Made by a program: the position numbers and the translations under genes | Shown here: positions 1 through 64,000 of the stretch, piece by piece | How positions within the stretch are numbered: position 1 is the stretch's first letter | Layout of the letters: every line of letters begins with the position of its first letter | Notes under the pieces: generated by a model | The model's database searches: none | What the model saw: only the letters and a program-made list of their open reading frames with translations | Told to the model about the DNA's origin: nothing | Assembly (NCBI RefSeq): GCF_014193655.1 | Contig: NZ_JACHZQ010000001.1 | Coordinates: forward strand, 310,001-374,000 | Reading direction: 5' to 3' | From: Rhizobium sp. BK313 | Lineage (GTDB): Bacteria > Pseudomonadota > Alphaproteobacteria > Rhizobiales > Rhizobiaceae | DNA length: 64,000 nucleotides

Positions 1-284
1 GAAAGGTCGATGTTGCGCGTGACGATGACCAGCACCATGCCGGTGGCAAGGACCGCGATTTCGCAGGTCTGCACCGAAAGGTTCCAAAGGTTTCTGGCGG
101 TCAGGAATTCCCGGCCGTCGAATATCCGGAGATAAAGATCGAAGCCGATCCAGATGATCAGCAGCGCTCCGATCATGCCGAGCAGGCGGGTATCGATTTC
201 GGTAGCACGCAGGAAGCGGGTGATTGCGCCGGCTTCTGCGTTGCGGGGACCGCTCGATGTTGTGGACTGTGTCATGTCGGCCAT
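1..284 (-). CDS. xylH: Xylose-type ABC transporter permease, 5' part only
   Basis: This is the first 94 codons of an inner-membrane permease; the rest lies beyond the left edge. The start ATG at 284 follows GGAG about 12 bases upstream; a second in-frame ATG at 275 has no better site. After a short polar N-terminus there is one hydrophobic helix (LLGMIGALLIIWIGFDL) and then the TARNLWNLSVQTCEIAVLATGM region typical of CUT2 sugar permeases such as XylH. It sits 291 bases downstream of xylF on the same strand, with a hairpin between, so it should belong to the same transcript. Substrate assignment to xylose rests on similarity to XylF/XylH pairs and the ROK regulator next door. Confidence 0.82.
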   Translation of the reverse strand, partial: MADMTQSTTSSGPRNAEAGAITRFLRATEIDTRLLGMIGALLIIWIGFDLYLRIFDGREFLTARNLWNLSVQTCEIAVLATGMVLVIVTRNIDL

Positions 285-510
285 CGCTTTGCCGTTCTCC
301 CACTGTTGGGCGCGGCCTGCGATGCAATCTAGGCTATCGCCGGCGATACCGCGCCAATCTCAAAAATGCGTCATCGCCTGTGTGGCCGGTCTTCGTTCCG
401 GTCCCGATGACCGCCATCCGGCTGATCAATGGGATATGCGATGGCGCAGCACGATGCGGGAAGCTCTGTCTCCAAATGCAAGGGAGAGTTGTCAGCTCCT
501 GATCCGCATT

Positions 511-542
511 CGACGCCGCAACGGAATGCCGCTGCGGCGTCG
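511..542 (-). promoter_or_regulatory. Intercistronic hairpin between xylF and xylH
   Basis: A perfect 10-bp inverted repeat (CGACGCCGCA at 511-520, TGCGGCGTCG at 533-542) lies just after the xylF stop. No T-run follows, so it is not a classical terminator. Stem-loops after a binding-protein gene often stabilise the upstream message or cause partial termination, which would keep binding protein in excess over permease. That role is inference. Confidence 0.55.
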
Positions 543-575
543 CTATTATGATCGGGTCAACCGTTCAAGGACAGC

Positions 576-1616
576 TTATTTGCAGGCTGCAACGCTGCCG
601 GCCTTTACGCCCTGGCAAGCTTCAGCCTTGGAGATCCAGCCGGCGTCGATGACGACGTTCAGATTGTCCTTGGTGATCGGCAGAGGCGTCAGGAAGACCG
701 ACTTCATGGCAACATGCTTCGGGCCGCCGTTGAAGGTCTGGACGCCACTGACCTGGTCCATGGTCTTGCCATTGGCGAGATCGATGGCGATTTCGGCAGC
801 GCGCTTGCCGAGTTCACGCGAGTCCTTCCAGATGGAAACGGTTTGCGTGCCGAGTGCGATACGGTTCAGAGCTGCCTTGTCGGCGTCCTGGCCGGAGACC
901 GGAACGGAGCCGGCGAGGCCCTGGGCGTCGAGAGCGGCAACAGCGCCGCCGGCGGTGCCGTCGTTGGAGGCGACGACCGCGTCGACCTTGTTGTTGTTGG
1001 CGGTCAGGAACTGTTCCATGTTGCGCTGCGCGTTCTGCGGCAGCCAGCCGTCCGTGTAGGCTTCACCGACGTTCTTGATCTTGCCTGCGTCGATGGCGGG
1101 CTTCAGCACTTCCATCTGGCCGGAGAAGAGGAAGTCGGCGTTCGGGTCGGACGACGAGCCCTTGATGAAGACATAGTTGCCTTCCGGCTTGGCCTTCAGG
1201 ACTTCGCGAGCCTGCATGCGGCCCACTTCCTTGTTGTCGAAGGTGATGTAGAAGGCAGCCGGATTTTCGATCAGGCGGTCGTAGCCGATGACCGGGATGC
1301 CTTCGTCGGCAGCCTTTTCAACGGCCGGGCCGATGGCGTCGGAGTCCTGAGCCAGAATGATGAGAGCGTTGGCGCCCTGGGAAATCAGGGATTCAACGTC
1401 GGTCAACTGCTTGGAGGCGGAAGACTGGGCATCAGCAGAAATATACTTGGCGCCAACCGCAGCAAGTGCCTTCTTGATGGCAGCTTCGTCGGTTTTCCAA
1501 CGCTCTTCCTGGAAGTTCGACCAGGAAACGCCGACGACGAGATCCTTCGCGAAGGCCGCTGTCTGCATGGTCAAAACAATGGCCGCACCAGCAGCCAGCT
1601 TAATAAAAGCTCTCAT
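576..1616 (-). CDS. xylF: Xylose ABC transporter periplasmic binding protein
   Basis: This 346-aa periplasmic sugar-binding protein should capture D-xylose for the CUT2 importer whose permease follows. A signal peptide of about 23 residues ([18 protein letters not shown], cleaved near AAFA/KD) precedes a ribose-binding-protein fold: the [13 protein letters not shown] opening, [20 protein letters not shown] and the [11 protein letters not shown] segment are XylF-like. The ATG at 1616 is chosen because CTCGGGAGG lies 4-12 bases upstream; an upstream in-frame start at 1745 would bury the signal peptide. It is divergent from a ROK repressor, and a palindrome overlaps its probable transcription start. 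Close relatives bind other aldoses, so xylose is probable, not proven. Confidence 0.9.
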
Positions 1617-1703
1617 ATTATCCTCCCGAGTGAATGCGACCGCACGTGCCCTGAGCTCCCGCCGGCCGCCGCGATAACGCTGACGAGAAAGGTTCGGATT
1701 TTT

Positions 1704-1722
1704 TTTCTCGACAGTCGAGAAA
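1704..1722. promoter_or_regulatory. 19-bp palindromic operator at the xylF promoter
   Basis: TTTCTCGAC-A-GTCGAGAAA is a perfect palindrome (9+1+9). It lies immediately downstream of a -35/-10 pair reading towards xylF, where a repressor would block initiation. The divergent ROK regulator at 1838 is the obvious candidate to bind it. The symmetry is seen directly; the assignment of the protein is inference. Confidence 0.6.
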
Positions 1723-1723
1723 T

Positions 1724-1752
1724 TTAGTGTCAGAGATTTTTTCAACTGTCAA
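1724..1752 (-). promoter_or_regulatory. Probable xylF promoter
   Basis: On the minus strand a perfect TTGACA (1752-1747) is followed after 17 bases by a weak -10 (CACTAA, 1729-1724). Transcription would begin inside or next to the 19-bp palindrome at 1704-1722, about 110 bases before the xylF ATG. Confidence 0.5.
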
Positions 1753-1837
1753 CACCGCACTGCCAGGTTTAATCGGCCACTGAAAAGAGCCCGCTGGAGA
1801 TGCGGACAGGAGGGTGGAATGAGCGGGAGGCTTGATG

Positions 1838-3079
1838 ATGCTGGCCAAATCGAGCACCGAATTGGTCCGCCAGAAGAACAGTGTTCTGGTGTTGACGGCG
1901 CTGCGCCGCCACGGTCCGCTCGCGCATACGGAACTCTCTGATTTCACCAAGCTTTCGTCTGCAACAATATCGGTCATCACCACCGATCTTGAGCGGGCAC
2001 AGATCATCGAGAAGGCGGAGCAGCAGGCCGCAAGCGGGCGGGGTCGGCCGCGTGTACTGTTCTCGCAGCGGCGCGACTGCGGCTATCTCATCGTCGTCAT
2101 CATTTCGTCGGACGCCGTGCAATATTCGCTTGTGGACTATGCTGGCCGGCTTATCGATCGCTTCACCGAGGACAGACCGCAGAAGGTCTCGGGCGTCGCT
2201 TCTTTCGTGACCGGTTTGCGTGATGCTTTGAACCGAATCGTCACCCGCTCGCAACTGCCGCGCGACAAGGTTGTAATGATTTCGATCAGCAGCAAGGGCC
2301 TGGTCGAGAGTTCGGAGCCGGTGCTGCGCTGGTCGCCGATCTTCGGGCGCGAGCAGATCGATTTTGCCGCGGTGCTGCGCGACGAATGGTCGGCAAAAAT
2401 CATTCTTGGCAATGAGACGCTGCTCGTCGCCGCTGCCGTCGGTCGCCAAGAGGAAGATAAAGCGGGCCGCGACTTCCGGGCGCTTGCAGCACTCTCGCTC
2501 GGCCACAGCATCGGGCTTGGCATCGTGCGCCGGGACCATGAGGGCAATCACCAAATATCGGCACCGAATTTCGGGCATATGATGCATGTGCCGGGCGGCG
2601 GTCTCTGCCGTTGCGGCGCGCGTGGCTGCATCGAAGCCTATGCCGGGTTCTATGCCATGCTGCGCACGGCCTTCGACGTGCCGCTCGATACGATCCCGGC
2701 AAAGTTCGTTCCGATTGCCGAACTCGACAAGATCGCCGCGAGCGCGCGGCAAGGCGGACGCCGCAATGTGCTCGCCTTTCGCCAGGCAGGCCTCGCGCTC
2801 GGCAATGGCCTCTCGCGGGTCCTGAGCCTGCACGAGCGGATGCCGATCGTCATCACCGGTCCGGGCGTGCGCTACTACGATCTGCTGATCGAGGGCATAA
2901 CGGAAGGGCTGGCGGAATCCCATGTCGTGCGGATGGAGGGCATGCCGGAACTGCGTGTCGTCATCGACGAGCCGACGCTCGTCTTCGAGGGGCATTTGAA
3001 CCGCGCATTCTCGATCATCGATAATGACATCGTGAAGAGAGGGACTTCGGTCGCAGAATTGCGCGACGAGGCCAGTTGA
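1838..3079 (+). CDS. xylR: ROK-family transcriptional repressor (XylR-like)
   Basis: This 413-aa ROK protein has an N-terminal helix-turn-helix (about residues 10-65, with HTELSDFTKLSSATISVI as the recognition region) and a C-terminal sugar-kinase-like domain. The ROK zinc motif is present as CRCGARGCIEAYAG, preceded by HMMHVPGGG. It is divergent from the xylose transporter and probably represses it until a sugar ligand binds. Two adjacent ATGs (1835, 1838) and a TTG at 1832 compete. The 1838 ATG is chosen because GGGAGG at 1825-1830 is 7 bases away. The kinase domain has probably become a ligand sensor, as in other ROK regulators, but ATP-site loss was not checked residue by residue. Confidence 0.82.
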   Translation: MLAKSSTELVRQKNSVLVLTALRRHGPLAHTELSDFTKLSSATISVITTDLERAQIIEKAEQQAASGRGRPRVLFSQRRDCGYLIVVIISSDAVQYSLVDYAGRLIDRFTEDRPQKVSGVASFVTGLRDALNRIVTRSQLPRDKVVMISISSKGLVESSEPVLRWSPIFGREQIDFAAVLRDEWSAKIILGNETLLVAAAVGRQEEDKAGRDFRALAALSLGHSIGLGIVRRDHEGNHQISAPNFGHMMHVPGGGLCRCGARGCIEAYAGFYAMLRTAFDVPLDTIPAKFVPIAELDKIAASARQGGRRNVLAFRQAGLALGNGLSRVLSLHERMPIVITGPGVRYYDLLIEGITEGLAESHVVRMEGMPELRVVIDEPTLVFEGHLNRAFSIIDNDIVKRGTSVAELRDEAS

Positions 3080-3134
3080 TGCCCGCGATAGAGCAGGGTG
3101 CGGCCACAAGGCCGGCACAGCCTAACGATTGAGA

Positions 3135-3758
3135 TCAATCCGCCGGAACTAATGGCTGGTCTTCCTCGCGAACGTTCAAAATGCGGTCGATCAAGCCCCA
3201 TTCCATCGCTTCTTCGGCCGTCATGAAGTAGTCGCGGTCCATGGCGCGTTCGAATTCCTCATAGGAGCGGCCGCAATGCTCGGCGTAAAGTCGCGTCATG
3301 CGGTGCTTGGTGCGCATGATTTCCTCGGCGTGGATCAGCATGTCGGAGGCCTGGCCCTGAAAGCCGCCCAAGGGCTGATGGATATGGATGCTGGAGTTGG
3401 GCAGGGCGGTTCGCTGGCCGGGTTCGCCCGCCATCAGCAGGAAGGACCCCATCGAGCGGGCGGTCCCCATGCAAAGCGTGTATACCGGCGCGCGGATGTA
3501 GCGCATGGTGTCATACATGGCGAGGCCGCTGGTCACGACGCCTCCAGGCGAATTGATATAGAGGCTGATCGGCTTCTTCGGACTTTCCGCCTCGAGAAAC
3601 AGGAGTTGCGCGCAGACAAGGGCCGAGACGGTGTCATTGACCTCGCCATTCAGGAAGATGATCCTTTCGCGCAGCAGCCGGGAATAGATGTCGAAAGACC
3701 GCTCTCCCCGGCTGGATTGTTCGATAACCATAGGGACGAGTTGCATCGCTTCGCGCAT
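3135..3758 (-). CDS. clpP: ClpP-family serine protease, orphan paralogue
   Basis: This 207-aa protein is a ClpP peptidase, the proteolytic chamber subunit that works with a ClpX or ClpA unfoldase in the cytoplasm. Catalytic residues are recognisable as Ser102 (ARSMGS), His127 (HIHQPLGG) and Asp176 (MDRDYF). The residues before the serine read MGTARSMGS where canonical ClpPs have MGQAASMGS, and the N-terminus is short. The ATG at 3758 has GGAG 8 bases upstream. No clpX or tig is adjacent, unlike the main clpP locus, so this looks like one of the extra ClpP paralogues rhizobia carry. It lies 44 bases downstream of an SRPBCC gene on the same strand and may be co-transcribed with it. Confidence 0.9.
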
Positions 3759-3802
3759 CGGCGAACTCCAATGTTATTGAAATTGTTGATTTGTTTAGTG
3801 TG

Positions 3803-4162
3803 TCAGGCGGCGCGCATGACGGTCAGACCGTTGTTGTTGGCCGCTGCCTTTTCGGTCTTGCGAAGCCGCGCATCGTCAAGCTCGTGGATGATCCGCAGGT
3901 TCGTGCCGCCGGTTGCGTTCGGGGCGACCCTGAAGGTCACGGTGCTTTCGAGAAAGGGAGGCTGGTCATCCCGCAGCCTGTAGCAAACCTCTTTGCCTGG
4001 CGTGGCCGATATCGCCTCGGGATCGGCCAAAGCTGCCTTCGGCAGCCAGTTTTCCCGCAGTTCAGGGGTGCTGACCGCGCGCCAGACTTTTTGCGGCGGC
4101 TCGCTGAAGTCGTATTCCAGTTCGATGACGTTTTTCCGCTCCGGAATCTTCACGTGGTTCAT
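3803..4162 (-). CDS. SRPBCC (AHSA1-like) domain protein
   Basis: This 119-aa protein has the SRPBCC/START-like fold of the AHSA1 group: a first strand (VIELEYDFSEPPQKVWRAV), the W-L-P region (ENWLPKAAL), and later strands FLESTVTFRVAPN and LRIIHELDD. The family binds hydrophobic ligands or acts as small chaperone-like proteins, and no substrate can be named. Its ATG overlaps the stop of the upstream ArsR regulator by four bases (ATGA) with AAGGATATGG before it, so the two are translationally coupled. ArsR-SRPBCC pairs are a recurrent arrangement in proteobacteria. The usual family length is about 140-160 aa, so this copy is short at the C-terminus. Confidence 0.75.
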   Translation of the reverse strand: MNHVKIPERKNVIELEYDFSEPPQKVWRAVSTPELRENWLPKAALADPEAISATPGKEVCYRLRDDQPPFLESTVTFRVAPNATGGTNLRIIHELDDARLRKTEKAAANNNGLTVMRAA

Positions 4163-4473
4163 TGGTCCATATCCTTCAGCAAGACCTTGAGAGCTTCAAT
4201 GCGGGCAGGCCAATAGGCGCGGTATTTCGCCAGCCATTGGGCAATGAGCGCAAGCCCCTCCGGATCGACTTCGTAATTCACGAAACGCCCCTGCCGTTCC
4301 TCTCTGACCAGTCCGGCACTGCGCAGAACAGCAAGATGCTGGGACATCGCCGGCTGGCTGATGTCAATGCCTTCGCGCAGGGCGCTGGCATTCATGCTGC
4401 CCGCAGCCAGCTTCTCGAAGATGGCGCGGCGGGTCGGATCGGCCAAAGCCCGGAATATCTCATTCTCTATCAT
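4159..4473 (-). CDS. ArsR-family transcriptional regulator
   Basis: This 104-aa winged helix-turn-helix protein opens with the ArsR signature FRALADPTRRAIFEKL. The recognition helix is in DISQPAMSQHLAVLRSAGLV and the wing in REERQGRFVNYEV. No metal-binding ELCVCDL-type cysteine motif is present, so it belongs to the SRPBCC-associated, non-metal subgroup. The start at 4473 is chosen because the ADPTRR region normally begins within ten residues of the initiator; longer in-frame versions add an unrelated N-terminus. It overlaps the SRPBCC gene by four bases and probably regulates that two-gene unit itself. Confidence 0.82.
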   Translation of the reverse strand: MIENEIFRALADPTRRAIFEKLAAGSMNASALREGIDISQPAMSQHLAVLRSAGLVREERQGRFVNYEVDPEGLALIAQWLAKYRAYWPARIEALKVLLKDMDQ

Positions 4474-4548
4474 GAGAACAGATAAGCACGTACTTATGTG
4501 ATTCGCAAGAGGTTTCCGTATGGACCCAGTCAGGACCAAGGCGAAGCA

Positions 4549-4586
4549 CGCAAAGAAAATTCCGCCGCGAAGCGATTCGCGACGGA
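4549..4586 (-). terminator. Rho-independent terminator of idhA
   Basis: On the minus strand a 10-bp stem (4586-4577 with 4570-4561, one G-T pair, 6-base loop) is followed by ATTTTC. It lies 39 bases past the idhA stop and separates idhA from arsR. Confidence 0.6.
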
Positions 4587-4624
4587 TTTTGGGAGGATCA
4601 AGGTCCTTGCGGAATGGAGGCTGC

Positions 4625-5617
4625 TCAGTCGACCTTGACCAGGCGGCCTTCCTTGACCGACTGCAGCGCGGCATCTGCCAGCTTGAGCGCGGCGAGGCCA
4701 TCGGCACCGGATGGCGTGATCGCAGCGCCTTTTTCGATCGCGGCGATGAAGCTCGCGATTTCGTTGGCGTAGGCTTCGGTGTACCGGGTCATGAAGAAGT
4801 CATGCAGGGGCGGGCGGGTATAGCCGTCGCCGTTGGCGACCTCAATGGAAAATGGCCGCTGGTTTTCGGCCGCGACCATGCCCTTCGAGCCGTGGATCTC
4901 GATGCGCTGGTCATAGCCGTAGGTGGCGCGGCGGGAGTTGGAAATGATCGCCTGTTTGCCGGATGTGGTCTGCAGGATGACGGAGACGCTGTCATAGTCG
5001 CCGGCCTCGCCGATCGCTTTGTCGACGAGGACCGCGGCGGTGGCGGTGACAGCGACCGGCTCCTCGCCGAGCAGGAAGCGGGCCATGTCGAAATCATGGA
5101 TGGTCATGTCGCGGAAAATTCCGCCGGAGCGCTTGATATAGTCGACCGGCGGGGCGCCCGGATCGCGGGAGGTGATCGTCACCATCTCGACCGCGCCGAT
5201 GCGACCGTCGTCGATGGCCTTTTTGACCGCCATGAAATGCGGGTCGAAGCGTCGGTTGAAGCCAACCATCAGCTTGCCCTTCACCTCTTCGACCACCTTG
5301 ATGCAGGCCTTAACGCGGGCGACATCAAGATCGATCGGCTTTTCGCAGAAGATTGCCTTGCCGGCTCGGGCGAAACGCTCGATAAGATCGGCATGGGTGT
5401 CGGTCGGCGTGCAGATCACAACGGCGTCGATGTCATTGGCGGCCTCGATCGCTTCGATGGTCCGGACCTCGCAGCCGTAAGCGGCGGAAATCGCTTCCGC
5501 GGCGGCCGGAAACGCATCCGCCACGGCAACGAGCTTGGCGTTGGGGTCGCCGCTCACGGCTTTTGCATGCACCTTGCCGATGCGCCCGGCGCCGAGCAGA
5601 CCAAATCTGACAGTCAT
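4625..5617 (-). CDS. idhA: myo-Inositol 2-dehydrogenase
   Basis: This 330-aa NAD-dependent enzyme oxidises myo-inositol to scyllo-inosose, the first step of inositol catabolism. It is a Gfo/Idh/MocA protein: a Rossmann N-terminus (FGLLGAGRIGKVHA), the EKPID motif with the catalytic-site lysine, and the C-terminal GGIFRDMTIHDFDMARFL segment with the conserved Asp/His pair. Length equals that of rhizobial IdhA. The ATG at 5617 is preferred over the GTG at 5623 because GGGAGG sits 5 bases before it and would otherwise lie inside the coding region. The iol genes are not nearby. An IolR-type box upstream suggests it is co-regulated with them from a distance. Confidence 0.92.
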   Translation of the reverse strand: MTVRFGLLGAGRIGKVHAKAVSGDPNAKLVAVADAFPAAAEAISAAYGCEVRTIEAIEAANDIDAVVICTPTDTHADLIERFARAGKAIFCEKPIDLDVARVKACIKVVEEVKGKLMVGFNRRFDPHFMAVKKAIDDGRIGAVEMVTITSRDPGAPPVDYIKRSGGIFRDMTIHDFDMARFLLGEEPVAVTATAAVLVDKAIGEAGDYDSVSVILQTTSGKQAIISNSRRATYGYDQRIEIHGSKGMVAAENQRPFSIEVANGDGYTRPPLHDFFMTRYTEAYANEIASFIAAIEKGAAITPSGADGLAALKLADAALQSVKEGRLVKVD

Positions 5618-5662
5618 CTTCACCTCCCTAATTCGGAATAAATGGACTGAATAATAATCTTT

Positions 5663-5680
5663 ATGGAATTTTCATTCCAT
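5663..5680. promoter_or_regulatory. IolR-type inverted repeat upstream of idhA
   Basis: ATGGAAT-TTTC-ATTCCAT is a perfect 7-4-7 inverted repeat, 46-63 bases before the idhA ATG. It contains GGAA-N6-TTCC, the pattern reported for the RpiR-like inositol repressor IolR of S. meliloti. The repeat is seen directly; the binding protein is inferred. Confidence 0.62.
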
Positions 5681-5781
5681 TTTCCGATGGCGGCGTCAAG
5701 CCGCCAGCATTTCACAATTCCGAAATTCATGTCGCGAAAATGGCTTATCTTCAAATCGCCTTCGTGCGCTAGATTGGACAG

Positions 5782-5826
5782 GCATGATCTTATGCGAAAA
5801 CCGCTTCGCACTTTTCGGGATCATGC
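5782..5826 (+). repeat. Dispersed rhizobial palindromic repeat, copy 1
   Basis: A nested imperfect palindrome: outer arms GCATGATC (5782-5789) and GATCATGC (5819-5826), inner arms CGAAAA and TTTTCG, loop CCGCTTCGCAC. A nearly identical copy without five bases occurs at 50393-50436 in the same orientation. Elements of this kind are scattered between genes in Rhizobiales genomes. Confidence 0.7.
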
Positions 5827-5864
5827 GCTAAAGACAAGATCTCTCCAACAGGCGAACGAGGCCC

Positions 5865-6125
5865 ATGCAACTGATCGACCCCAATCATCCCGTCTATAAG
5901 CCGCTTTGGGTGCGGGTTCTGATCGTTGCCATCTGCTTCGGCTGGGCGATTATCGAGGCCCGAGGCCCGCAGCCTTTCTGGGCTGTCCTTGCGGGCGGAC
6001 TTGGTATCTACGCTGCCTGGATGCTGCTCCTAAGCTTCAATCCGCAGCCGCCCAAGGTCGAGGCTGAAAGCGCTGTTGCGGGCGATGAGACAGAAGACGA
6101 AGAGCCGACGGACGAAAAGAAATAA
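5865..6125 (+). CDS. Small two-helix membrane protein, unknown function
   Basis: This 86-aa protein has two hydrophobic segments (about residues 16-31 and 38-57: WVRVLIVAICFGWAIIEA and FWAVLAGGLGIYAAWMLLL) and a strongly acidic, charged C-terminal tail rich in Glu and Asp. It resembles short rhizobial inner-membrane proteins that begin DPxHPxYxPLWxR, possibly the DUF3329 group, though I am not sure of that family name. Its stop codon ends exactly where the stop of the convergent J-domain-like gene begins. Nothing here indicates a substrate or partner. Confidence 0.7.
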   Translation: MQLIDPNHPVYKPLWVRVLIVAICFGWAIIEARGPQPFWAVLAGGLGIYAAWMLLLSFNPQPPKVEAESAVAGDETEDEEPTDEKK

Positions 6126-6593
6126 CTATCGCGTGAGACGCCGTATAGCCTCGTCGATCAGTTGATTGGCAATCATCATGCGTGTCGTCGCCTGTTCGCG
6201 GAAGGGTGGGGCGACACCGTCGGGATGATTGATCTTGGCGAAGGCGCGGCGTTTTTCATGGAGAGACTGAAGGGTGCTCTGCGAAGAAATCGCCAATTCG
6301 GCCGCTACGTCCTCCCGCGAAGTTCGCGCCAGATACTCCGGCATTACGGGCGGCTCCGGCTCTTTCTGTTCGGGCTCTGGTAACGGCTCGGGCGAGGGGA
6401 TTTCGTTGCCGAGATTGTCGACATAGGCATCGTCCGGACGAGAAGATGCCGGCGCCTCGCCTCCGAAAACGGTCGCGGCAAAGCTCACATTGAGGCCGCG
6501 AATGCGATGCGCCGCCTCATCTTTCTCTGACTTGTCTTCTTCCGCGTCGAGACGATCGAGGACGGATTGAAACAGCGATTGCCCAAACAACAT
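6126..6593 (-). CDS. J-domain-like protein
   Basis: This 155-aa protein has a low-complexity middle rich in Pro and Glu (about residues 65-82) and a C-terminal region resembling a J domain: RRAFAKINHPDGVAP contains the HPD tripeptide, followed by RMMIANQLIDEAI as the last helix. J domains stimulate Hsp70 ATPase activity. Here the domain is at the C-terminus and the helix II region is short, so it may be a degenerate co-chaperone. The ATG at 6593 has no strong ribosome-binding site. It is convergent with the small membrane protein, with no gap between the stops. Confidence 0.7.
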   Translation of the reverse strand: MLFGQSLFQSVLDRLDAEEDKSEKDEAAHRIRGLNVSFAATVFGGEAPASSRPDDAYVDNLGNEIPSPEPLPEPEQKEPEPPVMPEYLARTSREDVAAELAISSQSTLQSLHEKRRAFAKINHPDGVAPPFREQATTRMMIANQLIDEAIRRLTR

Positions 6594-6711
6594 GCCTGCC
6601 TCCAGAAGCGTCTGGGATAGCGATGCAAGTTGGTGTGGAGCTTATGGGTGCAGGCGTGATCCTCAATCGGAAGGCCGCCCGACGAAACCGTGAGGCGGTA
6701 TTTAGGCAAGC

Positions 6712-7719
6712 TCAGGCAGGATCGAGGTTCCTGCTTTCCTGCAGGATCATGTCGTGCAGCAGCCGGGCGCTCGGCGGCATGGCGCGCTCGCGGGCGGTAA
6801 TCAGGCTGTAGGGTTTCACCTCGATATCGAAATCGATCGGCAAGATGCAGGATTCGCCGGCTCGCGATGTCTGTCCGCACATGAATTGCGCCATATCGAG
6901 CGCGACCGGGGTGATGGCGTCCGTCCTGCAGACGATGGCAAGCGTCAGAAGCAGCGAGGAGGTGTTGATGATATTTTCCGGCAAGGGCACGCCGGCCGTA
7001 ATGAAGATATCCTCCACCTTGCGCCGGAGCAAAGTGCCTGGAGGCTGGAAGACCCAATCGTAGCCCGGGAGATCCTCGAGGCTGGCGACACCCTTCTTCA
7101 GCAGCGGATGGCCATTGCGGACCACGAGACAGGCTTTCTCCACACCGATCTCATGGGCGGTGAACAGGCGCGGATTGAGCTCGTCGGGAATGCGGCTGAT
7201 GATGAAGTCGTGGCGGGCGGCGAGCAGTTCGCGGGCGAGCACGTTGCTGGTTTCTACCTCGATATTGATCTCGATACCGGGATAGGTACGCGTCACGCGT
7301 TGGATCGCCGGCACGACGAGGCTGATCGCAGGCGCCGTCACGGCGCCGAGAAAGACCGAGCCGCCTTTGCCGGTTCTAAGCTCGCCGATCTCGCGGTTCG
7401 CCTCGCGCAGTTCGAGCAGAATCTTGCGTGCCCGCTTGGCCAGCGCCAAGCCGAAAGGCGTCAGCACCACGCCGCGCGCGACACGCTCGTAGAGCGGGCT
7501 TTTGACAATCGACTCCATTTCCGAGAGCATCCGCGAAGCCGCAGGTTGTGACATGTTCATAGACTCAGCCGCCGCCGAAATCTGCCCATGGTCCTCGATC
7601 GTGACGATCATACGCAGGTGATTGAGCTTCAAACCGGCCTTGAGCAGGGTGTCGTCGCGAAAACTGTCCGAGTGAATCTCGGTGCCTTCGCTCGAATAAT
7701 CGTTATATATTTTCTCCAT
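6712..7719 (-). CDS. gbpR: LysR-family regulator of chvE (GbpR-like)
   Basis: This 335-aa LysR-type regulator has its helix-turn-helix at about residues 28-85 (LNHLRMIVTIEDHGQISAAAESMNMSQPAASRML, split here as the two halves of the motif) and a C-terminal effector domain. It is divergent from chvE, the arrangement of gbpR in Agrobacterium, where GbpR controls the galactose/arabinose-binding protein gene in response to sugars. A TTG at 7728 is also in frame; the ATG at 7719 is chosen. The N-terminus is about 25 residues longer than in most LysR proteins before the first DNA-binding helix. An inverted repeat of LysR-box type lies in the shared promoter region. Confidence 0.85.
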   Translation of the reverse strand: MEKIYNDYSSEGTEIHSDSFRDDTLLKAGLKLNHLRMIVTIEDHGQISAAAESMNMSQPAASRMLSEMESIVKSPLYERVARGVVLTPFGLALAKRARKILLELREANREIGELRTGKGGSVFLGAVTAPAISLVVPAIQRVTRTYPGIEINIEVETSNVLARELLAARHDFIISRIPDELNPRLFTAHEIGVEKACLVVRNGHPLLKKGVASLEDLPGYDWVFQPPGTLLRRKVEDIFITAGVPLPENIINTSSLLLTLAIVCRTDAITPVALDMAQFMCGQTSRAGESCILPIDFDIEVKPYSLITARERAMPPSARLLHDMILQESRNLDPA

Positions 7720-7768
7720 GACGGCCAAATTTCCCGTTCGTCGGCAAAAAAGTACTATTTTTTAACAT

Positions 7769-7786
7769 TATACCAAACTGGGTATA
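7769..7786. promoter_or_regulatory. LysR-type inverted repeat between gbpR and chvE
   Basis: TATACC-N6-GGTATA is a perfect inverted repeat in the 272-base divergent region. It fits the interrupted-dyad pattern of LysR boxes (T-N11-A). GbpR is the natural candidate to bind it. A TTGACA at 7807-7812 lies just downstream but has no convincing -10 partner. Confidence 0.5.
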
Positions 7787-7991
7787 TGTTGCGCCAGTTA
7801 TTCTATTTGACAGTTATACGAAATCATACGAGTTTGCCGCTCGTGCGCTGGGTGCAGCTCATGCACGTGAGAGCGTGGAGGAGACCTACTTCGTTTCTCA
7901 CAATTAGAAGTAAACCTTCCTTCTACGGAACCTGCCGCAGCTTCGGGCGGGCGTTTTTTCGTCCGCCGCATTATTAACAAGGGAGAGAGTA

Positions 7992-9056
7992 ATGAAATCC
8001 ATTATCTCATTGATGGCGGCCGCTGCGTTCAGCGTCGCTACGCTGGTGGCGCCTGCCTTCGCGGCAGACAAGGGCACTGTCGGTATCGCCATGCCGACCA
8101 AGGCTTCGGCTCGCTGGATCGACGACGGCAACAACATCGTCAAGCAGCTTCAGGCCGCCGGCTACGGCACCGACCTGCAATATGGCGACGACGACATTCC
8201 GAACCAGCTCTCGCAGATCGAGAACATGGTCACCAAGGGCGTCAAGGTTCTGGTCATCGCCGCAATCGACGGCACGACGCTGTCGGACGTTCTGCAGAAG
8301 GCTCATGACGCCGGCATCAAGGTCATCGCATATGACCGCCTCATCCGCGACAGCGGCAACGTCGACTATTATGCCACCTTCGACAACTTCAAGGTCGGCG
8401 TTCTCCAGGCTGGCTCGATCGTCGACGGCCTTGGCCTCAAGGACGGCAAGGGCCCGTTCAACATCGAGCTCTTCGGCGGTTCGCCGGACGACAACAACGC
8501 CTTCTTCTTCTATGACGGCGCAATGTCTGTCCTGAAGCCGTACATCGACAGCGGCAAGCTGGTCGTAAAGTCCGGCCAGATGGGCATGGACAAGGTCGGC
8601 ACGCTGCGTTGGGATCCGGCGACGGCTCAGGCCCGCATGGACAACCTGCTCTCGGCCAACTACACCGACGCGCATGTCAACGCCGTTCTGTCTCCGTATG
8701 ACGGTCTTTCCATCGGCATCATCTCCTCGCTCAAGGGCGTAGGCTATGGCACCGCCGACCTGCCGCTGCCGATCGTTACCGGTCAGGACTCCGAAATTCC
8801 GTCGGTCAAGTCCATCATCGCAGGCGAGCAGCACTCCACGATCTTCAAGGACACCCGTGACCTCGCAAAGGTCACCGTCGACATGGTCAACGCTCTGATG
8901 GAAGGCAAGACGCCTGAGGTCAACGACACGAAGACCTACGACAACGGTGTCAAGGTCGTTCCGTCCTACCTGCTGACCCCGGTTGCCGTCGACAAGAGCA
9001 ACTATCAGAAGGTTCTCGTCGACAGCGGCTACTACAAGGCCGATCAGTTGAAGTAA
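7992..9056 (+). CDS. chvE: Multiple-sugar periplasmic binding protein ChvE
   Basis: This 354-aa periplasmic protein binds aldoses such as galactose, arabinose, glucose and xylose for import through GguAB. In Agrobacterium it also presents sugars to the VirA sensor. A signal peptide of about 24 residues ends at APAFA. The mature protein carries the ChvE pattern: [47 protein letters not shown] and VTGQDSE. Length equals Agrobacterium ChvE. The ATG has AGGGAGAG 4-11 bases before it. A GC-rich hairpin follows the stop, then gguA, in the classical chvE-gguAB order. Confidence 0.94.
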
Positions 9057-9071
9057 TCTTCCTACATGCCG

Positions 9072-9101
9072 GCCAGGGCTCGCTGAAAGGCGGGCCCTGG
9101 C
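9072..9101 (+). promoter_or_regulatory. Hairpin between chvE and gguA
   Basis: GCCAGGGC (9072-9079) pairs perfectly with GCCCTGGC (9094-9101) over a 14-base loop. There is no T-run. It probably limits read-through or protects the chvE message, giving more binding protein than ATPase. It parallels the hairpin after xylF. Confidence 0.6.
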
Positions 9102-9161
9102 TCTGATATTTATGACGATCGCCCGGTCTGCTATGTTCGGCCGTGGCGTTGGATACGGACA

Positions 9162-10697
9162 ATGGACAATACCATCCTCGAAATGCGGAGCATTACCAAG
9201 TCGTTCCCCGGCGTGAACGCTTTGGAAAATGTCAATCTGAAGGTCCGTCAGGGCGAAATCCACGCTTTGGTGGGTGAAAACGGGGCCGGCAAGTCCACCC
9301 TGATGAAGGTGCTCTCAGGTGTCTATCCGGCCGGCAGCTATGACGGCGACATCTTTTACGACGGCGCGGTTCGCCAGTTCAAGACCATCAAGGACTCGGA
9401 AGAAGTCGGCATCATCATCATCCATCAGGAGCTGGCGCTCGTGCCGCTTCTGTCGATTGCCGAAAACATCTTCCTGGGCAACGAGGTCGGCGCCAAAGGC
9501 GTGATCAACTGGCAGGAAACGTTCAACCGCACCAAGCAACTCCTCGCCAAGGTCGGCCTCAAGGAATCTCCGAACACGCTCGTGACCGACATCGGTGTCG
9601 GCAAGCAGCAGCTCGTCGAGATCGCCAAGGCCCTGTCGAAGAGCGTGAAGCTTCTCATTCTCGATGAGCCGACCGCATCGCTCAACGAAAGCGACTCCGA
9701 CGCGCTGCTCAATCTCCTCATGGAGTTCCGCAATCAGGGCATTACCTCGATCATCATCACGCACAAGCTTAACGAAGTGCGCAAGGTGGCCGACGAGATC
9801 ACGGTGCTGCGCGACGGGATGACGGTGAAGACGCTGAACTGTCATGAAGAAGCGATCAGCGAAGACATCATCATTCGAAACATGGTCGGCCGCGAACTCG
9901 CGGACCGCTACCCGCCGCGTTCGGTGCCGATCGGTGAGACGATCTTCGAAGTCAAGAACTGGAGCGCCTTTCACCAGCAGCATCGCGACCGCCAGGTGTT
10001 GCACGACATCAATATCAACGTCCGAAAGGGCGAAGTGGTTGGTATTGCCGGCCTGATGGGCGCCGGACGCACCGAGTTCGCCATGAGCGTCTTCGGCAAG
10101 TCCTATGGCCACAGAGTCAGCGGCGAGGTGTTGGTCGACGGCAAGCCGGTCGACGTCAGTACCGTGCGCAGGGCGATCGATGCGGGTCTTGCCTATGTCA
10201 CCGAAGATCGCAAGCAGCTCGGCCTCGTCCTCAACGAAAGCATCCTGCACAATACGACGCTCGCCAACCTGTTCGGTATCTCCAAGGCGACCGTGATCGA
10301 CGATATTCGTGAGCTGCAGGTCGCGACCAATTACCGTGCCAAGCTGCGTATCCGCAGCTCCGGTGTTTTCCAGGAGGCGGTCAATCTTTCCGGCGGCAAC
10401 CAGCAGAAGGTGGTGCTGTCGAAGTGGCTGTTCTCCGATCCCGAGGTGCTGATCCTCGACGAGCCGACGCGAGGCATCGACGTCGGCGCCAAATACGAAA
10501 TCTATTCCATCATCAACCAGCTTGCCGCCGACGGGAAGGGCGTTCTGATGATCTCATCGGAAATGCCTGAACTTCTCGGCACCTGCGACCGCATCTACGT
10601 GATGAACGAAGGACGGATGGTCGCCGAACTGCCGAAGGGAGAGGCGAGCCAGGAAACCATCATGCGCGCTATCATGCGCTCAGGGGAGAAGCACTAA
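9162..10697 (+). CDS. gguA: Sugar ABC transporter ATP-binding protein GguA
   Basis: This 511-aa cytoplasmic ATPase has two ABC domains, as in all CUT2 sugar importers. Domain 1 has Walker [10 protein letters not shown] (residues 38-46), Walker [11 protein letters not shown] and the H-loop THKL. Domain 2 has the divergent Walker [11 protein letters not shown], signature LSGGNQQKV and Walker [13 protein letters not shown]. The degenerate second site is usual for the family. GGATACGG precedes the ATG. Its TAA stop shares one base with the gguB start (TAATG), so translation is coupled. With ChvE and GguB it forms the aldose importer. Confidence 0.94.
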
Positions 10698-11908
10698 TGA
10701 CTACGGCCAGCCCAGCCACCGAAGATACCAGCAACGTGGTTTCCATCGGCGAATATATCCGCAACAACATCCGGGAATACGGCATGCTGATCGCGCTGAT
10801 TGCGATCATGGTGTTTTTCCAGATTTCGACCGGCGGCGTTCTCTTCAGGCCCCTGAACCTTACAAACCTGATCCTGCAGAATTCGTTCATCGTCATCGTG
10901 GCGCTCGGCATGTTGCTGGTGATCGTCGCGGGACACATCGATTTGTCTGTTGGTTCGATCGTCGGCTTTATCGGCGCGGTCGCGGCTATTCTCATTGCTC
11001 AATGGCATATGAATTATGTGCTGGCGACCCTGATCTGCCTCGCCTTGGGCGGTGCGGTCGGTGCTGCGCAGGGCTATTTCATAGCTTATCACCGCATTCC
11101 GTCCTTTATCGTGACGCTTGCCGGCATGCTGATCTTCCGCGGTTTGACCCTCTCGGTCATGACGGCTGCAGGCAGCGGCACGAGCATCGGCCCGTTCCCC
11201 CCGGACTATCAGCTGATCAGCACCGGATTCATCCCTGACTTCATCAACATGGGGACGATCCATTCGACATCGCTGCTGCTGTCGATCATCATCCCGGTCG
11301 TTCTCTTCGTTCTCGCCTGGCGCCGTCGTAAAGTGAACGAAAGCCATGGCATCGACGTCGAGCCTTTCGGCTTCTTTATGGCGCAGAACCTGCTGGTAAG
11401 TGCGGCGATCCTGTTTCTTGGCTATCTGCTGTCCACCTACAAGGGCCTGCCAAACGTTCTGATCCTTATGCTGGTGCTGATTGCGGGCTATGCCTTCGTT
11501 ACCCGCCGCACGACCATCGGCCGCCGCATCTACGCCATGGGTGGCAATGAAAAGGCGACCAAGCTGTCGGGTATCAATACCCAGCGCCTGAGCTTCTACA
11601 CCTTCATCAACATCGGCGTGCTTGCCGGTCTGGCTGGTATCATCGTCGCCACGCGCCTGAACTCGGCTACCGCCAAGGGCGGCACGGGTCTGGAACTCGA
11701 CGTTATCGCGGCCTGCTTCATCGGCGGCGCATCGGCCTCCGGTGGCGTCGGCAAGATCACCGGTGCCGTCATCGGCGCGTTTATCATGGGCGTCATGAAC
11801 AACGGCATGTCGCTGCACGGCCTAGGCACGGACTACCAACAGATGGTCAAGGGCGCGGTGCTGCTCGCCGCGGTCTTCCTCGACGTCTACAATAAGAACC
11901 GGGGCTGA
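10697..11908 (+). CDS. gguB: Sugar ABC transporter permease GguB
   Basis: This 403-aa inner-membrane permease has roughly ten hydrophobic segments and the CUT2 permease hallmarks: GMLLVIVAGHIDLSVGSIVG near residues 75-95, AYHRIPSFIVTLAGMLIFRG, and late DVIAACFIGGASASGGVGKI. It begins within the gguA stop codon. A longer-than-usual hydrophilic stretch (about residues 190-230, RRRKVNESHGIDVEP) interrupts the helices, as in XylH/GguB-type permeases. It forms the transmembrane channel for the ChvE-bound sugar. Confidence 0.93.
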   Translation: MTTASPATEDTSNVVSIGEYIRNNIREYGMLIALIAIMVFFQISTGGVLFRPLNLTNLILQNSFIVIVALGMLLVIVAGHIDLSVGSIVGFIGAVAAILIAQWHMNYVLATLICLALGGAVGAAQGYFIAYHRIPSFIVTLAGMLIFRGLTLSVMTAAGSGTSIGPFPPDYQLISTGFIPDFINMGTIHSTSLLLSIIIPVVLFVLAWRRRKVNESHGIDVEPFGFFMAQNLLVSAAILFLGYLLSTYKGLPNVLILMLVLIAGYAFVTRRTTIGRRIYAMGGNEKATKLSGINTQRLSFYTFINIGVLAGLAGIIVATRLNSATAKGGTGLELDVIAACFIGGASASGGVGKITGAVIGAFIMGVMNNGMSLHGLGTDYQQMVKGAVLLAAVFLDVYNKNRG

Positions 11909-11958
11909 TCGCGTCTCGCGCGACCAGCCAACGATCTAAAACCAAATCCATGACAGAG

Positions 11959-11981
11959 TCCGGCTCTCGTTAAGAGCCGGA
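11959..11981 (+). promoter_or_regulatory. Hairpin between gguB and gguC
   Basis: TCCGGCTCT (11959-11967) pairs perfectly with AGAGCCGGA (11973-11981) over a 5-base loop. No T-run follows, so it is more likely an RNA-processing or partial-termination element dividing the transport genes from the catabolic genes. Confidence 0.55.
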
Positions 11982-12027
11982 ACGGTAGGTTGCATCCGCC
12001 CTCTGTCCATTAGGAAAGGATGAAAAT

Positions 12028-13026
12028 ATGCTCATTTCCCAGATCAAGGGTTCAAACGGCGAGATCGTCGTCGCCGTCCGCAACGGACCGGGCGCTGCTG
12101 CCAAGGCTGTTGTCAACGCGGGCAGTGTCTACGCGTTGGCGTTGGAAGCTGCCGATAGCGGCAAATCCCTCGTCTCCGTCATCGAGGCGCATGGGCTCGG
12201 AGAAGCGATCGATCTGGAAAAAGCCTATGCCGAAGGCCGTTTCCTGTCGCCGATCACGCATCCCGACGCGGCTCATTTGCATCTGACCGGCACCGGCCTG
12301 ACGCATCTCGGTTCCGCTGCAACCCGCGATTCAATGCACAAGAAGGCAACTGAAGCGGCCGAAGAGACGCTGACGGACTCGATGAAGATGTTCAAGATGG
12401 GCATCGAAGGCGGCAAGCCGAAGGCCGGCGAGAAGGGTGTGCAGCCGGAATGGTTCTACAAGGGTAACGGCTATGGTGCGGCAGCACCCGGCGCGGCGCT
12501 CGTCTCTCCCTCGTTCGCGCTCGATGGCGGCGAGGAACCGGAGATGGCCGGCATCTACGTCATCGCCAAGGACGGCTCGCCCTTCCGCATCGGCTTTGCG
12601 CTGTCGAACGAATTTTCCGATCACGTTACCGAGCGGATCAACTATCTCTATCTCGCCCATTCCAAGCTGCGCCCGGCAAGCTTCGGTCCGGAAATCCGCA
12701 TCGGTGCCGCACCCGAGGATATCCGGGGCACCTCGCGCATCAAGCGTGGCGACAAGGTGATTTTCGAAAAGCCGTTCCTTTCGGGCGAGGCGAACATGTC
12801 GCATACTTTCGCCAATCTCGAATACCACCACTTCAAGTACGGCCTGTTCCGCGTTCCCGGCGACGTGCATGTCCACATGTTCGGCACGGCGACGCTCTCC
12901 TTCGCGGATGGCATCAAGCCGGAAGCGGGCGATGTCTTCGAAATCGAAGTGGCAGACTTCGGTCTGCCGTTGCGCAATCCGCTTGCAGTTGCTGCCGAGG
13001 AGAATGTGGCGGTTCGCCAGCTCTAA
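12028..13026 (+). CDS. gguC: GguC/AraD1-family protein (FAH superfamily)
   Basis: This 332-aa protein belongs to the GguC/AraD1 group of the fumarylacetoacetate-hydrolase superfamily. The C-terminal half carries superfamily-like segments: GNGYGAAAPG, FALSNEFSDHVTERINYLYL, LGPEIRIGA-like FGPEIRIGAAPEDIRG, and late HMFGTATLSFADG. AAAGGATG precedes the ATG. The neighbours on both sides are sugar import and L-arabonate breakdown. The most economical role is the missing step between L-arabonate dehydratase and the semialdehyde dehydrogenase, that is, dehydration of L-2-keto-3-deoxyarabonate; the family has been predicted to do this. Direct sequence proof of that activity is lacking. Confidence 0.85.
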   Translation: MLISQIKGSNGEIVVAVRNGPGAAAKAVVNAGSVYALALEAADSGKSLVSVIEAHGLGEAIDLEKAYAEGRFLSPITHPDAAHLHLTGTGLTHLGSAATRDSMHKKATEAAEETLTDSMKMFKMGIEGGKPKAGEKGVQPEWFYKGNGYGAAAPGAALVSPSFALDGGEEPEMAGIYVIAKDGSPFRIGFALSNEFSDHVTERINYLYLAHSKLRPASFGPEIRIGAAPEDIRGTSRIKRGDKVIFEKPFLSGEANMSHTFANLEYHHFKYGLFRVPGDVHVHMFGTATLSFADGIKPEAGDVFEIEVADFGLPLRNPLAVAAEENVAVRQL

Positions 13027-13091
13027 TATATCGAGGCCGGCTGCCCTGTGTGACCGGCCGTTTCCAAGAAGATCCAGGGAGGCATGAAGCC

Positions 13092-14525
13092 ATGACCATT
13101 CATCAGAATCTGATCGCCGGCGAATGGACCGGCACGACCAGCGCCGAAAATATCAACCCATCTGATACCAACGAGGTTGTCGGTCTCTATGCCAGCGCTA
13201 GCGTCCAGGACGTAGCCGACGCCATTGCGGCGGCGAAGGCAGCTTTTCCCGCTTGGTCGCGTTCGGGCATTCTCGAGCGCCATACCATCCTGAAGAAGGC
13301 CGGCGACGAGATCATGGCGCGCAAGGATGAGCTCGGCGCGCTGCTCGCCCGCGAAGAGGGCAAGACGCTTCCGGAGGCGATCGGTGAAACGATCCGTGCC
13401 GCCCAGATCTTCGAATTCTTCGCCGGCGAGGCCCTGCGCCTGGCAGGCGAAGTGGTTCCTTCCGTACGTCCGAACATCGGTGTCGAGATCACCCGCGAGC
13501 CGCTCGGCGTCATCGGCATCATTACGCCCTGGAACTTCCCGATCGCCATTCCGGCCTGGAAGATCGCGCCAGCGCTCTGCTACGGCAATACCGTCGTCTT
13601 CAAGCCGGCCGATCTCGTGCCCGGCTGTTCCTGGGCGATCGTCGATATTCTCCACCGCGCCGGCCTGCCGAAGGGCGTGCTCAACCTGGTCATGGGCAAG
13701 GGCTCGGTCGTCGGCCAGGCGATGCTCGACAGCCCGGTTCTATCAGGCATCACCTTCACCGGCTCGGTCGGCACGGGAAAACGCGTCGCACTCGCCTCCG
13801 TCGAGCACGGCCGCAAGTATCAGCTCGAAATGGGCGGCAAGAACCCGATGGTCGTGCTTGACGATGCCGACCTGACGGTTGCCGTCGAAGCCGCGGCCAA
13901 TTCCGCTTTCTTCTCGACCGGCCAGCGCTGCACGGCCTCGTCGCGCCTGATCGTCACCGAGGGCATCCACGACAGGTTCGTGGCGGCTCTGACCGAGAAG
14001 CTGAAGACGCTGAATGTCGACAACGCCGTCAAGGCCGGCACGCATATCGGTCCGGTGGTCGACGCCAGGCAATTGAAGACCGACACCGACTACATCGAGA
14101 TCGGTAAACAAGAAGGCGCCAAGCTCGCCTTCGGTGGCGAACTCGTCAGCCGCGAAACGCCCGGCTTCTATCTGCAGCCGACGCTGTTCACCGAAGCGAC
14201 GAACCAGATGCGCATCAGCCGCGAAGAGATCTTTGGGCCGGTCGCCTCAGTCATCAGGGTAAAGGATTACGAAGAGGCGCTGGCAACCGCTAACGACACG
14301 CCGTTCGGCCTGTCTTCCGGTATTGCCACGACCAGCCTGAAGCATGCGACGCATTTCAAGCGCAATGCCGAAGCCGGCATGGTGATGGTGAACCTGCCGA
14401 CGGCGGGCGTCGATTTCCATGTGCCCTTCGGGGGCCGCAAGGGTTCGTCTTTCGGCCCGCGCGAACAGGGCAAATACGCCGCCGAATTCTTCACCACGGT
14501 CAAGACGGCGTACACACTGGCCTGA
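13092..14525 (+). CDS. Alpha-ketoglutarate semialdehyde dehydrogenase (ALDH family)
   Basis: This 477-aa NAD(P)-dependent aldehyde dehydrogenase probably oxidises 2-oxoglutarate semialdehyde to 2-oxoglutarate, the last step of the non-phosphorylative L-arabinose pathway. Catalytic Cys280 is in GQRCTASS and the general-base Glu246 in LEMGGKNP. The PWNFPIAIPAWKIAPAL cofactor-site motif and the FGPVASV region are intact. The ATG at 13092 is preferred over an in-frame ATG at 13050, because GGGAGG lies 10 bases upstream and ALDHs of this group begin near the LIAGEW segment. The pathway role comes from its place between gguC and L-arabonate dehydratase. Confidence 0.88.
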   Translation: MTIHQNLIAGEWTGTTSAENINPSDTNEVVGLYASASVQDVADAIAAAKAAFPAWSRSGILERHTILKKAGDEIMARKDELGALLAREEGKTLPEAIGETIRAAQIFEFFAGEALRLAGEVVPSVRPNIGVEITREPLGVIGIITPWNFPIAIPAWKIAPALCYGNTVVFKPADLVPGCSWAIVDILHRAGLPKGVLNLVMGKGSVVGQAMLDSPVLSGITFTGSVGTGKRVALASVEHGRKYQLEMGGKNPMVVLDDADLTVAVEAAANSAFFSTGQRCTASSRLIVTEGIHDRFVAALTEKLKTLNVDNAVKAGTHIGPVVDARQLKTDTDYIEIGKQEGAKLAFGGELVSRETPGFYLQPTLFTEATNQMRISREEIFGPVASVIRVKDYEEALATANDTPFGLSSGIATTSLKHATHFKRNAEAGMVMVNLPTAGVDFHVPFGGRKGSSFGPREQGKYAAEFFTTVKTAYTLA

Positions 14526-14588
14526 CCATCGATTTCAAGGTCCAGGCTCACACGAGGTTGCTTGGACAACTCAAAAGGTATTGAGACT

Positions 14589-16334
14589 ATGAAGAAGAAA
14601 GCAGAATGGCCGCGCAAATTGCGCTCTTACGATTGGTTCGGCGGCACCGGTAAGAACGCAATCATGCATCGTTCCTGGATGAAGAACCAGGGCTTGCCGG
14701 CCGACACGTTCGATGGCCGGCCGATCATCGGTATCTGTAATACCTGGTCGGAGCTGACGCCCTGCAATGCGCATCTGCGCGACCTTGCCGAGCGCGTGAA
14801 GCGCGGCGTATACGAAGCGGGCGGCTTCCCGGTGGAATTCCCGGTTTTCTCGACCGGCGAAAGCACACTGCGCCCCACGGCGATGATGTTCCGCAATCTC
14901 GCCGCCATGGACGTCGAAGAGGCGATCCGCGGCAATCCTGTCGACGGTGTCGTGCTGCTCGGCGGCTGCGACAAGACCACCCCAAGCCTTTTGATGGGCG
15001 CGGCTTCCGTCGACATCCCGGTCATCCTCGTTTCCGGCGGCCCAATGCTGAATGGCAAGTGGCGGGGCAAGGATGTCGGTTCCGGCACAGCGGTCTGGCA
15101 GTTCTCGGAAATGGTCAAGTCCGGCGAGATGACGCTGGAAGAGTTCATGGACGCGGAGCAGGGCATGGCCCGCTCGGCCGGTAGCTGTATGACCATGGGT
15201 ACCGCCTCGACCATGGCGTCGATGGCCGAAGCGCTCGGCATGACCTTGCCGGGCAACGCCGCCATCCCCGCTGTCGATGCCCGCCGCCGCGTGATCTCGC
15301 AGCTTTCCGGCCGCCGCATCGTCGACATGGTCAAGGAAGACCTGAAGCCCTCCGATATCCTGACCAAGGAAGCCTTCGAAAACGCCATCCGCGTCAACGG
15401 TGCGGTCGGCGGTTCGACCAATGCCGTGTTGCATCTCTTGGCGCTTGCCGGCCGCGTGGGCGTCGATCTGTCGCTCGATGATTGGGATCGCCTTGGCCGC
15501 GAAGTGCCGACCATCGTCAACCTCCAGCCTTCCGGCAAATATTTGATGGAAGAGTTCTATTATGCTGGTGGCCTGCCTGTCGTCATCAAGGCGGTCGGCG
15601 ACATGGGACTGCTGCACAAGGATGCGATCACCGTCACCGGCGACAGCATCTGGGCCGGCGTCAAGGATGTCGTCAACTACAATGAGGACGTCATCGTTTC
15701 GCGCGAAAAGGCGCTGACGCAGTCGGGCGGCATCGCGGTTCTGCGCGGTAACCTGGCCCCGAAGGGCGCCGTTCTCAAGCCGTCAGCTGCTTCGCCGCAT
15801 CTGATGCAGCACAAAGGCCGCGCCGTCGTCTTCGAAAGCATCGAGGATTACCACGCCCGCATCAACCGCGATGATCTCGACATCGACGAGAACTGCATCA
15901 TGGTGCTGAAGTATTGCGGCCCGAAGGGTTATCCGGGCATGGCCGAAGTCGGCAACATGGGCTTGCCGCCCAAGGTGCTGAAGAAGGGCATCACCGACAT
16001 GATCCGCATCTCGGATGCCCGCATGTCGGGCACGGCCTACGGCACCGTCATCCTGCACACGGCCCCGGAAGCTGCCGATGGCGGGCCTCTGGCGCTGGTT
16101 CAGAATGGCGATATCATCTCGGTCGACGTGCCGGCCCGCACGATTCAGCTCGAAGTCTCCGACGAAGAACTGGCCAAGCGCCGCGCTGCATGGGTTTCCC
16201 CGGTCAAGCCGCTCACCGGCGGCTACGGCGGCCTCTACGTCAAGACCGTCATGCAGGCCGACACCGGCGCCGACCTGGACTTCCTGGTTGGCTCACGCGG
16301 CTCCGAGATCCCGATGAATCGCGACAGCCACTGA
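14589..16334 (+). CDS. L-arabinonate dehydratase (IlvD/Edd family)
   Basis: This 581-aa iron-sulfur enzyme dehydrates L-arabonate to L-2-keto-3-deoxyarabonate. It carries the SYDWFGG N-terminal motif of the sugar-acid dehydratase branch. Counting from the ATG at 14589, the cluster ligands fall at Cys59 (TPCNA), Cys127 (GGCDKT) and Cys200 (GSCMTM), and the catalytic serine at Ser480 (ARMSGT). These match the numbering I recall for the structurally studied R. leguminosarum enzyme. A TTG at 14562 is in frame, but AAAGG plus this numbering support 14589. It is the last gene of the chvE operon and is followed by a strong terminator. Broader activity on D-fuconate or D-galactonate is plausible. Confidence 0.93.
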   Translation: MKKKAEWPRKLRSYDWFGGTGKNAIMHRSWMKNQGLPADTFDGRPIIGICNTWSELTPCNAHLRDLAERVKRGVYEAGGFPVEFPVFSTGESTLRPTAMMFRNLAAMDVEEAIRGNPVDGVVLLGGCDKTTPSLLMGAASVDIPVILVSGGPMLNGKWRGKDVGSGTAVWQFSEMVKSGEMTLEEFMDAEQGMARSAGSCMTMGTASTMASMAEALGMTLPGNAAIPAVDARRRVISQLSGRRIVDMVKEDLKPSDILTKEAFENAIRVNGAVGGSTNAVLHLLALAGRVGVDLSLDDWDRLGREVPTIVNLQPSGKYLMEEFYYAGGLPVVIKAVGDMGLLHKDAITVTGDSIWAGVKDVVNYNEDVIVSREKALTQSGGIAVLRGNLAPKGAVLKPSAASPHLMQHKGRAVVFESIEDYHARINRDDLDIDENCIMVLKYCGPKGYPGMAEVGNMGLPPKVLKKGITDMIRISDARMSGTAYGTVILHTAPEAADGGPLALVQNGDIISVDVPARTIQLEVSDEELAKRRAAWVSPVKPLTGGYGGLYVKTVMQADTGADLDFLVGSRGSEIPMNRDSH

Positions 16335-16355
16335 GATTGTTGCTTGGAATTGGGA

Positions 16356-16386
16356 AAGGGCGGGACGAGAGTTCCGCCCTTTTTCG
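16356..16386 (+). terminator. Rho-independent terminator of the chvE-ggu-arabonate operon
   Basis: AGGGCGGGA pairs with TTCCGCCCT (one G-T pair) over a short loop and is followed by TTTTT. It lies about 25 bases after the dehydratase stop and closes the operon. Confidence 0.8.
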
Positions 16387-16515
16387 TAGGTCGCTGTCGT
16401 TCGGCAGGTATACGGCGTGTGTCGGGGCACGTTTCCGGCCGCACTGCTTTGATCAGCAGTTCATGATATAATTCTCTCCGGATTGCATCTTTAGTCCGAC
16501 ATCCGGGGGATCACC

Positions 16516-16992
16516 ATGTCAGCCCTGCAGGCCGATACCTATCATCTCTTTGGCAATCTTTTTCGCTTTCATGCTCACAGCCTCGACACGGGTGGGGCTT
16601 ATTGCCTTGTCGAGACGCTGACGGCACCGGGGGCGGGTGCGCCGCCGAACAGGCATCCCGATGACGATGAGGCATTTTATGTTCTGGACGGCCTGTTCGA
16701 ATTCATGGTCGACGGCGAAACGGTCCAGGCGCGGACGGGTAGCTTCGTGAAGATACCGACCGGCGCCATTCACGCGTTCCGCAATATCGGTCCGGCGCCG
16801 GGACGGCTTCTGATCATCAATGCGCCCGGCCGCGTTCACGACGGCTTCTTCACGGAAGCGGGCGAGGCAATGCCCATAGGCACCAGCGATCTGCCGCCGC
16901 CAAGCGGAGAGCCGCTGGATATTTCGCGTGTGGTTGAGATCGGGCGGCGCAACGGGTTAGAATTCCTTTTGCCCAGTGGCGAGGCGCGTTGA
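16516..16992 (+). CDS. Cupin-domain protein
   Basis: This 158-aa single-domain cupin has both conserved motifs. Motif 1 is near residues 42-65 (APPNRHPDDDEAFYVLDG, with His and Glu metal ligands), and motif 2 is in GSFVKIPTGAIHAFRN. GGGGGA before the ATG at 16516 gives a good start. Similar proteins include dioxygenases, isomerases and small-molecule binding proteins, so no reaction is assigned. It follows the operon terminator by about 130 bases and must have its own promoter. It is convergent with the LysR gene at 17065. Confidence 0.8.
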   Translation: MSALQADTYHLFGNLFRFHAHSLDTGGAYCLVETLTAPGAGAPPNRHPDDDEAFYVLDGLFEFMVDGETVQARTGSFVKIPTGAIHAFRNIGPAPGRLLIINAPGRVHDGFFTEAGEAMPIGTSDLPPPSGEPLDISRVVEIGRRNGLEFLLPSGEAR

Positions 16993-17064
16993 GGAGGCAC
17001 AGAGCCGCACCAGACCAGCATTGCCGCAGTTATGAGTTTGCAGGATTACTCAACCGCGGGACTT

Positions 17065-18000
17065 TCAGACTCGCGATGAGTGATCGACTGATCGGCGCTC
17101 GGCTCCAAACCGCTCGACAACGAAATCGACGAAGCTGCGCAGTTTTGGCAGCATGCGCCGGTCGCTCAGATACACGAGATTCAACGGCCGAATCGGATGA
17201 TCGTAGTCAGGCAGAAGACGAACAAGGTGGCCTGCTTGGAGGTCATTCGATAGCATGATCTCAGGCAGCATGACGATACCCATCCCGGCGAGCGCGGCGC
17301 GACGCAGTCCTTCGGCGCTGTCGATGCGCAGACGCGGGGCAAAAGGGATGGTGATCCGACCGCCTGGCCCAGCTATGCGCCATACAGCCTCCGTCGAACG
17401 CCATTCCGAGCGCGATGAGAAATTGTAGGCCAAGCAATCGTGTCGGCTGAAATCCTCCGGTCGCTGCGGCCTGCCGCGCTCCGCCAGATATTGCGGAGCG
17501 GCGCATAGGATGAGTTGATACGGCGCCAACGGCCTAGCGACCAGATCCGCATCGCGCACATTGCCAATGCGGATAGCGGCCTCGAATCCATCCTCGGCCA
17601 AGTCGACCACCGTATCGGTGATAACGATGTCGAGCTCTACCTTTGGATAGCGCGCTGCATAGTCGGCAATCGCCGGCATGAGCTGCTCTGTACCGAATGT
17701 GACCGGCGCCGTAATTCGCAAGAGCCCCTTCGGCACCGACTGCGCCTCGAGGGCCAAGGCCTCGGCGCCACGAACGAGTTCGAGAATCTCCACGCAGCGT
17801 TGATAATAACTCTTCCCGAAGTCGGTCAGGTTCTGCCGCCGCGTTGTACGGTTCAGAAGCCGTGCGCCGAGCCGATTTTCCAGTGCATGCAGGTGATTGC
17901 CGACCATGGTCGGTGATAGATCGCAATCCGCCGCTGCGGCCGTCAGGCTGCCTTTGTCGACGATGCGGACGAAAAGATCCATCGCTCGGAAGATGTCCAT
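17065..18000 (-). CDS. LysR-family regulator of the adjacent MFS exporter
   Basis: This 311-aa LysR-type regulator has its N-terminal helix-turn-helix in residues 5-60 (DLFVRIVDKGSLTAAAADC, then LSPTMVGNHLHALENRLGARLLNRTTRR). This is the pattern of the large group that includes DsdC/PtxR-like proteins and regulators of efflux genes. The ATG at 18000 with TAGGAA upstream is preferred over an in-frame TTG at 18006. It is divergent from an MFS drug exporter with a 133-base gap, so it probably controls that gene. The effector is unknown. Confidence 0.85.
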   Translation of the reverse strand: MDIFRAMDLFVRIVDKGSLTAAAADCDLSPTMVGNHLHALENRLGARLLNRTTRRQNLTDFGKSYYQRCVEILELVRGAEALALEAQSVPKGLLRITAPVTFGTEQLMPAIADYAARYPKVELDIVITDTVVDLAEDGFEAAIRIGNVRDADLVARPLAPYQLILCAAPQYLAERGRPQRPEDFSRHDCLAYNFSSRSEWRSTEAVWRIAGPGGRITIPFAPRLRIDSAEGLRRAALAGMGIVMLPEIMLSNDLQAGHLVRLLPDYDHPIRPLNLVYLSDRRMLPKLRSFVDFVVERFGAERRSVDHSSRV

Positions 18001-18133
18001 TACCAATATTTCCTAGGTAGTGATGCGAGAAGCTGCCAGTTTATCAAATTTCCTTCCAGCAATACATAAAGCTCTACAGCGACGTTCTCACGCGGAACGT
18101 GCGTGTCCGAATGTCGTTTGGGAGCCACTCCGC

Positions 18134-19552
18134 ATGAAAAATTCCAATGCCAAGACAGGCGCGTCGCCGCGCCTGACCCTGATCGCGACGAGCCTCGGCT
18201 TTGTCCTGATCATCCTCGATGTCACCGTGGTAAACGTCGCCGTGGAACGGATCGAAGTGTCGCTCCACGCTGGCGTGACTGGCTTGCAATGGGTCATCAA
18301 TGCCTACGCGCTGTTGTTTGCGAGCCTCCTGCCGTCAGCCGGCACGTTCAGTGATCGCTTCGGCGCAAAACGCGTATTCGCGACAGGTCTTGTTCTCTTC
18401 ACAACCGCCTCGCTCATCTGCGGCATGTCGACAAACCTTGGCATGCTGATTGCTGGCCGGATCGCGCAGGGCATAGGCGCGGCGTTCTGCGTGCCGTCTT
18501 CGCTGGCGCTCCTTAATGCCAGTTTTCCCAATGCAGCATCGCGCGCGCGAGCCGTAGGCATATGGGCTGGCGCCGGCGGCCTCGGGCTTGCGGCTGGTCC
18601 CGTCGTCGGTGGCGTAGTGGTCGATCAATTCGGCTGGCCGACCATTTTCTTTCTCAACCTGCCATTGGGTCTCATCGGTCTGTGGTTGACCATTGTTCAC
18701 GCGCCATCAGGTTCGAAGGTGCCAGACCGAAGCCTTGATCTGATCGGCCAAGCGCTCGCGATCGTTGCCCTGGCTGCGCTGACTTTTGGCTTCATCGAAA
18801 GTGGCGAACTCGGATGGACGTCTCCTGCAGTCCTCGCGGGCTTCGCTTGTTCTATCGTTGCCGCAACATCATTCCTGTTAGTCGAGGCGCGCAGCGCTGA
18901 TCCTATGCTGCCGCTGTCGTTGTTTGCGACGCCGGCAGTGGGAGCTGCGTGCCTGGTCGGGCTGTTGAGCAATTTCGCCTATTACGGATTGATGTTCGTG
19001 CTCAGTCTGTTCTTCCAGGTGGTGAAGGGCTTTTCTCCGCTCGCGACGGGACTGGCGTTTCTGCCGATGACGGCGCTCGTGACTGTCGCCAGTCTGGTGG
19101 CGGGTTGGCTCACTGCACGCTTCGGGCCGAGGCTGCCCATGGCGATCGGACAGGCCCTCGCAGGCTGCGGCTATCTTGCTCTTGCTGGCCTTGCCGACGC
19201 TGCGACGCCCTACGGCATTCTGGTGGGTCCGATGTTAGCGGCTGGGATCGGTGTTGCGCTTACCGTGCCGTCGATGACTACCGCGGTTCTCGCCAACGTG
19301 CAGCGCCAGCATGGCGGCGTTGCATCCGGTGCTCTCAATGCCGCCCGTCAAATAGGTGGTGTGATCGGTGTCGGTGTATTCGGCTCCTTGGTGGCGGGCG
19401 GATCGGACGATCTTCCGAGTGGCATGCACGTCGCGCTCCTCATTGCAGGGCTTGCATTGATGATCGGCTGCCTTATCAGCATCGTCGGAGTGAGGCGATC
19501 GCGCGCGCAAGAGTCCTGCTCGTCAGTAATCGCGGCGCAGGCTTGTGAATAA
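18134..19552 (+). CDS. MFS multidrug exporter, DHA2 (14-helix) family
   Basis: This 472-aa inner-membrane protein is a proton-driven exporter of the EmrB/QacA type. It shows about 14 hydrophobic segments, the early LDVTVVNVAV motif D, the motif A loop SDRFGAKRVF, and motif C in GAGGLGLAAGPVVGGVVV. GGGAGC precedes the ATG at 18134; longer in-frame starts from 18020 would add a hydrophilic leader not seen in the family. Substrates of this family range from dyes and biocides to antibiotics and cannot be predicted. The divergent LysR gene is the likely local regulator. Confidence 0.88.
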   Translation: MKNSNAKTGASPRLTLIATSLGFVLIILDVTVVNVAVERIEVSLHAGVTGLQWVINAYALLFASLLPSAGTFSDRFGAKRVFATGLVLFTTASLICGMSTNLGMLIAGRIAQGIGAAFCVPSSLALLNASFPNAASRARAVGIWAGAGGLGLAAGPVVGGVVVDQFGWPTIFFLNLPLGLIGLWLTIVHAPSGSKVPDRSLDLIGQALAIVALAALTFGFIESGELGWTSPAVLAGFACSIVAATSFLLVEARSADPMLPLSLFATPAVGAACLVGLLSNFAYYGLMFVLSLFFQVVKGFSPLATGLAFLPMTALVTVASLVAGWLTARFGPRLPMAIGQALAGCGYLALAGLADAATPYGILVGPMLAAGIGVALTVPSMTTAVLANVQRQHGGVASGALNAARQIGGVIGVGVFGSLVAGGSDDLPSGMHVALLIAGLALMIGCLISIVGVRRSRAQESCSSVIAAQACE

Positions 19553-19629
19553 AGCCGCCAAGCCACCCGTCAGAGCCGTGCAATCCCTGGCGGAGCTTTT
19601 CTTTGAAAAATCTCGCTTTTGCCTGGTTG

Positions 19630-20448
19630 TCAGCTCTGGCTCTGGCTTTGGCCCTGGCTCGCGACCGTCACTTTGACCGAGAGGCTTTCGCCCGGCGTGC
19701 CGACGCGCATGCCGGAGACGGGGGCCGCGTCGCGGTAGCAGAGGCCGGTGGCGATGCGAACGTAGCGCGCGTCGGGGCAGACGTCGTTAGCCGGGTCGAA
19801 ACCGACCCAGCCAAGACCGGGAATATGCGCTTCGGCCCAGGCATGCGTGGCGGCCTGCTCGGTCGTGCCTTCCATCAACAGATAGCCGGATATATAGCGG
19901 GCCGGGATCTGCAGCGCGCGGGCGCCGGCAATGAAGATATGGGCGTGGTCCTGGCAAACACCGCTCTTCTTTTCCAGCGCCTGTTCGGCGGTTGTTTCCG
20001 TGTCGCTGGTGCCGGGCTTGTATTCCACGGTCTGATGGATCGCGCCCATCAGTGCATGCATCTTGCCGAGTTCGTTGTCGCCGGAAAGGTTGCGCAACAG
20101 TTCCTTCGCCAGCTTGCCGGCCTTGGTGCGCGGCGTCTCCCGCAGGAAGAGCCAGAGCGGAGTGAAGCCGCTATGCTGGCCAATCACGCCGTTGAGGTCC
20201 TGCGTTTCGATTTCGCCGGTGGCGACGATCCGGGTTGCTTCCTGTTCGCCGTCCAGCGATACCAGCGTTACGCGATTGGCGAACTGGTCTTCATATTCCA
20301 CCTCCGGATGAGCGCCCTCGACCGTGAGCTTCCAGTCGAGGACAGTCTGGCCAGGACCGGTGAGCGGCGTGAGCCGCAGGCGCTGCAATGAAAATTGCGC
20401 CGGTTCGTCGTAGCGGTATTCGGTGGTATGGCTGATCGTCAGTCTCAT
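19630..20448 (-). CDS. Transglutaminase-like cysteine protease-fold protein
   Basis: This 272-aa protein has the bacterial transglutaminase N-terminal domain (LTISHTTEYRYDEPAQFS) and a catalytic core. The triad is visible as Cys in SGVCQDHAH, His in THAWAEAH and Asp in FDPAND. In bacteria this fold more often acts as a peptidase than as a cross-linking enzyme. No signal peptide is seen, so it should be cytoplasmic. It is the last gene of a three-gene cluster with an alpha-E protein and a circularly permuted ATP-grasp enzyme, 12 bases after the alpha-E stop. The C-terminus ends in a short QS repeat. Confidence 0.88.
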   Translation of the reverse strand: MRLTISHTTEYRYDEPAQFSLQRLRLTPLTGPGQTVLDWKLTVEGAHPEVEYEDQFANRVTLVSLDGEQEATRIVATGEIETQDLNGVIGQHSGFTPLWLFLRETPRTKAGKLAKELLRNLSGDNELGKMHALMGAIHQTVEYKPGTSDTETTAEQALEKKSGVCQDHAHIFIAGARALQIPARYISGYLLMEGTTEQAATHAWAEAHIPGLGWVGFDPANDVCPDARYVRIATGLCYRDAAPVSGMRVGTPGESLSVKVTVASQGQSQSQS

Positions 20449-20460
20449 AGTGTGATCCGC

Positions 20461-21402
20461 TTACTGATAGAACCGGTAGCCGTCAGAGATTTCCGCGCCG
20501 AGCTTGTTGTTGCGCGAAACGAAATCCTCCAGGAATTCGTGCAGTCCCTGATCCATGATGTTCTTGATCGTGAGTGTCTGCAGCATCTTGCGAATAGAAT
20601 CGGCCGTCTCATGCGCCGGCAGCCGCTGGTCGTATTCGGCTCCGAGATAGCTGATATTGCTGACAATCTTTTCGTAACAATAGGCAAGCGAACGCGGCAT
20701 CTGGCCGTTGAGGATCAGGAAATCGGCAATATTGGCCGGCTTGTATTCCGGATCGTATGCCCATTTATAGGCGCGATGGGCGGAGACAGAGCGCAGGATC
20801 GATTCCCATTGCGCATTGTCGAGCGAGGAGCCGACATGCGAGATCGACGGCAGCAGGACGTAGTATTTCACGTCGAGAATGCGCGCCGTATTGTCGGCGC
20901 GTTCGATGAAGGTGCCGATGCGGGCGAAGTTGTAAAGCTCGTTGCGCAGCATCGAACCGTGAAACGCGCCACGGATCAGTCCGGCGCGGCGTTTGATGAC
21001 CTCGATCATCTCCGGCACCTCGGCGGTCCTCAGGCGCTTGCCGAGCAATGTCTTCAGCTCGATCCAGCATTCATTGGTCGCTTCCCAGGTGTCGCGGGTC
21101 AGCGCCGTGCGCACCATGCGGGCATTGTTCCGGCCGTAATCGATGCAGGACATTACGCTCGACGGATTGGAGCGGTCGCGCATCAGATAGTCGATTGCGT
21201 CGGCGCCGGTCAGTTTGCCATGCACTTCGTCATAGGCTTCGCGCACACCGGCGCTTTGCAACACGCCGTCCCAATCGTCTTCGACCGCGCCGCTGCGGGT
21301 CAGCGACATGCGTTGGCCGGCATCGACCAGGCGGGCTATGTTTTCGGCGCGCTCGATGTAACGGAACATCCAGTAGAGGCCATTCGCGGTTCTTCCAAGC
21401 AT
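20461..21402 (-). CDS. Alpha-E domain protein
   Basis: This 313-aa protein is all helical in appearance and matches the alpha-E family (formerly DUF403). It opens with MLGRTANGLYWMFRYIERAE, where the R-Y-x-E-R-A-E motif is conserved, and contains NARMVRTALTRDTWEA-like segments. Its biochemical role is unknown. It always travels with circularly permuted ATP-grasp proteins and transglutaminases, as here. GGAGGA before the ATG lies in the 3' end of the ATP-grasp gene, 8 bases downstream of that stop, so the genes form an operon. Confidence 0.88.
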   Translation of the reverse strand: MLGRTANGLYWMFRYIERAENIARLVDAGQRMSLTRSGAVEDDWDGVLQSAGVREAYDEVHGKLTGADAIDYLMRDRSNPSSVMSCIDYGRNNARMVRTALTRDTWEATNECWIELKTLLGKRLRTAEVPEMIEVIKRRAGLIRGAFHGSMLRNELYNFARIGTFIERADNTARILDVKYYVLLPSISHVGSSLDNAQWESILRSVSAHRAYKWAYDPEYKPANIADFLILNGQMPRSLAYCYEKIVSNISYLGAEYDQRLPAHETADSIRKMLQTLTIKNIMDQGLHEFLEDFVSRNNKLGAEISDGYRFYQ

Positions 21403-21409
21403 GTCCGTG

Positions 21410-22846
21410 TCAGTCCTCCAGAACCCAGGTATCTTTTGTGCCGCCGCCCTGGCTGGAGTTGACCACCAGCGAGCCTTCCTTCAGCGCGACGCGGGTGAGG
21501 CCCCCGGGGATGATCCGCACCTTATCGGAAACGAGGACGTAGGGGCGCAGATCGACGTGGCGAGGTGCTATACCCTTGTTGACCAGGATCGGCACGGTCG
21601 ACAGAGACAAGGTTGGTTGAGCGATATAATTGTTCGGCTTGGTTTTCAGCTTCTCGGCGAATTCCGTCCGCTCCTTCTTCGAGGCGGTTGGCCCAACCAG
21701 CATGCCGTAGCCGCCCGAGCCATGCACTTCCTTGACGACGAGATCGGCCAGGTTTTCCAGCACATATTTCAGGCTGTCCGGCTCGGAACAACGCCAGGTC
21801 GGCACGTTCTCGAGGATAGGCTTGCGGCCGGTGTAGAATTCGACGATCTCCGGCATGTAGGAGTAGATCGCCTTGTCGTCGGAGATGCCGGTGCCGGGCG
21901 CATTGGCGATGGTGATGTGGCCGGCTCGATAGACGTCCATGATGCCCGGGATGCCGAGCGCCGAATCCGGACGGAAGGTGAGGGGGTCAAGGAAGTCATC
22001 GTCCACGCGACGGTAGAGCACGTCGATCGCCTCATAACCGCGCGTGGTGCGCATCTTCACCTTGCCGTCGATGACGCGCAGGTCCGAGCCTTCGACCAAC
22101 TCAACGCCCATCATGTCGGCAAGGAAGGAATGCTCGTAATAGGCGGAGTTGTAGATGCCGGGGGTCAGAACGGCGACGCGCGGCTTGCCGGTGCAGCCGG
22201 GAGGGGCAAGCGATGCGAGGCTCTGGCGCAGCAGCAGCGGATAGTCCTCGACGCGCTGCACCTTGTTCTGATGGAACAGCTCCGGGAACATCTGCATCAT
22301 GGTCTCCCGGTTTTCCAGCATGTAGCTGACCCCGGAAGGCGTGCGAGCATTGTCTTCCAGCACGTAGAACTGGTCCTCGCCTGTGCGAACGATATCGGTG
22401 CCGACGATGTGGGTGTAGACGCCACCAGGGGGCCGGAAGCCGATCATCTCCGGCAGGAAGGCGTCGTTCTTCTCGATTAACTCGCGCGGGATGCGGCCGG
22501 CGCGGATGATTTCCTGCTTGTGGTAGATGTCGTCGAGGAACGCGTTGAGCGCGATGACCCGCTGCTCGATGCCCTGGGCGAGCTTGCGCCATTCACGGCC
22601 GGAAATGATGCGGGGGATGATGTCGAAGGGAATGAGTTTCTCGGCAGAGTCCGCATGTCCATAGACTGCGAAGGTAATACCGGTCTTTCGGAAGATGTTT
22701 TCCGCATCGCGGGATTTGGCAATTAGATGGCCCCTGTCCTGGCCGGAGTACCACTCAAAGTATTTTTCGTAAGGCGCGCGCGGACTTTCATCCGCAGTTA
22801 TCATTTCATCAAATGCCAAAGGTGCGGTCCCCGTGTTTTTTCTCAT
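21410..22846 (-). CDS. Circularly permuted ATP-grasp protein (type 2)
   Basis: This 478-aa protein belongs to the DUF404/DUF407 circularly permuted ATP-grasp family, which is predicted to ligate a carboxylate to an amine using ATP. Landmarks are FDIIPRIISGREW, LNAFLDDIYHKQEI, YTHIVGTDIVR, DFLDPL-type DDDFLDPLTF, and the C-terminal VVKEVHGSGGYGMLVGP nucleotide loop. Start choice is uncertain: the ATG at 22846 and another at 22804 both lack a good ribosome-binding site. It is the first gene of the ATP-grasp/alpha-E/transglutaminase operon. Comparative work has proposed that such clusters make and process a peptide-like modification, but the product is unknown. Confidence 0.88.
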   Translation of the reverse strand: MRKNTGTAPLAFDEMITADESPRAPYEKYFEWYSGQDRGHLIAKSRDAENIFRKTGITFAVYGHADSAEKLIPFDIIPRIISGREWRKLAQGIEQRVIALNAFLDDIYHKQEIIRAGRIPRELIEKNDAFLPEMIGFRPPGGVYTHIVGTDIVRTGEDQFYVLEDNARTPSGVSYMLENRETMMQMFPELFHQNKVQRVEDYPLLLRQSLASLAPPGCTGKPRVAVLTPGIYNSAYYEHSFLADMMGVELVEGSDLRVIDGKVKMRTTRGYEAIDVLYRRVDDDFLDPLTFRPDSALGIPGIMDVYRAGHITIANAPGTGISDDKAIYSYMPEIVEFYTGRKPILENVPTWRCSEPDSLKYVLENLADLVVKEVHGSGGYGMLVGPTASKKERTEFAEKLKTKPNNYIAQPTLSLSTVPILVNKGIAPRHVDLRPYVLVSDKVRIIPGGLTRVALKEGSLVVNSSQGGGTKDTWVLED

Positions 22847-23219
22847 TTGAATACAACAGTTTTGACAATGCAAGAAGTATGCGCGTTTCAATGCACGAAT
22901 TTCAGAGCTGCCCAAAGTGCCGGATTTCCAGGCATTTTGGGTCGCTGCACCGGTAAATGAAAGACTACCGCCATTGGGCTGCGATCAAAATTTACGCATT
23001 TGCTTATTTTTGTTGTCGAGGTGGCTGCGGCATGCCTGATCTCCCTGAACCCAGCGGTCGGGAAACCGACGTGAAGAAAAATTGATGGTTGTTTTCAGCT
23101 GTTCGATTTTGACGCTCCGACCGTCTTCGGCTATCAGCGGCTGCAGCTTGCGCAAGTGACGTTCCGGTTTCAATTCAGGCCCGGTTCGAGCGTGCAAATC
23201 AATTTCAGTCTGAGCCTCC
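22847..23219. other. 373-base intergenic region between divergent genes
   Basis: This gap separates the ATP-grasp operon start from the EamA gene at 23220 and should hold both promoters. Short open frames here have no recognisable protein pattern or ribosome-binding site. I see no convincing RNA gene or repeat. Confidence 0.4.
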
Positions 23220-24113
23220 ATGTCCCTCGACACTTTCGCGCCGGCGATCTTCGTTTTTCTCTGGTCCACAGGCTGGATCGTTGCGAAATATGCGGCGATG
23301 CACTCGGGTCCGTTCACCTTTCTTGTGATGCGCTACAGCCTTTCCGCGCTCGCTTTCGTCCTGTTTTGCGCTTTTACCGGTGCGAAATGGCCGCGCGATT
23401 GGTCCAGCGTCTTCCGCGCGATTTATTCCGGCATCTTTCTGCACGGGTTTTATCTCGGCGGTCTTTGGTGGGCGATCGCCAGCGGTGTACCTGCGGGGAT
23501 TTCGGGCATCATCGCTGCCCTGCAGCCGCTAATGACGGCGATGGCTGCGCCTTATCTGGTCGGCGAGCGCCTGCAGCCGGTGCAGCGGATTGGTCTGGTG
23601 CTTGGCTTCATCGGCATCGCGATTGCCATTTCGCCGAAGCTTTTGACATCGGATGCCGCCAATCTCTGGCAATCGGCGATCCCGCTCGGCGTCAATCTGT
23701 TGGCGATGGTCTCGGTGACATACGGCACGCTTTATCAGAAGCGTCACCTGCAGACCGGCGACCTCCGCACCATCGCGACGCTGCAATATGTCGGCGCGCT
23801 CATCGTGACTGCGCCCCTGGCGCTGACGTTCGAGGACCTGCATTTCGACGGCACGCACGAGGCGATCCTTGCCCTCATCTGGTCGGTCTTCGGCTTGTCG
23901 ATGGGTGCGGTCGGCCTGCTGCTCTACCTTATCCGCCGAGGGCAGGTGTCGCGCGCTGCTTCGCTGATCTATCTGATGCCGCCCGCCGTCGCCATCGAAG
24001 CAGCGATCGCTTTCGGCGAGCCGCTGACCCTGCCGATCATTATCGGCACGGCGGTCGTGGTGATCGGCGTCTACTTGACCAATCGGCGCACGGCGGATGT
24101 GGTGCCGGAATAG
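23220..24113 (+). CDS. EamA/DMT-family exporter
   Basis: This 297-aa inner-membrane protein has ten hydrophobic segments arranged as two five-helix EamA repeats. The first opens with FAPAIFVFLWSTGWIVAKYAA and contains GLWWAIASGVPAGISGIIAAL; the second ends in LPIIIGTAVVVIGVYLTNRR. DMT proteins export amino acids, metabolites or drugs; the sequence does not tell which. The ATG at 23220 has only a weak upstream site. It is convergent with a second EamA gene 22 bases away, but the two are not close copies. Confidence 0.87.
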   Translation: MSLDTFAPAIFVFLWSTGWIVAKYAAMHSGPFTFLVMRYSLSALAFVLFCAFTGAKWPRDWSSVFRAIYSGIFLHGFYLGGLWWAIASGVPAGISGIIAALQPLMTAMAAPYLVGERLQPVQRIGLVLGFIGIAIAISPKLLTSDAANLWQSAIPLGVNLLAMVSVTYGTLYQKRHLQTGDLRTIATLQYVGALIVTAPLALTFEDLHFDGTHEAILALIWSVFGLSMGAVGLLLYLIRRGQVSRAASLIYLMPPAVAIEAAIAFGEPLTLPIIIGTAVVVIGVYLTNRRTADVVPE

Positions 24114-24135
24114 GGCAGGCGGCGGCATCCGCCGA

Positions 24136-25014
24136 TCAGCGGCGAAATAATCTGCCGTCCACGACAAGCAGGCTGGAAACGATCAAGGCCAGTCCGGCGA
24201 ATTCATAAGACTCAAGCCGCTCACCAAGAAAGGCCGTGCCCAGCATGATCGCGCTGGCTGGCACCAGCAGCGTCACGAGGGATGCATTTGTCGCGCCGGC
24301 CGAGGCGATGATGTTGAAATAGAGAATGAAAGCGAATGCTGTCGTAAAAACTGCGAGAACGCCGACGGCCATCCAGATGGAAAGGCTCGAGCTCACGATG
24401 TCCTGGGGTCCGTAGAAAAGGAAGACAATCGGCACCATCAAAATGGTGGAGGCGGTGAGCTGGCCGGTTGCAACGACGGATGGTTTGATATCCTTGAATC
24501 GCTTGGCATAGACGACGGCAAGCGCATAAGAGATCGCAGCTCCGATGACCGCAAGCTTTGCCCATGTTGGCCCGCCGAGATCGGAGAGAAGGCCGGGGCC
24601 GATCATGACAGCCGCTCCAGCGATCCCAAGCCCTATTCCCGCGAGTTTTGCTGTCGAGAGTTTCTCGTCGGCCGTCAGCAGGTTCGCCGCCAGCATCGTC
24701 CAGAGAGGCGTTGTCGCATAAAGCACAGAAGCGAGACCCGCGCCGATTTTCGTTTGTCCAGTGAAGATCAGCGAGAACGGAATGACATTGTTGAGCAATG
24801 CAAGGCACAGGAATGAGCCAGCTCTTGCCAAGGCGGGAGAGAACGAAATGCCGCGCAACCGCAGCCACAGATGCAGGACAACTGCAGCGATCGATACGCG
24901 GTAGAGGACCAGCGCCAGCGGCGGAATTTCGGCGACGGCGATGCGGGCAAAGAAGAATGAGCCGCCCCAAAGGGCGCCGAGAAGCAAGAGTTGCCCCCAG
25001 TCGCTTGCCGACAT
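24136..25014 (-). CDS. EamA/DMT-family exporter
   Basis: This 292-aa ten-helix DMT transporter opens with WGQLLLLGALWGGSFFFARIA, the typical first helix with the GxxxG/SFF pattern. It has the repeat-junction segment PLWTMLAANLLTADEKL and a late VTLLVPASAIMLGTAFLGERL. That last motif, in helix 9, is diagnostic for the family. An in-frame TTG at 25041 has AAGG 7 bases upstream and could be the true start; the ATG at 25014 is used because relatives begin near it. Substrate is unknown. Confidence 0.85.
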   Translation of the reverse strand: MSASDWGQLLLLGALWGGSFFFARIAVAEIPPLALVLYRVSIAAVVLHLWLRLRGISFSPALARAGSFLCLALLNNVIPFSLIFTGQTKIGAGLASVLYATTPLWTMLAANLLTADEKLSTAKLAGIGLGIAGAAVMIGPGLLSDLGGPTWAKLAVIGAAISYALAVVYAKRFKDIKPSVVATGQLTASTILMVPIVFLFYGPQDIVSSSLSIWMAVGVLAVFTTAFAFILYFNIIASAGATNASLVTLLVPASAIMLGTAFLGERLESYEFAGLALIVSSLLVVDGRLFRR

Positions 25015-25361
25015 CGACCGTGTCAATGCTGTCGTGTGCAACGTCTTGCCTTAAAGATCGGGAATTCTGCAAATATGCCGATATTCTACCTATGCAGAGG
25101 CCGATTTAGGCGGAACAACCATCCAAATGTTCTTAACCAACCGGAACCAGATTTTCGTGAGATCCCCGCAATTTCGAAATTGCTGCCATTTTGTCCTGGG
25201 AAACAATCCCAATGGGGGATTTCTACGGAAGGGCTTGGGCGAGCATAGGTCGTGGCAGAACCTGTCGGTCTAGGTCGGGACGACCGTCTGACGGATCGCA
25301 CATCTGTGGGATGATCTTCTCGCTCTGGTGCAAGAACCCCATGGCTTCGCAGAATAGTCGC
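25015..25361. other. 347-base intergenic region
   Basis: This gap contains the EamA promoter region at its left and runs into the deaD terminator at its right. I see no supported gene. The short frames here carry no recognisable motif. Confidence 0.4.
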
Positions 25362-25391
25362 AAAAAAGGGGGCCGATTGGCCCCCTTTTTT
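25362..25391 (-). terminator. Strong terminator of the DEAD-box helicase gene
   Basis: A perfect inverted repeat: AAAAAAGGGGGCC, a GATT loop, GGCCCCCTTTTTT. It is symmetric, so it can end transcription from either side. It lies directly after the helicase stop at 25399. Confidence 0.88.
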
Positions 25392-25398
25392 CATTCAA

Positions 25399-27069
25399 TC
25401 AAGCACGTTCGCGACGCTGACCACCGCCACCGCCATTGCGAGGGCCGCTGCGTTTCATGCCGCCGTTGCCGCCTTCGCGGTGTTCGCCGTGGGCGTGGCC
25501 TTGGCCGCGCTCCTCACTATGGCGGCCCGAGGGGCGGCCGTGAGCATGGCGGGGGCCGCGATGGGCGCCGGCTTCGTGGGATGCGCCATTGGCGTTTGCC
25601 GGGCCATTGTGATGAGGCTTCTTGGCCGGACGAAAATCGGACGTCGAAGCGAGATCGTTGTCTATTTCCGGGCGCGGCGTGCGCTCGTCGCGTCGCTGGC
25701 CGCGGAAGTCAGCATTGCGATTGTTTTCGCGCTGCGGACGATCGTCACGCGGGCGGCGTTCCTGGCGTTCGCCGCTACGAGCGCGGGCTTCGCCATTTTC
25801 GCCGTCACGCTGCGGACGGCCGGCGGGGCGACCCGAACGCCCTTCCGGACGCCCTTGACCTGCACCACCACGGCCTTGACCTTGGCCACCACGACCACCT
25901 GCGCGGTTGTTGCCGCGAGCCGGACGGCCACGGTCAGCCGGAGCTTCGCCACTCGCAACGGCGATTTCGATGCCCATCAGGCGCTCGATGTCGCGCAGCA
26001 GGCGGGCTTCATCCGGAGCGCAGAAGGCAATGGCAATGCCGTCGCGGCCGGCGCGCGCGGTGCGGCCGATGCGGTGGACGTAGGCATCCGGCACTTCCGG
26101 CAGGTCGTAGTTATAGACATGCGAAACGCCGGGGATGTCGATGCCGCGGGCAGCGACATCGGTTGCGACGAGAATGCGGACTTCGCCATCACGGAAGGCT
26201 CGCAAGGCGCGCTCGCGCTGGCCTTGGCTCTTGTTGCCGTGGATGGAAGCGACGGCAAAGCCGACATGATCGAGATGCTTCATCAGCTTCTCTGCGCCGT
26301 GCTTGGTGCGCAGGAAAACCATGGCGCGGCCATCCGGATTTGCGGAAATCGTTTCCTTCAGGATCTCGGTCTTGTGGTTCTGTCCGGATACGAAGTGGAC
26401 ATATTGCTCCACCTTGTCGGCGGCCTTGCCAGGAGGCGAGACTTCGACCTTGACCGGATCGGTCAGGTATTCGGAAGCGAGATCGGCGATCGTCTTCGGC
26501 ATGGTGGCCGAGAACAGCATGGTCTGGCGCTTGGCCGGGACGAGCTTGGAGATCTTGCGCAGGTCATGGATAAAGCCGAGGTCGAGCATCTGGTCGGCCT
26601 CGTCGAGGACGAGATAGCTGACCTGGCCGAGCGACAGGGCGCGGCGGCTGATGAGATCGAGCAGGCGGCCGGGGGTGGCGACGAGGATGTCGGTCCCGCG
26701 TTCCAGCTGGAGTTGCTGCTTGTTGATCGAGGCGCCGCCGACGACGACATTGATCTTCAGCGGCGTCTTGCGGACGAAGAGTTTCAGGTTATCAGCGATC
26801 TGGTTGACCAGTTCGCGGGTCGGGGCGAGGATCAGCGTGCGGACCGTGCGGTTGTCGGGGCGCTTGGCATCCTTCAACAGCATCTCGATGATTGGCAGGC
26901 CGAAAGCGGCTGTTTTGCCGGTGCCGGTCTGGGCGAGGCCGATGAGATCGCGGCCCTGAAGAACAAGCGGAATAGCCTGTGCCTGGATGGGCGTCGGCGT
27001 CGCGAAGTTGTTTTGCGACAGCGTATCGACGATCTGCTTGGAGAGACCAAGCGAGTGAAAATCGGTCAA
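25399..27069 (-). CDS. DEAD-box RNA helicase with long basic tail (RhlE-like)
   Basis: This 556-aa ATP-dependent RNA helicase has all core motifs in residues 1-370: Q-motif (FATPTPIQAQAIP), I (AQTGTGKT), Ia (PTREL), II (DEAD), III (SAT), and VI (HRIGRTARAG). Residues from about 385 onwards form a low-complexity tail rich in Arg, Gly, Gln and Asp with RGG-like repeats, ending in a Gly/Arg cluster. Such tails bind RNA without structure preference and can drive condensate formation. RhlE-type helicases act in cold adaptation, ribosome assembly and RNA decay. The gene has a long leader with a hairpin and its own strong terminator. Confidence 0.93.
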   Translation of the reverse strand: MTDFHSLGLSKQIVDTLSQNNFATPTPIQAQAIPLVLQGRDLIGLAQTGTGKTAAFGLPIIEMLLKDAKRPDNRTVRTLILAPTRELVNQIADNLKLFVRKTPLKINVVVGGASINKQQLQLERGTDILVATPGRLLDLISRRALSLGQVSYLVLDEADQMLDLGFIHDLRKISKLVPAKRQTMLFSATMPKTIADLASEYLTDPVKVEVSPPGKAADKVEQYVHFVSGQNHKTEILKETISANPDGRAMVFLRTKHGAEKLMKHLDHVGFAVASIHGNKSQGQRERALRAFRDGEVRILVATDVAARGIDIPGVSHVYNYDLPEVPDAYVHRIGRTARAGRDGIAIAFCAPDEARLLRDIERLMGIEIAVASGEAPADRGRPARGNNRAGGRGGQGQGRGGAGQGRPEGRSGRPAGRPQRDGENGEARARSGERQERRPRDDRPQRENNRNADFRGQRRDERTPRPEIDNDLASTSDFRPAKKPHHNGPANANGASHEAGAHRGPRHAHGRPSGRHSEERGQGHAHGEHREGGNGGMKRSGPRNGGGGGQRRERA

Positions 27070-27196
27070 TTCAATACCTTTCGGGGCGCCAAAGCAAATA
27101 GGCCGGGTCGCACCATGCGGTCCGGTCTCTCTCTGGCGTCAAGAACCCCGCGTGAAGTGGGAACTTGTTAGTTGGAAAAAGCTTTCCAGCGCGTCC

Positions 27197-27216
27197 GACC
27201 GCCTTGGGGTGCGGTC
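27197..27216 (-). promoter_or_regulatory. Hairpin in the leader region of the helicase gene
   Basis: GACCGC (27197-27202) pairs with GCGGTC (27211-27216) over an 8-base loop, about 130 bases upstream of the helicase ATG. On the minus strand it would lie in the 5' leader if the promoter is further upstream. DEAD-box genes are often controlled through their leaders, but no known element is recognised. Confidence 0.3.
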
Positions 27217-27366
27217 TCATTTTAAAAGCGCTTTTGTCCTTCTCTTGCGTACGTCTAGTCCCGCAGGGCACGCTCACGCGGCGGCCGGAAGGTGAAAGCT
27301 GAGGCGCATTTGGTCTTATTCACCGCCAAAGTCAAGGGGTATCACCGAAAGCTTGTTCGCGGATGC

Positions 27367-27395
27367 AACAAAAACGCCGCCGGGAGCCGGCGGCG
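27367..27395 (-). terminator. Rho-independent terminator of the small secreted-protein gene
   Basis: On the minus strand CGCCGCCGG and CCGGCGGCG form a perfect 9-bp stem with a 3-base loop, followed by TTTTTG. It lies 47 bases past the stop at 27442. Confidence 0.85.
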
Positions 27396-27441
27396 CTGTC
27401 AATTCAGGCATGGCATCACTGGAAGCGATGCGCTTCAAGCC

Positions 27442-27735
27442 TTAACGGCAAACTTCTACGCGGTGCGGGTGGCCCCAGCGGTCGCGGTGCCAACCCCAGG
27501 TGCAGTGATGGTGCGGACGCCAGTAAACGGGCTCGTAGGCCGGGCCATAGTAATAAGCCGGATAAGCCGGTCGGACGGCTTCGGCAGCGAGTGCGCCGCC
27601 AACGGCGCCGGCAGCGAGGCCGCCCCAGAAGGCGCCGCGCTCGGAAGCGCTTGCCGAAGTGGTGGTTGCGACAGCCGCGCCACCAAGGGTTAGCGCTATC
27701 AGGCCTGTCGCCATTACAGTGCGAAGCACGGACAT
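27442..27735 (-). CDS. Small secreted or membrane-anchored glycine-zipper protein
   Basis: This 97-aa protein has an N-terminal signal sequence (MSVLRTVMATGLIALTLGGA, possible cleavage near SASA/SE). A short Gly/Ala-zipper helix follows (FWGGLAAGAVGGALAAEA), then a Tyr/Pro/His/Trp-rich tail with HHHCTWGWHRDRWG. The tail contains two cysteines, enough for one disulfide in the periplasm. AAAGGAA precedes the ATG at 27735. Rhizobia encode several short proteins of this kind with unknown function; the His/Trp tail could bind metal or envelope polymers, which is speculation. Confidence 0.75.
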   Translation of the reverse strand: MSVLRTVMATGLIALTLGGAAVATTTSASASERGAFWGGLAAGAVGGALAAEAVRPAYPAYYYGPAYEPVYWRPHHHCTWGWHRDRWGHPHRVEVCR

Positions 27736-27879
27736 TAAAATTCCTTTCCCTAACAAAAGGCCCCCAACTGAAGCCAGGACCGAAACTGGGCAGGAATCGA
27801 GGCGAAGTCGTGGCTAAATGAGAGGAGCCTCACATTAAATTTTTTTCATAATAGATGAGCAAAACTTGTTGATTTCACT

Positions 27880-29466
27880 CTAGAAATCAGTCGGAACGCC
27901 GCCTTCCTTTTTGCGCCTTGCAACGAAGGCGTCAAGCTCCTCCTCGATCGCTGGATCGAGCGGCGGGCGCTCGTAATGAGCGAGTGTTTCTTTGAAGACG
28001 CGGTTGGCATGATCATAGGTCGTCGGCCGGCCGGCTTCAGTCCAGGTCTCGTGATTGCGCCAGTCCGAAAGGATCGGCGAATAGAAGGCGGTTTCGTAGC
28101 GGGCGAGCGTATGCGCGGTGCCGAAATAGTGGCCGCCGGGGCCGACATCTCGCACGGCGTCAAGAGCCAGCGCGTCCTGGCTGACATCCAGCGGCGTCAG
28201 GAATTCGGCGACCATCTGCAGCATGTCGACATCGAGGATGAATTTCTCGAAGGAGGCGGTCAGCCCGCCTTCGCTCCAGCCAGCTGAATGCAGTACGAAG
28301 TTGCCGCCGCCCTGCGTCAGCGCCCAAAGCGATAGTGCCGATTCGTAGGCCGCCTGCGCGTCCAGCGTATTGGCGGCGTTGGTGTTGGAGGTGCGGTAGG
28401 GGATGCCGTAGCGGCGGGCGAGCTGGCCGCCACAGATGACCGCCTTCATATATTCGGGGGTGCCAAAGGCGGGCGCTCCGGTCTTCATGTCGACATTCGA
28501 GGTGAAGCCGCCATACATGACCGGCGCTCCCTTGCGCACCATCTGACTGAAGGCAATACCGCAGAGCGCTTCGGCATTCTGCTGCACCAGCGCGCCAGCG
28601 ATGGTCACCGGCGCCATGGCGCCCGCCAGCGTGAAAGGCGTGATGATCACGACCTGACCTCGCGACGACATCTCGATAATGCCTTGCAGCATCGGCCCGT
28701 CGAGGCGCAGCGGTGAGGAGGAATTGATGACGGTGAAGAGCGAGGGCTCGCGCTCCATCTGTTCCATGCTGATACCGCGGCCGATGCGGGCGATCTCGAT
28801 GGCGTCGAGATTGCGCTGCTTGCCGAGCGAATAGCAATGGAACGCCTTGTCGGTGAGCTTGACGATATCGGCGAGGCAGTCGAGATGGCGTACCGAGGCG
28901 TGGATATCGATGGGCTCCACCGGGTAGCCGCCGGTCATGTGGATGATGTCGTAGGATTGGGCAAGCTTGATCAGCTTGCGGAAGTCCTCCTGATTGCCGG
29001 CCCGCCTGCCACCTTCACGATCAGCGACAAAAGGTGCCGAGGCGACCTGGGCAAAGACGAGGTTCCTGCCGCCGATCTGAACGTTTCTGAGCGGATTACG
29101 GGCGTGCAGAGTGAAGGTCGAAGGGACTGAGGCGATCAGCTCCGTGATCATGCCGCGGTCGAAGCGGACGCGCTCCGTACCAGGCGCGATGACGGCGCCC
29201 GCGGCCTTCATGCGCTCGCGCGCTTCCGGCAGGATGATGTCCATGCCGATCTCTTCGAGAATGGTCAACGACGCCTCGTGAATGTCGTCGAGCGCTTCAG
29301 GCGACAGAAGTTCGGTGCGGGCGAGATTGTTGACGAGATTGAGATATTTCGCGCCGCTCGGCTTGCGGCTGCGCTCGGCGCCCCGACCCCCGGCTCGGCG
29401 GCGGCGCTCGACCGGAATGGTAGCGGTGTCAGTCTCGTGCAAGGCCGTGTTTCTATCGTCGCTCAT
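27880..29466 (-). CDS. MttB-family methyltransferase, non-pyrrolysine
   Basis: This 528-aa protein belongs to the trimethylamine methyltransferase (MttB) superfamily. These TIM-barrel enzymes move a methyl group from a quaternary or tertiary amine to a corrinoid protein. Landmarks are LTILEEIGMDIILPEARE near residue 70, MTGGYPVEP, CYSLGKQRNLDAI and FGTAHTLARYETAFYSPILSDW near the C-terminus. It is a continuous frame without an internal TAG, so it is a member without pyrrolysine, the branch that includes glycine betaine methyltransferases. No corrinoid protein or reductive activator gene lies nearby. Residues 20-38 are basic and disordered-looking. Substrate in this aerobe is unknown. Confidence 0.85.
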   Translation of the reverse strand: MSDDRNTALHETDTATIPVERRRRAGGRGAERSRKPSGAKYLNLVNNLARTELLSPEALDDIHEASLTILEEIGMDIILPEARERMKAAGAVIAPGTERVRFDRGMITELIASVPSTFTLHARNPLRNVQIGGRNLVFAQVASAPFVADREGGRRAGNQEDFRKLIKLAQSYDIIHMTGGYPVEPIDIHASVRHLDCLADIVKLTDKAFHCYSLGKQRNLDAIEIARIGRGISMEQMEREPSLFTVINSSSPLRLDGPMLQGIIEMSSRGQVVIITPFTLAGAMAPVTIAGALVQQNAEALCGIAFSQMVRKGAPVMYGGFTSNVDMKTGAPAFGTPEYMKAVICGGQLARRYGIPYRTSNTNAANTLDAQAAYESALSLWALTQGGGNFVLHSAGWSEGGLTASFEKFILDVDMLQMVAEFLTPLDVSQDALALDAVRDVGPGGHYFGTAHTLARYETAFYSPILSDWRNHETWTEAGRPTTYDHANRVFKETLAHYERPPLDPAIEEELDAFVARRKKEGGVPTDF

Positions 29467-29680
29467 AGTCTCGCTCCACCATTGTCCTGATGTGATTCTT
29501 GGCAGAGTTCGACGTCGAATGCTGCCGTCGTTTGCGACCTGGGAATGACTGTTCTGGGATAGTCAGTGGCCTGAACGCGACGTTCCACGCGCTGGTAATA
29601 TGGTTAACGGCTTGTTAAAGCGATTTGTGATAAAGCATTGCTTCAGTAACCTATCGTGAGTGGTGAGAAGAGGGGTCCTG

Positions 29681-32600
29681 TTGAACTCGGACGGTGCACT
29701 GCTGGAGATGGCCTGTCGCCGGATCGCCGATCTGGATCAGCCGGCCTATGTCAAGAACAGCGATCTGCGATATGTCGCCGTCAACGAAGCCTATGCGCGC
29801 TTTTTTCGGCGCGATATCTCTGATTTCATCGGCAATCGCAGCCGCGATCTCTTCGACAGCGGCGAAGAGATCGACCGCGAAGACAAGGAGCGCCGGGCGT
29901 TGGTGTTCGGCTCCGAGGAGACGGCGCTATGCTTCGATCCCACGGGCAGTGACCGTTCGCGGGTGCAGATCGAAAGTTTTTCGCCCTCGCAAGACCGCTT
30001 CTACGTCTTCGGAATGTTTCTTGATTCGCCAGTTGTGCCTTCGCATTCGTCCTTGGCTCCGGGAGACCACGATATTCCGGGCAAAGGCGTCGATGAGATC
30101 GGACTTTATCGTACCATTCTCGAAGACCTGCCGGTTGCCGCTTTCGTGCGCGATGCCGGCCATCGGCTGATCTATTCCAACGAGGCCTATGCGGCCATCA
30201 CGGGGCTCAGCCGCGCCGAGGCGCTGGGCAAGACAGAACACGAGATGTTCGAAAACGGCGCCGACGATTTCTTTGCGGAAAACGAGCGCGTGCTGAACGA
30301 AGGGCACGGGCTCGAATTCGAAGGCGAAGTGGTTGATCGGCTGCACGTGAAGCATCCGATCATGACGCGCGTCAACCGCGTCGTCACCTCGGACGGCAAG
30401 CGCTACGCCGTCGGATCCATGACCGATATTTCCGTTTTGAAGCTGCGCGAGACACAGTTGATCGAGGCGCAGGCGCAGGCGCAGGCATTGCATCAGGATC
30501 TGGAGAATATCCTGCGCTCAATGCCGATCGGCGTGATGATCCATGACGGCAACTATGATGTGGAATATACCAATGATGCCTTTTACGACATCTGGGGATT
30601 CCCGAAGGACGAGCGCTTCGAAGGCCGGCACTATCGCGATCTCGTTGCCAAGCATTTCGAGCTTGGCCGTTACGACGCCGATGCCGGCAGCATCGACGAC
30701 GTCTATCAGGCGCGACTGGACGCCTTCCGCAACGCCGGACCGCATCTCCAGACCGAGATGAATTTTGCCGACGGTAAATCCGTCATCATGGATGCGCGCC
30801 GCATTTCGAACGGCCGCACGCTGATCGCCTATGCCGACATCTCCTCCGTGCGCCAGCAAGCCCGAGAGATCACCGAGGCGCGTGTTGCGCTGGAGCGCCT
30901 CGGCGAGCTGATGACAGACGCCACGCACGCCATGTCGCAAGGATTGCTGATCGTACAGGACGGCATCATCATGCTGGCGAGCGATGCATTGAAGGACATG
31001 CTGCGCGTTCCCGCAGATTATCTCGAGGTCGGCAAGCATTGGTCCATCGCCTTTGATCATTGCGCCGCGCGCGGCGATTTCGGCGACGAGCCGGAGGCGG
31101 TTCGCCTTGCCTGGGGCGAGAGCATGGCGGCGAACAAGCCGGTCTCGGCGGTGTTCCAGGTCGCCGGCGAGCGCTGGATGCAATTCGAAGCGACGATCAG
31201 CGAAAATCGCCGCTGGACCGTGGTTCTGACCGATGTCACCGAGATGAAGGAGCGCGAGGCCGAGCTGCAACTGCTGCTTTCCCGCAGCGAAGCCGCCGAC
31301 CGCGCCAAATCCGAATTTCTCGCCAATATGAGCCATGAAATCCGTACGCCGATGAATGGTGTTCTCGGCATGGCGGAACTCCTGGCCAAGACCGATCTCG
31401 ACGCCCGTCAGAAGACCTTCATCGATATCATCGTCAAGTCGGGCAATGCGCTGTTGACGATCATCAACGACATCCTGGATTTCTCGAAGATCGATGCTGG
31501 GCAGATGCGTCTGCGCAAGGCTGCCTTCGATCCGGCCGAGGCGGTTGAGGATGTCATGACACTCCTCTCGTCGCCGGCGGCGGAAAAGGATATCGAGCTG
31601 CTGGTGCGCACGACGCCCGATGTGCCGGCCATGGTGCTCGGCGATGCCGGCCGCTTCCGCCAGATCGTCACCAATCTCGTCGGCAATGCGATCAAATTCA
31701 CCGAGCGCGGCCATGTGCTGGTCGAGGTGAACAGCCGGTCGATTGACAACGACGAGGTCATGTTAACGCTCCGTATCGAGGACACCGGTGTCGGCATTCC
31801 CGACGAGAAGCTCGATTCCATTTTCGAGAAGTTTTCGCAGGTCGATGCGTCCTCGACCCGCCGTCACGAGGGCACAGGTCTCGGCCTCGCCATTACCGCC
31901 GGGCTGGTCGATCTCTTCGGCGGCTATCTCGAAGTCGAAAGCGAATGGGGCAAGGGCTCGGTCTTCAGCGTACATCTGCCCGTGCCGCCGGCGGCCGTTC
32001 GCAATGAACCGCGCGCGGTGCCGGTCAATGTCAAAGGCGCCGGCATCCTGGTCGTCGACGACAACGAGATCAACCGGCGGATATTGACCGAGCAGTTGGC
32101 GCAATGGGGTTTTGACGGCTACGCCGCCGAAGACGGCAAGACGGGGCTCGCTATCCTCCATGCCGCTTTCGATATGGGTGTGCCGGTCGATGCCGTGATC
32201 CTCGATTACCACATGCCGGACATGAACGGAGATGACGTCGCGCGTGCCATCCGTGCCAATTCGCGCTTCGAAGGCGTCTCGCTGATCTTTCTGACATCCA
32301 TGGATGTCGCCGGCAGCGACAAGGAATTCGCGGCGCTAAATGGTCAGGCGCATCTGATGAAACCCACTCGCGCCAATGTGCTGCGCAGCACCATCATCGA
32401 TGTCGTGCGCACTGCGCGCCGGCAGCGGATGAACTGCGATGAGACCGCCTCCGCTCCGCAGTTGCCGATCGAGGCCGAAGCGGCCGCCGCAATCGATACC
32501 GTCGAACGCGAGGTGGCAGCGAAACCTGTCAGCGCCATCGATATCCTCGTCGCAGAGGATAACGAGGTCAACCAGATCGTCTTCACACAGATCTTGCAAG

Positions 32601-32941
32601 TCACAGGCCTGCGCTTCCTCGTGGTCCAGAATGGCCAGGAGGCCGTAGATGCCTGGCGTCAGCTTCGGCCATCGCTGATCATGATGGATGTCTCCATGCC
32701 GGTCATGAACGGCCACCAGGCGACCCGCATGATCCGGCAGTTGGAAGCGGAAGCCGGGCAGGGCTGGCACGTGCCGATCGTCGGCGTCACTGCGCATGCG
32801 CTCGAAGTCGACCGCGATATGTGCCTGGAGGCGGGCATGGACGATTACATGTCGAAACCGATCAGCCCCGAACTCCTGGAAGCCAAGGCCCGCCGCTGGC
32901 TCGGCGATGCTGCGCTTCAGAGCGAGCGTTCCAGCAACTAA
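29681..32941 (+). CDS. Soluble hybrid histidine kinase with four PAS-like regions and two receivers
   Basis: This 1086-aa signalling protein has, in order, PAS-like regions at about 5-105, 140-255, 275-390 and 405-525, a HisKA domain with phospho-acceptor His552 (ANMSHEIRTP), and a HATPase domain (N-box NLVGNAIKF, G1 EDTGVGIP, G2 EGTGLGLAI). Two receiver domains follow, with Asp842 (ILDYHMP) and Asp1003 (MMDVSMP). No membrane segment is visible, so sensing is cytoplasmic. The start is taken as TTG at 29681, because GAGGGG lies 6 bases before it; GTGs at 29660 and 29663 have no such site. The first receiver has KPT where the second has KPI, both keeping the lysine. No phosphotransfer partner is adjacent. 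Confidence 0.9.
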   Translation: MNSDGALLEMACRRIADLDQPAYVKNSDLRYVAVNEAYARFFRRDISDFIGNRSRDLFDSGEEIDREDKERRALVFGSEETALCFDPTGSDRSRVQIESFSPSQDRFYVFGMFLDSPVVPSHSSLAPGDHDIPGKGVDEIGLYRTILEDLPVAAFVRDAGHRLIYSNEAYAAITGLSRAEALGKTEHEMFENGADDFFAENERVLNEGHGLEFEGEVVDRLHVKHPIMTRVNRVVTSDGKRYAVGSMTDISVLKLRETQLIEAQAQAQALHQDLENILRSMPIGVMIHDGNYDVEYTNDAFYDIWGFPKDERFEGRHYRDLVAKHFELGRYDADAGSIDDVYQARLDAFRNAGPHLQTEMNFADGKSVIMDARRISNGRTLIAYADISSVRQQAREITEARVALERLGELMTDATHAMSQGLLIVQDGIIMLASDALKDMLRVPADYLEVGKHWSIAFDHCAARGDFGDEPEAVRLAWGESMAANKPVSAVFQVAGERWMQFEATISENRRWTVVLTDVTEMKEREAELQLLLSRSEAADRAKSEFLANMSHEIRTPMNGVLGMAELLAKTDLDARQKTFIDIIVKSGNALLTIINDILDFSKIDAGQMRLRKAAFDPAEAVEDVMTLLSSPAAEKDIELLVRTTPDVPAMVLGDAGRFRQIVTNLVGNAIKFTERGHVLVEVNSRSIDNDEVMLTLRIEDTGVGIPDEKLDSIFEKFSQVDASSTRRHEGTGLGLAITAGLVDLFGGYLEVESEWGKGSVFSVHLPVPPAAVRNEPRAVPVNVKGAGILVVDDNEINRRILTEQLAQWGFDGYAAEDGKTGLAILHAAFDMGVPVDAVILDYHMPDMNGDDVARAIRANSRFEGVSLIFLTSMDVAGSDKEFAALNGQAHLMKPTRANVLRSTIIDVVRTARRQRMNCDETASAPQLPIEAEAAAAIDTVEREVAAKPVSAIDILVAEDNEVNQIVFTQILQVTGLRFLVVQNGQEAVDAWRQLRPSLIMMDVSMPVMNGHQATRMIRQLEAEAGQGWHVPIVGVTAHALEVDRDMCLEAGMDDYMSKPISPELLEAKARRWLGDAALQSERSSN

Positions 32942-33669
32942 GCCTGCCTCACGCCGCAGAGCATCTCGCGTTTTCCTGCAAATCCCTTACGTCGTTCGAC
33001 CGTGAATCCTGCTGCCTGCAGGTTGCGGCGGACGAAGCCGGCGGCGGCGTAGGTGGCGAAGGTGCCGCCAGAGACTGTCTTGTCGTGGAGATGCTGCATC
33101 AGTTCCGGCGACCACATATCGACGTTTCGTGAAGGGGCGAAACCGTCAAGATACCAGGCGTCGAAGCCTGCTGCTGCTTGGCTCACGCCGTCGATCGCCG
33201 GGCCACAGACGACGCTGAGGCGCGTCTGGGCGTCGAGCGTGAGCGTAACGATGCCGCCCGGTACTTCTGGCCAAACAGCGACAAGCGCCTGACGCTCAGC
33301 ATCGATTTCAGGCCAGCGTGACAACGCGCGATCGATCTCCTCGGAGCGCATCGGGTAAAGTTCGAAAGATATGAAGTGGAGTTTCGAATTCGATTGGCGA
33401 TGTTGTCGCCATTGCCGCCAGGTCTCGCAAAAATTCAGGCCGGTGCCGAAGCCGAGTTCGCCGATCAGAAAGCTTTGTTGTTCATTCCAACGAGCGGGGA
33501 GGCCGTTGCCGGCAAGGAAGACATGGCCGCATTCCAGCCGCCCGTCGGTCTGGCAATAAAAATGGTCGCCAAAGGCGGTCGAATAGGGCATATCGCCGTC
33601 GCGCCATTCAAGCGCTTGGCTTGCATTGGCCTCAGCCGCTGGTGTCTGTTCGGAAACTGGGTCTGTCAT
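32938..33669 (-). CDS. mnmD: tRNA 5-(aminomethyl)-2-thiouridine methyltransferase (MnmD, stand-alone MnmC1)
   Basis: This 243-aa protein matches the methyltransferase half of E. coli MnmC, which uses SAM to methylate nm5s2U34 of tRNA. Visible motifs are the opening LEWRDGDMPYSTAFGDHFY, the SAM site GELGFGTGLNF and the signature WYLDGFAPSRNVDMWS. In E. coli this domain is fused to an FAD oxidase. Here the oxidase-like gene is separate and divergent, and the two ATG codons overlap by two bases (33667-33670). The 3' end overlaps the hybrid kinase stop by four bases. Confidence 0.88.
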   Translation of the reverse strand: MTDPVSEQTPAAEANASQALEWRDGDMPYSTAFGDHFYCQTDGRLECGHVFLAGNGLPARWNEQQSFLIGELGFGTGLNFCETWRQWRQHRQSNSKLHFISFELYPMRSEEIDRALSRWPEIDAERQALVAVWPEVPGGIVTLTLDAQTRLSVVCGPAIDGVSQAAAGFDAWYLDGFAPSRNVDMWSPELMQHLHDKTVSGGTFATYAAAGFVRRNLQAAGFTVERRKGFAGKREMLCGVRQA

Positions 33670-34852
33670 GGGAAGAGCCGATAATCCTCCGGGGCTTGCC
33701 GGTCAATCGTCCGTCGAACTGCTGATCATCGGCGGCGGTATCATGGGCCTGTGGGCGGCGGTGCATGCGGAGCGCCTGGGCATCGAGGCGATGCTCGTCG
33801 ATGCCGGTCGGCTGGGGCAGGGGGCAAGCGGCGGCGTTCTCGGTGCGCTGATGCCCTATATGCCGGATCGCTGGGACAACAAGAAGCAGTTTCAGCTCGA
33901 GGCGCTTGTTGCCTTGGAAACGGAAATCGCAGTCCTTGAAGCGGCGACCGGACTTTCGGCCGGCTATCGCCGCTCCAGTCGTCTCATTCCGTTACCGAGG
34001 CCGCACTTGCGCAAGATCGCTCTCGGTCACTCACGCGACGCCGAGACGAATTGGCGTCTCGGCGAGCACCGGTTCTATTGGCATGTCCTGGACTCGCCGC
34101 CCGCTAGCGGCTGGATCGAACCGGCCTCTGGCGAAAGCGGTTTCGTGCATGATACGCTCGCTGCACGCGTGGCGCCACGTTCGCTGATCGCGGTCCTTGC
34201 GTCATTCCTTCGTCAGGCGAAACATGTTCGGCTTGTCGAAGGACTGGACATCCAGAGCATCGATCCGGATCGCTGCGTTGCGGTGACCCCCGGAGGCGTT
34301 ATCTGTTTCCACCGCTGCATTCTATCCGCCGGCCATCGCTCCTTTCCGATACTGGATGGATTGACGCCCGGTCGTCATTCTCCCCTCGGCCAGCCAGTCA
34401 AGGGGCAAGCGGCGTTACTGAAGGCGGATGTCGATGCCGGCCTGCCGGTGATTTTCCGTGACGGGCTCTATATCGTTCCGCATGAGGGCGGGTTGGTGGC
34501 GGTCGGCAGCACGAGCGAGAATCGCTTCGACGATCCGCTGTCGACGGATGATCAACTGGAAGACCTGCTCACCGCTGCGCGGATGATGACGCCGGCGCTG
34601 GCTGGTGCCGAGGTGATCGAACGCTGGGCCGGTTTGCGGCCGAAGGCGATCGATCGGGATCCCATGGTGGGAGCGCATCCGAACTATCCGCAGCTCATTG
34701 CGCTGACCGGCGGGTTCAAGGTCAGTTTCGGTCTGGCGCATCGCCTGGCCGAAGCTGCGGTCCGGGAGGCATTGGAAATTCCAAGTTCTTTCAAGTTGCC
34801 CCAAGGTTTCGCGCTTTCGAACCACATTACGGTAGCATCACATAAAACGTGA
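33668..34852 (+). CDS. FAD-dependent oxidoreductase, DAO family (possible MnmC2 counterpart)
   Basis: This 394-aa flavoprotein has the N-terminal dinucleotide fold ELLIIGGGIMGLWAAVHAERLG with VDAGRLGQGASGG, typical of the glycine-oxidase/D-amino-acid-oxidase family. It ends with GLRPKAIDRDPMVGAHP and ALTGGFKVSFGLAH, the usual C-terminal FAD contacts. Its ATG overlaps that of the divergent mnmD gene by two bases; other in-frame starts (TTG 33626, GTG) lie inside mnmD. Being paired with MnmD it may oxidise cmnm5U to nm5U in tRNA as MnmC's second domain does. By sequence alone a glycine-oxidase-like role is equally possible. Confidence 0.8.
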   Translation: MGRADNPPGLAGQSSVELLIIGGGIMGLWAAVHAERLGIEAMLVDAGRLGQGASGGVLGALMPYMPDRWDNKKQFQLEALVALETEIAVLEAATGLSAGYRRSSRLIPLPRPHLRKIALGHSRDAETNWRLGEHRFYWHVLDSPPASGWIEPASGESGFVHDTLAARVAPRSLIAVLASFLRQAKHVRLVEGLDIQSIDPDRCVAVTPGGVICFHRCILSAGHRSFPILDGLTPGRHSPLGQPVKGQAALLKADVDAGLPVIFRDGLYIVPHEGGLVAVGSTSENRFDDPLSTDDQLEDLLTAARMMTPALAGAEVIERWAGLRPKAIDRDPMVGAHPNYPQLIALTGGFKVSFGLAHRLAEAAVREALEIPSSFKLPQGFALSNHITVASHKT

Positions 34853-34957
34853 ATATAAACCCGCTCGGGTCGTCAATCTGTCACGCAAATCACCTATCTC
34901 CTTGCCCATCGGCTTCCGGTTGGATCGGCCGGTTTGTCGCGCTCTGGAGGAGATTTT

Positions 34958-35665
34958 ATGCGCTACGCCATTTGCTTCACGCCGTCTGCGAGCGATCCGC
35001 TGACGCTCGTGGCCGCAAATTGGCTCGGCCGCAATGTCTATTCCGGTGAGATGGTCGATCCGCCCGCCATTCGCGGGCTTGGTATTCATGAGATCGCCTT
35101 CCATACCGCCGTGCCGCGCCGCTATGGTTTTAACGGCACGTTGAAAGCGCCGTTTCGCCTGGCGGAGGATATGTCCGAGGCGACGTTGCTGCGCGACCTG
35201 ATGCGTTTTTCCGGCACGGTAACGCCATTCGAGATTCCGCAGATGGAAGTTGCGCGCCTCGGCGGTACGTTCGGCCTGGTGCCGTCCGAGCCCTGTCAGC
35301 AAATGCATTTCCTGGCGGCGTCGCTGGTCCAGGCCTTCGATCACTATCGGGCACCCCTGACTGAAGCGGAAATCGAGCGCAGCGACCCCGATAGCCTGTC
35401 GGCCGCGCAATTCGCCAATCTGCATCGCTGGGGCCATCCACATGTCATGGATGAATTCCGCTTCCAGATGATGCTGACGGGCACGGTCACCCCCGCCGAT
35501 CTGCCACGCATGGAGCGGGTGTTGCGCGATTTCTTCGAGCCGGCACTTACCGAGCCAGTGCCGGTATCGAATATCGCGCTGATGATGGAAGAGGGCACCG
35601 GCGGTCCGTTCCGGGTGCACTCTCTGCATCCAATGGGCAAGGTCAGCGCCCGCAAGATTGCCTAA
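34958..35665 (+). CDS. DUF1045 / 2H-phosphoesterase-fold protein with lost catalytic motifs
   Basis: This 235-aa protein belongs to the DUF1045 group of phosphonate-operon-associated proteins with a 2H phosphoesterase fold. The family landmarks are present: MRYAICFTP, WLGRNVYSGE, RRYGF, TLKAPFRLAEDMSE and HRWGHPHVMDEFRF. The two catalytic motifs are not: the first H-x-T reads Asn-Gly-Thr (GFNGTLKAP) and the second reads Gln-Met-Met (FRFQMMLTG), so both histidines are gone. GGAGGAGA precedes the ATG at 34958. It is the first gene before the allantoinase cluster, 96 bases upstream of puuE, where rhizobia usually carry it. A binding or structural role is more likely than catalysis. Confidence 0.85.
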   Translation: MRYAICFTPSASDPLTLVAANWLGRNVYSGEMVDPPAIRGLGIHEIAFHTAVPRRYGFNGTLKAPFRLAEDMSEATLLRDLMRFSGTVTPFEIPQMEVARLGGTFGLVPSEPCQQMHFLAASLVQAFDHYRAPLTEAEIERSDPDSLSAAQFANLHRWGHPHVMDEFRFQMMLTGTVTPADLPRMERVLRDFFEPALTEPVPVSNIALMMEEGTGGPFRVHSLHPMGKVSARKIA

Positions 35666-35761
35666 GCGCTTATAAGCAAAAGGAAAGTGGGTTTCGCACT
35701 TTCCGTCTCGACTTTCCGGCCGTGAATGCTACCGTCTTCACATATTTGAGAAGGTGCTTTG

Positions 35762-36685
35762 ATGTCCGATACCTACCCCCGCAATCTCATCGGCTATGGC
35801 CGCAATACGCCCGATCCGAAATGGCCGGGCGATGCCCGCGTCGCGGTGCAGTTTGTGATCAATTACGAAGAGGGCGGGGAAAGCTGCGTACTCGACGGCG
35901 ACCCTGCTTCGGAGAACTTGTTGTCGGAAATCGTCGGTGCGGCACCCTGGCCGAACCAGCGCAATCTCAATATGGAATCGATCTACGAATATGGTTCGCG
36001 TGCCGGTTTCTGGCGGTTGTGGCGCATGTTCACCGAGCTCAAGGTGCAGGCAACCGTTTACGGCGTGACACTTGCCATGGCCCGCAATCCGGAAGCGGTC
36101 GCCGCCATGAAGGAGGCCGGCTGGGAGATCGCGAGCCACGGCTATCGCTGGCTGGAATACAAGGATTTTCCCGAGGATCTGGAGCGCAAGCACATCCTTG
36201 AGGCCGTGCGCCTTCATACCGAGCTGACCGGTGAGCGCCCCCACGGCATGTACCAGGGCAAACCTTCTGATAATACGCTGCGGCTGGTGATGGAGGAGGG
36301 CGGTTTTCTCTATTCCTCGGATTCCTATGCCGACGATCTGCCCTATTGGGTCGATGGTGTCGAGGGCAAGCCGTTCCTGATCATCCCCTACACGCTCGAA
36401 ACCAACGATATGCGTTTCGCCACGCCGCAGGGCTTCAATTCCGGCGATCAGTTCTTCACCTATCTCAAGGATGCCTTCGACACGCTCTATGAAGAGGGCA
36501 AGCAGGGCAGCCCGAAGATGATGTCCGTCGGCCTGCATTGCCGTCTGGTTGGTCGGCCGGGTCGAGCGGCGGCGCTGAGGCGCTTCATCGAGTATGTGCT
36601 GAAGCACGACAAGGTCTGGCTGCCCAGGCGCATCGATATCGCCAACCATTGGTACCAGCATCACCTTCCCGTGGGTGCGCGCTAA
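35762..36685 (+). CDS. puuE: Allantoinase, polysaccharide-deacetylase type
   Basis: This 307-aa cytoplasmic enzyme hydrolyses allantoin to allantoate. It is the PuuE type, built on the polysaccharide-deacetylase fold and unrelated to metal-dependent AllB. Markers are YPRNLIGYGRNTPDPKWPG at the N-terminus, INYEEGGE, the EIASHGYRW motif, and SVGLHCRLVGRPGRA near the C-terminus. The ATG at 35762 follows a GAAGG site. A TTG directly before it is also in frame. The gene is one base from uraD and begins the tight operon puuE-uraD-alc-HepT-like-allA-uraH-metallophosphoesterase. Confidence 0.93.
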   Translation: MSDTYPRNLIGYGRNTPDPKWPGDARVAVQFVINYEEGGESCVLDGDPASENLLSEIVGAAPWPNQRNLNMESIYEYGSRAGFWRLWRMFTELKVQATVYGVTLAMARNPEAVAAMKEAGWEIASHGYRWLEYKDFPEDLERKHILEAVRLHTELTGERPHGMYQGKPSDNTLRLVMEEGGFLYSSDSYADDLPYWVDGVEGKPFLIIPYTLETNDMRFATPQGFNSGDQFFTYLKDAFDTLYEEGKQGSPKMMSVGLHCRLVGRPGRAAALRRFIEYVLKHDKVWLPRRIDIANHWYQHHLPVGAR

Positions 36686-36686
36686 A

Positions 36687-37184
36687 ATGATATCACGCGA
36701 CGATTTCGTAACCCGCTTTGGCGGTGTCTTCGAGCACTCCCCGTTCATTGCCGAACGTGCCTATGACGCCGGCAATATTGCCGAACCGTTGACGTCAGGC
36801 AGCGTACATGGCGCTCTGGTCGCCATCTTTCGCGCCGCCAGTGCTGACGAGCGGCTTGGCGTTTTGCGCGCGCATCCCGACCTCGCCGGCCGGCTGGCAA
36901 TTGCGGGCAAGCTCACCGAGGACAGCCGCAAGGAGCAGGCAGGCGCCGGGCTTGACCGGCTCACACCAGCTGAGCATGCCCGCTTCACCGAGCTCAACAC
37001 GGCTTACGTGACGAAATTCGGCTTTCCCTTTATTATTGCGGTTAAGGGGCTCGGCAAAGACGACATCCTTGCCGCCTTCGAGACGCGGATCGGCAGTGAC
37101 CGGGACGCGGAATTTGCGACCGCAACGGCGCAGGTGGAGAAAATCGCCCTGCTGCGCCTGCAATCCATGCTTCCGGAGACTTGA
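36687..37184 (+). CDS. uraD: OHCU decarboxylase
   Basis: This 165-aa helical enzyme converts 2-oxo-4-hydroxy-4-carboxy-5-ureidoimidazoline to (S)-allantoin. The family residues are visible: LRAHPDLAGRLA with the catalytic His, the SRKEQAGAGLDRLTPAE segment with the Glu/Gln pair, and FGFPFIIAVKG. The ATG at 36687 is one base after the puuE stop, and an in-frame ATG at 36675 would overlap puuE. The stop TGA is directly followed by the alc ATG. Confidence 0.94.
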   Translation: MISRDDFVTRFGGVFEHSPFIAERAYDAGNIAEPLTSGSVHGALVAIFRAASADERLGVLRAHPDLAGRLAIAGKLTEDSRKEQAGAGLDRLTPAEHARFTELNTAYVTKFGFPFIIAVKGLGKDDILAAFETRIGSDRDAEFATATAQVEKIALLRLQSMLPET

Positions 37185-38207
37185 ATGACCGACAATGCCG
37201 ATACCAGCCTTCCGTCCTTCGCGGTCGGTGCCATCAACCTTGCCTCCGCCCGCCTCGGCGCCAAGGGGCTCTATGCCACCGACGAGTTCTTCGCGCCGCT
37301 GGACCGCATGCTGCAGGATGTGCCGGCAAGCTTCGATCCGGATCTCTATGACGACAACGGCAAATACATGGACGGCTGGGAAAGCCGGCGCAAGCGCGTA
37401 CCGGGGCACGACTGGTCGGTCATCCGCCTCGCCATGCCGGGCCGTATCTTCGGCTTCGATGTCGATACCAGCTATTTCACCGGCAATTATCCGCCGCACT
37501 GCTCGATCGAGGCTGCCTTCGTCGAAAGCGGCGATCCGACCGACGCGACCGCTTGGACCGAGATCCTCGTGAAATCGCCGCTCGGCTCGAGTGCGCATCA
37601 TTTCTTCGAAGTGGCCGACAAGGAAAAGGTTTGGACGCATCTTCGGATGCACATCTATCCCGATGGCGGCGTGGCACGTTTGCGCGTTTACGGCTCAGCC
37701 TATTTCGACTGGTCGAAGGTCGGTAACACCGAGGAAGTCGACCTCGGCTATATTTTCAACGGCGCCAAGGCGCTTGCCTGGTCGGACGCGCATTATGGCC
37801 ATCCCGACAAGATGCTCGGACCGGGCCGCGGCCTCAACATGGGCGACGGCTGGGAAACCAAGCGCCGGCGCGGCCCCGGCCATGACTGGACGATCATCCG
37901 CCTCGGCCATCCGGGCACCATCAACCGCGTCATCGTCGATACCGCCTTCTTCAAAGGCAATTTTCCGGACACCTGCGAACTGCTCGGTGCCTATCTGCCC
38001 GGCCACGGCGACACCTTCACCGATGCGGAGATCGCCGCCTCCGAACGCTGGAAGCCCATGCTTTCGCGCCAGAAGCTGCAGATGGACCATATTCATGACT
38101 ATGGCAGCGATGTCCTCGCCGCGATCGGCCCGGTAACGCATGTGCGTTTCGCCATGCACCCGGACGGCGGCGTGATGCGGCTCAGGCTTTATGGGAACAA
38201 GGCCTAG
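37185..38207 (+). CDS. alc: Allantoicase
   Basis: This 340-aa enzyme cleaves allantoate to ureidoglycolate and urea. It consists of two homologous jelly-roll repeats, each carrying the same motif: DGWESRRKRVPGHDW near residue 62 and DGWETKRRRGPGHDW near residue 220. Each repeat later carries RLRVYG or RLRLYG. Length is normal. The ATG immediately follows the uraD stop. The choice of allantoicase over allantoate amidohydrolase means the pathway here should release urea and so depend on urease for its nitrogen. Confidence 0.94.
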   Translation: MTDNADTSLPSFAVGAINLASARLGAKGLYATDEFFAPLDRMLQDVPASFDPDLYDDNGKYMDGWESRRKRVPGHDWSVIRLAMPGRIFGFDVDTSYFTGNYPPHCSIEAAFVESGDPTDATAWTEILVKSPLGSSAHHFFEVADKEKVWTHLRMHIYPDGGVARLRVYGSAYFDWSKVGNTEEVDLGYIFNGAKALAWSDAHYGHPDKMLGPGRGLNMGDGWETKRRRGPGHDWTIIRLGHPGTINRVIVDTAFFKGNFPDTCELLGAYLPGHGDTFTDAEIAASERWKPMLSRQKLQMDHIHDYGSDVLAAIGPVTHVRFAMHPDGGVMRLRLYGNKA

Positions 38208-38210
38208 GAT

Positions 38211-38573
38211 ATGACCGGCAGAGGTCTAGTCCACTACCTGGATCACATGCAGAAGGCCGCGTCCGACGCGCGTCTTTTTGTTCGGGGAATGGACAGGGCG
38301 TCGTTCCTGGCCGATGATCGTACCCAGTATGCTGTCGCCTATAGCCTCTGTGCCATTGGTGCGGCGGCCGCACAGTTGCTGAATGAACATCCGGAATTCG
38401 GACCGGATCATCCGGATTTACATTGGAATGAGATGCAAACTATGAGCGAGCGCCTGCTGTCGCACGGCGTCACTGCAAACGTCGAGGATATTTGGACGAC
38501 GGTTGGGCATTCAGTCCCCGAATTGCTCACGCAACTCGAATCCATCCGCCACTGGCGGGCAGAAGGGGAGTGA
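38211..38573 (+). CDS. Orphan HepT-like (DUF86) protein with degenerate active site
   Basis: This 120-aa helical protein aligns along its whole length with DUF86/HepT, the RNase toxin of HepT-MntA systems: [42 protein letters not shown], and a C-terminal [18 protein letters not shown]. The catalytic R-x4-H-x-Y block, usually MRxRLIHGY, reads [10 protein letters not shown]. In an ungapped alignment Arg, His and Tyr are all replaced. No nucleotidyltransferase antitoxin is adjacent. It lies between alc and allA with 3- and 5-base gaps, so it is an integral part of the ureide operon. Its function is unknown. Confidence 0.82.
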
Positions 38574-38578
38574 CGACC

Positions 38579-39079
38579 ATGACCCAGACGCTCGATATTT
38601 TTCCTCTCACCAAGACTGCGTTCGCGCCCTTCGGCGACGTCATCGAGGCGGACCCGGCAACGATGAAGCTGATCAATGGCGGTACGACGGAACGGTTTCA
38701 TGCGCTTTCAGGCGCTGAGGCCGTGGGCGAGGGCGCGCGAGTGATCATCAATCTGTTTCGCGGCCAGCCGCGGGCCTTTCCATACGCGATCGACATGATG
38801 GAGCGCCATCCCCTCGGCAGCCAGTGTTTCGTACCGCTGAACGATCGGCAGTTCCTCGTGGTGGTTGCGAAGGACGAGGACGGCAAGCCGGGTACGCCGC
38901 AGGTCTTCCTGGCGCGTGGCGATCAAGGCGTGAACTATCGCCGCAATGTCTGGCATTACCCGCTAATGACCCTCGATCAGCCGAGTGACTTTCTCGTTGT
39001 CGATCGTGACGGGTCGGGCAACAATCTGGTGGAATTCTTCTTCGACACCCCCTTCATCATCGGAGCGCCGACCCTATGA
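38579..39079 (+). CDS. allA: Ureidoglycolate lyase
   Basis: This 166-aa enzyme splits ureidoglycolate into glyoxylate and urea. Family landmarks are the N-terminal [14 protein letters not shown], the [10 protein letters not shown] segment, the cupin-like [14 protein letters not shown] with the conserved His, [13 protein letters not shown], and the C-terminal FFDTPF. AAGGGGAG lies 7 bases before the ATG. Its last four bases overlap the uraH start (ATGA). Confidence 0.93.
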
Positions 39080-39432
39080 CCGGACTGACCACCCATGTGC
39101 TCGACACTGCCCTCGGCAAGCCGGCCGAAGGCTTGGCGATCGATCTCTTCAAGATCGAGGGTGAGACGCGGAAGCATCTGAAGACGGTCACGACCAATTC
39201 CGACGGGCGCGTCGACGGTGGGCCGATCCTGATCGGCGACAATTTTGTCGCCGGCACCTACGAGCTGGTCTTCCGCGCCGGTGACTATCTACGAGCAACC
39301 GGGGCCAAGCTGCCCGAACCGGCATTCCTGGATCTGGTGCCGATCCGCTTCGGCATTGCCGACACGACGGCGCATTATCATGTGCCGCTGCTGATTTCGC
39401 CCTACGGCTATTCCACCTATCGCGGGAGCTGA
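39076..39432 (+). CDS. uraH: 5-Hydroxyisourate hydrolase (transthyretin-like)
   Basis: This 118-aa enzyme hydrolyses 5-hydroxyisourate, the product of urate oxidation, to OHCU. It has the three signatures of the transthyretin-related family: the N-terminal [17 protein letters not shown] with the catalytic His, the central NSDGRVDGG, and the C-terminal YGYSTYRGS. It acts between PuuD and UraD. It overlaps allA by four bases and is therefore translationally coupled. Confidence 0.96.
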
Positions 39433-39435
39433 GCC

Positions 39436-40176
39436 TTGCGTTTTGCTGTTATTGCGGATGTGCACGGCAATCACCTGGCGCTGGAAGTGGTGCTCGCCGA
39501 TATCCGCGCGCAAGGCATCAACAATATCGTCAATCTCGGCGATTGCTTTAGCGGACCGCTGACGGCAGGGGAGACGGCCGATATCCTACTTGCGCTCGAT
39601 GCAGTGACAGTTCGCGGCAACCACGATCGGTATCTGATCGAACAGCTGCCGGAGAAGATGCATATTTCGGACAGTGCCGCCCATGCGGAATTGTCCGGAC
39701 ACCATCTCGAGTGGTTGCACACCTTGCCGTTCAGCACCATCTACATGGACGAGGTTTACCTGTGTCATGCGACGCCGAAGGACGACAACGTCTACTGGCT
39801 CGAAGCTGTCGCGCCGGAAGGCCATATCTATCTGAAGCCGATCGAGGAGATCGAGGCGCTGGCTGCCGGAATCGATCTTCCGCTGATCCTATGCGGCCAT
39901 AGCCATATCCCGCGTGCGGTTCGCCTTCGTGACGGGCGCCTGATCGTCAATCCCGGCAGTGTCGGCTGTCCAGCCTACGATGATGATCTGCCCCATTGTC
40001 ACAAGGTCGAGGCAGGCCACCCCTTCGCCTCGTATGCAGTTCTGGAAAAGGTGGAAGGCATGTGGCTGCCGACATTCCGGCAGGTAGCTTACGATCATCA
40101 AGCGATGGCAGCACTTGCTGCGCGCGCAGGCCGTTCCGAGTGGGCGAGCGCTTTGGCGACAGGGTGGCTGCGTTAA
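39436..40176 (+). CDS. Metallophosphoesterase (YfcE-like)
   Basis: This 246-aa calcineurin-like phosphoesterase has the five metal-binding blocks: AVIADVHGNHLAL, NLGDCFSGP, RGNHDR, LCHATP and CGHSHIPR. It starts with TTG at 39436, which encodes the usual MRFAVIADVHGN beginning; GGGAG lies 8 bases upstream and no ATG or GTG is available nearby. It starts 3 bases after uraH and is the last gene of the ureide operon. Substrates of this group range from phosphodiesters to nucleotides, so a role in handling a purine nucleotide is possible but unproved. The stop shares TTAA with the convergent lldD stop. Confidence 0.87.
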   Translation: MRFAVIADVHGNHLALEVVLADIRAQGINNIVNLGDCFSGPLTAGETADILLALDAVTVRGNHDRYLIEQLPEKMHISDSAAHAELSGHHLEWLHTLPFSTIYMDEVYLCHATPKDDNVYWLEAVAPEGHIYLKPIEEIEALAAGIDLPLILCGHSHIPRAVRLRDGRLIVNPGSVGCPAYDDDLPHCHKVEAGHPFASYAVLEKVEGMWLPTFRQVAYDHQAMAALAARAGRSEWASALATGWLR

Positions 40177-41312
40177 ACCTCGGCCAGAATCTCCCGGTTC
40201 ACCGTCTTGATATCCCGCTTGCCGCAGAGGGCCATGGAAATATCCAGCTCGTTGCGGATGATCTCCAGTGCCCGCGTTACGCCCTCCTTGCCCATGGCGC
40301 CGAGGCCGTAGAGGAAGGGGCGGCCGATGAACGTGCCTTTAGCGCCGAGCGCCACCGCCTTCAACACGTCTTGGCCGGAGCGGATGCCGCCATCAACGTG
40401 CACTTCAATCTTGTCGCCGACGGCGTCGACGATCTTCGGTAGCATACTGATAGAAGAGGGGGCGCCATCAAGCTGACGGCCGCCATGGTTGGAAACGATG
40501 ATCGCGTCTGCGCCGGTATCGACCGCGGCCTTGGCGTCGTCGACATCGAGGATACCTTTGATGATCAGCGGCCCGCCCCAGCGTTCCTTGATCCAGCCGA
40601 CATCACTCCACGAAAGCTTTGGATCGAATTGTTCATGGGTCCAGCCCGCCAGTGACGCCAGGCTGGTGACGTTCTTGGCATGACCGATGACATTGCCAAA
40701 GGAATGCCGCTTCGTCCGCATCATGTCCAGGCACCAGCGCGGCCGCATCGCCACCTGCCACATATGTTTCGGGATGAGTTTTGGCGGCGCCGTCAGGCCG
40801 TTGCGCAGATCGTTGTGTCGCTGGCCAAGGATCTGCAGGTCGGCCGTCAGCACCAAAGCCGAGCATTTTGCGGCTTTTGCGCGGTTGATGAGGTTTATCA
40901 CGAAGTCGCGATCCTTCATGACATAGAGCTGAAACCAGAAGGGTTGCTTCGTTACCGAGGCAACGTCTTCGATCGAGCAGATGCTCATGGTCGACAGCGT
41001 GAACGGAATGCCGAATTCCTCCGCGGCGCGCGCCGCCAGCATCTCGCCGTCGGCATGCTGCATGCCCGTCAGCCCGGTCGGAGCCAACGCTACCGGCATG
41101 GACACCGTCTGGCCGATCATGCGAGTTTCCAGCGAGCGGTTGGCCATGTCGACGAGGACGCGTTGGCGAAGTTTGATCTTTTTGAAATCAGCTTCGTTCG
41201 CATCGTAAGTGGACTCGGTCCACGAACCGGAATCGGCATATTGGAAGAACATTTTGGGGACGCGCCGTTTGGCGAGCTTCTTCAGTTCGGCAATGGTAAG
41301 CGGCGCGGTCAT
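40173..41312 (-). CDS. lldD: FMN-dependent alpha-hydroxy-acid dehydrogenase (LldD-like)
   Basis: This 379-aa TIM-barrel flavoenzyme oxidises L-lactate or a related alpha-hydroxy acid. Visible are the FMN site ALAPTGLTGMQHADGE, LVLTADLQILGQRHND, the catalytic SNHGGRQLDGAPS (His/Gly/Gly/Arg) and VHVDGGIRSGQDVLKA. AAGGCAGAG precedes the ATG. There is no lactate permease or FadR/LldR regulator nearby; it follows guaD on the same strand, 45 bases away, in the purine island. L-lactate is the default substrate, and glycolate or an ureide alpha-hydroxy acid are alternatives that the context raises. Confidence 0.88.
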   Translation of the reverse strand: MTAPLTIAELKKLAKRRVPKMFFQYADSGSWTESTYDANEADFKKIKLRQRVLVDMANRSLETRMIGQTVSMPVALAPTGLTGMQHADGEMLAARAAEEFGIPFTLSTMSICSIEDVASVTKQPFWFQLYVMKDRDFVINLINRAKAAKCSALVLTADLQILGQRHNDLRNGLTAPPKLIPKHMWQVAMRPRWCLDMMRTKRHSFGNVIGHAKNVTSLASLAGWTHEQFDPKLSWSDVGWIKERWGGPLIIKGILDVDDAKAAVDTGADAIIVSNHGGRQLDGAPSSISMLPKIVDAVGDKIEVHVDGGIRSGQDVLKAVALGAKGTFIGRPFLYGLGAMGKEGVTRALEIIRNELDISMALCGKRDIKTVNREILAEV

Positions 41313-41357
41313 GGCTCTCTGCCTTTTCGATGACTATTACGGAGGATCTGGATCGCC

Positions 41358-42665
41358 TTACTGCAGGATCGATTTCGCGGCTTTTCCTGCAACATAGGTT
41401 TCGATGATCGCCCGATCGTCCCCCATGGTCTGCAACAGGAAGAGCTCCTCCGGGAGCGTCTTCACGACTTCCATCTTCAGCGCCATGGCCGGCGTGGCGG
41501 CAGCGTCGAGGATGACAAGGTCGGCGTCGGTACCGGGATCGAGGGTACCGATCTTGTCGGCCAGCGACAGGGCTTCGGCGTTGCCGAGCGTCATGTAATA
41601 ATAGCTTTCCAGCGGGTTCAGGCGTTCGCCGAGAAGCTGCTGGATCTTGTAGGCCTCGTCCATTGTGCGCAGCATCGAATAGCTGGAGCCGCCGCCGATA
41701 TCGGTGGCGACGCCGATGCGGACGGGCTTTTCGCGGCGTGCCAGAGCCTTCAGCGGGAAAAGGCCGGAGCCGAGGAACAGGTTGGAGGTCGGGCAATGGA
41801 CGGCGATGGCGCCGGCCTCGCTCATGGCGTCGGCTTCGCGCTCGGAAAGGTGAATGGCGTGTCCGAACAGGCTCTTCGGCCCGAGCAGGTCGTAGCGCGC
41901 GTAGATATCGGTGTAGTCGATCGCGTCTGGATAGAGCTCGCCGGTGAATTTGATCTCGTCGTGGTTTTCGGAGAGATGCGTCTGGATATGCAGATTAGGG
42001 AATTCACGGGCAAGGGCTGCGGCTGCTTCCATCTGCTCAGGCGTCGAGGTGATGGCGAAACGCGGGGTGATGGCGACATGGTTGCGGCCCTTGCCGTGCC
42101 AATCGGCGATCACCTGGCGCGTCTCGTCGTAACCCATCTGCGGTGTGTCGAGCAGGCCCTGCGGCGCATGGCGGTCCATCATCACCTTGCCGCCGACCAT
42201 GCGCATGTTGCGGCGCATGGCTTCGGCAAAGAAGGCGTCGGCGGAGGTCTTGTGCACGGAGCAATAGGCAACCGCCGTCGTCGTGCCGTGGCGGATCAGC
42301 TCGTCGTAGAAATGGGTGGCTATGCGCTGCGCATGGGCGCTTTCGACAAAGCGGCATTCCTCCGGGAAAGTATAGGTGTTCAGCCATTCCAGAAGGTTGG
42401 CCGCATAGGAGGCGATGACCTGCATTTGCGGAAAATGCAGATGCATGTCGATAAAGCCCGGCAAGATCAAATGCGGCCGATGGTCGACTTCGGCAACATG
42501 CGCAGGCGCTTTCGCCTTGACCTCTAGATAAGGGCCGATGGCGGCGATGATTCCGTTCTCGATCAGCAGGCCGCCATCGTGCTCATACGAATAGCTGTCC
42601 GTATCGGTCAGGTTCTCTGGCGCGCGCTTGAAGGAGAGCATGCGGCCACGCAAAAGGGTAGTCAT
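41358..42665 (-). CDS. guaD: Guanine deaminase
   Basis: This 435-aa zinc amidohydrolase converts guanine to xanthine and ammonia. The metal site is visible as DMHLHFPQMQ, then HLSENHDE, and the late ATDIGGGSSYSML with the conserved Asp. The TFPEECRF motif near residue 100 is characteristic for guanine deaminases. Its ATG overlaps the puuD stop (ATGA at 42662-42665), with GGAG upstream inside puuD, so guaD is coupled to the urate oxidase. It feeds xanthine to XdhAB, encoded about 4 kb away. Confidence 0.93.
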   Translation of the reverse strand: MTTLLRGRMLSFKRAPENLTDTDSYSYEHDGGLLIENGIIAAIGPYLEVKAKAPAHVAEVDHRPHLILPGFIDMHLHFPQMQVIASYAANLLEWLNTYTFPEECRFVESAHAQRIATHFYDELIRHGTTTAVAYCSVHKTSADAFFAEAMRRNMRMVGGKVMMDRHAPQGLLDTPQMGYDETRQVIADWHGKGRNHVAITPRFAITSTPEQMEAAAALAREFPNLHIQTHLSENHDEIKFTGELYPDAIDYTDIYARYDLLGPKSLFGHAIHLSEREADAMSEAGAIAVHCPTSNLFLGSGLFPLKALARREKPVRIGVATDIGGGSSYSMLRTMDEAYKIQQLLGERLNPLESYYYMTLGNAEALSLADKIGTLDPGTDADLVILDAAATPAMALKMEVVKTLPEELFLLQTMGDDRAIIETYVAGKAAKSILQ

Positions 42666-43900
42666 TGGTCTTTTTCTCCGACGGAGCTTTCGAACCAGGC
42701 GGCCAGCAGCTTGCGCTCCTCCGGCGTCACGTCGGTGACATTGCCGGGCGGCATGGCATGGCTGCGGCCAGCCTGAATATAGATCTCGCGGGCATGCATA
42801 GCGATTTCCGCGTCGTTTTCCAGCATCACATCCTGTGGCGCACGCGCAATGCCTTCAAAAACAGGCTCAGCGGCATGGCACATCGAACAGCGCGTCGAGA
42901 TCATCTGCTTCACCGCCGGAAAGTGCGCATCCGCAGCGAACTGCTGAAAAGCGGGCGCGACGGCGTCGGCATCCTTTTCGCCGGTCAACACCTTCGGCAC
43001 GGTCGAAAGCCATATGATCAGAATGAAGAGAATGACGGTGACGATCCATGTCCAGGTGGGGCGGCCCTTGCGGGCATGGATCGTGTTGAACCAATGGCGG
43101 ATGGTGACGCCCATCAGGAACACCAGCGCCGCGATGATCCAGTTATAAGCGGTGCCGAAGGCCAGCGGATAATGGTTCGACAGCATGAAGAAGATAACGG
43201 GCAGCGTCAGATAGTTGTTGTGCAAAGAGCGCTGCTTGGCGATGCGGCCATATTTCGGGTCCGGCGTGCGCCCGGCGATCAGGTCGGCGACTACGATCTT
43301 CTGGTTGGGTATGATGATCATGAAGACATTGGCCGACATGATCGTCGCCGTGAAGGCGCCGAGATGCAGGAAGGCGGCGCGGCCCGTGAAGAGGTGGGTA
43401 TAGCCCCAGGCCATGAAGACGAGGACGGCATAAAGCACCGCCATCAGACCCCAGGTGTTGTTGCCGAGCGGCGATTTGCAGAGCAGATCGTAGACGATCC
43501 AGCCACCGGCGAGGGAAGCCAGCGAAATCAGAATGGCGACGGGAACGCTGACGTCCAGTACATGCCGGTCGATGAGGAAGAGATTGGCGCCCCCGTAATA
43601 GACGATGCAGAGCATCAGGAAGCCGGAGAGCCAGGTAAAATAGCTCTCATATTTGAACCAGGTCAGATGTTCCGGCATCGTGGCCGGGGCCACCAGATAT
43701 TTCTGGATGTGATAGAAACCGCCGCCATGAACCTGCCACTCCTCGCCATAGGCGCCGGGCGGAAGATGCGGACGCTTCACCAGGCCGAGATCAAGCGCGA
43801 TGAAGTAGAAGGACGAGCCGATCCAGGCAATGGCGGTTATGACGTGGAACCAGCGGGCAGCAAAGGCCAGCCATTCCCACGCTATGGCATATTCATACAT
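42662..43900 (-). CDS. puuD: Membrane-bound urate oxidase with cytochrome c domain
   Basis: This 412-aa protein is the PuuD (DUF989) urate oxidase. It oxidises urate to 5-hydroxyisourate in the inner membrane and passes electrons to the respiratory chain instead of forming peroxide. It has about eight hydrophobic helices in residues 10-300, with conserved WFHVITAIAWIGSSFYF and FYHIQKY. A C-terminal periplasmic cytochrome c domain has haem motif Cys338-x-x-Cys341-His342 (CSMCH) and a possible axial Met in HAMPPGN. AAGGGGAA precedes the ATG. It replaces soluble uricase, which is absent here. Confidence 0.94.
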   Translation of the reverse strand: MYEYAIAWEWLAFAARWFHVITAIAWIGSSFYFIALDLGLVKRPHLPPGAYGEEWQVHGGGFYHIQKYLVAPATMPEHLTWFKYESYFTWLSGFLMLCIVYYGGANLFLIDRHVLDVSVPVAILISLASLAGGWIVYDLLCKSPLGNNTWGLMAVLYAVLVFMAWGYTHLFTGRAAFLHLGAFTATIMSANVFMIIIPNQKIVVADLIAGRTPDPKYGRIAKQRSLHNNYLTLPVIFFMLSNHYPLAFGTAYNWIIAALVFLMGVTIRHWFNTIHARKGRPTWTWIVTVILFILIIWLSTVPKVLTGEKDADAVAPAFQQFAADAHFPAVKQMISTRCSMCHAAEPVFEGIARAPQDVMLENDAEIAMHAREIYIQAGRSHAMPPGNVTDVTPEERKLLAAWFESSVGEKDQ

Positions 43901-44140
43901 TCAGTTCCCCTTTTCTTCCTCCGACTCGACACCTTGCAAAATGTTGGGCGCAGAGGGAAGGGGCGTTTCATCAAGGGATTGCTTTTCGTAACGGGACCAC
44001 ACACTTCCGTGACCGATATGCAGCCGCTCTTGTCGAGCGCCAACTTCGCCATAGATGAAAATTGGACGCGTTTTTTCAGCGTCATCGGCGATAGGCGGGC
44101 AGCGGAGCCCCCGGGGCGCCGTATCGTCGGAGATTTGCCC

Positions 44141-44473
44141 ATGCGTGGTATACTGGCGTTTGCACTATTCCTTTTTGCAACCTCTGCCATGGCGCACGAC
44201 GCGCCCTCCGGCTGGACCTACGATCCCTACTGTTGCAACGGCGACAGTCAGACCGGTGATTGCGAGATGATCCCCTCGCGCACGGTGACCGTTATCCCGG
44301 GTGGCTATCGGATTACGCTCTATCCCGGCGATCATCGCTATGTGACGCATGCTCATATCTTTACGCTACCACAGCGCAAGACAATGCGTTCACCGGATGG
44401 CGCCTATCACCTTTGTCTGTTTCCGGACGAGAACACGCCGCGCTGCTTCTATGCGCCGGATATGGCCTATTGA
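44141..44473 (+). CDS. Small secreted cysteine-containing protein, unknown function
   Basis: This 110-aa protein begins with a clear signal peptide (MRGILAFALFLFATSAMA/HD). The mature part has five cysteines (YDPYCCNGDSQTGDCEM, later YHLCLF and PRCFYAP) and a His-containing middle. CGGAG lies 9 bases before the ATG. A very long open frame continues upstream in the same phase, but that part is antisense to puuD and is not protein-like. Short proteins with the WYDxxCC pattern occur widely in rhizobia with no known role. It lies alone between puuD and a LysR gene, opposite to both. Confidence 0.75.
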   Translation: MRGILAFALFLFATSAMAHDAPSGWTYDPYCCNGDSQTGDCEMIPSRTVTVIPGGYRITLYPGDHRYVTHAHIFTLPQRKTMRSPDGAYHLCLFPDENTPRCFYAPDMAY

Positions 44474-44480
44474 GCGGCGC

Positions 44481-45377
44481 TCATTCCAACGGCATACCGA
44501 ATTCGCCGAGAATCCAGTTCCGGAAGGCACGGATTCTCGGCGTATGACGCCTGTTCTCGGGGTAGGCAAGCCAATAGTTCGAGCCATCGTTGCAGAGGAT
44601 ATCGAAGGGCTGGATCAGCCGACCGGCGGCTAAGTCGTCGGCATAGAATTCGGGTGTCAGGACGGCGACGCCTTGTCCGGCGATCGCGGCACTCGCCTCG
44701 AAGGATTGCGCCCCAAGCCTGCTTTTCGGTCTGCCTTGCAGGCCAGGGTCGGGAACTCCGGCTGCTTCGAACCATTGTGCCCACCAAGGGTCGCCGGCAT
44801 CGATGATCCGAAGTTTGAGAAGATCGGCCGGCGTATGGACGCCGCCGATGCTGGCCGCCAACTCCGGGCTGAGCATCGGCGTGAAGTTCATTTTCATCAA
44901 CAGATGCGCGCGCAGGCCCGGCCATGTTCCGCGCCCATTGCGAATGGCGATATCGGACGGTTCACGGGAGAAATCAATGAGCGCGTCTGATGTGGCGAGC
45001 CGTACTGCGACATTCGGGTGCTGTAGCTGAAATGAGCCGAGGTGGCGAGCCAGCCACTGCGATGCGAAGGTCGGCGTTGAATGAATGAGAAGCGTGGATT
45101 CGGCACCGCCGCTGACCGAAGCCATTGCCTCATGCAGCATGCTGAAGGCCTCGCTGACCTTCGGCGCCAGCCGCGCGCCCGCCTCCGTCAACTCGATCTG
45201 GCGCGGGCGGCGCAGGAACAGCGGCTCGCCGACATTCTCCTCCAAAAGCTTGATCTGATAGCTGACGGCCGTCTGCGTCATGCCCAGTTCCGTGCCGGCG
45301 CGGGTGAAACTGCCGTGCCGGGCGGCGGCCTCGAAGACGCGGAGTGCATTCAGCGGAAACTGTTTTGACAGTTTCAT
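44481..45377 (-). CDS. LysR-family regulator, GcvA-like
   Basis: This 298-aa regulator has the GcvA-type N-terminus: FPLNALRVFEAAARHGSFTRA, followed by ELGMTQTAVSYQIKLLEE as the recognition part, then LFLRRPRQIELTEAGARL. The effector domain contains IAIRNGRGTWPGL and a late GQGVAVLTPEF. It lies between the puuD-guaD-lldD unit and the xdh genes, on the same strand, so it may control purine genes; it could equally act on the divergent small gene at 45480. The 102-base gap to that gene contains the short palindrome TGGAATTCCA at 45416-45425. Confidence 0.87.
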   Translation of the reverse strand: MKLSKQFPLNALRVFEAAARHGSFTRAGTELGMTQTAVSYQIKLLEENVGEPLFLRRPRQIELTEAGARLAPKVSEAFSMLHEAMASVSGGAESTLLIHSTPTFASQWLARHLGSFQLQHPNVAVRLATSDALIDFSREPSDIAIRNGRGTWPGLRAHLLMKMNFTPMLSPELAASIGGVHTPADLLKLRIIDAGDPWWAQWFEAAGVPDPGLQGRPKSRLGAQSFEASAAIAGQGVAVLTPEFYADDLAAGRLIQPFDILCNDGSNYWLAYPENRRHTPRIRAFRNWILGEFGMPLE

Positions 45378-45479
45378 GGATAAGTTCTCTTTATGTATAC
45401 AGACGGTTGTTCGATTGGAATTCCAGCATTTTCAGCGGCAAACTGCAATCCATATCATCGATTGGATTGAGGTGCTTTC

Positions 45480-45683
45480 ATGGATTGCTATGCTATAGAG
45501 CAGATGAATGCCGCTAGACCCTCCGTTCTGGCTCGAGCGCTGGGGGTACTGACGCAGGTCTTTGCGGGGAGCACAGGGCCTTCACCGAGGCTGGATTTGG
45601 ATGAGATGCCCGACCGGCTCAAACGCGATCTCGGTTTTCTCGACGGGCGCGGTCCGCGTTACGAGGATGATCGGATGGCGTAA
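45480..45683 (+). CDS. Short DUF1127-like protein
   Basis: This 67-aa frame has a good ribosome-binding site (GAGGTG 5-10 bases before the ATG) and ends in a segment like the DUF1127 tail (DEMPDRLKRDLGFLDGR). That tail has the L-x-D-M-x-x-x-L-x-R-D-L-G-L pattern seen in short rhizobial proteins linked to RNA turnover and phosphate or stress responses. Its 3' end overlaps the convergent xdhC gene by 25 bases. It is smaller than most annotated genes, so the call is moderate. Confidence 0.55.
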   Translation: MDCYAIEQMNAARPSVLARALGVLTQVFAGSTGPSPRLDLDEMPDRLKRDLGFLDGRGPRYEDDRMA

Positions 45684-46504
45684 GCCGCGAAGGCCGTCAG
45701 CAACTCTGCGGCCGTCATGGCGGCGATGACTTCCGGGCGCTTGTCCTTCACCGCGGCGCCGCCGATCGGCAGCGTCAGCCGCTCAAGCGAGGCCTTGTCA
45801 CCGCCCTCGCGGGTTAGCCAATGGGAGAAGGTGGCGCGCTTGGTCACCGAGCCGATCATGCCGACATAGGCAAGGTCGGTGCGGGCGAGCGCTTCCTTGG
45901 CGATCAGGAAATCCAGGGCGTGATCATGGGTCAGGATGACGATCGCTGAGCCTGCGGGAATATCCTGCACCAATGCTTCCGGCATTGGCGAAAGCTTTGT
46001 CTTCGTCTCTGCCGGCAGGTTTGCCAATTCCTCCTTCCGGGTCTCGATCACCGTCACGGAAAGCGGCAGAGGCGCGAGCGCGGCGGCCAATGCATGCCCG
46101 ACATGTCCTGCGCCAAAGAGATAGGTCTCCGGTCGATGTTCCGCTTCGCTCGCCCGTTTGGCTTCGAGCTCTTCCAGCAATTGTGTCGTCATTTTCTGGA
46201 AACGCAGCTGGGTGCGACCGCCGCAGCATTGGCCGATCTCCGGCCCGAGCGGTATGTCCATCATCTCGACGCCATCGCCCATCAACAATTCGCGGGCGTT
46301 CTGGATCGCCAAAAATTCGAACTGCCCACCACCGATCGTGCCCCAGATGGCATTTTCGGAAACGAGCATGAAGGTTCCAGCCTCGCGCGGGGTGGAGCCC
46401 TGCGTTCCGATGATCTCGACAAGGATGGAGACGGGGCGGCCCGCCAGAAATGCGCGGAAGTCGCTCCTGGGTATGACGCCGGAAAGCACTTCGCGGATCG
46501 CCAT
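45659..46504 (-). CDS. xdhC: Xanthine dehydrogenase maturation factor
   Basis: This 281-aa protein binds molybdenum cofactor, has it sulfurated, and inserts it into XdhB. It shows the XdhC_CoxI start (VSILVEIIGTQGSTPREAGT with IGGGQFEF), the QCCGGRTQL cysteine motif, and the C-terminal Rossmann part YLFGAGHVGHALA with THDHALD. The ATG at 46504 with AAGGGATG upstream is chosen over a GTG at 46510. It is two bases from the xdhB stop, so it ends the xdhABC operon. Confidence 0.93.
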   Translation of the reverse strand: MAIREVLSGVIPRSDFRAFLAGRPVSILVEIIGTQGSTPREAGTFMLVSENAIWGTIGGGQFEFLAIQNARELLMGDGVEMMDIPLGPEIGQCCGGRTQLRFQKMTTQLLEELEAKRASEAEHRPETYLFGAGHVGHALAAALAPLPLSVTVIETRKEELANLPAETKTKLSPMPEALVQDIPAGSAIVILTHDHALDFLIAKEALARTDLAYVGMIGSVTKRATFSHWLTREGGDKASLERLTLPIGGAAVKDKRPEVIAAMTAAELLTAFAAYAIRSSS

Positions 46505-46506
46505 GG

Positions 46507-48843
46507 TCACATCCCTTTCAGGCGCTCGACCGCCATCAGCACCCGTTCCGGTGTTGCCGGCGCGTCGAGCCGCGGGCAGACACGGTAATCCGCGACGCTC
46601 GCGACGGCCATGGACAGAGCTTCAAGTACCGAGATGCTGAGCATGAAGGGCGGTTCGCCAACGGCCTTGGAGCGGCCGATGGTGGCCTCGGCATTTTCGG
46701 ACCATTCGGCAAGGCGGACGTTGAAAATCTTCGGCCGGTCGGAGGCGAGCGGGATCTTGTAGGTGGACGGCGCGTGCGTGCGCAGCCGGCCCTTGTCATC
46801 CCACCAGAGTTCTTCCGTGGTCAGCCAGCCCATGCCCTGCACGAAGGCGCCTTCGACCTGGCCGATATCGATCGCCGGGTTCAGCGAACGGCCGACGTCG
46901 TGGAGGATATCGGTGCGGTCGATCAGATATTCGCCGGTCAGCGTGTCGATCGAGACTTCGGAGCAGGCGGCGCCATAGGAGAAATAATAGAACGGCGTGC
47001 CGCGGCCGGCCTTGCGGTCCCAATGGATTTTCGGCGTCTTGTAGAAGCCGGCGGCGGAAAGCTGCACACGGGCGAAATAGGCCTGCTTGATGAAATCGGG
47101 GAAGGGGATTTCGAGATCGCCGACGCGCACCCGGTTCGGCAGGAACTGCACCTCTTCGGCGCCAACGCTCCATTTCTCGACGGCGAAGGCAACGAGGCGC
47201 TCCTTGATCTGTCGGGCGGCGTCGAAGGCAGCCATGCCGTTGAGGTCGGAGCCGGAGGAGGCCGCAGTCGCCGAAGTGTTGGGAACCTTGCCCGTGGTGG
47301 TCGCAGTGATCTTCACCCGATCGATATCGACCTGGAAGCTATCGGCCAGCACCTGCGCCACCTTGGTGTAGAGGCCCTGGCCCATCTCGGTGCCGCCGTG
47401 GTTCAGGTGGATCGAGCCGTCCTGATAGACGTGCACCAGCGCGCCGGCCTGGTTGAAGGCGGTCATGGTGAAGGAGATGCCGAATTTCACAGGCGTCAGC
47501 GCAATGCCCTTGCGGATAAAGCGGCTGGAGCGGTTGAACTCGACGATGGCATCGCGCCGCGCCTGATAGTCGGAGGAGTCTTCGAGTTCATCGACGATAC
47601 GGTGGATGATGTTGTCCTCCACCTCCTGGTGATAGGGCGTCAGCGTCCGGCCAGAGCCGGGCTGGCCGTAGAAATTCGCGCGCCGAATCTCCAGCGGGTC
47701 CTTACCGAGCGCATAAGCGATCTCTTCGATGAAGCGTTCACCGCCGACCATGCCCTGCGGGCCGCCGAAACCGCGGAAGGCGGTGTTGGAAACGGTGTGC
47801 GTCTTCAGCGGTTTCGAGACGAGATGCACATGCGGGTAGAAATAGCTCGAATCCGCGTGGAACAGCGCGCGGTCGGTGACCGGGCCGGAGAGGTCGGAGG
47901 AGAAGCCGCAGCGGGCGGCGTAGGTCGCATCGACGGCGTGGATACGGCCGTCATCGTCGAAGCCGATTTCGTAGTCGACCAGAAAGTCATGGCGCTTGCC
48001 GGTGGCTGCCATGTCCTCGTCGCGGTCGGGGCGGAATTTGATGGCGCGGCCGAGCTTCTTGGCGGCGACGGCGGCGAGTGCGGCGAACTGATTGCCCTGC
48101 GTCTCCTTGCCGCCGAAGCCGCCGCCCATGCGGCGCACATTGACGGTAACGGCATTGGACGGAATGTTCAGGACATGGCCGACGATATGCTGGATCTCGC
48201 TCGGATGCTGGGTGGATGACCAGACGGTCACTTCGTCGTCTTCGCCGGGGATCGCCATGGCGATGTGGCTCTCGAGATAGAAATGCTCCTGGCCGCCGAT
48301 GCGCATCTGCGCCTTGATGCGGTGCTTGGCATTGGCCATCTCGGCTTCCGGCTCGCCCCGCTTCAGCGTCATCGGCTCGTAGACGACCGGTCCGCCGTTG
48401 GCGAGCGCCCCGTCGATATCGCTCCAATGGGGCAGGTCGCGGTAGTCGATCTTGGCGAGCCTTGCTGCCCGGCGAGCGATCTCGCGGGTCTCGGCGATGA
48501 CGGCGAAGATCGGCTGGCCGTGGAACTCGACCTTGGTATCGGCGAGCAGTGGCTCGTCATGCATGCCGTTGGAACTGGTATCGTTGACCCCAGGAATATC
48601 CTCGGCCGTGAACACCCAGACGACGCCGGGATAGGCTTTGACTTCGGAGAGGTCGATGCCGGCGATGTCGGCATGCGCGCGGTCGGAGAGGCCGAGTGCT
48701 CCATGCAGCAGGCCGGCCGGTTCCGGTAGGTCGTCGATATAGTCGGCAGCACCCGTCACGTGCTTGTGCGCCGAGTCGTGCTTCAGCGAACCATGCATCG
48801 AGCCGTTGATGACCTTGCGTTCCTCGAAGGTGGATTTGTCCAT
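46507..48843 (-). CDS. xdhB: Xanthine dehydrogenase, molybdopterin subunit
   Basis: This 778-aa subunit holds the molybdenum site that hydroxylates hypoxanthine and xanthine to urate. Visible are the N-terminal HVTGAADYIDDLP, the molybdopterin-binding RRMGGGFGGKETQG, FRGFGGPQGM with the substrate Arg, the GTEMGQGLYTK segment and the C-terminal AVGEPPFML with the catalytic Glu. GGAGGC precedes the ATG. The gap to xdhA is two bases. Bacterial XdhAB forms a cytoplasmic heterotetramer with the FAD/2Fe-2S subunit. Confidence 0.95.
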   Translation of the reverse strand: MDKSTFEERKVINGSMHGSLKHDSAHKHVTGAADYIDDLPEPAGLLHGALGLSDRAHADIAGIDLSEVKAYPGVVWVFTAEDIPGVNDTSSNGMHDEPLLADTKVEFHGQPIFAVIAETREIARRAARLAKIDYRDLPHWSDIDGALANGGPVVYEPMTLKRGEPEAEMANAKHRIKAQMRIGGQEHFYLESHIAMAIPGEDDEVTVWSSTQHPSEIQHIVGHVLNIPSNAVTVNVRRMGGGFGGKETQGNQFAALAAVAAKKLGRAIKFRPDRDEDMAATGKRHDFLVDYEIGFDDDGRIHAVDATYAARCGFSSDLSGPVTDRALFHADSSYFYPHVHLVSKPLKTHTVSNTAFRGFGGPQGMVGGERFIEEIAYALGKDPLEIRRANFYGQPGSGRTLTPYHQEVEDNIIHRIVDELEDSSDYQARRDAIVEFNRSSRFIRKGIALTPVKFGISFTMTAFNQAGALVHVYQDGSIHLNHGGTEMGQGLYTKVAQVLADSFQVDIDRVKITATTTGKVPNTSATAASSGSDLNGMAAFDAARQIKERLVAFAVEKWSVGAEEVQFLPNRVRVGDLEIPFPDFIKQAYFARVQLSAAGFYKTPKIHWDRKAGRGTPFYYFSYGAACSEVSIDTLTGEYLIDRTDILHDVGRSLNPAIDIGQVEGAFVQGMGWLTTEELWWDDKGRLRTHAPSTYKIPLASDRPKIFNVRLAEWSENAEATIGRSKAVGEPPFMLSISVLEALSMAVASVADYRVCPRLDAPATPERVLMAVERLKGM

Positions 48844-48845
48844 GA

Positions 48846-50315
48846 TTATGCCTCCACCGTTGCAAAGCGCTGCAATTCCTGCGGCGCACCGGCCGTTTCG
48901 AGATAGAAGCGGATGAGCAGGTTCTTGGCAGTCAATTGTCGGTATTCGGCGGTGGCGCGCCAGTCTGTGAGCGGCGTGTAGTCGGCATCGAAGGCGGGGC
49001 GGGCGGCGGTCACCGTCGCCTCCGTCCAGGGCTTGCCGATCAGCTCGGCTTCGACCGTGCGGGCACGCTTCGGCGTGCCGGCCATGCCACCGAAGGCGAT
49101 GCGGATATCGGCAACGTTGCCGGCCGCATCCAGCGCCAGATGGAAAGCACCGCAGAGCGCCGAAATATCCTCATCACGACGCTTGGAGATCTTGTAAACA
49201 GCGAAATGAGTGCCTTCGGCCGGGTAGGGCACGAAGACGCTTTCGACGAATTCGCCGGGATTGCGGTCCTGCTTGCCGTAGTCGATGAAGAAGTCTTCCA
49301 GCGGCAACGCGCGGGTGCCAGTAACGGAGCGCAGCTTGACCGTCGCGCCGAGCGCGATCAGTGGCGGCGGCGTGTCGCCAATAGGCGATCCGTTGGCGAT
49401 ATTGCCGCCGATCGTGCCCATATTGCGCACCTGCTCGCCGCCGATGCGGTTGATCAGGCTTGCGAGCGCCGGGATCTTCTCGGCCATGGCGGCAAACGCC
49501 TGGCTGTAGGTGACACCGGCGCCGATGGTCAGGCCGGTGTCTTCCAAGGTAATTTTCTGCAAGTCGGTCAGATGATTGATGAAGACGACCGGGTCGAGCT
49601 TGCGCATCTGCTTGGTGACCCAGAGGCCGACATCGGTGGAGCCGGCGACGATGATTGCCTTCGGCTCGTCGGCCAACACTTGCGCAAGCGCTGCGACCGA
49701 GCCCGGTACGATCAGGCGATCCTCGCCGGAAGTGACGGTGATGGTATCGCCGTCCTGCATGGCCCAGAGGCGCGCGATGATGTCGGCCCTGGTTTTTTCC
49801 AGGGGGTCGAACAGGGCGCTCGGGCGCATCTGGCTCACCTGTTCGGCTGCCTTGACGATCGGCTCATAACCTGTGCACCGACAGAGATTGCCCTGCAGGG
49901 ATTTTTCGATCTGCTCCCGGCTCGGCTTTTCGGTCGTAAGCCACAGGCCGTAGAGCGACATGACGAAACCCGGCGTGCAGAAACCGCATTGCGAGCCATG
50001 ACAGTCGACCATGGCCTGCTGCACCGGATGCAGCGTGCCGTCCTTGGCGGCCAGATGTTCGACGGTGACGACATGGGTGGCATGCAGCGAGCCGACAAAA
50101 CGGATGCAGGCATTGACGGCCTCGTAATGCAGTCCGCCATCGATCAGCCGGCCGACCAGAACAGTGCAGGCGCCGCAATCGCCTTCCGCGCATCCTTCTT
50201 TCGTGCCCGTCAGATGCCGGTTGAGACGCAGGAAATCGAGGAGCGTCTCAGTCGGGCGCAGGCTGGAAAGAGAGATATCCTCGCCGTTGAGGATAAAGCG
50301 GATGCTGTCGTTCAT
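48846..50315 (-). CDS. xdhA: Xanthine dehydrogenase, iron-sulfur/FAD subunit
   Basis: This 489-aa subunit moves electrons from the molybdenum site to NAD+. The plant-type [2Fe-2S] domain has Cys42, Cys47 and Cys50 (GCAEGDCGACTV) and Cys70. The second cluster is in CGFCTPGF and GNLCRCTGYEP. The FAD domain follows, with IVAGSTDVGLWVTKQ and the MGTIGGNIANGSPIGD loop. GGGAAC precedes the ATG. bdhA lies 135 bases upstream on the same strand, as in the bdhA-xdhA2-xdhB2 operon of S. meliloti. A dispersed repeat sits in that gap. Confidence 0.95.
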   Translation of the reverse strand: MNDSIRFILNGEDISLSSLRPTETLLDFLRLNRHLTGTKEGCAEGDCGACTVLVGRLIDGGLHYEAVNACIRFVGSLHATHVVTVEHLAAKDGTLHPVQQAMVDCHGSQCGFCTPGFVMSLYGLWLTTEKPSREQIEKSLQGNLCRCTGYEPIVKAAEQVSQMRPSALFDPLEKTRADIIARLWAMQDGDTITVTSGEDRLIVPGSVAALAQVLADEPKAIIVAGSTDVGLWVTKQMRKLDPVVFINHLTDLQKITLEDTGLTIGAGVTYSQAFAAMAEKIPALASLINRIGGEQVRNMGTIGGNIANGSPIGDTPPPLIALGATVKLRSVTGTRALPLEDFFIDYGKQDRNPGEFVESVFVPYPAEGTHFAVYKISKRRDEDISALCGAFHLALDAAGNVADIRIAFGGMAGTPKRARTVEAELIGKPWTEATVTAARPAFDADYTPLTDWRATAEYRQLTAKNLLIRFYLETAGAPQELQRFATVEA

Positions 50316-50392
50316 ATCGTTCCCAATTGTTTTTTGCTTTTCAAGGAACGAGACAACTTTCTTCGAACCGCTATCTCGTTCCGTCTGTTTGG

Positions 50393-50436
50393 TTGATCAT
50401 GATCTTAAAACCGCTTCGCACTTTTTGGGATCATGC
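50393..50436 (+). repeat. Dispersed rhizobial palindromic repeat, copy 2
   Basis: This element matches 5782-5826 over almost its whole length, with the inner left arm shortened by five bases. Outer arms are TGATCATGATC and GATCATGC; the core is AAAACCGCTTCGCACTTTTT. It lies between bdhA and xdhA, so it would be transcribed if the genes form one operon, and its hairpin could cut or attenuate the message. Confidence 0.7.
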
Positions 50437-50450
50437 TCGACCATCTATCG

Positions 50451-51227
50451 TTATTCCGCGGTCCAGCCACCGTCAATCGAGACGTGCGTGCCGGTGACCT
50501 GACGAGCATCGTCGCTGGCAAGATAGAGCGACAATGCTGCGATCTCTTCGGCCTTGACGAATTCATGCGTGGGCTGTGCCTTGAGGATGACCTCGCTCTT
50601 GACCTGCTCTTCCGTCATGCCGCGCGCCTTGGCTGTATCCGGGATCTGCGCTTCGACGAGAGGGGTCAAGACATAGCCGGGGCAGATGGCGTTGACGGTG
50701 ACGCCGAATTCGGCAAGCTCGAGCGCTGCCGTCTTAGTCAAGCCCATTATACCATGTTTTGCGGCGACATAGGCGGACTTGAAGGGCGAAGCGACGAGGG
50801 CGTGGGCCGAGGCGATGTTGATGATGCGGCCGTATTTCTTCGCCTTCATCAGCGGAATAGCGGCGCGGATGGTATGGAACGAGCTCGATAGGTTGATGGC
50901 AATGATCTGGTCCCACTTCTCGATCGGGAAGTCCTCGATCTTCTCCACATGCTGGATGCCGGCGTTGTTGACGAGGACGTCGACGCTGCCGAAGGTTGAA
51001 TTGGCTGTCGCGATCAGATCGGCGATCTCGGCGGGCTTGGTCATGTCGGCTGGATGGTAGATCACCTTGCCGCCACCAGACGCTTCGAGCGTGTTCCTGA
51101 TGGCATCGATTTCTTCGGGCTTGCCGAAGCCGTTGAGGACGATGTTTTCACCTTTGGCGGCGAAGGCGGTCGCGATGGCGAGGCCGATACCGCTTGTAGA
51201 ACCGGTGACAACGACTGTTCTTGCCAT
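50451..51227 (-). CDS. bdhA: D-3-hydroxybutyrate dehydrogenase
   Basis: This 258-aa short-chain dehydrogenase interconverts 3-hydroxybutyrate and acetoacetate in polyhydroxybutyrate turnover. It has the TGSTSGIGLAIA cofactor loop, NNAGIQ, the catalytic Ser in NIASAHALVAS, and Tyr/Lys in YVAAKHG. The C-terminal GTHVSIDGGW is also present. Length equals S. meliloti BdhA. AAGGAGAAG before the ATG at 51227 decides the start; a longer frame from 51380 overlaps the promoter region. It heads the xdh genes. The mix of storage-polymer and purine functions in one transcript is known from S. meliloti but not explained. Confidence 0.93.
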   Translation of the reverse strand: MARTVVVTGSTSGIGLAIATAFAAKGENIVLNGFGKPEEIDAIRNTLEASGGGKVIYHPADMTKPAEIADLIATANSTFGSVDVLVNNAGIQHVEKIEDFPIEKWDQIIAINLSSSFHTIRAAIPLMKAKKYGRIINIASAHALVASPFKSAYVAAKHGIMGLTKTAALELAEFGVTVNAICPGYVLTPLVEAQIPDTAKARGMTEEQVKSEVILKAQPTHEFVKAEEIAALSLYLASDDARQVTGTHVSIDGGWTAE

Positions 51228-51270
51228 GATCTTCTCCTTGGACGGCGCGGCTGATGTTGCAGCGCAATAG

Positions 51271-51294
51271 CGGTTTGAGGTTAGTCCCAAACCG
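51271..51294. promoter_or_regulatory. Inverted repeat upstream of bdhA
   Basis: CGGTTTG-N10-CAAACCG is a perfect inverted repeat 44-67 bases before the bdhA ATG, in the 233-base divergent region with glpK. It is a reasonable operator for bdhA. No regulator can be named. Confidence 0.4.
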
Positions 51295-51460
51295 GCGGAT
51301 ATGGCAATCGCATCGCTGCAAGACTCTTTTGCGACGGTTCGCTTCATATATTCGCGAGGTGGAATGAAGCATTTCCGCAAAAATTTCGTTTTGCTTTCTT
51401 TTCACATTCGTTTTGCTGCCGTATCTGTTGATTTGGGACAGGAACAATTGGGAGGAATGC

Positions 51461-52957
51461 ATGAGCGGTTATATCTTGGCGATCGACCAGGGTACGACGT
51501 CGACGCGGGCTATCGTTTTCGACGGTGACATGAAGATCGCCGGCATCGAGCAGAAGGAGTTCACGCAGCATTATCCGAAGCCTGGGTGGGTCGAGCATGA
51601 CCCGGAGGAAATTTGGGCCTCCGTCGTTTCGACCGTTAACAAGGCTATTGAGACGGCCGGCATTACTGCAAAGGATATCGCCGCTCTCGGTATCACCAAC
51701 CAGCGCGAAACCGTTGTGGTGTGGGACCGCAAGACCGGCAAGCCGATCCACAACGCCATCGTCTGGCAAGACCGCCGTACCGCAAGCTATTGCGAGAAGC
51801 TGAAGCGACAGGATCTGGAAAAGCTCTTCACCCGCCATACCGGACTGCTGCTCGATCCCTATTTTTCAGGCACCAAGCTGTCCTGGATGCTGGCCAATGT
51901 GAAAGGCGCCCGCGCGCGTGCCGCCAAGGGCGAGCTCTGCTTCGGCACCATCGACACCTTCCTGATCTGGCGGCTCACCGGCGGCAAGAGTTTTGTCACC
52001 GACGCGACCAACGCTTCTCGCACGCTGATGTACAATATCGGCAACAACGCGTGGGACGAAGATCTGCTCGAGATTCTGCGCGTTCCCGCCGCCATGCTGC
52101 CGGAGGTGAAGGACTGCGCCGCCGATTTCGGCGTTGCCGACACGTCGATCTTCGGGGCGGCGATTCCCATCCTCGGCGTCGCCGGCGATCAGCAGGCGGC
52201 GACCATCGGCCAGGCCTGCTTTGAGCGCGGCATGATGAAATCCACCTACGGCACCGGCTGCTTTGCGCTGCTCAACACCGGCACGGACATGGTGCGCTCG
52301 AAAAACCGCCTGCTGACCACCATCGCCTACCGGCTGAACGGAGAAACGACCTATGCGCTGGAAGGCTCGATCTTCATCGCCGGAGCGGCCGTACAATGGT
52401 TGCGCGACGGATTGAAGGCAATCAAGCGCGCCGCCGATTCCGACGGGCTGGCGGAAAAGGCCGATCCGATGCAGGAGGTCTATCTGGTGCCGGCCTTCAC
52501 CGGTCTCGGCGCGCCGCATTGGGATCCGGATGCCCGCGGCGCGATCTTCGGGCTGACCCGCAATACCGGCCCTGCGGAAATCGTCCGCGCTGCGCTGGAG
52601 GCTGTTTGCTACCAGTCGCGCGATCTGCTGGACGCCATGCATAAGGATTGGCGCAACGGCAGCGGCAAGGAGACCGTTTTGCGGGTCGACGGCGGCATGG
52701 TCGCCTCCGATTGGACGATGCAGCGGCTCGCCGATCTGCTCGACGCGCCCGTCGACCGTCCGACCATCCTCGAAACCACAGCACTCGGCGCCGCCTGGCT
52801 TGCCGGTAGCCGCGCCGGCGTCTGGCCAGACCGCAAGAGTTTTGCCAAGGCTTGGGCCCGGGACCGGCGCTTCGAGCCTGAGATGGACGAGAAGACACGG
52901 ACCGTGAAGCTGAAGGGATGGCGCGACGCAGTAAGACGGACATTGAGTACCGAGTAG
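51461..52957 (+). CDS. glpK: Glycerol kinase
   Basis: This 498-aa FGGY-family kinase phosphorylates glycerol to sn-glycerol 3-phosphate in the cytoplasm. Visible are the phosphate-binding [16 protein letters not shown], the WQDRRTA segment, [33 protein letters not shown] and [27 protein letters not shown] directly before the ATG at 51461 gives a very good ribosome-binding site; a longer frame from 51413 is not supported. No glpF or glpR gene is adjacent. It is divergent from bdhA with 233 bases between. Confidence 0.95.
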
Positions 52958-53136
52958 GCGCGGTTAAGAGGCAGCTCACCTAAGATTAGACTGTGTAAGA
53001 TTTCTTTATTTTCCTAATATAGCATGAAGCAGCGATAGTAAGCCGGGGAACGATTCAGCGACCTATGTCGTTGAAGCGGTTGTGGTTGGGCTCACCTGTC
53101 TTCGGGTGAACGCCTTTCGCGACTTCAGGGCGGGAC

Positions 53137-53946
53137 ATGGCAGCTAGTTTTACGGAATTGAAGAAACACCTTTATCGGAGCGTGAAATATTGGCTTTGCC
53201 GGCCGAAGCCTCCCACGCTCGTCGAGCCGTTTTCCGGACCCGTTGTCGTGGTCGGATCGGCGCCGGTGTCACACAAGCCCGCGGATTTCGACAGAACGTT
53301 CAAGGTCATCACCATCAACGGCTCTCAGGTCGTGACAAAGGCCTGGGGTATCGAGGCGCCGGATGTCACGTTCGTGCAATTCAACCAGATCGAGGGGACG
53401 AATACCAACGCCGTCGAAGTGCGCCGCGTCCTCAGTGGCGAGCGGACGAAGAAGCTTTACGTTCTGCTCTGGCGAAAAGGGCGCGAGCGGCTGGAGGACG
53501 GGCTGAAAGCTTTCGACTATCGATACGACAATCTTGAAATCGTCGATCGCTATAAGCGTATGGCGCTTCTCGACCTGGTTGGCGGCGTAAGATGCAGCGA
53601 ACTGGGTGCGGACGACAAATGTTCGAACGGCATCAATGCCGTGCTCTTCGCGCTCTATAACGGTGCCACCGCGGTGATCATCACCGGAATCAATCCCGCT
53701 TCCGGTGGGCATATCTACAACCACGCAAATCTGGCCCGGCTGCACATTCAAAGGGATAGGGAAATTCTGTTGCGGTTGATGGAGCGGGGTTATCCGGTCT
53801 TTACGGCCGATCCAACCGTATCGGAATCCCTCGGATTGCCATTGTGGGACGGCAAGGCCCCCGCCCGACAGGAGTCGGAAAGCCCTGAAAAGTCTGCACG
53901 TCCGGCCTCAAAACGGGCTACTCTCTTGACTCCATCCCTGCGTTGA
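53137..53946 (+). CDS. Glycosyltransferase-like protein, sialyltransferase-fold (GT42/GT29-like) candidate
   Basis: I do not recognise this 269-aa protein with certainty. It begins with a basic amphipathic segment (residues 1-25), then a nucleotide-site-like GPVVVVGSAPVSHKP and FKVITINGSQVV. The later part has CSNGINAVLFALYNGATAVIITGINPAS with GHIYNHANLARLH and PVFTADPTVSESLGLPLWDG. The order (glycine-rich loop, short strand ending in Asn, later helix plus ITGI strand followed by His) resembles bacterial sialyltransferases of the Campylobacter Cst type. AGGGCGGG precedes the ATG. The C-terminal 30 residues are polar and probably disordered. No other polysaccharide gene is adjacent. Confidence 0.6.
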   Translation: MAASFTELKKHLYRSVKYWLCRPKPPTLVEPFSGPVVVVGSAPVSHKPADFDRTFKVITINGSQVVTKAWGIEAPDVTFVQFNQIEGTNTNAVEVRRVLSGERTKKLYVLLWRKGRERLEDGLKAFDYRYDNLEIVDRYKRMALLDLVGGVRCSELGADDKCSNGINAVLFALYNGATAVIITGINPASGGHIYNHANLARLHIQRDREILLRLMERGYPVFTADPTVSESLGLPLWDGKAPARQESESPEKSARPASKRATLLTPSLR

Positions 53947-53988
53947 TCGTGCAATCGTTCGTCTTTCCGACGAATGAGGAGATCAGCC

Positions 53989-54396
53989 ATGGTGTCCGTG
54001 ACCGTTGAATTGCGCAATGTCGAGGATACGCAGGCGGCGTTGGGCTGGGCCGGCGGCCACACCGTTGTCGTCGACCGTCCGCCAGGCCGTGCCGGCGGGC
54101 AGGGGCTTGGTTTCAATGGTGCGCAACTGCTGGGATTGGCGATCGGCGGATGTTTCTGCAACGATCTGCACTATGTTGCAGCCGAGATGGGTGTCGGGTT
54201 GGGAAAAATCTCCATCTCCGTGCGCGTGGACCTGGAGAGCGACCTGTCGTTTACCAAGGCTGCGACGATGACGGTATCATGCGAGACGCTCGACGGTTCC
54301 GATCCTCAGCCGGTGATCGATCAGGCCAAGGCGAGATGCATGGTCAGCAATTCGCTGAAGAGGGGAATTCCGGTCGCAATCGAGGCGGTCACATAG
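53989..54396 (+). CDS. OsmC/Ohr-family protein
   Basis: This 135-aa protein has the OsmC fold: an N-terminal strand region, GAQLLGLAIGGCFCNDLHYVA with the first redox cysteine, and the second in KARCMVSNSL. OsmC proteins reduce organic hydroperoxides with these two cysteines in the cytoplasm. GAGGAG 9-14 bases before the ATG at 53989 decides the start; the ATG at 53974 would overlap it. Whether this copy acts on peroxides or is one of the divergent OsmC-like groups is not clear from sequence. Confidence 0.83.
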   Translation: MVSVTVELRNVEDTQAALGWAGGHTVVVDRPPGRAGGQGLGFNGAQLLGLAIGGCFCNDLHYVAAEMGVGLGKISISVRVDLESDLSFTKAATMTVSCETLDGSDPQPVIDQAKARCMVSNSLKRGIPVAIEAVT

Positions 54397-54447
54397 GCGC
54401 GCGACCGAAGGCTAACGCCCATCATCGTTCCGTGCCAAAATCCCGGC

Positions 54448-55395
54448 ATGGAATCACTTGATCGAACCGAATCCGACCGCGTTCTCATGCCGCCGCCGCT
54501 CCGGCGCGGCGACAGAGTCCGTTTCGTTTCGCCTGCAAGCCCGCCCGACAAGGACCTTATTTTAAGGCATGCTGAAATGCTGAAGAGCTGGGGGCTCAAC
54601 GTCGATTTCGGCGAACATGCTTTTTGCAAGCAGGACTATCTTGCTGGGACGGATGAGGAGCGATTGGCGGATTTCAATGCCGCGCTCCGTGATCCCGAGG
54701 TTCGGGCGATCTTCGCCACGCGCGGCGGCAAAGGGTCTTACCGCATCGCCGACCGGCTGGATTTCGCGGCAGTCCGGCGTGATCCGAAGTTTCTCATCGG
54801 TTTCAGCGATATCACCATGTTACATCTCAGCCTGTGGAAGCACTGCCGGCAGGTCGGTATCCATGGCGCGCTTTTCGTCAACGAGGGCGAACAGGATGTC
54901 AGCGTGGAAACCAGCAGTTCCCTTCGTCGGGCGCTCATGACTTCAGAGGATATCGTCATCCGCTCGCGCCCCGAGGAGCCGACGTCGGCTCTGACGACCG
55001 AGGGAGCGGTCACCGGGCGATTGATCGGCGGCAATCTCGATATGGTCGCTACGGCGGCCGGCTGGGCCTTGCCGGATTTGCGCGGTGCCATCCTGTTGCT
55101 TGAAGCCGTCAACATGTATCGCGGGCAGGTGGACCGGCAGTTGACGATGTTGCGTAAGGCGGGGCATTTGAATGGTCTGGCAGGTGTTGCGATTGGCCAA
55201 TTCACCCGCTTTGAATTCGACCGCCGTTTCTCGGTCATCGATATCCTGCGCGAACATCTCGATGCACTCGGCGTGCCGGTGCTCGGTGGCCTGCCGCTTG
55301 GACATGGACCTAGTCCGTCGAGCGTGCCGATCGGCGCGGTTGCTGTCCTGGATGCAAAAGCTGGGGCGCTAATGGTCCGGCGCGGCGGCGTGTAG
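54448..55395 (+). CDS. LD-carboxypeptidase (S66 family, LdcA/MccF-like)
   Basis: This 315-aa serine peptidase matches the S66 family, which removes the terminal D-alanine from muropeptide tetrapeptides or, in MccF, inactivates microcin C. The Ser-Glu-His triad is Ser120 (IGFSDITML), Glu219 (LLLEAVN) and His286 (LGHGPSPSS). The opening GDRVRFVSPASPP and ATRGGKGSYRI are characteristic. No signal peptide is seen, consistent with cytoplasmic peptidoglycan recycling. The ATG at 54448 has no strong ribosome-binding site; an in-frame ATG at 54487 is an alternative. Confidence 0.88.
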   Translation: MESLDRTESDRVLMPPPLRRGDRVRFVSPASPPDKDLILRHAEMLKSWGLNVDFGEHAFCKQDYLAGTDEERLADFNAALRDPEVRAIFATRGGKGSYRIADRLDFAAVRRDPKFLIGFSDITMLHLSLWKHCRQVGIHGALFVNEGEQDVSVETSSSLRRALMTSEDIVIRSRPEEPTSALTTEGAVTGRLIGGNLDMVATAAGWALPDLRGAILLLEAVNMYRGQVDRQLTMLRKAGHLNGLAGVAIGQFTRFEFDRRFSVIDILREHLDALGVPVLGGLPLGHGPSPSSVPIGAVAVLDAKAGALMVRRGGV

Positions 55396-55474
55396 TTTTC
55401 TCCTGCGATAATTTTTGACGCGCCGTGTCGGCGCAGGCGATACTCTTTCGTCTTTATAAAAGAAGGATGTCCTG

Positions 55475-55849
55475 ATGCTCTATGCGATCCTATGCTACAA
55501 CGACGAAGACACCGTGTTTTCCTGGTCCAAGGAAGAGGAGCAGGTGACGATGGACCGGTTGATCGCGGTGCAGGCGCCGCTCGGTGAAGCCGGCAAGCTC
55601 GGCCCGGTCGCCCGGCTGATGCCGACAACGGCGGCAACGACGCTGCGCAAGGGCAAGAACGAGCCGCTCATCATCGACGGACCCTTCGCCGAGACGAAGG
55701 AACAATTGCTGGGCTTCTATGTCATCGACTTTGAGACGCTTGACGAAGCGATTGAATTTTCAAAGAAACTGGCCATCGCCAATCCTGGTGCCGGCTCCTA
55801 TGAGATCCGCCCGCTTCATGCCTTTAGACCGGGGACGATGGCAACATGA
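55475..55849 (+). CDS. DGPF/YCII-domain protein, ECF42 partner
   Basis: This 124-aa protein has the DGPF signature (IIDGPFAETKEQLLGFYVID) and opens MLYAILCYNDED. DGPF proteins are the conserved partners of ECF42 sigma factors and probably sense or transmit the activating signal; there is no anti-sigma factor in such loci. AAGGATG precedes the ATG. Its last four bases overlap the sigma factor start (ATGA), so the two are coupled. Confidence 0.92.
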   Translation: MLYAILCYNDEDTVFSWSKEEEQVTMDRLIAVQAPLGEAGKLGPVARLMPTTAATTLRKGKNEPLIIDGPFAETKEQLLGFYVIDFETLDEAIEFSKKLAIANPGAGSYEIRPLHAFRPGTMAT

Positions 55850-57102
55850 CGGATCTAGCCTGGATCGATATCGCGTTCACCAACGCCCGGCCGCAGGTGC
55901 TCGGCGCGTTGCTGCGGTATTTCCGCAATCTCGACATTGCCGAGGAAGCGTTTCAGGAGGCCTGCCTCAGGGCATTGAAGACATGGCCGGACAAGGGGCC
56001 GCCCCGCGATCCCGTTGCCTGGCTGATCTTCGTCGGCCGCAACAGCGGCATCGACGCGGTGCGCAAGCAGTCGAAGACGCAAGGCTTGCCGGACGAAGAG
56101 GCGATCTCCGATACTGGCGACGCCGAAAGCGATCTTGCAGACCGGCTCGACGGCTCCAACTATCGTGACGATATTCTGCGGTTGCTGTTCATCTGCTGTC
56201 ACCCCGACCTGCCGGCGACGCAACAGATCGCGCTGGCGCTGCGCGTCGTCTCCGGTCTTAGGGTGGCGCAGATCGCTCGTGCCTTTCTCGTCAGCGAAAG
56301 CGCGATGGAGCAGCGCATCACCCGCGCCAAAGCGCGTGTTGCTGCTGCCGGCATGCCTTTCGAGACGCCGGGTGCCGTCGAGCGGGCCGAGCGCGTGGCG
56401 CTGGTCAGTGCCATGATCTATCTCATCTACAACGAGGGCTATTCCGCCGGCGGGCCGGGCCGCGAGGCTTCTGCCTTTGCCGATGAGGCGATCCGATTGG
56501 GACGACTGTTGCTGCGCATCTTTCCGGCAGAGCCGGAGATCATGGGTCTGCTGGCGCTGATGCTGCTGCAGCAATCGCGAAATACGGCCCGCTTCGATGC
56601 AGACGGCCAGATCATCCTGCTGGAGGAACAGGACCGGTCGCTCTGGAACCGCAAATTGATCGACGAGGCGCTTGCTCTGCTCGACAAGGCAATCCGCCAT
56701 CGCCGCCCCGGACCCTATCAGCTTCAGGCCGCGATCGCGGCGCTGCATTCCAGGGCCAAGCGGGCCGAGGATACGGACTGGGCGGAGATCGATCTGCTCT
56801 ATCAAACGCTGGAGCGGCTGCACCCGTCGCCGGTCGTCACCCTGAACCGCTCTGTCGCTGTTGCCAAACTCAAGGGACCGGAGGAGGCGCTGGCATTGGT
56901 CGAGCCGCTGACGGACAAACTCGATTGCTATTTTTACTTTCACGGGCTTCGGGGCGCATTGCTTGCGCAGTTGGGCCGGCCGCACGAGGCGCACATTGCC
57001 TTCGATCGTGCCATCGCGCTTGCCCATTCACCCGCCGAAGCTGCCCATATCCGTCATCAGCTCGATCGCCTCAGCGCGGCGGCCCCGGCAGTCGCAAAAT
57101 AA
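55846..57102 (+). CDS. ECF42-type sigma factor with C-terminal TPR-like extension
   Basis: This 418-aa protein has an ECF sigma core in residues 1-170: region 2 (IDIAFTNARPQVLGALLRYF to PVAWLIFVGRNSGIDAVRK) and region 4 (LALRVVSGLRVAQIARAFLVSESAMEQRITRAK). A roughly 240-residue helical extension follows, with TPR-like character (for example LHPSPVVTLNRSVAVAKLKGPEEALALVE). The family hallmark LIYNEGYSA is at about residue 195. ECF42 factors carry this extension instead of a separate anti-sigma, and it controls activity. The DGPF gene upstream is the standard partner. Downstream SRPBCC and DoxX genes are probable members of the regulon. Confidence 0.92.
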   Translation: MTDLAWIDIAFTNARPQVLGALLRYFRNLDIAEEAFQEACLRALKTWPDKGPPRDPVAWLIFVGRNSGIDAVRKQSKTQGLPDEEAISDTGDAESDLADRLDGSNYRDDILRLLFICCHPDLPATQQIALALRVVSGLRVAQIARAFLVSESAMEQRITRAKARVAAAGMPFETPGAVERAERVALVSAMIYLIYNEGYSAGGPGREASAFADEAIRLGRLLLRIFPAEPEIMGLLALMLLQQSRNTARFDADGQIILLEEQDRSLWNRKLIDEALALLDKAIRHRRPGPYQLQAAIAALHSRAKRAEDTDWAEIDLLYQTLERLHPSPVVTLNRSVAVAKLKGPEEALALVEPLTDKLDCYFYFHGLRGALLAQLGRPHEAHIAFDRAIALAHSPAEAAHIRHQLDRLSAAAPAVAK

Positions 57103-57201
57103 TCGGAAAATTAGCCTCACGCATGTCGGGAAGAGGCTGCTTTCGGCGTCCTTGAGGCATAGGCCGATCAGGCCGTTTCAGACGAAAGAAAGGAACACGA
57201 C

Positions 57202-57672
57202 ATGACCGAACGGAATACCCGCCACGAGCTTTCTCTCACCCGCGTCATCGACGCACCGCGGGAGAAGATCTTCCGCTGCTGGACGGAAGCGGTGCTTGTG
57301 AAGCAATGGTTTGCACCACTGCCCTGGACGACTTCGGCGGCCAAACTCGACGTTCGTACCGGCGGCACAAGCTCAGTCACCATGCGCAGTCCCGAGGGTG
57401 AGGATTACCCGAACGTCGGCGTCTATCTCGAGGTGGTGCCGAATGAGCGGATCGTCTTCACGGATGCCTTCACCAGTGCTTGGGTGCCGTCGGCCAAACC
57501 CTTCATGGTGGGCACCATCCAGCTCGACGATCTCGGCGACGGCAAGACTCGCTATACCGCGACAGTCCTGCATTGGACGGCGGAAGATCGCGAAGCGCAT
57601 GAAAAGATGGGTTTTCATGAGGGGTGGGGCCAATGCACCGACCAACTGGCGGCTCTTGCTGCGAAACTCTGA
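57202..57672 (+). CDS. SRPBCC (AHSA1-like) domain protein
   Basis: This 156-aa protein is a full-length AHSA1-type SRPBCC protein: SLTRVIDAPREKIFRCWTE, VKQWFAPLPWTT, the central GVYLEVVPNERIVFTDAF, and the late TATVLHWTAEDREAHEKMGFHEGWGQ. The last segment is diagnostic for the family. It binds an unknown hydrophobic ligand. AAAGGAAC precedes the ATG. It lies 99 bases after the ECF42 gene on the same strand; SRPBCC genes are frequent targets near ECF42 and ArsR regulators. Confidence 0.88.
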   Translation: MTERNTRHELSLTRVIDAPREKIFRCWTEAVLVKQWFAPLPWTTSAAKLDVRTGGTSSVTMRSPEGEDYPNVGVYLEVVPNERIVFTDAFTSAWVPSAKPFMVGTIQLDDLGDGKTRYTATVLHWTAEDREAHEKMGFHEGWGQCTDQLAALAAKL

Positions 57673-57702
57673 ATTTCTGATTCAATTCCGGGGGATACAG
57701 CA

Positions 57703-58116
57703 ATGTCCTATGCAACAGAATCACCGTCCAGCTCGCGGGTACAGCGTGTGGCCGGCACTATTCTCAGCGGCTTGATTGTCGCCTTTCTTATTTTCGACGG
57801 CGTCATCAAGCTCATTCCTTTGCCTGTCGTCACAGAGACGATGGCAGCGCTCGGCTATTCCGGCGATCCGGCTTTGGCGCGGCTGCTCGGCGTCATCACG
57901 CTTGTCTGCGCCGTTCTCTATGCCATTCCGCAGACGTCGGTTCTCGGGGCGATCCTCCTTACTGGTCTGCTCGGCGGGGCGATGGCGACGCATCTCCGGG
58001 TCGCTAGCCCGGTGTTCTCGCATCTGCTGTTCGGTCTTTATCTCGGCGTCATCGCCTGGGGCGGACTCTATCTACGCTATGAAGCAGTTCGAAAAATGAT
58101 TCCGTTTATGCGCTGA
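57703..58116 (+). CDS. DoxX-like membrane protein
   Basis: This 137-aa protein has four hydrophobic helices (about residues 17-34, 58-73, 77-95 and 106-120) in the pattern of DoxX-like family proteins: GLIVAFLIFDGVIKLIPLPVV, then MAALGYSGDPALARLLGVITL. Function in this family is unclear; members take part in oxidative-stress or quinone-linked membrane complexes. GGGGGATACAG precedes the ATG. It follows the SRPBCC gene by 30 bases, so it is probably in the same transcript and possibly under the ECF42 factor. Confidence 0.85.
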   Translation: MSYATESPSSSRVQRVAGTILSGLIVAFLIFDGVIKLIPLPVVTETMAALGYSGDPALARLLGVITLVCAVLYAIPQTSVLGAILLTGLLGGAMATHLRVASPVFSHLLFGLYLGVIAWGGLYLRYEAVRKMIPFMR

Positions 58117-58138
58117 AGCTGTTGATTTTGGATTCGAT
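58097..58138 (+). repeat. Direct repeat flanking the acetyltransferase gene, copy A
   Basis: TGATTCCG, then about 15 variable bases, then GTTGATTTTGGATTCGATTT. A related segment occurs at 58706-58748 in the same orientation. The match is strongest over the last 20 bases. Copy A starts inside the DoxX-like gene. Confidence 0.45.
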
Positions 58139-58143
58139 TTGAT

Positions 58144-58180
58144 ATGGCTCGCTCCCTCATCTGTTCGTGGAGCGAGCCAT
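58144..58180 (+). promoter_or_regulatory. Hairpin enclosing the ribosome-binding site and start codon of the GNAT gene
   Basis: ATGGCTCGCTCC (58144-58155) and GGAGCGAGCCAT (58169-58180) form a perfect 12-bp stem over a 13-base loop. The right arm contains both the GGAG ribosome-binding site (58169-58172) and the first two bases of the ATG (58179-58181). If transcribed, the fold would block translation until melted or opened by another factor. Confidence 0.6.
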
Positions 58181-58691
58181 GCCACAAGTCATCATCGCAC
58201 CGGTCAGGCAATCGGATGCCGGCGAACTGATTGCGGCGAATGTCGCGAGCCGCGCTTACCATGAGCCATGGGCCTACCCTTTCGTGGATCGGGATGGCTT
58301 CGACGCCTGGTTCGGGCAGACCGTGACGGGATCCAATATCGGCCTGGTCGCGCGCGACGCCGGCTCAGGCGGCATTGTCGGGGTGGTCAATATCAGCCAG
58401 ATGGTCTGGGGTGGTTTCCGTAGCGCCTTTCTCGGCTATCACGGTATGGTGGCCTTTGCCGGCCAAGGTTTCATGACCGAGGCGTTGCGTCTGGCGATCG
58501 CCCACGGTTTCGACGATGTCGGCTTGCATCGGCTGGAGGCGAATATCCAGCCTGCGAACCATACCTCCATCGCGTTGGTGCAAAGGCTCGGCTTCCGCAA
58601 GGAGGGATTCTCGCCCAAATATCTGAAAATCGGTGGAGTCTGGTGCGATCATGAGCGCTGGGCTTTGCTGGCGGATGACCCACGCCTTTGA
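58179..58691 (+). CDS. GNAT acetyltransferase, RimJ/RimL type
   Basis: This 170-aa acetyltransferase shows the RimJ/RimL pattern: the RSAFLGYHGMVAFAGQGFMTEALRLAI core with acetyl-CoA-site glycines, HRLEANIQPANHTSIALVQRLGFRKEG, and the C-terminal YLKIGGVWCDHERWALL. Such enzymes acetylate protein N-termini, amino-sugars or antibiotics. The ATG at 58179 is chosen (GGAG 6 bases away) over a GTG at 58167. Both site and start lie in the right arm of a perfect hairpin. Short direct repeats flank the gene. Confidence 0.87.
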   Translation: MPQVIIAPVRQSDAGELIAANVASRAYHEPWAYPFVDRDGFDAWFGQTVTGSNIGLVARDAGSGGIVGVVNISQMVWGGFRSAFLGYHGMVAFAGQGFMTEALRLAIAHGFDDVGLHRLEANIQPANHTSIALVQRLGFRKEGFSPKYLKIGGVWCDHERWALLADDPRL

Positions 58692-58705
58692 TGTTCAACA
58701 TGAGG

Positions 58706-58748
58706 TGATTCCGAAGTAGCGAACAAAGCGTTGATTTCGGATTCGAAT
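58706..58748 (+). repeat. Direct repeat flanking the acetyltransferase gene, copy B
   Basis: TGATTCCG, a variable stretch, then GTTGATTTCGGATTCGAATT. It is the partner of 58097-58138. It may be a dispersed intergenic element of the genome or a trace of insertion of the acetyltransferase gene. Confidence 0.45.
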
Positions 58749-58854
58749 TAGAGGTCGCTATCAACTTCCTCGAACAAACCGTTCGACAATTCATATTTGC
58801 GATTTCCGCCTTGTCTTCTTATTTCGTCCGTCAACAACGGATGGATTTTTAATC

Positions 58855-59916
58855 ATGGAACTTGGCCTCTATACGTTCGCGGACGTCGATCCCGATCCCG
58901 CTCTCAACAAGGGCGCGGAAGCAGCGCGCCGCCTGAGGAATTTGATCGAGGAGGTTGAGCTGGCCGATCAGGTCGGCCTCGATGTTTTCGGGCTCGGCGA
59001 GCATCATCGGCCGGATTATGCGGCGTCGGCCCCGGCTGTCGCGCTCGCAGCGGCTGCGGCAAAGACGAAGACCATCCGACTGACTAGCGCTGTGACAGTG
59101 CTGAGCTCGGACGATCCGGTGCGCGTCTTCCAGCAGTTCGCGACGCTCGACCTCATTTCAAACGGTCGCGCCGAGATCATGGCGGGACGGGGTTCCTTCA
59201 TCGAGTCCTTCCCGCTCTTCGGTTATAATCTCGAAGATTACGACCAGCTTTTCGAGGAAAAGCTCGACCTGCTTTTGGCGATCCGCGACAGCGAGCACGT
59301 AAATTGGACGGGCGAACTCCGCGCGCCGATCCATGGGCGAGGTGTCTACCCTCGACCGCTGCAGGATCCATTGCCGATCTGGGTCGCGGTCGGCGGCACG
59401 CCGCAATCGGTGGCGCGTGCAGGTGCGCTCGGCCTGCCGATGGCGCTCGCCATCATTGGCGGCGAGCCGCGCCGGTTTGCCCCGCTTGTCGATCTCTATC
59501 GCGAGGCCGCCCGCCGCGCTGGTCAAGATCAGGCCAAGCTGAAAACCAGTATCAACGTCCACGGTTTCGTCGCCGATACGACAGAGGCGGCCGCTGATCA
59601 GTTCTACGGGCCGCAGGCCGAGGTGATGAACCGCATCGGCCGCGAGCGCGGCTGGGGGCCGACGACCCCTGCGCATTTCGAACAATCGCGCGGGCCGCAT
59701 GGCGCGCTCTTCGTCGGCGATCCCGAAGTGGTGGCGGAGAAGATCGTCGCTCATCACAAACTGTTTAGGAATGACCGCTTCCTGCTGCAAATGGCGATCG
59801 GCACAATGCCGCATGAGCAGATCATGCGCGGCATCGAGCTCTATGGTACGAAAGTCGCGCCGCTTGTCAGAAAGGCATTGACTGAACAAAGCGAAGAGGC
59901 GAAAGCGACGGCTTGA
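58855..59916 (+). CDS. LLM-class flavin-dependent monooxygenase
   Basis: This 353-aa luciferase-like protein opens [19 protein letters not shown] and has the [19 protein letters not shown] and [19 protein letters not shown] barrel segments. [34 protein letters not shown] follows, then [17 protein letters not shown]. Such enzymes use reduced flavin and oxygen to oxidise organic substrates. No partner flavin reductase is adjacent and no substrate can be named. The start lacks a strong ribosome-binding site but matches the family N-terminus. It precedes the aminopeptidase gene by 40 bases on the same strand. Confidence 0.88.
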
Positions 59917-59956
59917 GCCTCTGCCTCAGGAGGCGCATGCCAGCCGGAAGCCGTGG

Positions 59957-60709
59957 ATGATCATCTCGAACGACGACGAACTGACCAAGCTGAAGGAGAT
60001 AGGCCGCATCTGCGCCAATGCGCTGCAGGCGATGGCGGCTGCTTTGGAGCCTGGCATCACCACATTGGAGCTCGACGCCATCGGCCGAAAGGTGCTGGAA
60101 GACTCCGGCGCGCGTTCCGCACCGGAATTTGTCTATAAGTTTCCTGGCGCCACCTGCATCAGCGTCAATGAGGAAGTGGCGCATGGCATTCCCGGCCCGC
60201 GGGTGATTCAGGCCGGCGATCTCGTCAATCTCGATGTTTCCGCCGAGAAGGATGGCTTCTTTTCCGACACCGGGTCGTCCTTCGCGGTGCCGCCGGTCAA
60301 GCCGAAGGTCGAGCGTCTTTGCCGCGACGGTAAGAGGGCTCTATGGGTCGGGCTGAACCAGGTGCGCAGCGGCGCGCCTTTCTCGAAGATCGGCCACGCT
60401 GTCGGTGCCTTTGCCCAGAAGAATCGCTATACCCTGATCGCCAATCTCGCCAGCCACGGCATCGGCCGTTCGCTGCATGAGGAGCCGGCGGAGGTGTCGA
60501 CCTGGGCCGATCCCGATGAAACCCGTATCATGCAGGACGGCCTGGTTTTCACCGTAGAGCCGTTTCTGTCGCTCGGTGCCACCTGGGCGGAGGGCGGCGA
60601 CGATGCCTGGACGCTCTATGCTGATCCACGCGCGGCCACGGTTCAGTTCGAGCATACCGTTGTCGCCACCCGCAACGGGCCGATGATCCTGACCCTAGCG
60701 GACAACTGA
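59957..60709 (+). CDS. map: Methionine aminopeptidase, type I (probable second copy)
   Basis: This 250-aa metallopeptidase removes the initiator methionine. The five metal ligands are recognisable: Asp in LVNLDVSAEKDG, Asp in FFSDTGSS, His in SHGIGRSLHEEP, Glu in FTVEPFLS, and Glu in VQFEHTVVA. GGAAG lies before the ATG. Differences from the usual enzyme are LASHGIGRSLHE in place of GHGIGRGFHE and an added WAEGGDDAW insertion before the last strand. This is the pattern of accessory MetAPs rather than the housekeeping one, which would explain its position away from ribosomal or sfsA genes. Confidence 0.87.
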   Translation: MIISNDDELTKLKEIGRICANALQAMAAALEPGITTLELDAIGRKVLEDSGARSAPEFVYKFPGATCISVNEEVAHGIPGPRVIQAGDLVNLDVSAEKDGFFSDTGSSFAVPPVKPKVERLCRDGKRALWVGLNQVRSGAPFSKIGHAVGAFAQKNRYTLIANLASHGIGRSLHEEPAEVSTWADPDETRIMQDGLVFTVEPFLSLGATWAEGGDDAWTLYADPRAATVQFEHTVVATRNGPMILTLADN

Positions 60710-60720
60710 GCGGCAGGATC

Positions 60721-61404
60721 TCAGTCTTCCGCCTTCGTCTCAGCACGGATGATATCCGCGGCGGCGCGTTCGAGAATCGCCGCGATGCGTGCACCTTCGG
60801 CCTTGCTCCATGGATATTTCGAGCGCAGCGCCGTGTGCAGAAGGTGGCGAGCGCGGTGAACATCGCCGGCATCGCGGCCGAATGGGCCGTCACGGCCTTC
60901 ATCGTCGCCAGTGTTTTCGCCGTCAAAAGCCCGTTTGACATGCGCCATTCTTTCGCCGATGGCAGCCAGCTTGGCGAGCGTCGCCTCGACCAGCTCGCGG
61001 TTCTCTTCGACCCGCTTCTGGCCGCTCTCGGTGATGCGGTAGAGCTTCTTCGTGCCGCTGGCTTCGACTTCGGCTAGGCCGGTTTCTTCCAGATAGGTGA
61101 GGGCGGGGTAGATGACGCCCGGGCTCGGCACGTAAAAGCCGCCGGATCGCTCTTCCAGTGTCTTGATCAGTTCATAACCATGCCGGGGCTGCTCGGAAAG
61201 CAGGGCGAGGATGATGAGCTGCAGATCGGCGGCGTCGAATTTCCGGCCGGTACGAAACCCGCCGCCGAACATGCCGCCCTTGAAGCCTCTCATGAAGTCT
61301 CTCCTGTGCCGCCCGTGTGAATCACGGCTTTCGCCATGTCGTAGGATATATGCCTCGACGGTGTCAAAGCTATCGCCGAACATGCGATCTCTAAAGCCTC
61401 TCAT
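60721..61404 (-). CDS. PadR-family regulator with duplicated N-terminus
   Basis: This 227-aa PadR regulator has the winged helix at about residues 60-130: ADLQLIILALLSEQPRHGYELIKTLEE, then SGGFYVPSPGVIYPALTYLEETGL and the KKLYRITESGQKRVEE wing. A helical C-terminal dimerisation region follows. AAAGGAGA precedes the ATG at 61404. A second in-frame ATG at 61293, with its own GGAGAG, begins a second copy of the same MRGF...MFG segment, 111 bases (37 codons) later. The first 37 residues are therefore the product of a tandem duplication of promoter, ribosome-binding site and start. Expression from either start is possible. It should autoregulate and control nearby genes, perhaps the bacA-like gene. 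Confidence 0.85.
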   Translation of the reverse strand: MRGFRDRMFGDSFDTVEAYILRHGESRDSHGRHRRDFMRGFKGGMFGGGFRTGRKFDAADLQLIILALLSEQPRHGYELIKTLEERSGGFYVPSPGVIYPALTYLEETGLAEVEASGTKKLYRITESGQKRVEENRELVEATLAKLAAIGERMAHVKRAFDGENTGDDEGRDGPFGRDAGDVHRARHLLHTALRSKYPWSKAEGARIAAILERAAADIIRAETKAED

Positions 61405-61470
61405 AGCGTGTCTCCTTTGATGATGAGGATTTATATCGTTAGTCATGTCGTAAGATATATATCGTAAGAT
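61264..61470. repeat. Tandem duplication of the padR start and operator region
   Basis: Two copies of about 111 bases. Copy 1 carries GCCGAACATG (61264), AAGCCTCTCATGAAG (start at 61293) and CATGTCGTAGGATATAT (61335). Copy 2 carries GCCGAACATG (61375), AAGCCTCTCATAGCG (start at 61404) and CATGTCGTAAGATATAT (61444). The copies have diverged moderately. The CATGTCGTARGATATAT segment, with further CGTAAGATA copies, is the likely operator. Confidence 0.75.
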
Positions 61471-61713
61471 AGCGTCATGCAAGAGGGCGTCGAATTTTTG
61501 CTGTGTGGGGGTGCCGATTGCGGAGCGGCGACGGGTTCGACTTCCTAAAACGGGAAACCGGCGCTGAACAATCGCATCACGATCATGGGATAAGCGATTA
61601 CATCTATGTAAGAATACGAGTAGGCCGGTTGCCGCCTCTACCGAACTGCCTTAGGTTCGCCGCGAATAAACGTCATTGCGGTCACTGGACCCAATCAAGA
61701 AAGCTTGCCTCTC

Positions 61714-62979
61714 GTGTTTCACTCTTTCTTCCCTCAGCCGAAGCTGTTCTTCACCTCTATGGTGGTCTGGGCGATTTTATGTATAGCGGTCTGGTATGCG
61801 TCTCTTTCCGATTTGGGGACGCATCTGGGCTTCGTCATGCCAGCAGAAGGGCAGGAGCCCTATGATCTCAGTTATTTCCTGCTGTGGGGGAATCTCTGGT
61901 TCTACGGGTTTTTCTTTTTATGCACGGTGATCTTCTGTGGCGCATGGCACATCAAAGCCTGGGATCATCCTTGGAAGCTCTGGTCGATCTGGGGCTCGGC
62001 ATTGATTATTCTGGTCACCTATTTTGGTGTCCAAGTGTCTGTGGTCGTCAACAACTTCCGCCGTCCTTTCGGTGACCTATTGCAGGCTGCGCTCACGAAG
62101 CAGCCTGGGGTGACCGTGGAGAGTTTCTACACGTTGATGATTATCTTTGCGCAGATCGCTTTCCTCAGCATGTTTGTCTCTATCCTGACGGACTTCTACA
62201 CCAGCCATTATATCTTCCGCTGGCGCACCGCGATGAACAGCTTCTACATGTCGAAGTGGGAAAAGCTGCGCCACATCGAAGGCGCTTCGCAGCGCGTGCA
62301 GGAAGATACGATGCGCTTTTCGAGCACGCTGGAAGGATTGGGTATCAGCCTGATCAATTCGGTGATGACGCTGATCGTGTTTCTGCCGATTCTGCTTGCG
62401 CTCTCGAGCTATGTCACCGAGCTGCCGATTATCGGCAAGATTTCCCACTCGCTCTTCTGGCTGGCGCTTTTCTGGTCGGTTTTTGGCACGGTGCTGCTGG
62501 CGGTTGCCGGCATCAAGCTGCCCGGCCTGAATTTCAAGAACCAGCGTGTGGAGGCGGCCTACCGCAAGGAGCTCGTTTACGGCGAAGATAATGCCGACCG
62601 CGCGCAGCCGGCGACCGTCGGGGAGCTCTTCGCAAATGTGAGGCGCAACTACTTCCGCATCTATTTCCACTATGTCTATTTCAACGTCGCCCGCTATTTC
62701 TATCTGCAGGCAGACTCGATGTTCGTGTTGTTCATGCTGGTTCCGACTTTTGTCGCAGGTGCAATCACCTACGGCATATACCAGCAGATCGCGACGGCCT
62801 TCGGCCAGGTCAGCAATTCGTTCCAGTATCTCGTCAATTCCTGGACGACGATCATCGAGCTATTGTCGATCCACAAGCGCCTCAAGGCCTTCGAAGCGGC
62901 AATCGATGATGAGCCGCTGCCGAAAATCGACCAGACTTATCTCGAGCGTGAGACTGGCGTCGTACATGTTGATGGGTGA
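61714..62979 (+). CDS. bacA: BacA/SbmA-family peptide transporter
   Basis: This 421-aa inner-membrane protein is a BacA/SbmA transporter, which imports proline-rich and nodule-specific antimicrobial peptides by proton force and is required by rhizobia inside legume nodules. It opens FHSFFPQPKLFF and has seven or so hydrophobic helices. The most conserved stretch is SHYIFRWRTAMNSFYM, then KLRHIEGASQRVQEDTMRFSSTLE, KLPGLNFKNQRVEAAYRKELVYGE and FQYLVNSWTTIIELLSI. The start is taken as GTG at 61714, giving the family N-terminus; TTG at 61705 is an alternative and both have weak sites. It may be a paralogue of a main bacA elsewhere. Confidence 0.9.
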   Translation: MFHSFFPQPKLFFTSMVVWAILCIAVWYASLSDLGTHLGFVMPAEGQEPYDLSYFLLWGNLWFYGFFFLCTVIFCGAWHIKAWDHPWKLWSIWGSALIILVTYFGVQVSVVVNNFRRPFGDLLQAALTKQPGVTVESFYTLMIIFAQIAFLSMFVSILTDFYTSHYIFRWRTAMNSFYMSKWEKLRHIEGASQRVQEDTMRFSSTLEGLGISLINSVMTLIVFLPILLALSSYVTELPIIGKISHSLFWLALFWSVFGTVLLAVAGIKLPGLNFKNQRVEAAYRKELVYGEDNADRAQPATVGELFANVRRNYFRIYFHYVYFNVARYFYLQADSMFVLFMLVPTFVAGAITYGIYQQIATAFGQVSNSFQYLVNSWTTIIELLSIHKRLKAFEAAIDDEPLPKIDQTYLERETGVVHVDG

Positions 62980-63097
62980 GGGTGAGGAGCGGTCGGGCAG
63001 AGCCCGGACGAACACCCTGGGTACCAGCGAAGGGCTGGCTGGCGCCTCAAACGCAGGTCCAGCTAGCTCGGGAAAGGCGGGGCGGTGACCACTTCGC

Positions 63098-64000
63098 CTA
63101 CCCCTGTTGCCCCTTACCCCGCGCCGCAATCAGCGGGATCGCCTGGGAATAGCTGACGCAGGCGACGCCGTCCTTGTGGCAGACGTCGCTGACGAAGCGG
63201 TCTAGGGCCCGCCAATAGGCGCCGTCGTTCATTTCGACGAAATGGAAGCCGAGCTGCAGCGGGATGCGGTCGCCGTCATATTGTTTGGCGAAGGCGGCTT
63301 CGAAAGCATCGAAGGTCCGGTCTTCGAAGGACTTGCTGTCCGCTTTGTCTTCGACGCCCTTGGAATGGTGGACATAGAAATTATAGTCCATGCCGATCAC
63401 CAGATGGTGGTCGGGGCCTTCGGGAATCAGCGGCAGGCCGAAGCGGTAGATGCCGTCGACCACCTGCGGCAACATCGGCCCCTTGGTCACCAGACTGGCG
63501 TCGTATTGGAAACCCATGGCTTTTTCGGCCGGTACCAGGCCGTCGCTGGTGGAAAGATACGGCGCGCGGAAGCCTTTGACATCTTTTGTCGCAAACTCCT
63601 GCCAGCCCTGGGGCTCCTTGTCCGCTTCGCCGACATTCTTCCAGGCGTCGCGCAGCGCAATGCGTGCGTTCATGAATTCCTGTTGCCAGTCCGCCGATGT
63701 CCACTTCTTGCCGTCGAAATGGCCGCAGGCGTGGCTGGAAATATCATGGCCTTCGAGATGCGCGCCCCAGATATTGGCGACGCGGGTGCGCACGTCGTCC
63801 TCGCTCTTGGCGAAACCGACATTCGATTTGCCGGCCCTCTGTCCCGGAGCCTGATAGGCCTTGGCCTGATCATGATTCATCAGGAAGGTGCAGGACAGGA
63901 AATAGGTGAAATGCGCGCCATTGCGCGAAGCGATCTCGCGGCTCTTCGTCCACAGTGCATTGTCATGCGCGCCGTCGAAGGAGATCATCACAAGCTGCTT
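63098..64000 (-). CDS. Polysaccharide deacetylase family protein, N-terminus outside window
   Basis: This is the C-terminal 300 or so residues of a protein whose frame stays open to the right edge (KQLVMISFDGAHDNALW at the edge), so the start, probably with a signal peptide, is not visible. The NodB-fold blocks are recognisable: ISFDGAHD, HDISSHACGHFDG with the metal His pair, FRAPYLSTSDGL, and a late LQLGFHFVEMNDGAYW. The family removes acetyl groups from cell-wall or surface polysaccharides, or acts on other C-N bonds. The final GKGQQG tail is polar. It is convergent with the bacA-like gene. Confidence 0.82.
   Translation of the reverse strand, partial: KQLVMISFDGAHDNALWTKSREIASRNGAHFTYFLSCTFLMNHDQAKAYQAPGQRAGKSNVGFAKSEDDVRTRVANIWGAHLEGHDISSHACGHFDGKKWTSADWQQEFMNARIALRDAWKNVGEADKEPQGWQEFATKDVKGFRAPYLSTSDGLVPAEKAMGFQYDASLVTKGPMLPQVVDGIYRFGLPLIPEGPDHHLVIGMDYNFYVHHSKGVEDKADSKSFEDRTFDAFEAAFAKQYDGDRIPLQLGFHFVEMNDGAYWRALDRFVSDVCHKDGVACVSYSQAIPLIAARGKGQQG

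Follow-up and report, generated by a model that had tools for sequence, protein, structure and literature searches.

How can an acetyltransferase gene be translated when its ribosome binding site and most of its start codon lie within one arm of a perfect inverted repeat, and does this repeat act on expression? The question arises from the window, by which we mean the whole stretch of 64,000 nucleotides analysed here from Rhizobium sp. BK313. The host belongs to the tropici/lusitanum/rhizogenes group of Rhizobium; among the named matches listed, Rhizobium sp. SEMIA4064 was the best, at 94% protein identity, in a list from which records very near the window's genome were perhaps left out.

The locus and its features

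The features of the locus are as follows.

57703–58116, plus strand: DoxX-like gene (Pfam PF13564, E 5.8e-18)
58121–58143, plus strand: conserved motif of the leader (GTTGATTTTGGATTCGATTTGAT in the window), lying 3' of the DoxX stop and 5' of the hairpin (93% mean pairwise identity, 27 leaders)
58144–58155, plus strand: hairpin left arm, ATGGCTCGCTCC (inverted-repeat search, fold)
58156–58168, plus strand: hairpin loop, 13 nt (inverted-repeat search)
58169–58180, plus strand: hairpin right arm, GGAGCGAGCCAT, holding the Shine-Dalgarno (SD) sequence GGAG (58169–58172) and the AU of the start codon
58179–58691, plus strand: GNAT acetyltransferase gene, 170 aa (Pfam PF13302, E 1.2e-19; translation)
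58730–58749, plus strand: second copy of the leader motif, GTTGATTTCGGATTCGAATT, 3' of the GNAT gene (pattern scan)

The gene behind the hairpin had been described as an acetyltransferase, and its Pfam match agrees. The nearest NCBIfam model is RimJ-type PRK10809, which it matches at 81.7 bits, well under the cut-off of 190. The start of the gene is considered to be sound because close orthologs align from residue 1 or residue 3. From the DoxX stop it is 27 nt to the left arm and 62 nt to the GNAT ATG, and a scan between the two genes (58116–58179) found no terminator-like site.

Two neighbouring features are recorded here. A sigma factor gene at 55846–57102, with sigma-70 regions 2 and 4 and DUF6596, which we take to be ECF42-like, is followed by AHSA1 and DoxX genes. 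In the leader of a luciferase-like monooxygenase (LLM) gene there is a perfect palindrome, TCGAAC-AAACC-GTTCGA (58770–58786), which is operator-like and is found in several relatives too.

Geometry of the hairpin

The preliminary description reported a perfect 12-bp hairpin at 58144–58180, and the two arms are indeed 100% complementary and 13 nt apart. It also placed both the SD sequence and the start codon in the right arm. This holds for GGAG, six bases 5' of the ATG at 58179–58181, and for the A and T of the ATG; the G lies outside the arm. In the predicted fold of 58100–58240 the stem extends to 13 pairs, with a closing U-G pair between 58143 and the G of the ATG. Of 200 dinucleotide shuffles, five fold at least as stably and 195 less so (z −2.2).

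A long palindrome is by itself weak evidence here, because perfect inverted repeats of at least 12 bp with loops of 3–20 nt are over-represented in the window (three, against 0.15 expected from 20 simulations with a first-order Markov model). One of the three, at 25362–25391, is terminator-like. What is unusual about the hairpin is its placement at a gene start rather than its length: only two of 739 called starts have a perfect stem of at least 10 bp lying over the start, and the GNAT start alone reaches 12.

Energy required to open the start site

These 739 gene starts were sampled from 800 kb of the same genome together with the window (864 kb). They were called heuristically, from open reading frame length, codon-position GC and SD sequence rather than by a trained gene finder, so that some of them will be wrong. 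The energy needed to open the region from −14 to +3 at the GNAT start is predicted to be 24.2 kcal/mol, the highest of the 739; across these approximate starts the median is 7.0 and the 99th percentile is 18.4 kcal/mol. The second highest value, 19.5 kcal/mol, belongs to a plus-strand gene at G000:C1:666993, whose ATG is paired in a long stem and which by eye looks like an FAD-dependent oxidoreductase.

The predicted structure thus has the SD sequence and start codon within a stable local hairpin, as in a cis-acting SD-sequestering stem-loop. Occlusion of the ribosome site, as first proposed, fits the predicted fold, the outlying opening energy and the pairing of three or four of the four SD bases in all 36 distinct orthologous leaders described below. 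We regard SD occlusion at the GNAT start as well supported by prediction.

The hairpin in orthologous leaders

A match to GNAT at 1e-40 was found in 40 of 148 genomes of the genus, three of them at only 59–60% identity. When the 36 distinct orthologous leaders were folded, all four SD bases were paired in 29 and at least three of the four in every one; at least eight of the 10 arm bases were also paired in all 36 predicted folds. A hairpin over the SD sequence is therefore retained in 36 of 36, as expected of an SD-sequestering element. With the loop left free at 8–20 nt, the 10-bp core is found in exact form in four of 100 genomes, always directly 5' of the GNAT gene, and on this ground we rejected a dispersed mobile hairpin.

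Opening energies were also compared with a null in which the upstream leader was shuffled and the right arm kept. They exceeded the 95th percentile of the null in 27 of 39 leaders and its median in 37, implying that the ability to occlude has been kept on the whole, while individual pairs have not been strictly guarded. The ortholog energies vary widely, down to 6.3 (L012) and 6.6 kcal/mol (L057) when 160 nt of leader is included, and to a minimum of 2.8 kcal/mol when the leader alone is folded; the block would be mild in some species, such as these two. Opening energies are ordinary, at 4–7 kcal/mol, in the three homologs of 59–63% identity that were inspected (L016, L017 and L062). A fortieth leader, L166, carries a mismatch within the right arm. 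L153 (genome G059) has an internal deletion in its GNAT gene, and the SD sequence there is AGAG.

The loop is far more variable than the arms. Counted from the 10-bp core, it is 9–14 nt long in 31 leaders and 75–112 nt in the other eight of the 39 (L005, L011, L042, L046, L053, L122, L015 and L057), where inserts of about 60–100 nt lie in the loop and eight to 10 of the 10 core pairs are kept. These long loops occur in five places on the GNAT tree. At a threshold of E 1e-3, the 864 kb sampled from the window's genome contains two or three places similar to each of the inserts of five of the eight (L011, L042, L046, L122 and L057), and none similar to those of L005, L015 and L053. Searched for across the whole genome, 21 bases taken from the L042 insert gave 24 occurrences with up to two mismatches, and a pattern based on the L057 insert gave five. 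On this sequence evidence the long loops are at least partly repeats. Intergenic repeat elements, RIMEs among them, are known from rhizobial genomes, according to the part of the published account used here (PMC2573895); that the loop inserts are themselves RIMEs is not implied by this. By eye, reverse-complementing the loops of other clades (L010, L012 and L056 were compared) gives sequences like the loop of the window's clade (58156–58168), as if this loop had been inverted.

Conservation and covariation

Mean pairwise identity, taken over the 351 pairs of 27 leaders, is 0.93 for the motif, 0.815 for the left arm, 0.374 for the loop and 0.913 for the right arm, compared with 0.573 for fourfold-degenerate sites. 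Identity in the left arm is thus higher than at fourfold sites, and it drops where the arm ends. Selection is likely to be acting on the GNAT leader.

The preliminary description suggested looking for co-variation in related strains. This proved not to be significant: 61 of 500 shuffles reach the observed score, and there is one both-sided change against a shuffled mean of 0.6. The single case is a full compensatory change from G-C to A-U in L116, and there are G-U substitutions besides. Paired cells make up 90.7% in the 28 distinct short-loop leaders and 90.3% in shuffles. RNAalifold did not recover the 10-bp stem, giving instead a 4-bp helix that is shifted, together with two further short helices, with a total of −4.5 kcal/mol. 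By parsimony, 22 of 36 stem substitutions break a pair and 14 keep one. We therefore discarded covariation as proof of the GNAT stem. By prediction, the hairpin is a real, unusually strong and clade-conserved occluding element; its regulatory meaning is plausible but unproven.

The leader motif and the history of the locus

After the DoxX stop comes the motif GTTGATTTYGGATTCGAWTT, which occurs again 3' of the GNAT gene. Allowing no mismatch, TTGATTTYGGATTCGA is found in only two places in the genome, namely the copies at 58121–58143 and 58730–58749. A 24-base form with up to three mismatches has 44 places in 41 of the 148 genus genomes, and 42 of the 44 are, by position, at the GNAT/DoxX locus; the two places away from it are in G148 and G003. 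GNAT is flanked by a direct repeat of approximately 20–24 nt, both in the window (the 58730–58749 copy) and in L035, L037, L048, L052, L055, L056 and L116.

Relatives that lack GNAT retain DoxX and the LLM gene, and in seven of 10 DoxX–LLM gaps examined in such Rhizobium there is a different GC-rich inverted repeat with arms of 7–10. In other species the point 3' of the motif is occupied by toxin-antitoxin-like genes (for example L152 and L153) or by a GIY-YIG-like gene (L151), these families being assigned by eye. The post-motif point (L150–L163) resembles a recurrent insertion place, which can hold GNAT, toxin-antitoxin-like genes, a GIY-YIG-like gene or a GC-rich inverted repeat.

A second hairpin of this kind

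The third highest opening energy of the 739 belongs to an unlinked gene on the minus strand at G000:C1:768190, which by eye encodes a MarR-GNAT fusion. Its SD-burying hairpin (L210; orthologs L211–L239 and L252–L257) stands just 3' of a TTGACTnAGTCnAA-like palindrome. Over the 30 nearest loci, its own included, GGAG is fully paired in 29 and paired at three of four bases in one. In 20 more distant loci the stem sequence differs, some having a long stem in the same place and others a short one or none that is clear.

Taken by themselves, the 30 near leaders show no significant covariation. In a set of 20 chosen leaders, 13 both-sided cells were counted against 4.4 in shuffles, a value that none of 500 shuffles reached; the number of pairs with a both-sided change is not above that of shuffles (3 against 2.9). 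This is support rather than proof, because the set was chosen for diverged stems and kinship was ignored. The MarR-GNAT case suggests that hairpins of such design, burying the ribosome binding site, persist in Rhizobium. It is conceivable, if rather unlikely, that the two genes represent a Rhizobium class of leader hairpins in which the structure persists despite turnover of the stem sequence (MarR-GNAT) or the loop (GNAT), translation being released by a trans-acting opener or by an alternative start of transcription.

What could open the hairpin

Three openers had been envisaged: temperature, translation of a leader and an antisense RNA. In the folding model the mean pairing of 58169–58181 is 0.99 at 42 °C and has fallen no further than 0.95 by 70 °C, which argues against the first. 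With no melting predicted at growth or heat-shock temperatures and 95% pairing at 70 °C, we rejected an RNA thermometer of the ROSE, fourU or hsp17 type; six loci searched against Rfam also gave no match to a described thermometer family at gathering scores. Leader translation fares no better, since an ATG at the start of the left arm, which is what was surveyed, is present in only eight of 39 leaders; a leader-peptide attenuator of the ermC type was rejected on the same count. The terminating DoxX ribosome is judged to stop too far away, at 27 nt from the left arm, to open the stem. For an antisense RNA, the same six loci had no Rfam match at gathering scores, a search to which a novel antisense RNA would be invisible; within 57600–59000 there was only a chance-level match to sR17 on the other strand (E 0.97, 15.6 bits against 36).

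Two further classes were set aside. An intrinsic terminator was rejected as there is no T-run, ATGCCACAAGTC overlapping and trailing the stem, and no terminator-like match here. A DNA operator of fixed spacing is unlikely because the loops range from 9 to 112 nt. Our literature search found no account of an SD-sequestering hairpin at an acetyltransferase in Rhizobium, nor of a hairpin in a GNAT or MarR 5' UTR of that genus.

Proposed mechanism and alternatives

We propose that the GNAT hairpin is a translation-limiting leader, the most likely of the readings weighed here, though one that we hold to be about evenly poised between right and wrong. The leader of the GNAT mRNA would form a GC-rich stem-loop, and its 3' arm would comprise the ribosome binding site along with part of the start codon. 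With this site buried, direct binding of the 30S subunit would be blocked and GNAT would be poorly translated; we infer both the fold in the cell and the lowered translation. The most likely role would be to keep levels of the acetyltransferase low, especially where transcripts run in from DoxX; such read-through transcripts would carry the hairpin, the scan between the two genes having found no terminator-like site. Either slow spontaneous opening or a shorter transcript without the left arm could be enough for expression.

The main rival is such a shorter transcript, starting within the leader. GNAT transcription would start in or after the left arm, the motif and left arm would be promoter DNA, and the mRNA would lack the left arm, so that the hairpin would form only on longer read-through transcripts or never. 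The motif is more conserved than the left arm, whose own conservation continues on from it, and the motif persists in L012, L048, L056 and L060, four genomes in which DoxX had no match at E 1e-30. Hexamer scoring of four leaders gave partial pairs, at best eight of 12 letters in L035 and seven of 12 in L001, with the downstream hexamer in the loop in these two; however, the best pairs differ among the four leaders, and a pattern scan of the plus strand over 57000–59400 found no sigma-70-like pair. A promoter would also have no need of the pairing between left and right arm, which most leaders retain. We consider this alternative unlikely, but the strongest of those weighed here.

It is less probable still that the palindrome is kept by mutation rather than selection, with template switching during replication renewing the arms and sometimes flipping the loop. 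By eye, the L001-clade loop in reverse complement (ACGAACAGATGAG) does resemble the forward loops of other clades (CTCGAACAAGGGT and CGCATGAATGAGA), and stem-breaking changes are common and tolerated. Copying from arm to arm would nevertheless erase the G-U pairs and mismatches that persist, and would leave to be explained both a left arm more conserved than fourfold sites and an opening energy above the shuffled median in 37 of 39 leaders. The least probable alternative is that the hairpin belongs to the 3' end of the DoxX transcript, serving in end stabilisation or processing and overlapping the GNAT start by descent: the GC-rich inverted repeats at the same post-motif place in GNAT-lacking Rhizobium would fit, but there is no T-run 3' of the hairpin, and it stays with GNAT in the four genomes without a DoxX match.

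Returning to a translation-limiting leader, if the block is true then GNAT is held almost silent by a start that is harder to open than the 738 others sampled. The protein is nonetheless intact in many species, and how such a start gets used would be a directly testable question. The tolerance of loops of 75–112 nt, if true, would be a natural experiment on the distance between arms that is allowed in an occluding stem.

Comparison with known systems

A leader hairpin that buries the SD sequence is an already known kind of element. In phage T4 the ribosome binding site of the lysozyme gene e is occluded on long transcripts and exposed on short ones, and the transposases of IS10 and IS50 are protected from read-through expression. 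Like these, the GNAT leader hairpin would silence transcripts arriving from upstream, the gene lying behind DoxX with no terminator-like site found between them. It differs in that an internal promoter for GNAT is only hypothetical, and in that the gene is not known as a member of a phage or insertion sequence.

Single-hairpin RNA thermometers, as presented in the parts of the published accounts drawn on here, include cyanobacterial hsp17 (PMC4477652) and ROSE-like elements (PMC3669281). The GNAT hairpin is unlike both in that its stem of 12 perfect pairs is free of internal bulges and loops and is predicted to remain 95% paired at 70 °C, and the gene behind it is not a heat-shock gene. As far as those same parts go, what it shares with them is a short leader hairpin over the ribosome binding site, which in hsp17 (PMC4477652), as in GNAT, buries the start codon too.
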